Shown here piece after piece: positions 1 through 36,540 of a DNA stretch of 36,540 nt (its first letter is position 1; each line of letters begins with the position of its first letter). The notes under the pieces were generated by a model. It searched no databases. It was not told where the DNA came from and saw only the letters and a list, made by a program, of their open reading frames with translations. The position numbers were made by a program, and so were the translations under genes. Source of the DNA: Acidimicrobiia bacterium (GTDB lineage Bacteria; Actinomycetota; Acidimicrobiia; Spongiisociales; Spongiisociaceae); NCBI GenBank assembly GCA_011523395.1, contig WTGW01000013.1, positions 1 through 36,540 on the forward strand, written 5' to 3'.

Positions 1-1470
1 CCCGTATGTCCCGCCCCCATCGCCGAGGGCGATTCCGACCGCATCGGGATGCGCTGGGACGGCCCCCCGATCGGCCCCAAGTACTTCTACGCCTACATCG
101 ATGGCCACACTGCCGACTACAGCGACTTCGCGGCCTATGGGAGGCTGAGGGTCGACGCCCAGGGCGATAGCGACACCCTGTGGGTCCCCGTGGTGACGAC
201 GCAGGACACCCGGCCTGAACACGACGAGACCTTCGAAATGGGCCTCTTCGCCCATGGCAGATTCCACTCCTGCGTCGTCACGATCGTGGACGACGACGCC
301 CCGACCATCACCGGGGTGGCCGTCACCTCCACGCCTGCCCGGGGAGACGCCTACCGCAGCGGGGAGAACATCGACATCACGCTGACCTTCGACATGGCGG
401 TAGATGTGGCAGGCGATGCCTGGCTGACCCTCCGCCTCGGTGACGGAGACGATTACACGCCAAGAGAAGCGCGGTACCTCCGGGGCTCCGGGACCAGACA
501 CCTGGTCTTCCGGTACCAGGTCCAACCCTCCGACAGTGACCCTGACGGCATCGCTGTCAGCGGCACCGCCCACGATGACGGCTCAACCCACGGCTTGGGC
601 GGCACCGTCTATGCGCGGGGGACCGACGTACCAATCGATCGCACCCATGCAGGTCTCGAAACGGCGGCCAACCACAAAGTCGACGGCAGACCCTATGTGA
701 AACATGTCGGGGTCATCTCAACGCCGCCCGACGGATGGGAGACCTACCGGGCTGGTCAGGCCATCGAGATCGCACTTACCTTCGACACCAACGTGGTCGT
801 GGAAGGAGAAGTGCGCCTGGGACTCTATGTCGGTCTGGTCCATGACAACTGGGCCGAAGCCTGGCGAGAGGCCGGCTACCTCAGAGGCTCGGGCACCGAC
901 ACCCTGGTCTTCGGCTACACCGTCGCGCCGGGAGACACGGACATCAGGGGGATCGCCATCCCCGGCGGCGCCATCGCAGTCCTGGGAAGCGGGACCATCA
1001 AGGCCGAAGGCATCGATGTCGAATACCAGATGCACTTCGCGGCTACCGGCCACCTCCCGGATCACAAGATCGACACCGCCGCTCCCACAGTGTCGGGCAT
1101 CTACCTCACATCCCGGCCCGCCAACGGGCAGGCCTACCAGGCGGGAGAAGTAATCAGGGTGGAAGTGGTGTTCAGCGAACCGGTCACCAAATCCGGCGAC
1201 CTCCGGTTGGAACTGGACATCGGCGGTGAGAACCGGCGTGCCACCCTCCGGCCCGATACCAACCCGAACCGGCGCTTCAACAACGACATGGTGTTCGAGT
1301 ACCAGGTCCAGGCAGGCGACACCGACCCCGACGGGATCGAGATCGGCGCCAACAGCATCCAACTCAACGGCGGCGCCATCCGCGACCGCGCGGGTAACCC
1401 CGCCGACCTCTCCCACCAACCCGTCGCCGCCGACCCGCACCAGGAGGTCAACACCGACGTCGAGTACTGA
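1..1470 (+). CDS. Calx-beta/Ig-like repeat protein, C-terminal part (5' truncated by window edge)
   Basis: The frame is open from base 1 to the TGA at 1468-1470, so only the C-terminal 489 residues are present and the start lies outside the window. The first ~95 residues end in a Calx-beta-like pattern (DETFEMGLF...VTIVDDD). Three related repeats of about 125 residues follow, near 301-690, 693-1075 and 1081-1455. Each has the layout [I/V]xGVxxTSxPxxGxxYxxGExI.[I/V]xLxF...G, then REAxYLRGSGTxxLVFxYxVxxGDxDxxGIxI. The third repeat carries the Ig/cadherin-like ending AIRDRAGNPADL. No membrane anchor or sorting motif is visible at the C terminus, which ends acidic. Proteins of this build are usually large, secreted or surface-located beta-sandwich arrays; a role in adhesion or binding is inference. 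No enzymatic domain is visible in this part. Confidence 0.8.
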   Translation, partial: PVCPAPIAEGDSDRIGMRWDGPPIGPKYFYAYIDGHTADYSDFAAYGRLRVDAQGDSDTLWVPVVTTQDTRPEHDETFEMGLFAHGRFHSCVVTIVDDDAPTITGVAVTSTPARGDAYRSGENIDITLTFDMAVDVAGDAWLTLRLGDGDDYTPREARYLRGSGTRHLVFRYQVQPSDSDPDGIAVSGTAHDDGSTHGLGGTVYARGTDVPIDRTHAGLETAANHKVDGRPYVKHVGVISTPPDGWETYRAGQAIEIALTFDTNVVVEGEVRLGLYVGLVHDNWAEAWREAGYLRGSGTDTLVFGYTVAPGDTDIRGIAIPGGAIAVLGSGTIKAEGIDVEYQMHFAATGHLPDHKIDTAAPTVSGIYLTSRPANGQAYQAGEVIRVEVVFSEPVTKSGDLRLELDIGGENRRATLRPDTNPNRRFNNDMVFEYQVQAGDTDPDGIEIGANSIQLNGGAIRDRAGNPADLSHQPVAADPHQEVNTDVEY

Positions 1471-1721
1471 CAGTTCCTCGGAAATGAGTATCACGAGGGC
1501 CCACCGACCTGAGTAGTCGGCGGACGGTCCAATTAGCTACCACTGACCTGAAACTCAGCAACCGAAGGAGCGTCTGGTCCGGGCGCACCGGATCAGACGA
1601 CTCCTGGCACCCCCAACCACGGCGGATAGCCGTCACATCCGACCCACAGATCGGGTCGTCGCTGAACCAGGTGGGGTAGCATTGCTAACCAATGGAGGAC
1701 ACAGCACTGAGAGGAGTGAAT

Positions 1722-1907
1722 GTGACCTCTGTTCCTGCCACCGACACCGCCGACAAGACCCTGACGCTGGCTGACATAGACGCGGCGACCGGGAAGAACC
1801 CGGATCCGACCGGGGACTTCGCCGCGGGTCGAACCCATTTCCACGAGAGCACGGACGACTTCCTAGCCTGCCTCGCCTCCCAACCCAGCGAGGCAACCAG
1901 CCGCTAA
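1722..1907 (+). CDS. Small hypothetical protein; candidate antitoxin partner of the downstream toxin
   Basis: This is a 61-residue acidic peptide (VTSVPATDTADKTLTLADID... to ...SEATSR). I prefer the GTG at 1722 because AGGAG lies at 1711-1715, six bases upstream; an in-frame ATG at 1692 has no clear ribosome binding site. I do not recognise a family and see no helix-turn-helix or ribbon-helix-helix pattern. It ends 10 bases before the toxin ATG at 1918, which is the spacing and order (small acidic gene first) of many type II toxin-antitoxin pairs. The antitoxin role is inferred from position only. The bases spanning its last codons and the toxin start recur at 2491-2530. Confidence 0.45.
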   Translation: MTSVPATDTADKTLTLADIDAATGKNPDPTGDFAAGRTHFHESTDDFLACLASQPSEATSR

Positions 1908-1935
1908 TCGTCCTCCAATGCCGACCCATGAGGAG
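1896..1935 (+). repeat. 40-bp repeat, copy 1 (toxin-antitoxin gene junction)
   Basis: The segment covering the last codons of the small gene, its TAA stop and the ATG of the toxin (CAGCCGCTAATCGTCC core, then ATGCCGAC) matches 2491-2530 with only a few differences. Copy 1 is inside an apparently intact gene pair; copy 2 stands alone after a decayed cupin fragment. Confidence 0.6.
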
Positions 1936-2229
1936 TCCGCCGCGTTCTTGCGCGACTTCAGGCACCTGACCGACTCGCAGAAGGCGCGATTCGCAAGAGC
2001 ACTCGCCCGATTCGTTGCTGATCTCCTAGCGATGGAGGCGGGCCAGAAGACCTGGTTCAGGCCAGGGCTACGCGTAAAGCCGGTGCGAGGTGCCCCTGAC
2101 CTGTTCGAGATGTCATGGGCACCTGATGGGCGCGCAACGTTCTCGTGGGGTGATCCCATTGTCAGCGGGACACGGCATGTCCTCTGGCACCGCTGCGGCA
2201 CCCACAACATCCTGCCGCGACCTGGGTAA
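1918..2229 (+). CDS. HigB/RelE-ParE-like toxin family protein
   Basis: 103 residues. The helical N-terminal half (FLRDFRHLTDSQKARFARALARFVADLLAME) is followed by a beta-rich half containing FRPGLRVKPVRGAPDLFEMSWAPDGRATFSWG and HVLWHRCGTHNIL. The order PGLRVK-V-G...[F/Y]EM[T/S]WAPDGRATF...HV[I/L]W.R.GTH.I matches, from memory, a widespread actinobacterial family of RelE/HigB-type ribosome-dependent mRNA interferase-like toxins. A killing or mRNA-cleaving activity is therefore family-based inference. The gene follows a small acidic gene by 10 bases, consistent with a two-gene toxin-antitoxin operon. The ATG at 1918 fits the family's usual start; no strong Shine-Dalgarno is visible, suggesting coupling to the upstream gene. 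Confidence 0.7.
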   Translation: MPTHEESAAFLRDFRHLTDSQKARFARALARFVADLLAMEAGQKTWFRPGLRVKPVRGAPDLFEMSWAPDGRATFSWGDPIVSGTRHVLWHRCGTHNILPRPG

Positions 2230-2306
2230 GTCGCCGCCTCATCCACCAAACCCACTCCGACAGGGGCCACCACTATGAACAGCGAGAGGTCAAAGAGTGG
2301 CGGGTG

Positions 2307-2481
2307 CCCTTAAGAGTGGAGAACCGGGGTTCCACCACGGTCTCGTTCGTGCTCAGCTTCGCACCACCACCTCCCCGAGTAGACCTCGCCACCTTGACGC
2401 AGTCAGCCATCGACCGCGGCCGGATAGTCATCGAAGCCCCGACGTAGAGGAGGTAGTAGGCCCGGCACCTTCCCCGGTTAG
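2307..2481 (+). pseudogene. Decayed duplicate of the 3' end of the cupin gene
   Basis: This stretch aligns along its whole length with 3441-3617, the last ~59 codons of the intact cupin gene. It shares GGAGTGGAGAACCGGGGTTC-like and TCAGCTTCGC blocks (for example GAGAACCGGGGTTCC and GTCATCGA) with scattered substitutions and short indels. The frame is broken relative to the parent (a TAG appears at the position of GATGTAGAA) and no start codon or N-terminal cupin half precedes it. It is therefore a partial, non-functional copy left by duplication or recombination about 1.1 kb from the source. The end at TTAG (2478-2481) corresponds to the parent's stop codon. Confidence 0.8.
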
Positions 2482-2490
2482 CCAACACAT

Positions 2491-2530
2491 ACAGCCGCTA
2501 ATCGTCCGCCGATGCCGACTACGTGAGGCG
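2491..2530 (+). repeat. 40-bp repeat, copy 2 (toxin-antitoxin junction remnant)
   Basis: About 35 of 40 bases match 1896-1935: AGCCGCTAATCGTCC is identical and ATGCCGAC is retained, but the would-be toxin frame stops after four codons (ATG CCG ACT ACG TGA). It directly follows the cupin remnant, so this spot has accumulated fragments of both neighbouring modules. Confidence 0.6.
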
Positions 2531-2559
2531 TGCTGAAGACCTGACAGTAGGGTGTTTCC

Positions 2560-3099
2560 ATGCGTATCAGGACTGCGGAACTGCAGGATGCCGACTCGCT
2601 CGCCAGGGTTCACGTCGACTCGTGGCGGTCCACCTATGCCGGCATCCTGCCCGACGAGTTCTTGGCCGGACTCTCGTACCGGGATAGGGAGTCGTTCTGG
2701 GAACAGGTCCTGACGACGGCGCGGCCCACCGTCAGCAATTTCCTCGCGGAGACCGAATCCGGTGAGGTGGTTGGCATGGCCGCGGGAGGGCCGGAGCGCA
2801 CCGGAAACGAGACCTACGTGGGGGAGCTCTATCTCGTCTACCTGCTCGAGCAGTACCAGCGCAGGGGTTTGGGGCGCCTCCTCGTCTCGGCCGTGGCGGA
2901 GAGGCTGGTGGCGGACGGGTTCGAATCGATGCTGCTGTGGGTGGCGAAGGACAACCATCCCGCCTGCCGCTTCTACGAGGCGCTCGGAGGGGAACCGATC
3001 GACAGCAGAACGATCGACATCGCCGGAGCAGGCATAGCCGAGGTGGCCTACGGATGGCGGCAGGTAGCCGACCTGGTGACCGATCAAGCAGGAGTCTGA
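2560..3099 (+). CDS. GNAT-family N-acetyltransferase
   Basis: 179 residues, the usual size for a single GNAT domain. The N-terminal strand-helix MRIRTAELQDADSLARVHVDSW is typical of the RimI-like branch. Motif A, which binds the acetyl-CoA pyrophosphate, is seen at about residues 100-105 as QRRGLG, preceded by the beta-4 strand YVGELYLVYL. Motif B follows as LWVAKDNHPACRFYEALGG, ending in the common FYE.LGG pattern. These features support acyl transfer from acetyl-CoA to an amine, but the substrate cannot be told. It stands as a single gene on the same strand as its neighbours. ATG 2560 is the first plausible start and the only one that keeps the complete first strand. Confidence 0.88.
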   Translation: MRIRTAELQDADSLARVHVDSWRSTYAGILPDEFLAGLSYRDRESFWEQVLTTARPTVSNFLAETESGEVVGMAAGGPERTGNETYVGELYLVYLLEQYQRRGLGRLLVSAVAERLVADGFESMLLWVAKDNHPACRFYEALGGEPIDSRTIDIAGAGIAEVAYGWRQVADLVTDQAGV

Positions 3100-3179
3100 G
3101 CAACCCGCAGAGGCAGCCACAGGCCCCTAGGACCAGCACTACAGTGGAGCGCCCAAATCGCCTGCCCGGGACCGTGATC

Positions 3180-3617
3180 ATGTCCATCCGAAGGTTCACC
3201 GAAGTCGAGGCCTACCAGCACGCAGACGACGGCTACTACTACCGGCCGCTGGTTGCCGGGAAAGAGCTGTTCTCCTACGTGGCCCACGTGCCCGCCGGCG
3301 GCTACATGCCACCCGATGCTGAAGAAGCCGAGCTCTTCGAGCTCTCGCTGTTCATGCTCGAAGGACACCTCGACGGGATCCTCGACCAAGACCGCGTGGC
3401 CCTCTCTCCCGGCGATGCGCTCCACATTCCCCGGGGTATGCCCTTCGGAGTGGAGAACCGGGGTTCCGCCACGGTCTCCTTCGTCCTCAGCTTCGCCCCA
3501 CCACCCCCCGGAGTAGACCTCGAAACCATGAAGCAATCGGCCATAGAACGCGGCCGAGTGGTCATCGACGCCGCCGATGTAGAAGACGTGGTCGGCCCAG
3601 TCACCTTCCCGGCGTAG
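3180..3617 (+). CDS. Cupin-domain protein
   Basis: 145 residues forming one small beta-barrel. Cupin motif 1 region: FSYVAHVPAGGYMPPDAEEAELFELSLFMLEGHLDGILDQDRVALSPGD; motif 2 region: ALHIPRGMPFGVENRGSATVSFVLSFAPPPPG. The classical metal-binding histidines of motif 1 (HxH) are absent: the pattern reads GGYMPPDAEEAEL, so metal use is uncertain. The phrase LSPGDALHIPRGMPFGVEN is the typical PGD..[H/Y].P.G..H...N signature with F-G in place of the usual H. Function is unknown; such proteins are often small-molecule isomerases, dioxygenases or sensors. The start ATG at 3180 begins MSIRRF; a GTG two codons upstream is an alternative. Its 3' third is duplicated as a remnant at 2307-2481. Confidence 0.8.
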   Translation: MSIRRFTEVEAYQHADDGYYYRPLVAGKELFSYVAHVPAGGYMPPDAEEAELFELSLFMLEGHLDGILDQDRVALSPGDALHIPRGMPFGVENRGSATVSFVLSFAPPPPGVDLETMKQSAIERGRVVIDAADVEDVVGPVTFPA

Positions 3618-3666
3618 GCATCAGAATCCCGGCCGGCGGTTTGGACTCGAGACAACAGGGGCGTAG

Positions 3667-4728
3667 ATGACTATCTCGGGAATCTGGACGCGAAACGATG
3701 AAGTATGGGAACTCAGCCGACCCGAAGGGTTCCCCGACGAGGCGACACTACACAGGCTGATCGAAGACACGCCAGAGATGCTGCCTCTGGCCGGCGCCCC
3801 GGCACTCCTGGTACTCGGTAGGGAAGTGCCCCTGGGATCCGGCTACGCGGACCTCGTGGGGGTGGAGGCGTCGGGCCGACCGGTCATCATCGAGATCAAG
3901 CTGGCGCAGAACAACGAGGCTCGCCGCGCTGTTGTTGCGCAAATCCTCGCCTACGCGGCGAACCTCCACGGTACGACCCGCGAACAACTGGAGGATCGCT
4001 TCAGCTCGGAGCTGAAGCAGCGCGGCCACGAGTCCCTTGTGGATGCGATGAGATCGGTGGATGAGGAGGCGCTCGACAGCGAGGAGTTCACAACATCTCT
4101 CGACGAGCACCTGCAAGAGGGCAGGTTCCGGCTCGTGTTCGTACTCGACGAAGTGCCGGCGGAGTTGATGACACTTGTCGCCTACCTGGAACACGTCACC
4201 GACAAGTTGATGATCGACCTAGTCGCCGTTAACTCCTTCGACGTGGGCGGCGCTTCCGTCGTCCTGCCGCAACGGGTAACCCCCGAACGGCACGAAGTAA
4301 CCGTCAACGAGAAACGCCGCGGCAAGTCCGGCACCCTCTATCGGGGGAGCGAAAGATTCGAGCAGAGCATCAGCCAAGCACCTCCCGAGAGCCACGAGAC
4401 ACTGCACAGTCTGCTCCTGTGGGCTCGCAGCCTCGAAGCGAACGGTTGGGTACGACTCGCTACCTTCGAGGGCAAGGGAGCGAAGCGATTCACCTTGCTC
4501 CCACGTCTGGTGGTCGAGAACGTGGGCCTAGTCACGATCTGGAACGAGCGCGGCGCCTACCTGGCCTTCTGGCGCAGCGTATTCGAGAAGAGGGCACCTC
4601 AATTCATCGACCCGATCGAGAAACTGCTTGACACCCGGCTCGGCCAGGGCACGACAACTCGGAATATCAGCGAGAACCTCCTCTCCACCCTTACGGAGGC
4701 ATACGAACACGCGGCCCGCCGAGGTTGA
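3667..4728 (+). CDS. PD-(D/E)xK nuclease-like protein
   Basis: 353 residues. The N-terminal ~110 residues carry a recognisable PD-(D/E)xK core of the NucS/DUF91-like type: E33 in the first helix (LIEDTPEML), D62 in GSGYADLVGV, E76-x-K78 in VIIEIKLA and Q92 in VVAQILAYAANL. This is the arrangement G.ADL...G...EIK....ARR.VVAQIL.YAA seen in many such proteins. The rest (about 120-353) is predicted mixed alpha/beta with no family I recognise; residues ~245-320 (LLLWARSLEANGWVRLATFEGKGAKRFTLLPRL) look like a compact DNA- or substrate-handling domain. All four core residues are present, so DNA cleavage is possible but untested. A second PD-(D/E)xK gene follows after 160 bp in the same direction. 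ATG 3667 is the first start in the frame. Confidence 0.75.
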   Translation: MTISGIWTRNDEVWELSRPEGFPDEATLHRLIEDTPEMLPLAGAPALLVLGREVPLGSGYADLVGVEASGRPVIIEIKLAQNNEARRAVVAQILAYAANLHGTTREQLEDRFSSELKQRGHESLVDAMRSVDEEALDSEEFTTSLDEHLQEGRFRLVFVLDEVPAELMTLVAYLEHVTDKLMIDLVAVNSFDVGGASVVLPQRVTPERHEVTVNEKRRGKSGTLYRGSERFEQSISQAPPESHETLHSLLLWARSLEANGWVRLATFEGKGAKRFTLLPRLVVENVGLVTIWNERGAYLAFWRSVFEKRAPQFIDPIEKLLDTRLGQGTTTRNISENLLSTLTEAYEHAARRG

Positions 4729-4801
4729 GACGGTTGTCGAGGCCATCCAGAGGCGGATCATCGGGATAGCGGAGAACCCGTACGCGCTGCGAAAGACCTG
4801 A
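4721..4801 (+). pseudogene. Possible 3' remnant of an unidentified gene
   Basis: In the +1 frame relative to the preceding gene, bases 4721-4801 encode EVETVVEAIQRRIIGIAEN then PYALRKT and a TGA. The amphipathic helix followed by NPYALRKT looks protein-like, but there is no start codon or ribosome site in this frame and no longer ORF. It could be the fossil of a lost gene or a frameshifted tail of the upstream nuclease-like gene; it could also be chance. Confidence 0.25.
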
Positions 4802-4887
4802 ACCCTGGCATTGGTGGGTATGGGTCGGCGGGGGAGTGTCACTGCCGAGTGGTATCAAGTAGGTTCTCGTAAAGGAGAGGACTCGCA

Positions 4888-5988
4888 GTGGCTGTTGAGA
4901 TGGCGATCTGGAGGATGACCGAGGCAGGGCCTCGGCATCTGGTGTCATCGCCGCTCGATTCAGAACAGCGTCTCGAGGACATGCTCGCTGAAGATCCCGG
5001 CATGTGCGGGATGGACCTGCTTGTCGTTGGACGCCAGGTGCGGACCCGATATGGCGGATACATTGATCTCTTGGCCCTGGATGCTGACGGTCGCGCCCAT
5101 GTCCTCGAGCTAAAGCGTGATCGGACTCCTCGCGACGTTGTCGCCCAGACACTCGACTACGGGTCCTGGGTACAGGATCTAGGCGTCGAGGACCTGGAGC
5201 AGATCTATCTGGACCACCATGATGGCGAGACCGACCTCGGAGAGGCCTTCGCCGAGCGATTCGACAGCCCGCTGCCGGATGTGGTCAACGCCGATCAGCA
5301 GTTCACGATCATCGCATCCGAACTCGACCAGACCTCTGATCGCATCGTCGAGTTCCTCGCAGAGTCCTACGGCGTACCCATCAACGCCGTGTTCTTCCGC
5401 CACTTCAGGGATGAGGACCGTGACTACCTCGCCCGAACATGGCTGCTCGATCCTCAGCCGGACGGAGACACGACCCAGCGACCATCGCGGCGGAAGAGCA
5501 GGCCATGGAACGGCCGGGACTTCTACTGCGTCCTCGACCGGGCCGATCAGCCCGAACGCTGGTCCGTAGCCAGAAAATACGGTCTCCTAAGCGCAGGCGG
5601 GGGATCGCGCTACTGGAAACCCCTAAGACACCTCACACCGGGTAAACGCGTGTTCGCATATGTGGGTGGCGCCGGCTATGTCGGCATAGGCCGGGTCACG
5701 GGCGAGATGACTCCCGCTCGCGCTGCCGACGTTGAGATCGACGGGCAAAGCCAACCGCTCCTCAGTCAACCAGAGCTAAGCGCCGAGAAGTGGAAGAACG
5801 CCGCCTCGGAGGACCCCGATCTGACGGAGATGGTCGTACCGGTCGAGTGGCTGGGCACCCGGCCCATCGAGGACGCGGTCTGGGAACGCGGCCTTTTCTC
5901 CTCACAGCACGTCGCCTGCAAACTCCGCGATGAGAACACGATCAGGACAGTCCAGTCCGCATTCGGACTTGACCCCACAATCGACTAA
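4888..5988 (+). CDS. PD-(D/E)xK (NucS/DUF91-like) protein with C-terminal EVE-like domain
   Basis: 366 residues. The start is GTG 4888, fixed by AAAGGAGAGG at 4871-4880. The N-terminal nuclease-like core shows E30 (QRLEDML), D60 (YGGYIDLLALD), E74-x-K76 (HVLELKRDRT) and Q87 (VVAQTLDYGSWV), a close match to the NucS-type C-terminal nuclease fold. After a middle region (110-205, including a possible DNA-contact segment rich in R/K at 198-210) a second domain starts near 211: DFYCVLDR...RYWKPLRHLTPGKRVFAYVGGAGYVGIGRVTG. This resembles EVE/ASCH-like (PUA-fold) domains, which bind modified bases or RNA; that assignment is by pattern only. The pairing suggests a nuclease guided by base modification, perhaps restriction-like. 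The neighbouring gene 160 bp upstream is also PD-(D/E)xK. Confidence 0.75.
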   Translation: MAVEMAIWRMTEAGPRHLVSSPLDSEQRLEDMLAEDPGMCGMDLLVVGRQVRTRYGGYIDLLALDADGRAHVLELKRDRTPRDVVAQTLDYGSWVQDLGVEDLEQIYLDHHDGETDLGEAFAERFDSPLPDVVNADQQFTIIASELDQTSDRIVEFLAESYGVPINAVFFRHFRDEDRDYLARTWLLDPQPDGDTTQRPSRRKSRPWNGRDFYCVLDRADQPERWSVARKYGLLSAGGGSRYWKPLRHLTPGKRVFAYVGGAGYVGIGRVTGEMTPARAADVEIDGQSQPLLSQPELSAEKWKNAASEDPDLTEMVVPVEWLGTRPIEDAVWERGLFSSQHVACKLRDENTIRTVQSAFGLDPTID

Positions 5989-6081
5989 TCGACCATCCCG
6001 CAAGGAACCGTCTGCCGGATAACCGGACGTAGGCAGGAGCGATGGACCTCGGGAAGCCGGGCGCTACCAGACGAGGTCAGA

Positions 6082-6109
6082 GTGTCCCATAATGCATGTT
6101 ATGTAAAGT
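6082..6109 (+). other. dif-like XerC/XerD recombination site
   Basis: The 28 bases have the 11-6-11 architecture of a Xer site. The left arm is GTGTCCCATAA (6082-6092), the centre TGCATG (6093-6098) and the right arm TTATGTAAAGT (6099-6109). The inner pentamers CATAA/TTATG form the inverted repeat typical of dif. The right (XerD-side) arm matches the E. coli arm TTATGTTAAAT at 9 of 11 positions and the actinobacterial form TTATGTCAAGT, as I remember it, at 10 of 11. The left arm matches E. coli GGTGCGCATAA at 7 of 11. It lies in a gene-free gap. It could be the chromosomal dif, or a dif-like site used by an integrated element or phage. Confidence 0.7.
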
Positions 6110-6389
6110 TGTGGTTCCGATGATCCACCTGTATCCCTACCCTCGATCTCCTATCCCATCCAACGCCGGCGAAGTCCCATGACTCCGGCGAAGGGGGCCC
6201 AGGTCCGTCGTGAATGTCCCAAGGCCGGGTAACGAGTCACGGAGACCGTGAAGTTTCCTAGCGAGCGTGTTCACTCCCTGGCCGAGTTCGACGCCGGACC
6301 TGTTGGGAATCCGCATCCTCGGCGATCGCGATACTGCTCTACCCCAGAGTGCCCTGTCCAGCACACCCCGCGGGATGCTCCGGAGCCTG

Positions 6390-6422
6390 ATGCGGTGATT
6401 AGCTGCTACAATCACCGCATCT
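6390..6422 (+). promoter_or_regulatory. Operator-like perfect palindrome over the Fic gene promoter
   Basis: A perfect 12-bp inverted repeat (GATGCGGTGATT at 6390-6401 and its complement AATCACCGCATC at 6411-6422) with a 9-bp spacer ends one base before the Fic ATG at 6424. A third half-site ATGCGG is the start of the coding region itself (6424-6429). A -10-like TACAAT lies in the spacer and right arm at 6408-6413, so transcription would begin about at the ATG, giving a leaderless mRNA, and a protein bound to the palindrome would block it. The Fic protein has its own C-terminal winged helix, so autoregulation is a reasonable inference. Confidence 0.6.
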
Positions 6423-6423
6423 T

Positions 6424-7536
6424 ATGCGGCGGTTGTATATTCATGAGCATCGGGACTGGCCCCAACTCCGCTGGGAGGCCGGCAAGGTTGCGGACAGCCT
6501 GGCAGTTGTCCGCTACAAGCAGGGACGCTTGGTGGGCCGGATGCAATCGTTGGGGTTCGACCTGCGGCAGGAAGCGATTCTCGAGACTCTGACCCAGGAC
6601 GTCCACAAGTCCAGTGACATCGAGGGTGAACGTCTCGACCTAGAACAGGTCCGCTCGTCTGTCGGCCGTCGCCTCGGTTTGGATGTCGGTGGTCTTCCCC
6701 ACGCGGCGGACCGGGTCGAGGGCGTCGTTGAGATGATGCTGGACGCAACCGGCAACTATGACCGCACACTGACCGTCGAGCGGCTGTGGGGCTGGCAGGC
6801 GGCACTCTTCCCTACCGGGCGCAGCCGGTTGCGACCGATCACCGTAGGCGGCTGGCGTGACGACCGTACGGGACCCATGGAGGTGATCTCCGGACCGATC
6901 GGCAAGGAACGAGTGCACTTCGAAGCACCTGCCGCGGCGCGGATCGGCAACGAGATGGACCAGTTCCTCAGGTGGTTCAACGAGCCGTCGGACACTGACG
7001 GGGTGCTTCGGGCGGCATTGGCGCATCTTTGGTTCGTGACCATCCATCCCTTCGACGACGGCAACGGACGCATAGCCCGGGCGATCAGTGACATGGCCCT
7101 AGCCCGCTCGGAGGGCAGCTCACAGCGTTTCTACAGCATGTCATCGCAGATCCGGGTGGAACGCCGCGGCTACTACCGGATCCTCGAACGAACCCAGAAG
7201 GGAACACCGGACATCTCAGAGTGGATGGAGTGGTTCCTAGGTTGCCTCGGCCGAGCCATCGACGGAGCCGAGACGACCCTGGCATCTGTACTCACCAAAG
7301 CTCGCTTCTGGCGACAGGTCGAAGGCGTCCCGCTCAATGTGCGCCAGCGGAGGGTTCTCAACCGACTCCTGGACGGGTTCGAGGGCAAACTGACCACCTC
7401 CAAGTGGGCAAAGCTCGCCAAGTGCTCGCAAGACACCGCCCTGCGCGACATAACAGCCCTGGTAAACGATGGAGTCCTCGTCCGAAGTTCAGCCCGGGGT
7501 CGCAGCACCAACTACTCCCTCACCGCTGGACCGTAG
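6424..7536 (+). CDS. DUF4172-type Fic/DOC family adenylyltransferase with C-terminal winged helix
   Basis: 370 residues. The N-terminal DUF4172 segment (YIHEHRDWPQLRWEAGKV... KQGRLVGRMQSLGFDLRQEA) contains the inhibitory helix motif [S/T]xxxE[G/N] as S63-SDI-E67-G68. E67 is expected to occlude the ATP site and keep the enzyme off (class II Fic). The Fic core motif HPFDDGNGRIAR is complete at 208-219, with catalytic H208 and the anion-binding GNGR. Residues ~305-365 form a winged-helix domain (RQRRVLNRLLDGF...TTSKWAKLAKCSQDTALRDITALVNDGVLVRSSARGRSTNYSL). Fic enzymes transfer AMP to target hydroxyls; targets are unknown here. Start ATG 6424 begins inside the palindromic operator region, and no Shine-Dalgarno is visible, consistent with leaderless translation. 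Confidence 0.92.
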   Translation: MRRLYIHEHRDWPQLRWEAGKVADSLAVVRYKQGRLVGRMQSLGFDLRQEAILETLTQDVHKSSDIEGERLDLEQVRSSVGRRLGLDVGGLPHAADRVEGVVEMMLDATGNYDRTLTVERLWGWQAALFPTGRSRLRPITVGGWRDDRTGPMEVISGPIGKERVHFEAPAAARIGNEMDQFLRWFNEPSDTDGVLRAALAHLWFVTIHPFDDGNGRIARAISDMALARSEGSSQRFYSMSSQIRVERRGYYRILERTQKGTPDISEWMEWFLGCLGRAIDGAETTLASVLTKARFWRQVEGVPLNVRQRRVLNRLLDGFEGKLTTSKWAKLAKCSQDTALRDITALVNDGVLVRSSARGRSTNYSLTAGP

Positions 7537-7558
7537 GCCTCGCTAGCCGCCAACGGTT

Positions 7559-8374
7559 TCAGACGTCGAACTCGCACACGATCGGGAGGTGGTCGCTCAG
7601 TTTCGGAGTCGGGCCAAACACTTCCTGATGGCTCGGTACCCGGGCACACGTCAGACGTTCGAGTAAGCCTGTGCTCACGTAGCAGTAGTCGAGTTGGTGG
7701 CTGATGCTCCCTCCTGAATGCCTGAAGGTCGGCACATCCCCGTCCCTGTAGTGGTTAAGGCAGTCCGTCAGGCCCAAGGCATTCATCCGGCGTATGATTT
7801 CCCCGTTACCTCGATCCCTCGGGTGATCGAACAGAACCGAACTGTTGAAGTCGCCACCGACAACCCAGTTCGTCTCCTCCGGAGTGTCCGAGTCTCTGAG
7901 CAACGCCCACAGAATCTCGGTGAACCAGAGTTGCGGATTGTTCGCGAGCTTGATGCCGGCGACATCTGCATCCTGCAACGTCTCTGCGGAAATGGGAAAG
8001 GCAGGTGAGTGAACCGACACCACTCTCAGCGTGGTGTCCAGGCCTGTGGTCACTTCGGACTCGAGGATCCATCCGTGGTGCTGCGATTGGATACGGTTCA
8101 CCCATCCGAGCTGCGACTTCAGGAATGGGCGAGTGTCCATTTCCCACTTGGACAGAATCGCTGTCCCGAACGGTGCCTTGTCGCCACGTAAGTACCTTGG
8201 TCTCACCAAGTGGCAGTTGTAGCTGCTCTGTAGGTCCGCGGGTACTCCCGTGACTTCTTGCAGCAGGACGATGTCGGCCTCCTCACGCCGCACCACCTCC
8301 CACAAAGCACGCCGTGACTCTCCCGCTTTGTTGACATTCCAGGTGAACACCTTCAGTTGTTTGTCAGCACCCAT
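7559..8374 (-). CDS. Endonuclease/exonuclease/phosphatase (EEP) family protein
   Basis: 271 residues from ATG 8374, chosen because GGGAGG lies five bases upstream; the GTG two codons earlier overlaps the ribosome site. The full EEP motif set is present in order: TWNVN at ~11-15, LLQE with metal-binding E40, GDFN at 174-177, the QLDYCYV segment with D229, and the terminal SDHLP with S260-D261-H262. These are the Mg2+-dependent active-site residues shared by DNase I, exonuclease III and inositol phosphatases. No signal peptide or AP-endonuclease-specific insert is visible, so substrate (DNA, RNA or a phosphoester) is open. It converges on the Fic gene with a 22-bp gap and no obvious terminator between them. 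Confidence 0.85.
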   Translation of the reverse strand: MGADKQLKVFTWNVNKAGESRRALWEVVRREEADIVLLQEVTGVPADLQSSYNCHLVRPRYLRGDKAPFGTAILSKWEMDTRPFLKSQLGWVNRIQSQHHGWILESEVTTGLDTTLRVVSVHSPAFPISAETLQDADVAGIKLANNPQLWFTEILWALLRDSDTPEETNWVVGGDFNSSVLFDHPRDRGNGEIIRRMNALGLTDCLNHYRDGDVPTFRHSGGSISHQLDYCYVSTGLLERLTCARVPSHQEVFGPTPKLSDHLPIVCEFDV

Positions 8375-8482
8375 GCTCACCTCCCTAGCGCCGTCTCAGT
8401 CCCGTAGCGATTCTCACCGGCATGCACGCATGAGACAACTGGGCCTTCGCTAGGGTCCATTGAAGCTGCCGATAGGAGTGTG

Positions 8483-9319
8483 ATGCCCAAGCGTCTGACA
8501 GCGGATGAGGTGGCTCAGTACCGGCGGGACGGGTACATCTGCCCGGTACGGGTGATGGATCCGGCCCGTGCGGCCGGTTACCGGCAGATGCTCGAGCGTT
8601 TCGAATCCGAGCAGGGAGGGCCGGTGTCGGGGGCGCTTCGCAACAAGTGCCACCTGCTGTTCCGCTGGGTCGACGAGTTGATGCGCGACGGGACCGTGCT
8701 CGACGCGGTCGAGGACCTGATCGGCGAGAACATCCTCTGCTGGAACACTCTGTTCTGGATCAAGGAGCCCCGGACCAAGTCCTACGTGTCGTGGCACCAG
8801 GATCTCAACTATTGGGGGCTGGACACGGATGACCTGATAACGGTGTGGCTGGCCTTGTCACCCGCCACGCCCGAGAGCGGCTGCATGAGCGTTCTGCCCG
8901 GAAGCCACCGGGGCGAGTTCATGCCCCACAGCGACACGTACCAACAGGACAACATGCTGACCCGCGGCCAGGAGATAACGGTGGAGGTCGACGAGGCCGA
9001 GACCGTGTCGATGCCGCTGCGGCCCGGTGAGATCTCCATGCACAACGGTCGCTTGGCCCATGCCTCCTCCCCCAACACGTCCGGAGACCGCCGGATCGGG
9101 GTCTCGTTCCACTACATGCCGACCAGGACCCGCCAGATCATCGGCGACTGGGACAGCGCGGCCCTGGTCCGGGGCGAGGACACCTACCGGCACTTCACCC
9201 ACACCCCTCGGCCCACCAGGGACTTCGACCCGGAAACAGTGAGGTTCCACGGCAAGGCCTCCGAAGCCGTGCGCGACATCCTGTTCCACGGGGCCGACAA
9301 GGTACGGCAGACCCTCTGA
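8483..9319 (+). CDS. Phytanoyl-CoA dioxygenase (PhyH) family protein
   Basis: 278 residues from ATG 8483; AGGAG at 8474-8478 supports this start over the GTG at 8480. The Fe(II)/2-oxoglutarate facial triad is visible as H105-x-D107 (SWHQDLNYWG) and a distal histidine around 193 (RLAHASSPN), followed by RRIGVSFHY, whose arginine would bind 2-oxoglutarate. The DLITVWLALSPATPESGCMSVLPGSHR stretch is the hallmark of the PhyH family. Members hydroxylate small molecules or acyl chains; the substrate here is unknown. It is a single gene bounded by the EEP gene (divergent) and a decayed toxin gene (convergent). Confidence 0.9.
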   Translation: MPKRLTADEVAQYRRDGYICPVRVMDPARAAGYRQMLERFESEQGGPVSGALRNKCHLLFRWVDELMRDGTVLDAVEDLIGENILCWNTLFWIKEPRTKSYVSWHQDLNYWGLDTDDLITVWLALSPATPESGCMSVLPGSHRGEFMPHSDTYQQDNMLTRGQEITVEVDEAETVSMPLRPGEISMHNGRLAHASSPNTSGDRRIGVSFHYMPTRTRQIIGDWDSAALVRGEDTYRHFTHTPRPTRDFDPETVRFHGKASEAVRDILFHGADKVRQTL

Positions 9320-9366
9320 ACCTGCGCCCCTCCGACAGCGGGACTTCGGCCTTCTAGACGCCCTCG

Positions 9367-9402
9367 ATGGAGCCTAAGCAGGACGCAGGTGTCGAGTAAC
9401 AG
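9367..9402 (-). pseudogene. Remnant of a VapC-type PIN toxin N terminus
   Basis: Read on the minus strand right after the antitoxin stop, the bases encode LLLDTCVLLRLH, which is the first strand of Phd-linked VapC toxins (usual form M-x-LLLDT[H/C]VLLW). D4 of this peptide would be the first metal-binding aspartate. The normal ATG is present three bases too early in another frame (TGA/ATGA overlap with the antitoxin stop), suggesting a 1-base loss. After ~12 codons the resemblance ends and the sequence runs into the 3' flank of the PhyH gene. The rest of the toxin gene has been deleted. Confidence 0.65.
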
Positions 9403-9403
9403 C

Positions 9404-9649
9404 TCATGTGTCAGAGTCGAACATGGCTGCTATCTCTCCGGCTCCCATGCGATCGAAGTCGTCGGGAACCGAGAAACGGCCCTCCAGGAAACCCACGCGC
9501 CGCTTGTGTCCAGGCACGGGAGCATCAACCGCCATCACCTTCACCAGTGGGGTTCCAGCCCGTGCGATTACGAACGGCTCACCATTCGCCGCGGCCTCCA
9601 CGAGCCGCGACAGGTGTGTCTTGGCTTCATGCATGTTGACGATTCGCAT
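9404..9649 (-). CDS. Phd/YefM-family antitoxin (orphaned)
   Basis: 81 residues. The N-terminal Phd DNA-binding fold is clear: MRIVNMHEAKTHLSRLVEAAANGEPFVIARAGTPLVKVMAVD, with the conserved N-x-HEAKT-L..L...V..GE...I.R.G.P.A.L pattern. The C-terminal tail (VGFLEGRFSVPDDFDRMGAGEIAAMFDSDT) is the usual toxin-neutralising segment of VapC-linked members. AAGGAG lies seven bases before ATG 9649. The toxin that should follow on the minus strand is reduced to a 12-codon remnant (9367-9402), so this antitoxin appears orphaned. It is transcribed divergently from the RHH-MazF pair, with 86 bp between the starts, so both systems share one regulatory region. Confidence 0.9.
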   Translation of the reverse strand: MRIVNMHEAKTHLSRLVEAAANGEPFVIARAGTPLVKVMAVDAPVPGHKRRVGFLEGRFSVPDDFDRMGAGEIAAMFDSDT

Positions 9650-9699
9650 ACGGTGTCTCCTTAGCCAACTTAGTCCACAAGGCTTAGTCGAGCACCGGC

Positions 9700-9731
9700 A
9701 TGTACAAGGATGTATACATAATGTATACTCA
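9700..9731 (+). promoter_or_regulatory. Tandem operator-like repeats upstream of the RHH-MazF pair
   Basis: Three tandem 10-11-bp units begin ATGTAC/ATGTATAC/ATGTATAC at 9700, 9710 and 9721. The two GTATAC cores (9712-9717, 9723-9728) are palindromic and 11 bp apart, about one helix turn, the spacing expected for ribbon-helix-helix dimers side by side. TATACT at 9724-9729 can serve as a -10, placing the transcription start on or near the ATG at 9736. Autorepression by the RHH antitoxin is inference. Confidence 0.55.
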
Positions 9732-9735
9732 GGCC

Positions 9736-9972
9736 ATGAGTACTACAACAGTCCGGATAGACAGGGAGACGCACGCGCGCCTCGTGCGGATGAGCGAGCG
9801 GGCCGGTGTGTCTCTCGGAGCGACCATCCGGGAGGCGGCCGAGGCGCTTAGTCGCCAACGGTTCGCCCATCGCGTGGCGGCCGAAGTGGCGGAACTGCGG
9901 AAGGATCGGGCAGCATGGTCGTCCTACCTGGAACAGGCGGAGTCGACTTCGGTTGCCGATGGCCTCGATTGA
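9736..9972 (+). CDS. Ribbon-helix-helix antitoxin of a MazEF-type pair
   Basis: 78 residues from ATG 9736. STTTVRIDRETHARLVRMSERAGVSLGATIREAAEALSRQRF is a ribbon-helix-helix domain: a short beta strand TTVRID followed by two helices, with the conserved G-[V/S]-[S/T] turn. The acidic C-terminal tail (VAELRKDRAAWSSYLEQAESTSVADGLD) would bind the toxin. An upstream in-frame ATG at 9700 lies within the operator repeats and is unlikely. The stop overlaps the start of the toxin gene by 14 bases, so the two are translationally coupled. Expected role: neutralise the MazF-like toxin and repress its own promoter. Confidence 0.85.
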   Translation: MSTTTVRIDRETHARLVRMSERAGVSLGATIREAAEALSRQRFAHRVAAEVAELRKDRAAWSSYLEQAESTSVADGLD

Positions 9973-10297
9973 CGAACTCTGGCTCGTCGACTTCGGCAAC
10001 CCGTATCCCGGAGAGCCGGCATCGCATAGGCCGGCCCTGATCATCGGTCCGCCACCGACGTTCGGGACCGGATTCCCGTTCGTCATCGTCGTTCCGCTGA
10101 CGACAACGTATCGGCGCCTTTCGCTCCATGTCGAAGTCGAGCCGACACCCCATACGGGTCTCGACCGCACGAGCTTCATCCAGTGCGAGCTCATTCGCTC
10201 GATCAACCGCAGCAGACTCGTTCGTCGTCTCGGTTTGGTAGCCCCCGACATCAGCCATCAGGTCAGGCGCATTGTCAGAACACTCCTGGACTACTGA
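9959..10297 (+). CDS. mazF: MazF/PemK-family endoribonuclease toxin
   Basis: 112 residues. The MazF fold is visible: ELWLVDFGNPYPGEPASHRPALIIGPP with the usual GEVW-VDFG-P...RPA.I[I/V] layout, VVPLTTTYRR as the conserved V.P.TS.-like strand, GLDRTSFIQCELIRSINRSRL as the [L/S]...S.....Q.RAID..RL block, and a C-terminal helix HQVRRIVRTLLDY. Family members cleave mRNA at short sequence motifs. The start ATG 9959 lies inside the antitoxin gene, 14 bases before its end. The reading frame is intact and of normal length, so the module is probably functional. Confidence 0.9.
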   Translation: MASIDELWLVDFGNPYPGEPASHRPALIIGPPPTFGTGFPFVIVVPLTTTYRRLSLHVEVEPTPHTGLDRTSFIQCELIRSINRSRLVRRLGLVAPDISHQVRRIVRTLLDY

Positions 10298-10381
10298 GCA
10301 TCCGAGAGGGGGAGGGACTTCGGTAATCCTGACGCCGGCCAGGTGCGACTATCAGTGCGCGAGCGCTACCCTCCCCCGGCC

Positions 10382-11083
10382 ATGGACGACCTTGCAGCTC
10401 ATGACAGCCCCATGCCGCCGTCTGCCCGCACAAGGGTGCGCCGAGGTCGGGAACGGGCCCGCTACGACCGGGCGGACGTGTTGGAGATTCTGGACGCCGG
10501 CGTCATCGCCCATGTCGGCGTGGCCACGCCCGACGGTCCCCTCGTTCTCCCGATGGCCTACGGCCGTGACGAAGACATGCTCTACCTGCACGGGGCCATC
10601 GCCAATCACCTCCTCGGCTCGGGTGAGGAACAGGAGATATGCGCCACCGTCACGCACCTCGACGGGCTCGTGATGGCCCGCTCCCCCTTCCACAACTCGA
10701 TGAACTACCGCTCGGTGGTGGTGCGGGGCCGTGGCCGACGGATCCGCGACGAGCGGCGGAAGCTTGAAGCACTCAAGCTCATCACCGACCACGTGGTCGC
10801 GCACTGGGACGATGTCCGCCCGCCGTCGCGGTCCGAGCTGCGCAAGACCCTGGTCCTGGAACTCCCGCTCGCGGAAGCGTCGGCGAAGGTGAGAACCGGG
10901 GATCCGATCGACGATCCCGAGGACATCGAAGGCCCCTGGTGGGCGGGAACGGTACCGATCACGACCCGCTTTGGCCGGGCGACCCCGTCGGCAGACCTGG
11001 AGGCCGGCTCGAGCGTCCCGGCACCCCTCCGTGCGCTGACCGATCTGACGCTAGACGAACGCCGCCGGCCTCATCGCAGGTGA
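10382..11083 (+). CDS. Pyridoxamine 5'-phosphate oxidase-like FMN-binding protein
   Basis: 233 residues from ATG 10382; an in-frame GTG at 10343 is a weaker alternative. The split beta-barrel flavin-binding domain is seen as VLEILDAGVIAHVGVATPDGPLVLPMAYGRDEDMLYLHGAIANHLL, then EICATVTHLDGLVMARSPFHNSMNYRSVVVRGRGRRI. This is the pattern of the Nim-like/flavin-nucleotide-binding PNPOx branch rather than true PdxH. Such proteins bind FMN or F420 and may reduce small molecules or act in redox stress; the substrate is unknown. The C-terminal part (GPWWAGTVPITTRFG) is also typical of this group. It follows the MazF gene by 84 bp on the same strand. Confidence 0.82.
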   Translation: MDDLAAHDSPMPPSARTRVRRGRERARYDRADVLEILDAGVIAHVGVATPDGPLVLPMAYGRDEDMLYLHGAIANHLLGSGEEQEICATVTHLDGLVMARSPFHNSMNYRSVVVRGRGRRIRDERRKLEALKLITDHVVAHWDDVRPPSRSELRKTLVLELPLAEASAKVRTGDPIDDPEDIEGPWWAGTVPITTRFGRATPSADLEAGSSVPAPLRALTDLTLDERRRPHRR

Positions 11084-11097
11084 CATAGAAAAAGAGC

Positions 11098-12720
11098 TCA
11101 GAGGCCGATGGCGCAGCCGTCGCCCCTGGGATCGGAGCCGCCCCAGAGGACGCCGGTCTCCGGATCGCGCACGATGATCTGCCCTCGGCCTACCACCGTT
11201 GTCCGCAGGGCGCCCGAAGCGGGACGGACGGGGTGCCCGAGTCGGGCCAAGGCGCTGATCGTGTCCTCGGGCATGGTGTCCTCGACCCAGATCTGACCAT
11301 TGGGCGGGTCGTCGTAGATCGAGAAGCGAGGCTCGTCAATGGCACTCTGGGGATCCATGCCGCGGTCCACCAGATTGATGACCGCCTGGACGTGTCCCTG
11401 GGGCTGATTCCACGCGCCCATCACCCCGAAGGGTCCCATGAGCGACCCGTCCGGCCGGGTGAGCATGGCAGGGATGATGGTGTGGTAGGGGCGCTTCCCG
11501 CCCTCCATGGCATTGGGGTGGTCCGGTTCGAGGACGAACCCGGCGCCGCGGTTCTGCAGGCTGAATCCGCAGCCACGGGGCACGATGCCGCTTCCGAAGC
11601 CGTGATAGTTGCTGTTGATGAAGGAGCAGGCGTTCCCCTCTCCGTCGACCGTGCACAGGTAGACGGTGTCGGAGCCGCCCGGCAGGTGGCCGGCGGTTGC
11701 GAACTCGATGGCGGCCTCGGAGGAGATGAGCCGGCGACGCTCCGCCGCGTACCGTTTGCTGAGCATGGCGGCGACGGGGACGCGGGCGCGGGTGGGGTCC
11801 GCGATGTAGGCCCGGGCGTCGGCGAAGGCCAGGCGGACCGCCTCGATGGTCGTGTGCAACGCTTCCGGCGACCTCGGTCGGGTCGAGGGGATGTCGAATC
11901 CCTCCAGGATGTTCAGAGCCATCAGCGCGGTGATGCCCTGACCGTTGGGAGGACACTCGTAGACGGTGTAGCCGCGGTACGTGGTTGAGATCGGGCTGTC
12001 GAAGGATGAACGGTGATCTCGCATGTCGTCGGCCGTCATGCATCCACCGTTCATCTGCACAGCCTCGACGATGGCCCCCGCCGGCCACCCGCCATAGAAC
12101 GCGTCGGCTCCGCCCTCCGCCACGGCGCGCATCACCCGGGCGATGGACGCGTTTCTCCACACCTCGCCTGGCCCTGGAGCACGGCCGTCGACCAGCAGAT
12201 CGTGGCCGGCAGGTCCCCTGGCCATCAAGAGGTCTTCTTGCCCCTTCCAGCCGCCGCTGATGATGGGCGTCACCGGAAACCCGTCCTCGGCCAGCGCGAT
12301 GGCCGGTGCCAGCACCTCAGCCATCGACATCCGCCCGAAGCGCTCCACGGTGTCCACCCAGCCTGCGACCGCGCCGGGCACCGTCACCGCGTGGGGTCCC
12401 TGTGGATCGAAGCCAGCCGGTCCCCCGGCCATTTCCGGTGTCAGAGCCTTGGGGCTCCGTCCGCTGCCGTTGACGGCATCGACCGCGCCTCGGCCGGCGT
12501 CAAAGAAGAGGGAGAAGCAGTCACCGCCGATGCCCGTGGAACCCGGTTCGACCACCGCCAGCGCCGCGGCGGTGGCAACGGCGGCGTCAGCTGCATTGCC
12601 GCCCGACTGCAGCACCGAGATACCGGCCAGGGTGGCCAGCGGCTGGCTTGAGGCCACCACACCCCGCGTGGACAGGATGGGCGAGCGTCGGGACTCCCAT
12701 CGGATCCGGTGTGCGTACAC
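11098..12720 (-). CDS. ggt: Gamma-glutamyltransferase family protein
   Basis: 540 residues from GTG 12720. The large-subunit region holds VVASSQPLATLAGISVLQSGGNAADAAVATAAALAVVEPGSTGIGGDCF, a diagnostic block of the family. The autocleavage site and nucleophile lie in GGSDTVYLCTVDGEGNACSFINS: T352 aligns with the catalytic threonine that becomes the N terminus of the small subunit. GCGFSLQNRGAGF, GGKRPYHTIIPAML and a C-terminal GGSDPRGDGCAIG follow as expected. There is no signal peptide, so this is a cytoplasmic (YwrD-like) member. Glutathione cleavage is only one possibility; relatives include cephalosporin acylases and enzymes on other gamma-glutamyl compounds. It converges on the PNPOx-like gene with a 14-bp gap. 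Confidence 0.92.
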   Translation of the reverse strand: MYAHRIRWESRRSPILSTRGVVASSQPLATLAGISVLQSGGNAADAAVATAAALAVVEPGSTGIGGDCFSLFFDAGRGAVDAVNGSGRSPKALTPEMAGGPAGFDPQGPHAVTVPGAVAGWVDTVERFGRMSMAEVLAPAIALAEDGFPVTPIISGGWKGQEDLLMARGPAGHDLLVDGRAPGPGEVWRNASIARVMRAVAEGGADAFYGGWPAGAIVEAVQMNGGCMTADDMRDHRSSFDSPISTTYRGYTVYECPPNGQGITALMALNILEGFDIPSTRPRSPEALHTTIEAVRLAFADARAYIADPTRARVPVAAMLSKRYAAERRRLISSEAAIEFATAGHLPGGSDTVYLCTVDGEGNACSFINSNYHGFGSGIVPRGCGFSLQNRGAGFVLEPDHPNAMEGGKRPYHTIIPAMLTRPDGSLMGPFGVMGAWNQPQGHVQAVINLVDRGMDPQSAIDEPRFSIYDDPPNGQIWVEDTMPEDTISALARLGHPVRPASGALRTTVVGRGQIIVRDPETGVLWGGSDPRGDGCAIGL

Positions 12721-12786
12721 GCTCCCAGGCTACCCAGTCGCGGAGCGCGGACTCAGGCGGGGCCAGTTCGTCGACCCGCGCAACCA

Positions 12787-13962
12787 TCACTTGGGGCCGG
12801 CGTCATGGAGGTGCGCCCACGGCATGAGTGTCCCGTCCGAGCGGAACTGGAGATCGTCACCCCCGTACACCACCATGATGTCGGATGGGCGAGGTATGGA
12901 GGCCATGTGCCGCTGGACTGTCCTTCCGGCGCCGAAGAAGCTGGAGGACGCCGTGATCCCCGACTTGGCTTCCACGAGGGTGATCCCGTCCGGGCGGTCG
13001 ATCAGCAGATCGATCTCGACCCCGTTGCGATCCCGATAGAACGAGAGCCCGCCCGGCTCGCCCAGGTTGGCCCGCTGCTTGGCGACCTCGGAAACGACCC
13101 ACGTCTCGAATATCGCACCCCGTAGCGGATGGGAACGCAGGTGTTCGGGCGTCCGGATGCCGAGGAGCCAGCAGACCAGGCCCGTGTCGTAGAAATGCAG
13201 TTTGGGCATCTTGACGAGCCGCTTGCGCACGTTCGAGTGGAAGGCTTGAAGCCGGAACACTACGAACCCCGCTTCGAGGACCGACAACCACGCCTTCGCG
13301 GTCGGCTGTGATACTCCGCAGTCGCCGGCCAGGGACGCGTAATTGAGCAACTGGGCGGTGCGTCCGGCGCACAGTTGTACGAACCGTTGGAAGGTGGCGA
13401 GATCTCCGATGCTCCTTATGGATCGGACGTCGCGTTCTATGTAGGTCGCGACGTAGGATCGGAGCCAGTCGGATGGGTCGAGGCCGCGGTCGAATATTCG
13501 GGGATAGGAGCCTGCCAGCAGTGACTCCTCAAGACCTGCCGGGTGACGGGGAAAGCGTACGATCTCCCCACGGGTCAGGGTGAACAGATTGTGGAGGGCT
13601 GTCCGACCGGCCAGCGACTGGCTTACCGCCTCCAGCAAAGCGAGATTCTGCGATCCGGTCAGGATCCAGCGTCCGGGCTCCGGATCGTCATCGATGAGGC
13701 CTTGCAGGTACGACAGGATGTGCGGTGCGCGCTGCACCTCGTCGATCACCGCGCCCTTGGATAACCCGGCCAGGAAACCACGAGGATCCTCTGTGGCGAA
13801 GGCGTGCGTGTCAGGAGCTTCGAGCGTCACGTAAGCATGATCGGGGAAGAGCGTGCGGCACAGGGTGGTCTTACCGCTCTGGCGTGGTCCGGTCAGAGTG
13901 ACGGACGGCATCGTCCGCGCGGCCTCGCGTACCTGCGGCGCCAAGTCCCTGTCGATCAGCAT
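12787..13962 (-). CDS. AAA_14/DUF4143 family ATPase
   Basis: 391 residues. Walker A is GPRQSGKT at 25-32, Walker B AVIDEVQ at 71-77 and the sensor-1 strand ILTGSQN at ~100-106. The DUF4143 C-terminal half includes the winged-helix-like LLNYASLAGDCGVSQPTAKAWLSVLEAGFVVFRLQAF and the nuclease-fold remnant LSFYRDRNGVEIDLLIDRPDGITLVEAKSG (E-I-D then E-x-K). This family is common, often multi-copy, patchily distributed and of unknown role; defence or mobile-element links have been suggested. It is a single gene between ggt and the gcv operon. ATG 13962 is the start. An AT-rich inverted repeat lies 24 bases upstream. Confidence 0.9.
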   Translation of the reverse strand: MLIDRDLAPQVREAARTMPSVTLTGPRQSGKTTLCRTLFPDHAYVTLEAPDTHAFATEDPRGFLAGLSKGAVIDEVQRAPHILSYLQGLIDDDPEPGRWILTGSQNLALLEAVSQSLAGRTALHNLFTLTRGEIVRFPRHPAGLEESLLAGSYPRIFDRGLDPSDWLRSYVATYIERDVRSIRSIGDLATFQRFVQLCAGRTAQLLNYASLAGDCGVSQPTAKAWLSVLEAGFVVFRLQAFHSNVRKRLVKMPKLHFYDTGLVCWLLGIRTPEHLRSHPLRGAIFETWVVSEVAKQRANLGEPGGLSFYRDRNGVEIDLLIDRPDGITLVEAKSGITASSSFFGAGRTVQRHMASIPRPSDIMVVYGGDDLQFRSDGTLMPWAHLHDAGPK

Positions 13963-13985
13963 GCACAGCAGCTTACAATCCGGCT

Positions 13986-14018
13986 AGGCTAATTCAAAGT
14001 TTAATTTTGAAATAGCCT
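13986..14018 (-). promoter_or_regulatory. AT-rich inverted repeat upstream of the DUF4143 ATPase gene
   Basis: AGGCTAATTCAAA (13986-13998) and TTTGAAATAGCCT (14006-14018) are complementary at 12 of 13 positions with a 7-base spacer. It lies between the gcvPB stop (14035) and the ATPase start (13962), both on the minus strand. It could be the ATPase operator or a weak transcription terminator for the gcv operon; no T-run follows on the minus strand, which favours an operator. Confidence 0.5.
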
Positions 14019-14034
14019 GGACTCGTGGGGGGCG

Positions 14035-15516
14035 CTATGTGCTGTCTTCTTGCCAGCGGAGTACGGGCCGGCGGGCGGCTGTGGCCTCGTCGAGGCGGCC
14101 TATGGGTGCGGTCCAGGGGGCGTGGTGCAGGGTGTCCGGATCGCTCTCGGCCTCCTTCGCCACCGAGATCAGGGCATCGACCAGAGCTTCGATCGCCTCG
14201 GGAGGCTCGGACTCGGTGGGCTCGATCATCAAGGCCTCCTCGACGATCAACGGGAAGTAGACCGTGGGCGGGTGGAAACCGTGGTCGATCAGGCGCTTGG
14301 CGATGTCGTAGGTCCGCACCCCGAGCTCCCGGCGCTGGCGGGTGCCGGAGAAGACCACCTCATGCAGCACCGGACGGTCGTACGGCAGGTCGTAATGACC
14401 ATGGAGCAGGGCGCGCACGTAGTTGGCGTTGAGCACGGCCTGCCCGGAGGCGGCGCGCAGGCCGTCGAGCCCCAACGCCCGCATGTACGCGTAGGCGCGC
14501 ACGAGGACCGCTGCGTTGCCCTGGAACTGCTGGAGCCGGCCGATGCTGCGCTCCGGAGCGACCAGGTGCACGAGACCGTCATCCCCTTCCTCCACCACCG
14601 GGGTGGGCAGGTAGGGGGCCAGTTCCTCGGAGCACAATACGGGTCCGGCGCCCGGGCCGCCGCCACCGTGGGGGGTACTGAAGCTCTTGTGGAGGTTGAG
14701 GTGGATGACATCGAAGCCCAGGTCCCCGAAGCGCACGCGGCCCATGATCGCGTTGAAGTTGGCTCCGTCCCCGTAGAGGTACCCGCCGGCTTCGTGTATG
14801 AGCTCGGCCACCTCCTCGATGCCTTGCTCCCACAGCCCGAGGGTGTTCGGCGCGGTGACCATGACCGCCGCCACGGTCTCGTCGAGCTCTCGCTCGATCG
14901 TGGCCCTGTCGAGCGAGCCGTCGGCGCCGGTCGGGATCTGCGTGACCTTGAATCCGGCCATGGTGGCGGTTGCCGGGTTGGTGCCGTGGGCCGAATCCGG
15001 TACGAGGATGCGGCGGCGGGTCTCGAGCTCTCCCCGATCATCGAGGGCGCGGGCCACCATGAGAACACCTGCCAGCTCTCCGTGCGCACCCGCCGCGGGA
15101 GCGAAGCTGACATTCGGAAGGCCGGTGAGCTCTCCCAGACCGTGACCCAACTCCAACTGGATACGCAGCGTGCCCTGGACGTCCTCCGCCGAGGCCTGCG
15201 GATGTGCTCGTGCGAACCCGAAAAGGGACGCCACCGTGTCGTTGACCTTCGGGTTGTACTTCATGGTGCAGGAGCCCAGCGGGTACGTACCGGAGTCGAT
15301 GCCGAAGTTCCGCGCCGACATTGCCGTGTAGTAGCGCACCAGCCCTCCCTGGCTGAGCTCGGGCAGCCGCACCGAGTCGCGCAGCAGGTGATCGTCCGGC
15401 AGAGGAGCCTCGTCCCCCGCCCACGAGGGCACGTCGACCGCTCGACGGCCTGGTTCTCCGCGGTCGAAGCTCAGGCGCGCTCCGAAGTCGGCTACGCCAG
15501 GTCCGGAGCTGCTCAC
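14035..15516 (-). CDS. gcvPB: Glycine dehydrogenase (decarboxylating) subunit 2
   Basis: 493 residues, normal length. It is the PLP-binding half of the split P-protein: K277 in HLNLHKSFSTPHGGGGPGAGP forms the Schiff base, and SGTYPLGSCTMKYNPKVN plus DSAHGTNPATATMAGF are hallmark blocks. Together with subunit 1 it decarboxylates glycine and passes the aminomethyl group to lipoylated GcvH. The GTG start at 15516 overlaps the gcvPA stop (GTGA), so the subunits are translationally coupled. It is last in the gcvT-gcvH-gcvPA-gcvPB operon. Confidence 0.95.
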   Translation of the reverse strand: MSSSGPGVADFGARLSFDRGEPGRRAVDVPSWAGDEAPLPDDHLLRDSVRLPELSQGGLVRYYTAMSARNFGIDSGTYPLGSCTMKYNPKVNDTVASLFGFARAHPQASAEDVQGTLRIQLELGHGLGELTGLPNVSFAPAAGAHGELAGVLMVARALDDRGELETRRRILVPDSAHGTNPATATMAGFKVTQIPTGADGSLDRATIERELDETVAAVMVTAPNTLGLWEQGIEEVAELIHEAGGYLYGDGANFNAIMGRVRFGDLGFDVIHLNLHKSFSTPHGGGGPGAGPVLCSEELAPYLPTPVVEEGDDGLVHLVAPERSIGRLQQFQGNAAVLVRAYAYMRALGLDGLRAASGQAVLNANYVRALLHGHYDLPYDRPVLHEVVFSGTRQRRELGVRTYDIAKRLIDHGFHPPTVYFPLIVEEALMIEPTESEPPEAIEALVDALISVAKEAESDPDTLHHAPWTAPIGRLDEATAARRPVLRWQEDST

Positions 15517-16877
15517 GCCTCTCCCCCGATCTCCGCCAGCGCCCCGATCAACGCGTCGACGTGCGCATCGGGAGTCGCCTCCGTCACGGCGAACAGCAGG
15601 GCATCGCGTGCCTCGGGTTCGGGCCGCGCCGACACGTCGAGACCCGCTCCGATGCCGCGCTCGGCCAGCTGAGCCACCAGATCGGCGGCAGGGATGGGAC
15701 CTCGAACGAGGAACTCCTGGAACCAGGGCCCGCGTTCGGGTGTCTCGTAACCGGGTAGCGCCGCGATGCGGGAGGCGGCGTCGTGGGCGCGCTGGTAGCA
15801 GAGCACGGCGGAGTCGCGCATACCGCTCGGGCCGAGCGCCTGGACGGTGATTGTGAAGGCAACCGCTATCAGGGCCTGCGCGGTGGACACGTTCGACGTG
15901 GCCCGCTCCCTCCGGATGAACTGCTCGCGGGCCTGCAGGGTGAGCACGTATCCGGTGCGTTGGTCTCCCCTGCCGTTCCCGTCAGCGAGTTCCCTGGTCC
16001 GTCCGACAATGCGACCCGGCATCTGCCTCAAGTACTTGGTGCGGGCTGCGAACAACCCGAGGGACGGCCCGCCGTAGTTGGGAGGACCGGCCAGATCACG
16101 GCCCTCGCCGGTCACGATGTCGGCGCCGGCATCGCCCGGCGCCCGTAGCAGGCCCAGCGCGAACGGGTCGGCGACCGCCACAAAAAGTGCCCCTACGGCA
16201 TGGGCTGCGTCGGCGAGCGGTTCGAGGTCCACGATGGTTCCGAGGAAATCCGGCTGCTGGGCCACCAGGCAGGCGTGCTCTTGACCGATCGCATCGGGCG
16301 ACAGAACTTGATCAACGCCCAGCCCGGCGCCGTGCGCGTAGGTGCGAACCACTTCGGCGGTTCCGGGATGGATGGGTTCTAGCAGCGCGACGGTCCTCCG
16401 CTTCGTGACCCGGGCAGCCAGCAAGCAGGCTTCGGCGGTGGCGCTGGCCACGTCGTATAGCCCGGCGTTGGAGACGTCCATGCCGGTCAGCTCGCAGACG
16501 ACCGACTGGTACTCGAACGCGGCCTGCAGGGTTCCCTGGCTGATCTCCGGCTGGTACGGCGTGTAGGAGGTGGCGAACTCGGAACGCCCGGTCAGGAACG
16601 CGGTGACAACCGGGATGGAACGCCGGTACGCTCCTGCGCCCAGAAAATCAGGTCGCCACGGGTCGGCATTGGCGCCGGCGAGTTCCTCCATCAACGCGAT
16701 CAACTCCGGCTCCGGTAACGCGGGCGGGAGGTGGATCGCCGGATCCCGCATGGCGGCGGGCAGGTCGGCGAACAGGGCGCCCACATCGGGGGCTCCGATC
16801 CGCTCCAGCATCCGCGCCCGGTCGGCCTCCGTGGCCGGGATGTAGGGATGCGGTGAGGCGGAGGGCCGCGCAGACAT
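15513..16877 (-). CDS. gcvPA: Glycine dehydrogenase (decarboxylating) subunit 1
   Basis: 454 residues from ATG 16877 (MSARPSASPHPYIPATEADRARMLERIG), the usual start for the family; the frame stays open upstream but only as a shadow of gcvH. Recognisable blocks are FLGAGAYRRSIPVVTAFLTGRSEFATSYTPYQPEISQGTLQAAFEYQS, the DVSNAGLYDVASATAEACLLA segment and GPPNYGGPSLGLFAAR, all typical of the N-terminal half of P-protein. It lacks the PLP lysine, which is in subunit 2. It starts seven bases after the gcvH stop and overlaps gcvPB by four bases. The split arrangement is typical of Firmicutes, Thermotogae, archaea and some deep actinobacteria. Confidence 0.95.
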   Translation of the reverse strand: MSARPSASPHPYIPATEADRARMLERIGAPDVGALFADLPAAMRDPAIHLPPALPEPELIALMEELAGANADPWRPDFLGAGAYRRSIPVVTAFLTGRSEFATSYTPYQPEISQGTLQAAFEYQSVVCELTGMDVSNAGLYDVASATAEACLLAARVTKRRTVALLEPIHPGTAEVVRTYAHGAGLGVDQVLSPDAIGQEHACLVAQQPDFLGTIVDLEPLADAAHAVGALFVAVADPFALGLLRAPGDAGADIVTGEGRDLAGPPNYGGPSLGLFAARTKYLRQMPGRIVGRTRELADGNGRGDQRTGYVLTLQAREQFIRRERATSNVSTAQALIAVAFTITVQALGPSGMRDSAVLCYQRAHDAASRIAALPGYETPERGPWFQEFLVRGPIPAADLVAQLAERGIGAGLDVSARPEPEARDALLFAVTEATPDAHVDALIGALAEIGGEA

Positions 16878-16884
16878 CAGCGTC

Positions 16885-17289
16885 TCAGTGGTCCTCGAGC
16901 AGCGTCCGGTAGGCGGACGCGTCGAGCAGGTCGTCGAGCTGTGCCGCGTCGGCCATGCGGACGCGGACCATCCAGCCGTCTCCGTAGGGAGAGTCGTTGA
17001 CCAGCTCCGGCTGGTCTTCGAGGTCCCCGTTGACGGCGACCACCTCGCCATCCACCGGGGCGTAGAGGTCGGAGACCGTCTTGGCCGATTCGATCTCGCC
17101 GCAGGCCTCACCCGCAGTGACCCGGTCCCCTTCGGCGGGAAGCTCCAGGTACACCACGTCACCCACCCCGTCCTGGGCGAAGTCCGTGATGCCGATGACG
17201 CCCTCGTCCGGGTTCTCCTCGTCACGGCGAAGCCACTCGTGTTCCTCCGAGTAGAAGAGGTTGTCCGGAATCTCGAAATCGGCCTTCAT
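16885..17289 (-). CDS. gcvH: Glycine cleavage system H protein
   Basis: 134 residues from ATG 17289. The lipoyl domain is complete: HEWLRRDEENPDEGVIGITDFAQDGVGDVVYLELPAEGDRVTAGEACGEIESAKTVSDLYAPVDGEVV, with K70 in ESAK as the lipoylation site. It shuttles the aminomethyl intermediate between P, T and L proteins. GAGGGA lies three bases upstream of the ATG; a GTG directly before it is an alternative. The start overlaps the gcvT stop (TGA within GTGATG), so the genes are coupled. The YSEEHEWL opening is the normal N terminus. Confidence 0.96.
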   Translation of the reverse strand: MKADFEIPDNLFYSEEHEWLRRDEENPDEGVIGITDFAQDGVGDVVYLELPAEGDRVTAGEACGEIESAKTVSDLYAPVDGEVVAVNGDLEDQPELVNDSPYGDGWMVRVRMADAAQLDDLLDASAYRTLLEDH

Positions 17290-18404
17290 CACTCCCTCGA
17301 CTTTCTGTAGAACGGACGGCGAACGACTTCGACCGGGAGCATACGCCCGCGCACGTCGACTTCGAACCTGGCGCCGGTCTTCGCAAGCTCCACGGGAAGG
17401 TAGGCCATGCCGATACCGAGACGCAAGCTCGGGCTGAAGCCTCCGCTGGTGAGCCGAGCCACGGGATCGCCGCCTTCCGGACCGTGTACGGCGTAGCCCG
17501 CCCGCAGCACGCCGCGCCCCCGCGCCACGAGGTGGGCGAGCCGCCGTGTCCGGGGTCGCTCCCGCGCCTCGGCCAGCGCGTCGCGGCCCGTGAAGGGCGC
17601 CCCGTCATCGAGGGTCACCGCGAAACCCAGGCCGGCGTCGTAAGGGCTCGTCCCAGCGTCGAGATCGTTGCCGTACAGGGGCAGCGCAGCCTCCAGGCGC
17701 AGCGTGTCCCGCGCCCCGAGACCGGCCGGCGATGCACCTCCCCCGATCAGCGCATCCCACAACGCCGCGGCCTGCGCGAGCCCGACTATGCACTCGCCGC
17801 CGTCCTCGCCGGTGTAGCCGGTGCGGGCGAACATGACCTGCCCACCCTCCCAGTCGAGCTCCACGCAGGAGCGCATCTCGAGCCCCTCTACGGCGGGTCC
17901 GAGGACCGTGCTTAGCAGCGACAACGCGTCCGGACCCTGCACGGCCAGCATCGCGGTCTCAGCGGTGATCTCGGAAGCCTCGTCGCCGAACACGGACCGG
18001 AGCCGGTCGAAGTCCTGTTCGGCGTTGGAAGCGTTGTGGACGACCGCCCACCGCTCCCCGGCCAGCCGGTAGACGAACACGTCATCATCGATGCCCCCGG
18101 CCTCGTTGCAGTAGAGCGAGTAGTGCGCCTTGCCGGGCACGAGCCTGGTCACATCGAAGGTGGTCACCGATCTGAGCAGCGGCCCCGCCTGCGATCCCTG
18201 CAACAGGGCCCGGCCGAGGTGAGAGACATCGAAGACGCCCACCCCCTCGCGCACGGCATTGTGCTCTCCGACTATCCCCTGGTACTGGAGGGGCATCTCC
18301 CAGCCGGAGAAGGGTGCGAAGCGGGCGCCGAGGGCTTCGTGCCGGTCCCGCAGGGCTAGCTGTCTGAGCCTGCGTCCGGCGGCAGAACCGCCGTCTTCTG
18401 TCAC
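17289..18404 (-). CDS. gcvT: Aminomethyltransferase (glycine cleavage T protein)
   Basis: 371 residues. Family blocks in order: HEALGARFAPFSGWEMPLQYQGIVGEHNAVREGVGVFDVSHLGR, LVPGKAHYSLYCNEAGGIDDDVFVYRLA (with the folate-site aspartate DDD), FARTGYTGEDGGECIVG, and GLGARDTLRLEAALPLYGNDLD. The C-terminal barrel ends PVELAKTGARFEVDVRGRMLPVEVVRRPFYRK. It releases ammonia and transfers the methylene to tetrahydrofolate. It is the first gene of the gcv operon; its GTG start lies only about seven bases from a -10-like TAAACT, so the mRNA is probably leaderless. Confidence 0.96.
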   Translation of the reverse strand: MTEDGGSAAGRRLRQLALRDRHEALGARFAPFSGWEMPLQYQGIVGEHNAVREGVGVFDVSHLGRALLQGSQAGPLLRSVTTFDVTRLVPGKAHYSLYCNEAGGIDDDVFVYRLAGERWAVVHNASNAEQDFDRLRSVFGDEASEITAETAMLAVQGPDALSLLSTVLGPAVEGLEMRSCVELDWEGGQVMFARTGYTGEDGGECIVGLAQAAALWDALIGGGASPAGLGARDTLRLEAALPLYGNDLDAGTSPYDAGLGFAVTLDDGAPFTGRDALAEARERPRTRRLAHLVARGRGVLRAGYAVHGPEGGDPVARLTSGGFSPSLRLGIGMAYLPVELAKTGARFEVDVRGRMLPVEVVRRPFYRKSRE

Positions 18405-18410
18405 ACCCTG

Positions 18411-18416
18411 AGTTTA
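18411..18416 (-). promoter_or_regulatory. -10 element of a probable leaderless gcv promoter
   Basis: On the minus strand TAAACT ends seven bases before the gcvT GTG (18404). That spacing puts the transcript start on the start codon itself. There is no room for a glycine riboswitch between this box and the gene. The -35 is not evident. Confidence 0.4.
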
Positions 18417-18574
18417 GACCTTTGATCGCTGCCTCAGCCTCAAGCCCTCAGGGAGGCCGGGACCGTATCACACCCGCGGCAGGTGAGAGCAGCACGATCC
18501 TGCGGAGAGAACCGGCCCGAACCGGCCCGTTTTCAGGAGCGCATGGCAGGCTGGTCCAGATGGATCGCCCCGGC

Positions 18575-19057
18575 TCAGGTCCGTTTCCAGCACCGGCATC
18601 GCGGCAGCCAGCGGCCGACCCGTTCCAAGTACTCCGCGTATTCGTCTCCGAACTCCCGGGCGAGGCGCGGCTCTTCGTAGCGCAGTATGAACAGGGAAAA
18701 GACCGCGAACAGCGCCACGCCGTACGCCACAAGGATCAGCGATCCGAACAGAACGGCCCAGCCCGCGATCACGGTCAGCACCGCGACGTACATGGGATTG
18801 CGGATGTAGCGATAGAACCCCCGGGTCACGAGGCGGGTCGGCGCGTCGATCGGGGCGGGCGTTCCCTTCCCCGACGTCGCGAAGTCCCACCCGCACCGCA
18901 GGTACACGACTGCCCCCAGCGTGAACAGGCAGAGCGACAGTCCGAAGGCTGCTCCCCCCGTCGCCTTTCGACCCGATGCGATGAGGAGAGGAACGAGAAC
19001 CGAGAACGTCCCCGGTGCGACCACCGTGAAGACCGCTGTCTTCGCCAGAATCCTCAC
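18575..19057 (-). CDS. Isoprenylcysteine carboxylmethyltransferase-like membrane protein
   Basis: 160 residues with about four membrane segments (8-28, 35-52, ~92-110, 112-130). The C-terminal signature TRGFYRYIRNPMYVAVLTVIAGWAVLFGS...FILRYEEPRLAREFGDEYAEYLERVGRWLP is the ICMT/PEMT-type motif: R-NPMY near the SAM site and EE..L...FG..Y..Y...V.RW.P. Bacterial members of unknown substrate methylate small lipophilic molecules or lipids. A purine-rich ribosome site (GGGGGAGGGGG) precedes the GTG start at 19057. It is on the same strand as the gcv operon, but 171 bp upstream and probably separate from it. Confidence 0.85.
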   Translation of the reverse strand: MRILAKTAVFTVVAPGTFSVLVPLLIASGRKATGGAAFGLSLCLFTLGAVVYLRCGWDFATSGKGTPAPIDAPTRLVTRGFYRYIRNPMYVAVLTVIAGWAVLFGSLILVAYGVALFAVFSLFILRYEEPRLAREFGDEYAEYLERVGRWLPRCRCWKRT

Positions 19058-19104
19058 GCTTCGGGCCCCCTCCCCCTAACCCTGATTCTTACGTGGCTTT
19101 GACC

Positions 19105-20319
19105 TCATGCAGGCTGACCGAAGGCGCCTCGGAGGCGGGCTGCCTCGATGCGGGCATCGTCCCAACCCATCTCCCGCAGCACCGATTCAGTGTGCTCGCC
19201 CGGGTCGGGGGCCGGGGCGGTCGGGCGAAGGTCGGCGCCCTCCATCTCGAACGGCGTCGCCACCGTGCGGAACGTACCCGCGGCAGGGTGCTCGATCTCG
19301 GGAAAGAGACCCAGGACTTCGGCCTGCGGGTCCGAGGCCACGTCGCTCAGCCTGGAGGCCGGACCCCAGACCAGGCCCGCCTCGTCGAGGATCACGCCCC
19401 ACTCCCCCAGGGTCCTCGTCGCGAACGCTCGGTCCAGGCGCTCGACCACCAGATCCATGTTCTCGCGGCGGGCGTCCGCGTCTGCGAAGCGCTCGTCCTC
19501 GATCATGTCCTCGACACCCAGTACCAGACAGAGCGGTCGCCACATCGCACCCCCCGGCATGGTCAGGAACAGCCACCGATCGTCGGAGGTCCGGTAGCGG
19601 TTGTTCAGGGCCGTGACCTCGGACGACCTCGACCGGTGCTCACGGTCCCGACCGTCCACCAAGGTGGCGGCGAGCATGCTGGCCATGGTCCATATCCCCA
19701 TGGAGAGGAGGCTGGTATCGACCACCTGGCCCCGGCCGGTGCGCTCGGCGGTCCGTAGGCCCAGCAGGATCGCCGCCACCATCGCCATGGCGGTGGCGTG
19801 GTCGCCGGGTCCCGTCGGCGGCTTGGGGGCGTCGCCGTCGGGCGGCGTCATGGTGTCGATCATGCCGCCGCGGGCGAAGAAGGCGGTCATGTCGAAGCCG
19901 GGCCGGTGCGCCTCCGGGCCCCGGCTCCCGTACCCGCTCACCCGAGCCACCACCAACCTCGGGTTGGCCTCCAGCAGATCGGACGGTTCCAGGCCGTACT
20001 TCACCAGCCGGTAGTTGAGCATGTTGGTGAGGAACACGTCGGCGGAGCCCGCCAGCTCCAGCAACGCCTCCCGGCCCGCCTCCGTGTTGACCGCCAGCGT
20101 CACGGACCGCTTGCCCCGATTGCTCACCGTGAACGGGTAGTCCACCTCGGCCGCGGCGCCGCCGACCTCGGGAGAACGGAGGAAGCCGCGTACCGGATCA
20201 CCGGTCGGAGGCTCCACCTTGATGACGTCGGCCCCCAGATCGGCCAGTACCGCTCCAGCCGCGGGCGCGGCGATCCAGTTGGCCAGCTCTACGACACGAA
20301 CGTCAGCCAGGGGCCTCAT
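19105..20319 (-). CDS. Class III (CaiB/BaiF) CoA-transferase
   Basis: 404 residues, the standard single-chain length. The N terminus RPLADVRVVELANWIAAPAAGAVLADLGADVIKVEPPTGDPVRG is diagnostic. The block LNYRLVKYGLEPSDLLEANPRLVVARVSGYGSRGPEAHRPGFDMTAFFARGG carries the expected catalytic aspartate (D143, in GFD). TGRGQVVDTSLLSMGIW and the C-terminal LGLFPEIEHPAAGTFRTVATPF..LR..APDPGEHTESVLREMG follow. Enzymes of this type move CoA between carboxylic acids such as formate/oxalate, carnitine or bile acids; the substrates here are unknown. The aldolase gene starts upstream on the same strand with a 30-bp gap, so the two may be co-transcribed. Confidence 0.93.
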   Translation of the reverse strand: MRPLADVRVVELANWIAAPAAGAVLADLGADVIKVEPPTGDPVRGFLRSPEVGGAAAEVDYPFTVSNRGKRSVTLAVNTEAGREALLELAGSADVFLTNMLNYRLVKYGLEPSDLLEANPRLVVARVSGYGSRGPEAHRPGFDMTAFFARGGMIDTMTPPDGDAPKPPTGPGDHATAMAMVAAILLGLRTAERTGRGQVVDTSLLSMGIWTMASMLAATLVDGRDREHRSRSSEVTALNNRYRTSDDRWLFLTMPGGAMWRPLCLVLGVEDMIEDERFADADARRENMDLVVERLDRAFATRTLGEWGVILDEAGLVWGPASRLSDVASDPQAEVLGLFPEIEHPAAGTFRTVATPFEMEGADLRPTAPAPDPGEHTESVLREMGWDDARIEAARLRGAFGQPA

Positions 20320-20349
20320 GACTCGCTTATCTACGAGACGTCCATACGG

Positions 20350-21237
20350 TTACGTGACCGAGGCATCGAACACGTTGCCCACCAGCCGGCCCAGAACCGC
20401 ATCGAACTCCTCCTGGGACTGGTCCACCATCAAGCCCTCCAGGAGGGCCCGGCTGAAACTCGCCACCATGCCGCGCTGCCGGGCCAGGCGCTCGCACGCC
20501 TCCCCGTGGTCGTAGCCCCCGGACAGGGCCGCTACCCGGACCACGTTGGGATGGTCGACCAGACGCAGGTACAGATCGTCCTGGCTGGGGAGGGTCAGCT
20601 TGAGCATCACGCCCGCGTCCCCCAGCCGGCCCAACCGGGCGAGGATGGCCCCCAGCAGCAGATCCTCCGCCTCGGCCTTCTCCGGGCTGTCGATGTCGAC
20701 CTCGGGCTCAAGGATCGGGACCATTCCGGCCGCCAGGATCCGCTCCCCCACCTCGAACTGCTGCTCCACGTTGGCCTCGATGCCCTCCCTGTCGGCCAGC
20801 TTGATGACCGAGCGCATCTTGGTGCCGAAGACGGCGCTCTCCCGGCCTTCCTCCAGTAGGTCCTCCAGGCCGGTCATCGGCTTCATGAGGTGGACGCCGT
20901 CCCGCTCGTGGTCCAGACCCTCGTCCACCTTGAGGAAGGGCACCACGCCCTTCTCCCGCCACAGGTAACGCGCCGTGGGCACACCGGCGATCCGGCGCCG
21001 CATCGTGTCGGCGAACAGGATGGCGCCAAGGATCCGGTCCCCGCCGAAACCGGGGCTGGTTATGACCCGGGTCCGCATGTCGTGGATCAGATCGAACATC
21101 TCGCCGCTGGTCGAGTAGGCGTCCTCCGGTACGCCGTATCTCGCCAGCGCCTTGGGTGAACTGCCCCCGCTCTGGTCCAGCGCGGCGATGAACCCTCTCC
21201 CTTCCTTAACCTTCTGCAACTGGTTTAAGTTCATCAT
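20350..21237 (-). CDS. Class I fructose-bisphosphate aldolase
   Basis: 295 residues, matching the compact bacterial class I type. GRGFIAALDQSGGSSPKALARYGV and the YSTSGEMFDLIHDMRTRVITSPGF segment are typical. FLKVDEGL, VFGTKMRSVIK, ILEPEVDID and the Schiff-base lysine K213 in GVMLKLTLPS are all present. It cleaves fructose 1,6-bisphosphate to dihydroxyacetone phosphate and glyceraldehyde 3-phosphate without a metal. ATG 21237 begins MMNLNQLQKVKEGRGF, the usual N terminus. The CoA-transferase gene lies 30 bp downstream; no pathway link is apparent. Confidence 0.93.
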   Translation of the reverse strand: MMNLNQLQKVKEGRGFIAALDQSGGSSPKALARYGVPEDAYSTSGEMFDLIHDMRTRVITSPGFGGDRILGAILFADTMRRRIAGVPTARYLWREKGVVPFLKVDEGLDHERDGVHLMKPMTGLEDLLEEGRESAVFGTKMRSVIKLADREGIEANVEQQFEVGERILAAGMVPILEPEVDIDSPEKAEAEDLLLGAILARLGRLGDAGVMLKLTLPSQDDLYLRLVDHPNVVRVAALSGGYDHGEACERLARQRGMVASFSRALLEGLMVDQSQEEFDAVLGRLVGNVFDASVT

Positions 21238-21312
21238 CTCGTTCCGGGTTGTCCGACTCGTGTTCGGTCACCGGCGGGACGATCCGCCGGTGCTCGCCGC
21301 TACGTTAATGGT

Positions 21313-22605
21313 GTGAGCGCCGACTATCCGCAGCCACGACCGCCCTCGAAGATATCCCGCGCCACCCGGGCCGTGGGCCGCAAGATCGAGGAGCAGTTCT
21401 CACGACACGGCTGGGCCTTCCGGCGGCTGGCTATCTCCCACGCCACCAACGTGGCCGGGGACGCCCTCGTGGCTCTGGCGCTGGCCGACACGCTGTTCTT
21501 CTCGGTGCCCACCACAGAGGCTCGCGGCAACGTGGTTGCCTTCCTTCTCCTCACCCTGGCCCCCTTCGCCGTGATCGGACCCCTGCTCGGCTCGCTGGTC
21601 CACCGGCTGCCTCGCAGCCACCGGGCCGGCCTGGCCGTCGGGTCATTGGGGCGGGTGGTGCTGGTGATCGCCATGATGCGGGCGGAAACCGACCTCGTGA
21701 TGCTGTCGATGGTGTTCGGGATCCTGGTGCTGTCCCGGATCTACGGCATCAGCCGCAGCTCGATCCTGCCGACCGCGCTACCCGATCCCGCCGATCTGGT
21801 GGAGGCCAATGCCCGCCTCGCCCGGCTCGGAATCCTCGCCGGGGGCGCCATCCTCCCGATCGGGCTGGGCGCCATCAACCTGGTGGGAAACACGGCAGCC
21901 CTCGTGCTGGCAGCCTGCATCTTCGCCTGGTCGGGCATCGCCGCTCTGGGTCTTCGGGTCGACCTCCGGCCGGCCACCCGGCAACCGGGTGCTGAGGCGG
22001 TCCGCGCCGCCCGCTCCCCCGCCTCCCGGCGGGCGGTCCGCCACGCCCGCATAGCCACCGCCATCGTCCGCCTCCTGAACGGCTACCTCCTCCTCCTGGT
22101 GGCTTTCGTGTTCCGCGACAACGAGGCGGGAATAGTGGGATTCGGCAGCTTGCTGCTCGCCGCGGGCGCCGGCTTCGGCGTGGCATCGCTGCTGGCGCAG
22201 TTCCTGGCTCGGCGCCTTCGTGAGGAACCGATGGTGGTGGCGGCCTTGGCCCTGGAGGCGGCCGCCGCGTTCATCAGCGCCCACGTGTTCGGGGTGTGGT
22301 CGGCGGCGGCCGTGGCGTTCTTCGCCGGACTCGCCTGGGGAACGGCGAAGTTCGGATACGACGGTCTCCTCCACGCCAGCGTCAGGCCCGAGGAACGGGG
22401 CCGGACGTTCACATATTCGGAGACCCTCTTCCAACTCGCCTGGGTGGTGGGGGCGGTCATTCCCGTACTGGTGCGCATCCCCGCCACTCTCGGGCTGATC
22501 CTGGCCGGATGCGCGGCGCTACTGGCCCAGGTGGTCCTGGTCAGCGCCCTGCTGATCTCGATGGCCGAACCCGCCGATACAGACCCCTACGGCATCCACC
22601 GGTAA
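21313..22605 (+). CDS. Major facilitator superfamily-like transporter
   Basis: 430 residues with about 11-12 hydrophobic segments. The N-terminal cytoplasmic stretch RATRAVGRKIEEQFSRHGWAFRRLAISHATNVAGDALVALALADTLFF leads into the first helix. LAPFAVIGPLLGSLVHRLPRSHRAGLAVGSLGRV holds the loop 2-3 region, G..VHR.PR..R being a degenerate MFS motif A. Symmetric hydrophobic halves are separated by a basic-rich loop near 225-245. The substrate is unknown; it could be a drug or metabolite exporter of the DHA/enterobactin-exporter-like group. GTG 21313 is the start; the gene is divergent from the aldolase and convergent with the ligase (4-bp gap). Confidence 0.8.
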   Translation: MSADYPQPRPPSKISRATRAVGRKIEEQFSRHGWAFRRLAISHATNVAGDALVALALADTLFFSVPTTEARGNVVAFLLLTLAPFAVIGPLLGSLVHRLPRSHRAGLAVGSLGRVVLVIAMMRAETDLVMLSMVFGILVLSRIYGISRSSILPTALPDPADLVEANARLARLGILAGGAILPIGLGAINLVGNTAALVLAACIFAWSGIAALGLRVDLRPATRQPGAEAVRAARSPASRRAVRHARIATAIVRLLNGYLLLLVAFVFRDNEAGIVGFGSLLLAAGAGFGVASLLAQFLARRLREEPMVVAALALEAAAAFISAHVFGVWSAAAVAFFAGLAWGTAKFGYDGLLHASVRPEERGRTFTYSETLFQLAWVVGAVIPVLVRIPATLGLILAGCAALLAQVVLVSALLISMAEPADTDPYGIHR

Positions 22606-22609
22606 CGGA

Positions 22610-24130
22610 TCACCCTCGCTCCTCGAATATCCGCTGGATTTGCTGGATGGTGTCGGCCTGGTCGGGCGGCTTGTCGGGGCGGTACTGCTTGACGCGGGCG
22701 AAGCGGAGCGCAACCCCGCCCGGATAGACCGGGCTCGACTGCACGCCGTCGAAGGCCACCTCGACCACCACCTCCGGCCGTAGGAACACGACATGGCGTT
22801 CCCGGTGGACCGCGATCTCGAGAAACCGTTCCGTCTGCCAGGCGAGCATCGCGTCGGTCAGGCCCTTGAAGGTCTTTCCCACCATCACGAACCCTTCGCT
22901 CTCTGCGTCCCTGGCGCCCAGGTGCAGGTTGGAGAGCCGCCCGGTCCGGCGCCCGTGGCCCCATTCGGCGGCCAGCACCACCAGGTCGAGGTGATAAGCC
23001 GGCTTGACCTTGAGCCAGGCCGATCCCCTCCGGCCCGCTTGGTAGGTGGAGCCGATCGCCTTGACCATGATCCCTTCGTGGCGGCTCCGGCGGGCCTCCG
23101 ACAGGGCGCTCTCCGCTTCCTGGACCCGGTCGGTCACCAGCCTGGGTACCCGGCATCCGGCAGGGACCAGGTTGTCGAGCACGGAGATGCGCCGGCCGAG
23201 GGGTAGGTCGATCAGGTCCTCGCCATCGAGATGCAGGATGTCGAAGAAGTACGGGTACAGCGGCTTTCTCCCGCCGTCCTCTTGAGTGCCGAAATGGCTC
23301 ATAATCTGCTCGAAGCGCTCCGGCCGGCCCTCTACGTCATGGGCCAGTACCTCCCCGTCGAGCACCACGCTCGTGACGGGAAGACCGGATACCACCTCGG
23401 CCACCAGCGGCAGCCGATCGGTGACGTCGTTGAGCCGCCGGCTGAACACCGCCACCTTCGAGCCGGCCCGGTGTGCCTGGATGCGGACGCCGTCGAGCTT
23501 CCACTCCACCGACGCCCGGCCGGACGACTCCATCGCATCGGAGGCCGAGCCGGAGGTCGAGGCAAGCATGGGCCGGACCGGCCGCAGCGGAACGATGCGC
23601 ATCTCCCGCAGAGCGGCCTCCCCCTCCGTGAGGGCCGGAACGGCGATCGACCCGAGATCACCCCCGAGCATGGCGGCCCTCCTGACCACCGCGGCATCGA
23701 TACCCGACGCCGACGCCACCGCGTCCATCATCAGGCCCTCGAGTGCTCCGTGCCGGAGTTCTCCGGTGAGCAGCCGCCGCAGGTAGTCCTGCTCGTCAGC
23801 GGTGGCTCTACCGAGCAGGGACTCGAGCAGGGCGGTCCTGCGAGTCCGGGAACCGGGGCCCTTGATCCCCGGGAAAGCACCTATCACCCGATCGACCTCC
23901 ACGATGTCGAGGACCGGTTCCGGGGCGGGATCGACCTTCGACGCCCACAGCGCGGCCGGGCCCACACCGATGCGTCCCTGGCGCGGCCGGCCGGCCAGGA
24001 ACCCGACCAGGATCCGTATCTCGTCAGGCCTCGCTCCGGCAAGGAGTTCGGCCAGGCCGGCCACCTTGGCGCGCCGCGCCCTGGTGCCTGCGATCTTCTG
24101 CGACGTAGCCACCACCTCGGCAAGTCTCAA
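22610..24130 (-). CDS. ligB: ATP-dependent DNA ligase, LigB type
   Basis: 506 residues from TTG 24130. I choose this start because GGAGG lies five bases upstream and the protein then begins LRLAEVVATSQKIAGTRAR, the family's usual N terminus, at the length of mycobacterial LigB (about 507). A longer form from ATG 24196 adds 22 residues. The N-terminal helical DNA-binding domain includes LLTGELRHGALEGLMMDAVA. The adenylation motif is K211-LDG (EWKLDGVRIQAHR). Motif III follows as FSRRLNDVTDRLP, then LDGEVLAHD, HEGIMVKAIGSTYQAGRRGSAWLKVK (motifs IV/V) and the OB-fold with LRFARVKQYRPDK. It seals nicks with ATP, probably in repair, alongside an NAD-dependent LigA elsewhere. Confidence 0.93.
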   Translation of the reverse strand: MRLAEVVATSQKIAGTRARRAKVAGLAELLAGARPDEIRILVGFLAGRPRQGRIGVGPAALWASKVDPAPEPVLDIVEVDRVIGAFPGIKGPGSRTRRTALLESLLGRATADEQDYLRRLLTGELRHGALEGLMMDAVASASGIDAAVVRRAAMLGGDLGSIAVPALTEGEAALREMRIVPLRPVRPMLASTSGSASDAMESSGRASVEWKLDGVRIQAHRAGSKVAVFSRRLNDVTDRLPLVAEVVSGLPVTSVVLDGEVLAHDVEGRPERFEQIMSHFGTQEDGGRKPLYPYFFDILHLDGEDLIDLPLGRRISVLDNLVPAGCRVPRLVTDRVQEAESALSEARRSRHEGIMVKAIGSTYQAGRRGSAWLKVKPAYHLDLVVLAAEWGHGRRTGRLSNLHLGARDAESEGFVMVGKTFKGLTDAMLAWQTERFLEIAVHRERHVVFLRPEVVVEVAFDGVQSSPVYPGGVALRFARVKQYRPDKPPDQADTIQQIQRIFEERG

Positions 24131-24295
24131 CCGCGCCTCCGATCGACCTACGGCCGGGTTTTCGGCCCGAAATTTACTAGTGAAACGCCCGGGCATACCG
24201 TAGAGTCCTAACTACCAAGGGACGGAACGCAAGCCCGCGACCGGCGACAGATGAGCACCCACCTCCGGGCCGGCCAGAGCGAACGGGAGGAACAC

Positions 24296-24796
24296 ATGAA
24301 CCCGCAATGGATGATCATCGCCATCGGCCTGGTGGCACTCCTGATCGCCTACGCCGCCGTCCGCGATTCCCAGGACGGATGGTCGGGCACCGTCGGCCCG
24401 CTGAAGTGGTCCTTCGCCGGAAGCTGGTCGTCGAGCATCGCGGTCGTGCTAGCCCTGGTGCTGGTGCTCTTGGGGCTGGGCGCGCAGGCCACCCTGGTCG
24501 CCTTCGGGATTCTGGCGGTGCTGGCGCCCCTGATCTACAAGGGGATCGGTCGATCCGAGGGCGCTTCCAAGCCCGTCTTCTTCATCGTTGCGGCGATCAT
24601 GACCTGGTCCACGCTGGTAATCCTCTACACGGCCGCCACCGCGGTTCCCAACCTGGTGAGTACGCTACCGATCGTCTCCGTTCTTGTGATCGACGCCGCC
24701 CTCGTGCTCGCCCTCCTCGGAGCGGTGATCAACAGCGTCCGCAACCTGGCCGCGGCGGCTTCGAGCGACGGCTCGGAGGCCTGGATCCTGCCCTGA
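24296..24796 (+). CDS. Small multi-pass membrane protein of unknown function
   Basis: 166 residues from ATG 24296, fixed by GGGAGGA six bases upstream. Roughly five hydrophobic segments: MIIAIGLVALLIAYAAV, SIAVVLALVLVLLGLG, TLVAFGILAVLAPLIY, VFFIVAAIMTWSTLVILYTA and VLVIDAALVLALLGAVI. The C-terminal soluble tail is short (NSVRNLAAAASSDGSEAWILP). I do not recognise a family. It is divergent from the ligase gene and convergent with the next small gene. Confidence 0.75.
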   Translation: MNPQWMIIAIGLVALLIAYAAVRDSQDGWSGTVGPLKWSFAGSWSSSIAVVLALVLVLLGLGAQATLVAFGILAVLAPLIYKGIGRSEGASKPVFFIVAAIMTWSTLVILYTAATAVPNLVSTLPIVSVLVIDAALVLALLGAVINSVRNLAAAASSDGSEAWILP

Positions 24797-24807
24797 CCAG
24801 TCCGGGA

Positions 24808-25083
24808 TTAGCCGGAGAAGGGTGGGTCCCCGCTACCCAGCACCGACATCTGACGCTGCTTACCCGACACCGGGCCGGGAAGGATCAGGGCGGGCGCACG
24901 GAAGGAACCGGGAACCTCCAGATCGACCATCATGGTCTTGCCGTCGAGCGCGCCCCCGCTCCACACGATCATGGTGCCTCCCCAACGATGGCCCGGATGG
25001 TCAATCTCACCCAGCGACGCCTCGGCCACGTCCAGGATGTTCCCGCCCTCACCGATGACCCGTACGTAACCCTGGTAACTCAC
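24808..25083 (-). CDS. Small hypothetical protein
   Basis: 91 residues from GTG 25083: a beta-rich sequence (YQGYVRVIGEGGNILDVAEASLGEIDHPGHRWGGTMIVWSGGALDGKTMMVDLEVPGSFRAPALILPG). The regular alternation and LEVPG-SFRAPALI ending read like a genuine small beta-barrel protein rather than a shadow ORF, and nothing competes with it on the other strand. No family is recognised and the ribosome site is weak. It converges on the membrane-protein gene. Confidence 0.55.
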   Translation of the reverse strand: MSYQGYVRVIGEGGNILDVAEASLGEIDHPGHRWGGTMIVWSGGALDGKTMMVDLEVPGSFRAPALILPGPVSGKQRQMSVLGSGDPPFSG

Positions 25084-25187
25084 CTACGCATCCTCGCCGG
25101 CTCGCTCGCAATCGCGACATCGTACCCGCTTCATCCGGTTGCCCGGCCCGGAGCGAGTCAACCGGCGCCATCCGGGCGGGGCGGGTG

Positions 25188-26033
25188 CTAGTCGTCGACC
25201 AGGTGACGATGCTGATCGAGGAGCGGCACGATTACGTCAGCAGGCGCGGGGGGCAGGAAGATAGTCACCCGGGATACCCCCAAGGCTTCGTACTCCTTCC
25301 ATAACTCAGGGTCAGGCTGGGAGCCGTAGACGCCGATATCCACTTCCGACGGATCCCTCCCGGCCTTCTCCAGCAGGCCGCGCAATGTGGCGATGTCCCC
25401 GGCGAGGTTCTGCGGGTGCACGGGCATCCATCCGTCACAGTATTCGGCCACCGCCGCCAGCGCCATGGGGCCGGCTCCGCTTCCCATCACGATGGGTGGA
25501 TGGGGCTTCTGGTAGGGCTTGGGCCATGCCCAACTCTCCTCCAGGCTGATCATCTCTCCCCGGTAGGAAGCCCGGTCCTCGGTCCAAAGGGCTTTCATCA
25601 GGGCGATCTTCTCCCGGACCAACCTGTGCCTCGTCCGAGATTCGATGCCGTGGCTGGCCATCTCCTCCCGGTTCCAGCCGAACCCGATCCCGAACTCGAA
25701 CCTTCCTTCGGAGATGATGTCCAGCGAAGCCACCTCCTTGGCCAGCCAGATCGGATCCCGTTGTGCCACCAGGGCGATGCCGGTGCCGATCTTCAGCCGA
25801 TCGGTGGTAGCTGCGACGGCAGCCAGCGCCACGAACGAGTCGTAGGTGTACCGGTACTCCTTCGGCAGCGGCGGGGCATCCTTCCGCCCTCCCCACGGAG
25901 TGATCCGGCTCGTCGGGATATGGCTGTGTTCCGCCACCCAGAGCGACTCGTACCCCCGAGCCTCCAGTTCCTCCCCCAGTTGAACCGGCTGGATCGAGTA
26001 GTCGGTGAGGAAAATGTTGACCCCGACGCGCAT
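25188..26033 (-). CDS. LLM-class (F420-dependent-type) oxidoreductase
   Basis: 281 residues from ATG 26033 (MRVGVNIFLTDYSIQPVQLGEELEARGYESLWVAEHSHIP). Luciferase-like TIM-barrel features are: SLWVAEH, the RLKIGTGIALVAQRDPIWLAKEVASLDIISEGRFEFGIGFGWNREEMASHGI core, ALWTEDRASYRGEMISLEESWAWPKPYQKPHPPIVMGSG and a C-terminal EALGVSRVTIFLPP. This is the pattern of actinobacterial probable F420-dependent oxidoreductases (TIGR03619-like). Substrate unknown. The frame is open upstream but the extra residues have no family resemblance. It is divergent from msrA. Confidence 0.9.
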   Translation of the reverse strand: MRVGVNIFLTDYSIQPVQLGEELEARGYESLWVAEHSHIPTSRITPWGGRKDAPPLPKEYRYTYDSFVALAAVAATTDRLKIGTGIALVAQRDPIWLAKEVASLDIISEGRFEFGIGFGWNREEMASHGIESRTRHRLVREKIALMKALWTEDRASYRGEMISLEESWAWPKPYQKPHPPIVMGSGAGPMALAAVAEYCDGWMPVHPQNLAGDIATLRGLLEKAGRDPSEVDIGVYGSQPDPELWKEYEALGVSRVTIFLPPAPADVIVPLLDQHRHLVDD

Positions 26034-26170
26034 CCGTGCACACCTCCAAGTCGATTCCGGTCCCGGACCGGGGGGATCCGGGTCCGCGAAACACCCGATG
26101 TGGGCTCCGGGCGTGCAGGGTAGCAATGGTGCCGGCGTAGAATCAGAGGGAAGCGCAGAGGGTGAGGTTG

Positions 26171-26815
26171 ATGTTCCGGAGTGCCAAGAACCTGTTGATC
26201 TCGGCGGAGTCGGCTCTGCCCGGCCGGGATGCCCCGGTCCTGGAGCCGCGCCCGCACTTCGTGCACGGTCGGACCATCGTGCCGCCGTTTCCGGACGGTA
26301 TGGAAGTCGCCTACTTCGGCATGGGTTGCTTCTGGGGGGTCGAGCGTATCTACTGGCAGATTCCCGGCGTGTACACGACGGCGGCCGGTTATCAGGGTGG
26401 GTTCACCCCCAATCCGACCTACCGGGAGGTCTGCAGCGGCTACACCGGGCACACCGAGGCGGTACTGGTGGTGTTCGATCCGGGACTCGTCTCGTACGGA
26501 GATCTGTTGAAGCGGTTCTGGGAGGAACACAACCCCACGCAGGGGATGCGCCAAGGGAACGATCGGGGCACCCAGTACCGGTCGGCGATCTACTGGACAT
26601 CCGACGCCCAGCGCGAACTTGCCTCCCAGACCAAGGAGGCCTACGAGCGGGATCTGGCTGCCCGGGGCTTCGGTCCGGTTACCACCGAGATCCGGGAGGC
26701 GCCCCCCTTCTACTACGCCGAGGACTACCACCAGCAATACCTGGCCAAGATCCCCAACGGCTACTGCGGCCTCAAGGGGACCGGAGTGTCCTGCCGCGTC
26801 CCGGCGCCTCAGTGA
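26171..26815 (+). CDS. msrA: Peptide-methionine (S)-S-oxide reductase
   Basis: 214 residues from ATG 26171. The active site is GCFWG with C53 ([31 protein letters not shown]), and the substrate pocket is [16 protein letters not shown]. The typical [20 protein letters not shown] and [29 protein letters not shown] blocks follow; the C-terminal cysteines may serve as recycling residues. The extended N terminus ([16 protein letters not shown]) is seen in longer MsrA forms. It repairs oxidised methionine. The stop overlaps the start of the nitrobindin gene by four bases (GTGA), so the two are co-translated. Confidence 0.96.
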
Positions 26816-27282
26816 GCCGAGCCCACCCCGACCTGGCCCCGCTGGCCTTCCTGGTCGGGACATGGAGGGGCACGGGCAGCGGCCGGTACCCCACTATCGA
26901 ACCCTTCGAGTATGTCGAGGAAGCCGTCTTCACCCCAGGCCCCGGCAAGCCCTTCATCGCCTACCGGCAGCGGACCAGGCGAGCCGGAGCGGATGAACCG
27001 CTCCACTCCGAGTCGGGTTACATCCGGCCGGGAGGTCCGGACGGCGTCGAGTTGATCATCGCCCAACCGACCGGCATCGTGGAGGTCCACACGGGAGAGA
27101 TCGGCCGGGACGAGGTGTGCTTCCGGTCCGAGGATGTCGGGCTGAGCCCGACCGCGGTCGAGGTTTCCCGGGTGGAGCGTCGAATCAGTGTGGTGGGAGA
27201 CACCATGCGCTACCGCCTGTGGATGGCCGCGGTCGGTCAGCCCTTTCAGGTTCATCTCGAAGCTGAACTAACCCGGGTATAG
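26812..27282 (+). CDS. Nitrobindin-like heme-binding beta-barrel protein
   Basis: 156 residues from GTG 26812, the start that overlaps the msrA stop. The signature [30 protein letters not shown] (GxWxGxGxGxYPTI) is that of the FABP-like/nitrobindin family (formerly DUF1794). The C-terminal histidine H148 ([12 protein letters not shown]) is in the position of the proximal heme ligand. Members bind ferric heme and isomerise peroxynitrite to nitrate, and can sense NO. With msrA in one transcript this suggests a paired response to oxidative/nitrosative damage; that functional link is inference. Confidence 0.9.
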
Positions 27283-27288
27283 GGCCTC

Positions 27289-28287
27289 CTACCGCACCAG
27301 GAAGCCGTACCGGAAGGGGTCATCGGGCTCGATGACGAACGAGGCCTCGCCCGTGTAGTAGGCCCTCCCGGACACGTCCACCGTGACCGCCGGCACATCA
27401 CCGACCGCGCGCTCCGCCACGATCCGTCCGGTCATGGTCGATCCGGTGACACTCTCGAAAACACGTTCCTCCCCCGGACGCACCTGCCGGCGAGCATGGC
27501 CGAGGGCCATCCGAGCAGTCACTCCCGATCCGGTCGGGCTCCGATCCACCTGGGAATCGGCGAACACGCAGACGTTGGCCGATACAGGCTCGTCGTCCCG
27601 GCCGTCGGTCAGGATCGAGCCGTACAGATAACCCAGGTCACCGGCGTCCGGATGGGCAAGTTCGACGCGCTCCCGCACCGCTGCGGACAGCGTGTTGGCG
27701 GCGGTAACCAGGTCCCTAACCGGGGAACCCGGCACCTCCAGCCCGAAACGGGCAGCGTCGGCCACGGCGTAGAAGGCGCCCCCGTACGCTACGTCGCACG
27801 AGACCGAACCATAACCTTCAACATCTACTTCAAGATCAAGGGAGTGGGAGAAGGCGGGCACGCTCTCGAAGCCGACGGCGCCCGCCTTGCCACCGTCCAC
27901 CTCGACGCGGACCGCCACCGGCCCGCATGGACACTGGATCACCATCCTGGTCTCGGGCTCTGCCTTCGGAACCAGTCCCCGATCCACCGCATACCTTCCC
28001 AGCGCTATGACGGCGTGGCCGCACATGGTGGAGTAACCCTCGTTGTGCATGAACAGCACCGCTAGGTCGGCTCCCGGAAGGTCGGGTTCCACCGGAATCA
28101 CCCCGTACATGTCGAAGTGGCCGCGCGGTTCGTGCATGAGAGCGGTCCGCAGGTGGTCGAGCTCGGCGCGGACGTAGCGGCGCTTGTCCAGGATGGTGGC
28201 CCCCGGGATGGGCGGGTACCCGGACTCCACGATCCGGACCGGCTCCCCACCGGTGTGCATCTCGGTGGTCGTGATCGTGCGGGCCAT
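27289..28287 (-). CDS. trans-3-hydroxy-L-proline dehydratase (proline racemase family)
   Basis: 332 residues from ATG 28287 (MARTITTTEMHTGGEPVRIVESGYPPIPG). Active-site pair: C89 in STMCGHAVIALGR and T252 in DRSPTGSGVTARMAL. In proline racemase and 4-hydroxyproline 2-epimerase the second residue is Cys (DRSPCGTG). The Cys/Thr pair marks the dehydratase that converts trans-3-hydroxy-L-proline to delta1-pyrroline-2-carboxylate (EC 4.2.1.77), so I prefer that call over epimerase. RRYVRAELDHLRTALMHEPRGHFDMYG is also typical of this branch. No reductase for the product is seen nearby. It is divergent from the cystathionine gamma-synthase-like gene. Confidence 0.88.
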   Translation of the reverse strand: MARTITTTEMHTGGEPVRIVESGYPPIPGATILDKRRYVRAELDHLRTALMHEPRGHFDMYGVIPVEPDLPGADLAVLFMHNEGYSTMCGHAVIALGRYAVDRGLVPKAEPETRMVIQCPCGPVAVRVEVDGGKAGAVGFESVPAFSHSLDLEVDVEGYGSVSCDVAYGGAFYAVADAARFGLEVPGSPVRDLVTAANTLSAAVRERVELAHPDAGDLGYLYGSILTDGRDDEPVSANVCVFADSQVDRSPTGSGVTARMALGHARRQVRPGEERVFESVTGSTMTGRIVAERAVGDVPAVTVDVSGRAYYTGEASFVIEPDDPFRYGFLVR

Positions 28288-28361
28288 CGGGCGATGGTAC
28301 CGGCCCGCTGCCGGACTATCCCGGACGTCGGGGTAACCTGTCACCGACCCGAAGGAGACCG

Positions 28362-29513
28362 ATGGGGTTCAGAACAGACCAGATACACGCCGGAGTGACA
28401 CCTGATCCGGCCAGCGGCGCCATCCTCACGCCCATCCACCAGGCGACCACGTTCGTGCAGCCGTCCGTGGACGACTACATGGCGACCGGTTACTCGTACT
28501 CCCGTTCCGGCAATCCCACCGTCACGGCGCTCCAGGATCGAGTCGCCAAGCTCGAGGGCGGGATCGGCTCAACGGCTTTCTCGTCCGGTATGGCCGCCAC
28601 CAACGCCGTCTTCATGGCCCTGCTCAACGCCGGGGACCACGCCGTGGTCAGCGACGTCGCCTACGGGGGCACCTACCGCCTCGCCACCAAGGTGTTCACC
28701 CGATTCGGGGTGGACTTCACCTTCGCCGACACGTCCGACCTCGATGCGGTTAGGGCCGCGGTCAACGAACGGACCAGACTCGTCTTCACCGAGACACCGG
28801 CCAACCCGACCCTCAAGTACACGGACATCGCCGGGGTCTCCGAGATCGCCACCTCGCTTGGTATCCCCCACGCGGTGGACAACACCTTCCTGACCCCCTA
28901 TTTCCAGCGCCCGCTCGAACTCGGCGCCGACTTGGTGGTGCACTCCACCACCAAGTACTTCGACGGTCACAACGCCACGGTGGGCGGAGTGGTGGTGTGC
29001 CGGACGGAGGAGCTCTCGGAGGCGGTGGCCTTCGTGCAGAACGCCGCCGGCCTGATCATGTCGCCCATGGTGGCCTGGCTGACACTCCAGGGCAGCAAGA
29101 CCCTCAGCGAACGCATGGACCGGCAATCGGCCAGCGCCATGGCCGTGGCCGAGTTCCTGGAAGGTCACCCCAAGGTGACGGCCGTCTCCTACCCGGGGCT
29201 GGCTTCTTTCCCACAGCACGAACTGGCCACCAAGCAGGCTTCCGGATACGGCGCCATGGGATGTTTCGAGGTCGAGGGCGGCGTGGAGGCCGCCAAGTCG
29301 CTGATGGGATCGGTCCGGCTCTGGACCCTGGCCGAGAACCTCGGATCGGTGGAGTCGATCATCACCCATCCCGTCACCATGACCCATGCCGATGTGGAGA
29401 AGCCGGAACGCCTCCGGGTCGGCATAACCGACGGGATGGTGCGCATCTCCGTAGGCCTGGAGGACACAGAGGACCTGATCGGGGATCTGGCCCAAGGACT
29501 GGACCAGATCTAG
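28362..29513 (+). CDS. Cystathionine gamma-synthase/lyase-like PLP enzyme
   Basis: 383 residues from ATG 28362, with GAAGGAG just upstream. It is a Cys/Met-metabolism PLP enzyme (aspartate aminotransferase fold): YSYSRSGNPTVTALQDRVAKLEGG, SSGMAATNAVFMALLNAGDHAV, AVDNTFLTPYFQRPLELGADLVVHSTTKYFDGHNATVGG with Schiff-base K198, and LAENLGSVESIITHPVTMTHA. Length and motifs fit MetB (cystathionine gamma-synthase) or the closely similar gamma-lyase; sequence alone does not decide between them. A MetY-like enzyme is encoded 3 kb away (32466-33758), so both routes of sulfur transfer may be present. Confidence 0.9.
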   Translation: MGFRTDQIHAGVTPDPASGAILTPIHQATTFVQPSVDDYMATGYSYSRSGNPTVTALQDRVAKLEGGIGSTAFSSGMAATNAVFMALLNAGDHAVVSDVAYGGTYRLATKVFTRFGVDFTFADTSDLDAVRAAVNERTRLVFTETPANPTLKYTDIAGVSEIATSLGIPHAVDNTFLTPYFQRPLELGADLVVHSTTKYFDGHNATVGGVVVCRTEELSEAVAFVQNAAGLIMSPMVAWLTLQGSKTLSERMDRQSASAMAVAEFLEGHPKVTAVSYPGLASFPQHELATKQASGYGAMGCFEVEGGVEAAKSLMGSVRLWTLAENLGSVESIITHPVTMTHADVEKPERLRVGITDGMVRISVGLEDTEDLIGDLAQGLDQI

Positions 29514-29539
29514 CCGGCTCCCTCCCCCGGCAACCTCAC

Positions 29540-29618
29540 CAGCAACGGCCCACAAACCGAGAACGCGAAAAACCGGTGCTCCGCACCGGGCCCACCCCCG
29601 CCTCCACCGCCGTTGCTG
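29540..29618 (-). repeat. Structured repeat element with nested inverted repeats
   Basis: An outer perfect 9-bp inverted repeat (CAGCAACGG at 29540-29548 and CCGTTGCTG at 29610-29618) encloses an inner perfect hairpin (CCGGTGC at 29573-29579, loop TCC, GCACCGG at 29583-29589). The block CCGAGAACGCGAAAA (29557-29571), then ACCGGTGCTCC and a CCGGGCCC tail, recur at 36490-36540; a degenerate third version lies at 29789-29816. The element lies outside recognised genes here. It may be a non-coding RNA, a terminator family or a small mobile repeat. Confidence 0.6.
29568..29589 (-). terminator. Terminator-like hairpin with T-run on the minus strand
   Basis: Read on the minus strand, CCGGTGC-GGA-GCACCGG (29589 to 29573) is followed at once by TTTTT (29572-29568), a canonical intrinsic-terminator form. 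No minus-strand gene is recognised just upstream of it, so what it would terminate is unclear. Confidence 0.55.
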
Positions 29619-29894
29619 TTCGGAGCGTGGTCGGCCACGCCCGGATGGTTGCCGGGCATCGGCTGTTCGCTCCATGAGCCTTGTGTTCCCTCGGACCGGT
29701 AAAGCCAATGGCATAGTTCATGTACCGGTTGTCGGTGCTTGGCAATGGGCAACGTACACCCGGGGTGGGACAGATTCGGCCTCATCCCGGGAGAACGCGA
29801 GAAATGCCGTGCTGTCGAACCTGAGCCCGCTCTTGACCCTGGCCGGTGGACGCCGGGGCTTAGAGCGACTGCCGCGGACCTAGAATCGCGATCC

Positions 29895-31652
29895 ATGTCC
29901 GGCTACATGGCCCCGCTCCGAGACGTCCGCTTCGCCCTCGAGCACATCGCCGACCTCGATCACGTCCTCGGCCTCGAATCGTTCCGGCACGCCGAGCCGG
30001 AGGTGGTGGGGTCGCTGCTCGAAGAGTGCGCCCGCTTCGTCCACGACCTGGTGGCGCCCCTCAACCGGGTTGGGGACGTGGAGGGATCGACCCTGGAGGA
30101 CGGCCGGGTGGTCACCCCGCCCGGTTTCCCGGAGGCCTACAAGTCCTACGTCAACGCCGGTTGGGGGACGATCGGCGCCCCGGCCCCGTGGGGTGGCGCC
30201 GACATGCCCCGCATCCTGGGGGTGGCCGTCGAGGAGCTCTTCACCTCGGCATGCCTGTCCTTCAGCACCGGTCCGTTGCTGACCGCCAGCGCCATCACGG
30301 CCCTGGCCGCCCACGGGACCGATGAGCAGAAGGACCTGTACCTCCCCAGGATGATCACCGGCGAGTGGTCGGCCACGATGAACCTCACCGAGCCCCATGC
30401 CGGATCTGACGTGGGCGCCCTCGACACCAGGGCCCATCCCGCCGGGGACGGAACCTACCGCCTGACGGGCACCAAGATCTTCATCACCTACGGCGACCAT
30501 GACATGGCGGGCAACGTGATCCATCTGGTGCTTGCCCGCATTACCGGTTCCCCGCCCGGCACCAAGGGGATCTCGATGTTCATCGTCCCCAAGTTCCTGC
30601 CGGGCGTGGACGGCGAGCCGGGCGAGCGGAACGATGTGAAAGTGGTGTCGCTGGAGCACAAGCTCGGCATCAAGGCCACCCCTACCTGTGTCATGGTCTA
30701 CGGCGAGGACCGGGGCGGTGCGGTCGGATACCTCCTGGGAGGCGCCGATCATGGCATGCGGAACATGTTCACGATGATGAACACCGCCCGGATATCGGTG
30801 GGTATCCAGGGTATGGCCGTGGCGGAGCGGGCCTACCAGCAGGCGGCCGCCTTCGCCCGAGAGCGGCGGCAGGGACGTGCGGTGGGCGCCACCGAGCCGA
30901 TGTCACTGATCATCGATCACCCCGACGTGCGCCGCATGCTGATGACCATGCGGTCCTACACGGAGGCCATGCGTTCGCTGATCTACCGGACGGCCATGCA
31001 CCAGGACCTGTCCCATGCCGCGCCGGACGCCGATCAGCGCCGCCGGCACTCCAAGTGCCTGGCCCTCCTCACCCCCGTCGTCAAGTCGTGGTGCACCGAG
31101 ATCGGCGTGGAGGTGGCCTCGATCGGGATCCAGGTGCACGGGGGCATGGGATACATCGAGGAGACCGGCGCCGCCCAGCACTGGCGCGACGCCCGCATCA
31201 CCCCGATCTACGAGGGAACCAACGGCATCCAGGCCATCGACCTGGTGATGCGCAAGCTCACCATGGACGGAGGCCGGTTCGTCGAGTCGTACGTCCGGTC
31301 GCTGTGGCCGTCCGTGGCCGCCCTGCGCGAGGTGGAGTGGTACGGAGCGGCGGATAGCCTCGAAGCGGCACTCTCTCGCCTCGAGGACGCCACCGGCCGG
31401 CTGCTCGCCGCGAGCGACCGGCCCAACCGGGTGCTGGCAGGCGCCAGTCCCTACTGCCTCATGTTCGGAGGTGTGGCCGCCGGCGCGATGATGGCGGAGG
31501 CAGCCTCGGCGGCGGTCGCAACAGGAGACCGCCACAAGCAGGCCACTTGCCGTTTCTACATCGAGCAGCTGCTACCGCTCAGCACGGCTCTCCACGGTGC
31601 CGTCACCGGCGGGGAGGAGGTCCTGTTCGACATCGGGGCGGCCGACCTGTAG
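29895..31652 (+). CDS. DmdC/FadE-type acyl-CoA dehydrogenase
   Basis: 585 residues from ATG 29895; the frame is open further upstream, but MSGYMAPLRDVRFALEHI is the usual N terminus of this long ACAD subgroup. Blocks: WGTIGAPAPWGGADMPRILG, MNLTEPHAGSDVGALDTRA (flavin site), YRLTGTKIFITYGDHDMAGNVIHLVLARI, AVAERAYQQAAAFARERRQGRAV, GGMGYIEETGAAQHWRDARITPIYEGTNGIQAIDLVMRKL. The glutamate in YEGTNG is the expected catalytic base. The extra C-terminal helical domain (~470-585) sets it in the group with 3-methylmercaptopropionyl-CoA dehydrogenase; whether the substrate is a sulfur-containing or ordinary acyl-CoA cannot be told. Confidence 0.92.
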   Translation: MSGYMAPLRDVRFALEHIADLDHVLGLESFRHAEPEVVGSLLEECARFVHDLVAPLNRVGDVEGSTLEDGRVVTPPGFPEAYKSYVNAGWGTIGAPAPWGGADMPRILGVAVEELFTSACLSFSTGPLLTASAITALAAHGTDEQKDLYLPRMITGEWSATMNLTEPHAGSDVGALDTRAHPAGDGTYRLTGTKIFITYGDHDMAGNVIHLVLARITGSPPGTKGISMFIVPKFLPGVDGEPGERNDVKVVSLEHKLGIKATPTCVMVYGEDRGGAVGYLLGGADHGMRNMFTMMNTARISVGIQGMAVAERAYQQAAAFARERRQGRAVGATEPMSLIIDHPDVRRMLMTMRSYTEAMRSLIYRTAMHQDLSHAAPDADQRRRHSKCLALLTPVVKSWCTEIGVEVASIGIQVHGGMGYIEETGAAQHWRDARITPIYEGTNGIQAIDLVMRKLTMDGGRFVESYVRSLWPSVAALREVEWYGAADSLEAALSRLEDATGRLLAASDRPNRVLAGASPYCLMFGGVAAGAMMAEAASAAVATGDRHKQATCRFYIEQLLPLSTALHGAVTGGEEVLFDIGAADL

Positions 31653-31690
31653 CCGGACCTACTCCGCCGGTCCGGTGCTCACACCCCGAC

Positions 31691-32374
31691 TCAGAGCCCG
31701 TCCCGGGCAGGCGTCATCATCTCGACCGCTTCGGCGATGCTCCGCTTCACGGCGAGGAGAGCATTGGCCGGCTTTTCGCACAAGGTATCCGCCAGTTCGC
31801 GGACCGCGTCATCGAGATCTGCGGGAGGAACCACCCTGGCCAGGAATCCTGCCGCCTTGGCCTCCTCGGCGGTGAAGGAACGGCAGGTCAACATCAACTC
31901 TCGGGCCAGGGATGGTCCCAGTTCGCGTACCAGCCTGGGAACCCCGCCCCAGCGAACCGGAACCCCCAGGTCGACCTCCGGAAGGGAGAAATAGGTGTCC
32001 TCGGCGGCGATCCGCAGGTCGCATGCCGCCGCCAGCACCACGCCGCCTCCGACAACCGCCCCCCTCAGGACCGCCACGGTGACCGCCGGGATGGCGTCGA
32101 ATGCCTCCATGACGGTCTGACCGCCCCGGACGATCTCCCGGACCGGGACGCGGCAGTCCGGCTCCAGCATGCGCAGGTCGAGCCCCGAAGAGAACGCCCG
32201 GCCCCTGCCCCGCAGCAACACCACCTTGAGCGAGTCCCCACGGGCCGACACCTCGGCCGCCGCCGCGGCCAGCGCGGTCAGCGTGGACGCTGCCAGGGAG
32301 TTCAGCGTGTCAGGCCGCTCGATGGTGATGGTGGCCTGGAAGTCGCCGCGGTAGCTGATCGATACTTCGTCCAT
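31691..32374 (-). CDS. Enoyl-CoA hydratase/isomerase family protein
   Basis: 227 residues from ATG 32374; AGGAG four bases upstream supports this over a longer start. The crotonase fold is clear: ATITIERPDTLNSLAASTLTALAAAAAEV, then VVLLRGRGRAFSSGLDLRML (oxyanion hole), AVTVAVLRGAVVGGGVVLAAACDLRIAAEDTYFSLPEVDLGVPVRWGGVPRLVRELG. Of the two hydratase glutamates, the E in LPEVDLG is present, whereas the first position reads GAVVGGG, with no acidic residue. Hydratase activity is therefore uncertain; isomerase or other crotonase chemistry is possible. It is convergent with the acyl-CoA dehydrogenase gene (38-bp gap) and divergent from the metY-like gene. Confidence 0.88.
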   Translation of the reverse strand: MDEVSISYRGDFQATITIERPDTLNSLAASTLTALAAAAAEVSARGDSLKVVLLRGRGRAFSSGLDLRMLEPDCRVPVREIVRGGQTVMEAFDAIPAVTVAVLRGAVVGGGVVLAAACDLRIAAEDTYFSLPEVDLGVPVRWGGVPRLVRELGPSLARELMLTCRSFTAEEAKAAGFLARVVPPADLDDAVRELADTLCEKPANALLAVKRSIAEAVEMMTPARDGL

Positions 32375-32438
32375 GCGGCTCCTGTCACCTTCCGTCGGGA
32401 CCACCTCGCCGCCCTCCGGGCCGCCGCGTCCGCAGCGT

Positions 32439-32444
32439 TAGGCT
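32439..32444 (+). promoter_or_regulatory. Possible -10 box of the metY-like gene
   Basis: TAGGCT fits the actinobacterial TAnnnT -10 form and lies 21 bases before the TTG start at 32466. AGGAG at 32456-32460 is the ribosome site that selects that start. No -35 is evident. Confidence 0.3.
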
Positions 32445-32465
32445 CTGTTCCGGACAGGAGAGCCA

Positions 32466-33758
32466 TTGGTCGATCCCAAGCTGTTGAACTTCGACACGCT
32501 GAGCGTGCACGCCGGGTACCACCCCGATTCCGATCATGGCGCCCGCGCCATCCCAATCTATCAAACCACCTCCTACGTGTTCCGCGATGTAGAGCATGCG
32601 GCCGGCCTGTTCAATCTGGAACGGCAGGGCCACATCTACAGCCGGATCTCCAATCCGACCGTGGCCGCCCTGGAGGAGAGGCTGGCCGCGCTCGAGGGTG
32701 GCGTCGGGGCGATAGCCACCGCCTCGGGCATGTCCGCCCTGTTCCTGGCCATAGCCACCCTCATGGGCGCCGGCGACCATATCGTCTCCTCCTCGTCCCT
32801 GTACGGAGGCTCCAACAACCTGCTGGCCACCACCCTCCCCCGCTTCGGGATCCGGACCACGTTCGTGGATCCGCGGGACACGGACGGTTTCAAGAGTGCC
32901 ATCCGTCCCGAGACCCGGCTGGTGTACGGCGAGACGCTCGGCAACCCCGGCCTGGAGATCATGGACGTGGAGGCGGTGGCGGCCATAGCGCACGAGGCCG
33001 GCGTGCCGTTCATGCTGGACAACACCTTCGCCACGCCCTACCTTTTCCGGCCCTTCGAATGGGGTGTGGACCTCTCCTACCACTCCATAACCAAGTTCAT
33101 CGGCGGGCACGGGCTGGCCGTGGGCGGGGCGCTGGTCGACAGCGGACGGTTCGACTGGGAGGCATCGGGGAAGTTCCCCACCCTGACGGAGCCCTATCCC
33201 AGCTACCACGGCCTCCGGTTCACCGAGGAGTTCGGAACCCAGGCCTTCATCATCCGGGGGCGCGTGGAAGGCCTGCGGGACTTCGGTGCGCCCCTAGCCC
33301 CCCAGAACGCCTTCTACATTCTCCAGGGCATGGAGACGCTGGCTATCCGGATGCAGAGGCATGTCGCCAACACCCGCGTCGTGCTGGACTTCCTGGCGAG
33401 TCGGGACGAAGTGGCCTGGATCAGCCATCCCGACCTGCCCGAGCACCCCGACCACGATCGGGCGGCCCGGTTGATGCCCGACGGGTGCGGCGCCATCCTG
33501 GCATTCGGTATCAAGGGTGGGAGGGAGGCCGGCCGGCGGTTCATCGAGCGCCTCCGCATCTTCTCGCATCTGGCCAACGTGGGGGACGCCAAGTCACTGG
33601 TGATCCACCCGGCATCGACCACCCATTCGACCATGAGCGCAGACCAGCTGGCCAAGGCCGGGGTTGGCGAGGACCTGATCCGGCTCTCGGTGGGATTGGA
33701 GGACCCGGACGACCTGCTGGACGACCTGGCAGCCGCCCTGCGGGCCTCCCAGCGGTAG
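32466..33758 (+). CDS. metY: O-acetylhomoserine sulfhydrylase-like PLP enzyme
   Basis: 430 residues, the length typical of O-acetylhomoserine aminocarboxypropyltransferase (MetY) and about 45 longer than MetB. FDTLSVHAGYHPDSDHGARAIPIYQTTSYVFRDVEHAAGLFNLERQGHIYSRISNPTVAALEERLAALEGG is near-diagnostic. K210 (DLSYHSITKFIGGHGLAVGG) is the PLP lysine, and FGTQAFIIRGRVEGLRDFGAPLAPQNAFYILQGMETLAIRMQRH is typical of MetY. It forms homocysteine directly from O-acetylhomoserine and sulfide. TTG 32466 is the start, given by AGGAG upstream. The alpha/beta hydrolase gene follows after 6 bp, so they form an operon. Confidence 0.93.
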   Translation: MVDPKLLNFDTLSVHAGYHPDSDHGARAIPIYQTTSYVFRDVEHAAGLFNLERQGHIYSRISNPTVAALEERLAALEGGVGAIATASGMSALFLAIATLMGAGDHIVSSSSLYGGSNNLLATTLPRFGIRTTFVDPRDTDGFKSAIRPETRLVYGETLGNPGLEIMDVEAVAAIAHEAGVPFMLDNTFATPYLFRPFEWGVDLSYHSITKFIGGHGLAVGGALVDSGRFDWEASGKFPTLTEPYPSYHGLRFTEEFGTQAFIIRGRVEGLRDFGAPLAPQNAFYILQGMETLAIRMQRHVANTRVVLDFLASRDEVAWISHPDLPEHPDHDRAARLMPDGCGAILAFGIKGGREAGRRFIERLRIFSHLANVGDAKSLVIHPASTTHSTMSADQLAKAGVGEDLIRLSVGLEDPDDLLDDLAAALRASQR

Positions 33759-33764
33759 GCCGGC

Positions 33765-34571
33765 ATGGAGCTGATGGTCAGGGGCTCCGTGGTCTCCGCC
33801 ACCACAGGCGGCCGGGACCTCGACCAGGAGCTGCCGCTCCTGGTGTTCCTCCACGGTGCGGCGCTCGACAAGACCACCTGGCAACTCCAGACTCGCTACT
33901 TCGCGCACCACGGCTTCTCCGTCCTGGCCGTGGACCTTCCCGGTCACGGATCATCCGACGGCCCGGTGCTCGGCGCCGTCGAGGACTACGCCGACTGGGT
34001 GGCGGAGCTGGTGGTGGCGGCGGGTTTCGGCGAGGCCCACCTGGTGGGTCACTCGATGGGCGCCCTGATCGCCCTCGAAGCGGCGGCGCGCCATCCCCAA
34101 CGTGCTTCCACCCTCACCATGTGCGGCGGGGCAGCCGCCATCCCGGTCCATCCCGGCCTGCTGGCTGCATCCGAGCGGGGAGAGCACCTGGCCTACGAGT
34201 TGTTGTCGTCCTGGGGTCACGGCAAGCCCTTCCACCTGGGTGGCCACCAGACGCCCGGCCTCTGGATGATGGGCGGCACCATCCGGTTGTGGGAGCGTGC
34301 GCCGGCCGGGGTCCTGGCGTCCGACCTCCACGCCTGTAATGACTACGATGGCGGCGCCGAGGCGGCCGGCCGGATCCGGTGCCCGGCGCTTCTCGTCCGC
34401 GGCTCGCAGGACATCATGACGCCGTCCCGGGCGGCGGCACCTCTGAGGGAACACATGGCCGACCTGGAGGAAGTCACCATCGACGGCGCCGGCCACATCA
34501 TGATGGTCGAGCGACCCGACCAGGTGATCGACGCCATCGCCGGTTTCCTGCGAAGCTCAGGTTCTCGGTAA
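33765..34571 (+). CDS. Alpha/beta-fold hydrolase
   Basis: 268 residues. LLVFLHGAALDKTTWQLQTRYFAHHGFSVLAVDLPGHGSS is the usual oxyanion and strand-4 region. The nucleophile elbow GHSMG has S97; the acid lies in LLVRGSQDIMTP and the histidine in DGAGHIMMVERP. Such enzymes are esterases, lactonases or thioesterases; the substrate is not evident. It is not a MetX homoserine acetyltransferase by length or motif. It follows the metY-like gene by six bases, so co-expression is likely, and converges on rnhB. Confidence 0.9.
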   Translation: MELMVRGSVVSATTGGRDLDQELPLLVFLHGAALDKTTWQLQTRYFAHHGFSVLAVDLPGHGSSDGPVLGAVEDYADWVAELVVAAGFGEAHLVGHSMGALIALEAAARHPQRASTLTMCGGAAAIPVHPGLLAASERGEHLAYELLSSWGHGKPFHLGGHQTPGLWMMGGTIRLWERAPAGVLASDLHACNDYDGGAEAAGRIRCPALLVRGSQDIMTPSRAAAPLREHMADLEEVTIDGAGHIMMVERPDQVIDAIAGFLRSSGSR

Positions 34572-34621
34572 AGGTCCGGCCTCCTCCGCCTGACATGACC
34601 TTCTACCTGAGGGATAATGTG

Positions 34622-35329
34622 TCAGCCTGCGTCGAAGAGTACGCCTTGGGCGTCCGGTCTGACGTAGCGTGGGATCCCGGTCCAGGGCATGTGGTCCATG
34701 AACACCCAGCTCCGGCGGTGGATGGCAGACGGACCCCATGCCTGCAAGGCGGCCTTGTGGGTCGGGCAGGGGTAGCCCTTGTTGTTCTCGAATCCGTAGT
34801 TCGGATAGTGGGCCGCGAGACGGCGCATCATCCGATCACGGGTCACCTTGGCGAGGATCGAGGCGGCCGATATCGAAAGGGAGGTCGCATCCCCCCGGAC
34901 CAACCGGATGGTCTTCGAACCACCCACGAAATCCCAGCGACCATCGACCAGGATCCGGTCGGCCGTCAGACCCAAGCCGTCCAGCGCGCGGCGGGCAGCC
35001 AGGCGTTGGGCTTCCGACATGCCCAGCCGGTCACATTCCTGGTGGTCGGCGTGGCCGGTCGACCACCCCACACACCACCCGGCCACGCGATCGAACAAGG
35101 CCTCCCGCTCAGCCTCGGTGAGCATCTTGGAGTCGCGTAGCTTGTAGATGCGGCGGTCCTTCGGGATCACGGCTGCCCCGACCGTCAACGGACCCGCCCA
35201 GGCACCCCGTCCCACCTCGTCCACACCTACCACCACCTCGTGTCCCACCTCCCAGAGCCGCCTCTCCACGCGAAGGTTGGGAACCCGCTTCTTGAGGACC
35301 GGTCGGAGCTTGGGAACGGTGCTGGCCAC
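34622..35329 (-). CDS. rnhB: Ribonuclease HII
   Basis: 235 residues. Catalytic carboxylates are in place: D37 and E38 in VVGVDEVGRGAWAGPLTVGA, D129 in ILVDGRWDF and D165 in ISAASILAKVTRDRMM. GYPCPTHKAALQAWGPSAIHRRSWVF is the usual C-terminal block. It removes RNA primers and misincorporated ribonucleotides from DNA. The GTG at 35329 is the first start; a shorter form beginning near VGHEVVVGVDEVG is possible because the first 30 residues are family-variable. Confidence 0.95.
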   Translation of the reverse strand: MASTVPKLRPVLKKRVPNLRVERRLWEVGHEVVVGVDEVGRGAWAGPLTVGAAVIPKDRRIYKLRDSKMLTEAEREALFDRVAGWCVGWSTGHADHQECDRLGMSEAQRLAARRALDGLGLTADRILVDGRWDFVGGSKTIRLVRGDATSLSISAASILAKVTRDRMMRRLAAHYPNYGFENNKGYPCPTHKAALQAWGPSAIHRRSWVFMDHMPWTGIPRYVRPDAQGVLFDAG

Positions 35330-35390
35330 CAGTTCAGACTACAAGCCTCCACCCGCGGATCCGGCCTTCCATCACTCCTCATGACATCTT

Positions 35391-36540
35391 CTATTCCACG
35401 ACCAGAGCGAACTCCTCTGCGTACAGGAGGTCCAGTTCCTCCGTGTACTCGAGGAGTACCAGCCGCTCCCTGGCCTGGAGCGTCGGATAGAGCGCCCGGT
35501 TGGCGGCGGTCTCGGGCATGAGGTACGAAAGCGACGCCGTGTTCGCGGTTGCCTCCCCGATGTGATCGGCCACGAGCGCTCCGGTCCTGGGCTCGAGCAG
35601 GAAGTCAATGAAAGAGTGGGCGCTGCATGGATGCTGGGAGGTGACGGGCACGGCCATCGACTCCAACCAGATCGTGGCCCCCTCCTGGGGTATGACGTAG
35701 AGAAAGTCATCCGAGTCGGGAGAGAGGGCCGCCAGGAAGTCATCCGACCGGCCTTGAGCGAGGTCGAGCCCTCCATCGGCCAGCATGGCGGCGTAGTCGT
35801 CTGAGTCGAATCCCCTCAAGTGGGCCTTCGCCTCCGCCACCACCCGGCCGGCTTCCCGCACCTGGTTTCGGTTGGTCGAGTTCGGGGAGTGGCCGAGGTA
35901 GAGCATGGCGGCGGCCATGACCTGGCGGGGATCATCAAGGAGCGAGACACGGCCCGCGTAGATCCAAGCATGGGAAAGGTCGAAGACGAGCCCCCAACTC
36001 GTTTCGGCCGTGTCAGGCACCACGTTGACATTCAAACCGATCCCTACCGTGCCCCAGACGAGTGGCACCGAGTAGAAGCCCTCCGCATCCGAACTCGGTT
36101 GCGTGAGCTGGGCGTCGAGGTTGACCCGGCCCGGCAAGGCAATCGGGTCGAGAGCGTGGAGTTGGCCTCCACGCCAGAGAATCGCCGCCAGGTCCTGGCG
36201 GAGGATCACCACATCGAACGGATCGGCGACTGCGGTCACGCGGGAGAGCATCTCGTCATCGGTCTCGTAGAACAACTCCGTGACGTCCACCGCGTAGCGC
36301 CGCTCGAACCGGTCGATGACCTCCGGTGATATCTGACCGGCACGGCTGAGCAGGACCACCTCGCCGTCGATCTGACCGGACGCGCAGACCGGGGAAGGCA
36401 CCTCCTCGGTCTGGTCGGATCCGAGACCGCAAGCCACCAGCGACGGGATGAGCAAAGCAACAACTGCCCGGCGCCACCGCCGGAATATCCCGAGAACGCG
36501 AAAATCGCCCCAAACCGGTGCTCCCCGCCGGGCCCTCCCC
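35391..36540 (-). CDS. Polyamine-type (PotD/PotF-like) solute-binding lipoprotein, start not resolved
   Basis: The mature protein has the periplasmic-binding pattern of spermidine/putrescine-type components: DGEVVLLSRAGQISPEVIDRFERRYAVDVTELFYETDDEMLSRVTA, DPFDVVILRQDLAAILWRGGQLHAL, FYSVPLVWGTVGIGLNVNVV and AHSFIDFLLEPRTGALVADHIGEATAN. A lipobox LVAC precedes GLGSDQTEE. The first in-frame start (TTG 36455) would leave only eight residues before that Cys, too few for a signal peptide. The frame upstream, RRWRRAVVALLIPSLVAC, is a good n- and h-region and stays open to the window edge without a start codon. The true start is therefore probably beyond the edge or uses a non-standard codon. No ABC permease or ATPase gene is within the window. 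Confidence 0.82.
   Translation of the reverse strand, partial: GRARRGAPVWGDFRVLGIFRRWRRAVVALLIPSLVACGLGSDQTEEVPSPVCASGQIDGEVVLLSRAGQISPEVIDRFERRYAVDVTELFYETDDEMLSRVTAVADPFDVVILRQDLAAILWRGGQLHALDPIALPGRVNLDAQLTQPSSDAEGFYSVPLVWGTVGIGLNVNVVPDTAETSWGLVFDLSHAWIYAGRVSLLDDPRQVMAAAMLYLGHSPNSTNRNQVREAGRVVAEAKAHLRGFDSDDYAAMLADGGLDLAQGRSDDFLAALSPDSDDFLYVIPQEGATIWLESMAVPVTSQHPCSAHSFIDFLLEPRTGALVADHIGEATANTASLSYLMPETAANRALYPTLQARERLVLLEYTEELDLLYAEEFALVVE
36490..36540 (-). repeat. Second copy of the structured repeat element
   Basis: CCGAGAACGCGAAAA at 36490-36504 is identical to 29557-29571. After eight unmatched bases, ACCGGTGCTCC and a CCGGGCCC-like tail followed by TCCCC continue the match to the window edge. 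The inner hairpin is imperfect here. It overlaps the upstream open frame of the solute-binding protein gene. Confidence 0.55.

Follow-up and report, generated by a model that had tools for sequence, protein, structure and literature searches.

A 28-bp dif site and a candidate polar guide motif at the probable replication terminus of an uncultured Acidimicrobiia bacterium

With a probability of about 97%, the 28-mer described in this study is the chromosomal dif of an uncultured member of the Acidimicrobiia (Table 1). It lies in the window, that is, the whole 36,540-bp stretch of DNA analyzed, which is the entire contig C61 of an Acidimicrobiia metagenome-assembled genome (MAG; 3.11 Mb in 239 contigs, 93% complete). 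The sequence evidence comprises the dif architecture, the single copy, the conservation among relatives, the terminus position of the homologous site in a relative, the presence of two Xer recombinases and an FtsK gamma domain, and a polarity switch of a sequence motif at the site. The site is of an ordinary, expected kind; what is new is another dif plus several by-products of its analysis. We found no account of dif in the Acidimicrobiia in the literature searched.

The 28 bp of the site are made up of 11-bp arms in inverted orientation around a 6-bp centre, and the 11-6-11 architecture given in the original prediction is confirmed at the same place and on the plus strand. The earlier estimate that about 20 of the 28 positions match Escherichia coli dif is also right, the count being 20/28. 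The gene-free gap reported around the site is 435 bp long (5989-6423), with a NucS-like gene on its left and a Fic gene on its right. As counted by eye, 20 of the 28 positions are shared with the Frankia alni dif CACGCCGATAATGCACATTATGTCAAGT (PMC3025954). Near dif, positions 9404-10297 of the window hold a gene for a Phd-type antitoxin (minus strand) next to an unclassified small ORF and a gene for a PemK-like toxin (plus strand).

Table 1. Features of the window and of related dif loci. Positions are those of the window unless a locus is named.
Feature	Position	Strand	Details
dif site, 28 bp (11-6-11), GTGTCCCATAATGCATGTTATGTAAAGT	6082..6109	+	one match in the host genome
XerC arm, GTGTCCCATAA	6082..6092	+	placed via E. 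coli dif; no variation at positions 2-11 within the genus
Central region, TGCATG	6093..6098	+	TGCACG, TACACG, TCCACG in relatives
XerD arm, TTATGTAAAGT	6099..6109	+	hardly any variation at positions 18-27 within genus and family
Conserved TG extension beside the XerD arm	6110..6111	+	T invariant, G 83% (family)
Left neighbour	4888..5988	+	protein with a weak, sub-threshold Pfam match to the C-terminal domain of NucS
Right neighbour	6424..7536	+	DUF4172-Fic protein
GGGGGAG pointing at dif, left side	2820..2826, 4343..4349, 4830..4836	+	
First of 15 right-side GGGGGAG	9067..9073	-	
Other right-side GGGGGAG (starts)	10371, 10681, 15521, 17738, 18952, 19070, 19402, 20743, 22014, 23618, 25971, 27469, 29522, 32835	-	
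Single counter-oriented GGGGGAG right of dif	10308	+	
Exact XerD-arm repeats in relatives	L005, L010, L029, L038, L072, L213 (right of dif)		unit lengths 39, 62, 56, 18, 26, 21 bp, respectively; L029 is a perfect 56-bp duplication
Diverged repeat copies in relatives	L004, L008, L037, L067 (right of dif)		unit 42-76 bp
dif matches, tailed-phage contig IMGVR_UViG_3300025889_000244	L185 664-686; L189 about 1187-1209	-	

With up to three mismatches allowed, the 28-mer has no match in 100 shuffles of the window, and its 20-bp core has one match in the 3.11-Mb, 93%-complete host genome (reversed control, none). A looser core with two mismatches recovers from the host genome the site, its own overlapping reverse and one poor match, against three matches of the reversed control. 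A search with the actinobacterial consensus (up to three mismatches) reveals no competing dif in this genome. The genome scan proposed with the original prediction thus returns a single match, and the searches of the host genome show neither many similar sequences nor a better dif elsewhere, both of which would speak against a chromosomal dif at this place. Since the MAG consists of 239 contigs and is 93% complete, a second copy could lie in the missing DNA.

As in the host, one copy per chromosome is the usual state among relatives. A degenerate 20-base pattern is matched in 43 of 59 relatives from the same order, mostly once per genome, and in 35 of the 41 good-quality genomes; the reversed-pattern controls gave no matches in either set. 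Genomes with two matches (L041/L056 and L070/L078), whose flanks look homologous by eye, were considered as possible carriers of an element and were attributed to strain mixture. One genome, G013, contains a second, different dif-like site GATAATGGACATTATGTAAA (C180:2825-2844) in addition to a normal dif; this extra site might belong to a plasmid or an element. When nine members of the genus, the window included, and three further members of the family are aligned in one orientation, dif positions 2-30 are almost unchanged and the flanking DNA is diverged. The conservation at positions 2-6 and 27-30 is independent evidence, because these positions are outside the search pattern. The form of dif in the family is NTGTCCCATAATGCAYGTTATGTAAAGY, and that in the sister family is mostly NNCGCCCATAATCCNCGTTATGTMAAGY. 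Further, 60 stretches with the form of the window were found in genome_contigs, their labels being mostly Acidimicrobiia or Actinomycetota.

The location at the terminus is seen from the skew of a relative and from the motif polarity at the dif of the window itself. In the relative G011, from the same family, a contig labelled 'chromosome 1' is 3,007,243 bp long; dif lies about 489-490 bp inside its start, and dnaA at 1,384,835. Of 62 stretches of 20 kb sampled for skew, all those between 0 and 1.32 Mb are negative; around dnaA the skew is close to zero, and between 1.42 and 3.0 Mb it is positive apart from two small deviations. The GC-skew maximum thus coincides with dif, and the minimum with dnaA. 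An attempt to close this contig across dif did not find the right-hand neighbours of dif in its last 20 kb. The plain GC skew of the window is weak, with no sharp switch at 6082. In three congener contigs the skew boundary is diffuse: over some 50 kb left of dif the values are close to zero or slightly negative, and right of dif they are negative; the left/right difference is significant for G008 only (p=0.003). The skew curve of the host cannot be drawn because its MAG is fragmented (239 contigs) and 93% complete. The skew check suggested earlier is answered by G011, where the homologous dif is at the skew extremum of a 3.0-Mb contig; with the single match in the host, this bears out the original view of a chromosomal dif marking the terminus.

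The motif GGGGGAG was learned from G011 by ranking all 7-mers on the leading strands, where it is the most biased one by both ratio and z-score (361:89). Over 12 contigs, its plus:minus counts are 110:9 left of dif and 14:164 right of it (p about 1e-53), or 92:7 and 14:164 when the training genome is left out; the corresponding counts in the window are 3:0 and 1:15. The same 7-mer was also obtained de novo as the top polar one in three congener contigs (147:10). The best break point of its polarity includes dif in eight of the nine contigs tested, three of these eight having an equal-scoring second interval, and is 1.7-2.3 kb from dif in the ninth. Since the bias is mostly lost in single-base variants (from 0.92 to 0.44-0.83), the polarity is not mere G-richness. 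From origin to terminus, CGGGGGAG increases in density from 67 to 204 per Mb and in bias from 0.67 to 0.98. AIMS are defined as strand-biased octamers with abundance and bias increasing toward the terminus, and KOPS are a subset of AIMS (PMC5993296, PMC5357621). The bias and abundance of GGGGGAG, as seen in the window (2820-32841) and in contigs of G001-G011, climb in the same direction, the strand bias switching at dif, and by analogy it is a candidate KOPS for the Acidimicrobiia that could guide FtsK. The sequence was not found in the text of the AIMS paper.

The host genome encodes XerC and XerD as well as an FtsK with a gamma domain. It contains exactly two PF00589 recombinases, one scoring best as XerD and the other as XerC when compared within the XerC/XerD families, and a single FtsK gamma domain. 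Both Xer scores are below the NCBIfam equivalog cut-offs, as might be expected of divergent members. The XerC-like gene is near an rpsB-like gene, the name rpsB being read from the protein. XerCD synapsis, activation of XerD by FtsK, and dimer resolution are the established mechanism in E. coli (PMC5357621). By analogy, the left arm of the window dif would be bound by XerC and the right arm by XerD, and the order of cleavage would follow the same scheme. At division, FtsK would pump DNA toward dif, probably guided by GGGGGAG motifs pointing in from both sides, and its gamma domain would activate XerD; strand exchange by XerCD over the 6-bp centre would then turn a chromosome dimer into two monomers. 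The replication terminus is now fixed in a lineage known here solely from metagenome-assembled genomes, the dif profile can be used for orienting and checking Acidimicrobiia assemblies, and GGGGGAG is a testable candidate for the FtsK guide motif.

The original prediction also allowed for a mobile element that uses Xer, in which case the 28-mer would be the attachment site or scar of an XerCD-using integrative element (IMEX), at the border of a mobile block. The genes adjoining the site are indeed variable: Fic, nuclease-like, and toxin-antitoxin genes come and go between the species of the genus, and the Fic ortholog is intact beside dif in four of 11 relatives compared (G001, G006, G008, and G010) and fragmentary in G007. 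The position of dif itself, however, is the same throughout the genus, and its right flank is syntenic in most species, containing PhyH, a pyridoxamine-oxidase-like gene, gamma-glutamyltransferase (GGT), and the gcv operon, with a dif-PhyH distance of 1.5-6.6 kb. The proposal that dif explains the clustering of accessory genes is borne out only in part: its adjacent genes turn over between species, but further rightward PhyH, GGT, and the gcv operon are conserved in most congeners compared. The genome has one copy only; no second dif-like site was found in the window or in the stretches around dif of 11 relatives, so that no mobile block flanked by two dif-like copies is seen; and in G011 the site is at the terminus. 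Gene turnover at a fixed dif without a second copy does not point to a dif-bounded element, and we regard an IMEX here as highly improbable.

A further point in favour of an IMEX is a tailed-phage contig having a perfect dif of the same type. In the 42-kb IMG/VR contig IMGVR_UViG_3300025889_000244, which encodes terminase, portal, tail, endolysin, and replication-initiation proteins, a perfect acidimicrobial dif is found at 21187, apparently in an intergenic region, and no PF00589 (tyrosine) integrase was found in this contig. The phage may use the host XerCD for its integration or resolution. Among the relatives of this contig, the only locus that extends well past the equivalent point has no dif. 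Similar dif-like sites were observed in further IMG/VR contigs (L206, L208, and L210). As for a chance resemblance, an unrelated palindrome-like sequence such as a regulatory inverted repeat would agree with the palindromic CATAA/TTATG and with the intergenic setting. It would hardly give zero counts in shuffles and reversed controls, be conserved despite differing neighbour genes, or coincide exactly with the switch of a genome-wide polar motif, and its probability is next to negligible.

A by-product of the comparison concerns the XerD side of dif. In about a tenth of the relatives, the XerD arm and its flank occur as tandem repeats, confined to the XerD side; the dif of the window has no extra copy. 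At 65 dif loci, the XerD-arm 10-mer TTATGTMAAG has eight exact copies no more than 200 bp away on the XerD side, all in the same orientation, and none on the other side; it is absent from the far regions of these loci (255 kb) and from 1.2 Mb of G011 remote from dif. The exact-repeat analysis found no nearby copies of the XerC arm. The repeat pattern is present in six of 138 genomes of the order (controls, none), and extra XerD arms with a gap of 5-35 bp in none of 396 genomes of the phylum. At six loci, among them L010, whose record includes the 3.0-Mb contig, the exact repeats start precisely at position 18, which opens the XerD arm and is the XerD cleavage boundary. With the breakpoint fixed there, joining initiated by XerD seems a more likely source of the repeats than slippage. 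Selection for XerD landing sites might also be their cause; in Bacillus, XerD unloads SMC at the terminus, as cited in PMC12322038. We propose, tentatively and with considerable doubt, that in this order the XerD-side DNA has been repeatedly rebuilt by tandem duplications starting at the XerD cleavage boundary, and that the resulting same-orientation half-sites, 18-76 bp apart, would be the trace of illegitimate strand joining that XerD initiates; the extra half-sites may be places where XerD alone lands, for example to unload SMC, as is reported for Bacillus subtilis. If the repeats do stem from XerD cleavage, they would be a record of off-pathway reactions by a recombinase believed to be under tight control.

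Among known systems, the dif/XerCD/FtsK system of E. coli shares with the one described here 20 of the 28 bases of dif, and it has in common two recombinases, the FtsK gamma domain, and polar guide motifs. The guide motif differs, being GGGNAGGG in E. coli as opposed to the candidate GGGGGAG here, and the polarity of GGGNAGGG in G011 is weak (289:197). The AIMS/KOPS octamers (PMC5993296, PMC5357621) share with the candidate GGGGGAG the strand bias and the increase toward the terminus. IMEX phages such as CTX-phi and Legionella LME-1 (PMC9765430) are matched by the phage contig in carrying a host-type dif copy; unlike them, this contig is that of a tailed phage and no integration at dif is seen. 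Finally, the predicted actinobacterial dif, as in Frankia alni (PMC3025954), has the same 28-bp length and 11-6-11 structure, a near-identical XerD arm, a single copy, and a terminus location. The XerC arm ends in CATAA here and in GATAA in F. alni, the central region here is TGCATG, and the outer XerC arm, another difference from the actinobacterial dif, is TGTCC in the family of the window and mostly CGCC in the sister families.
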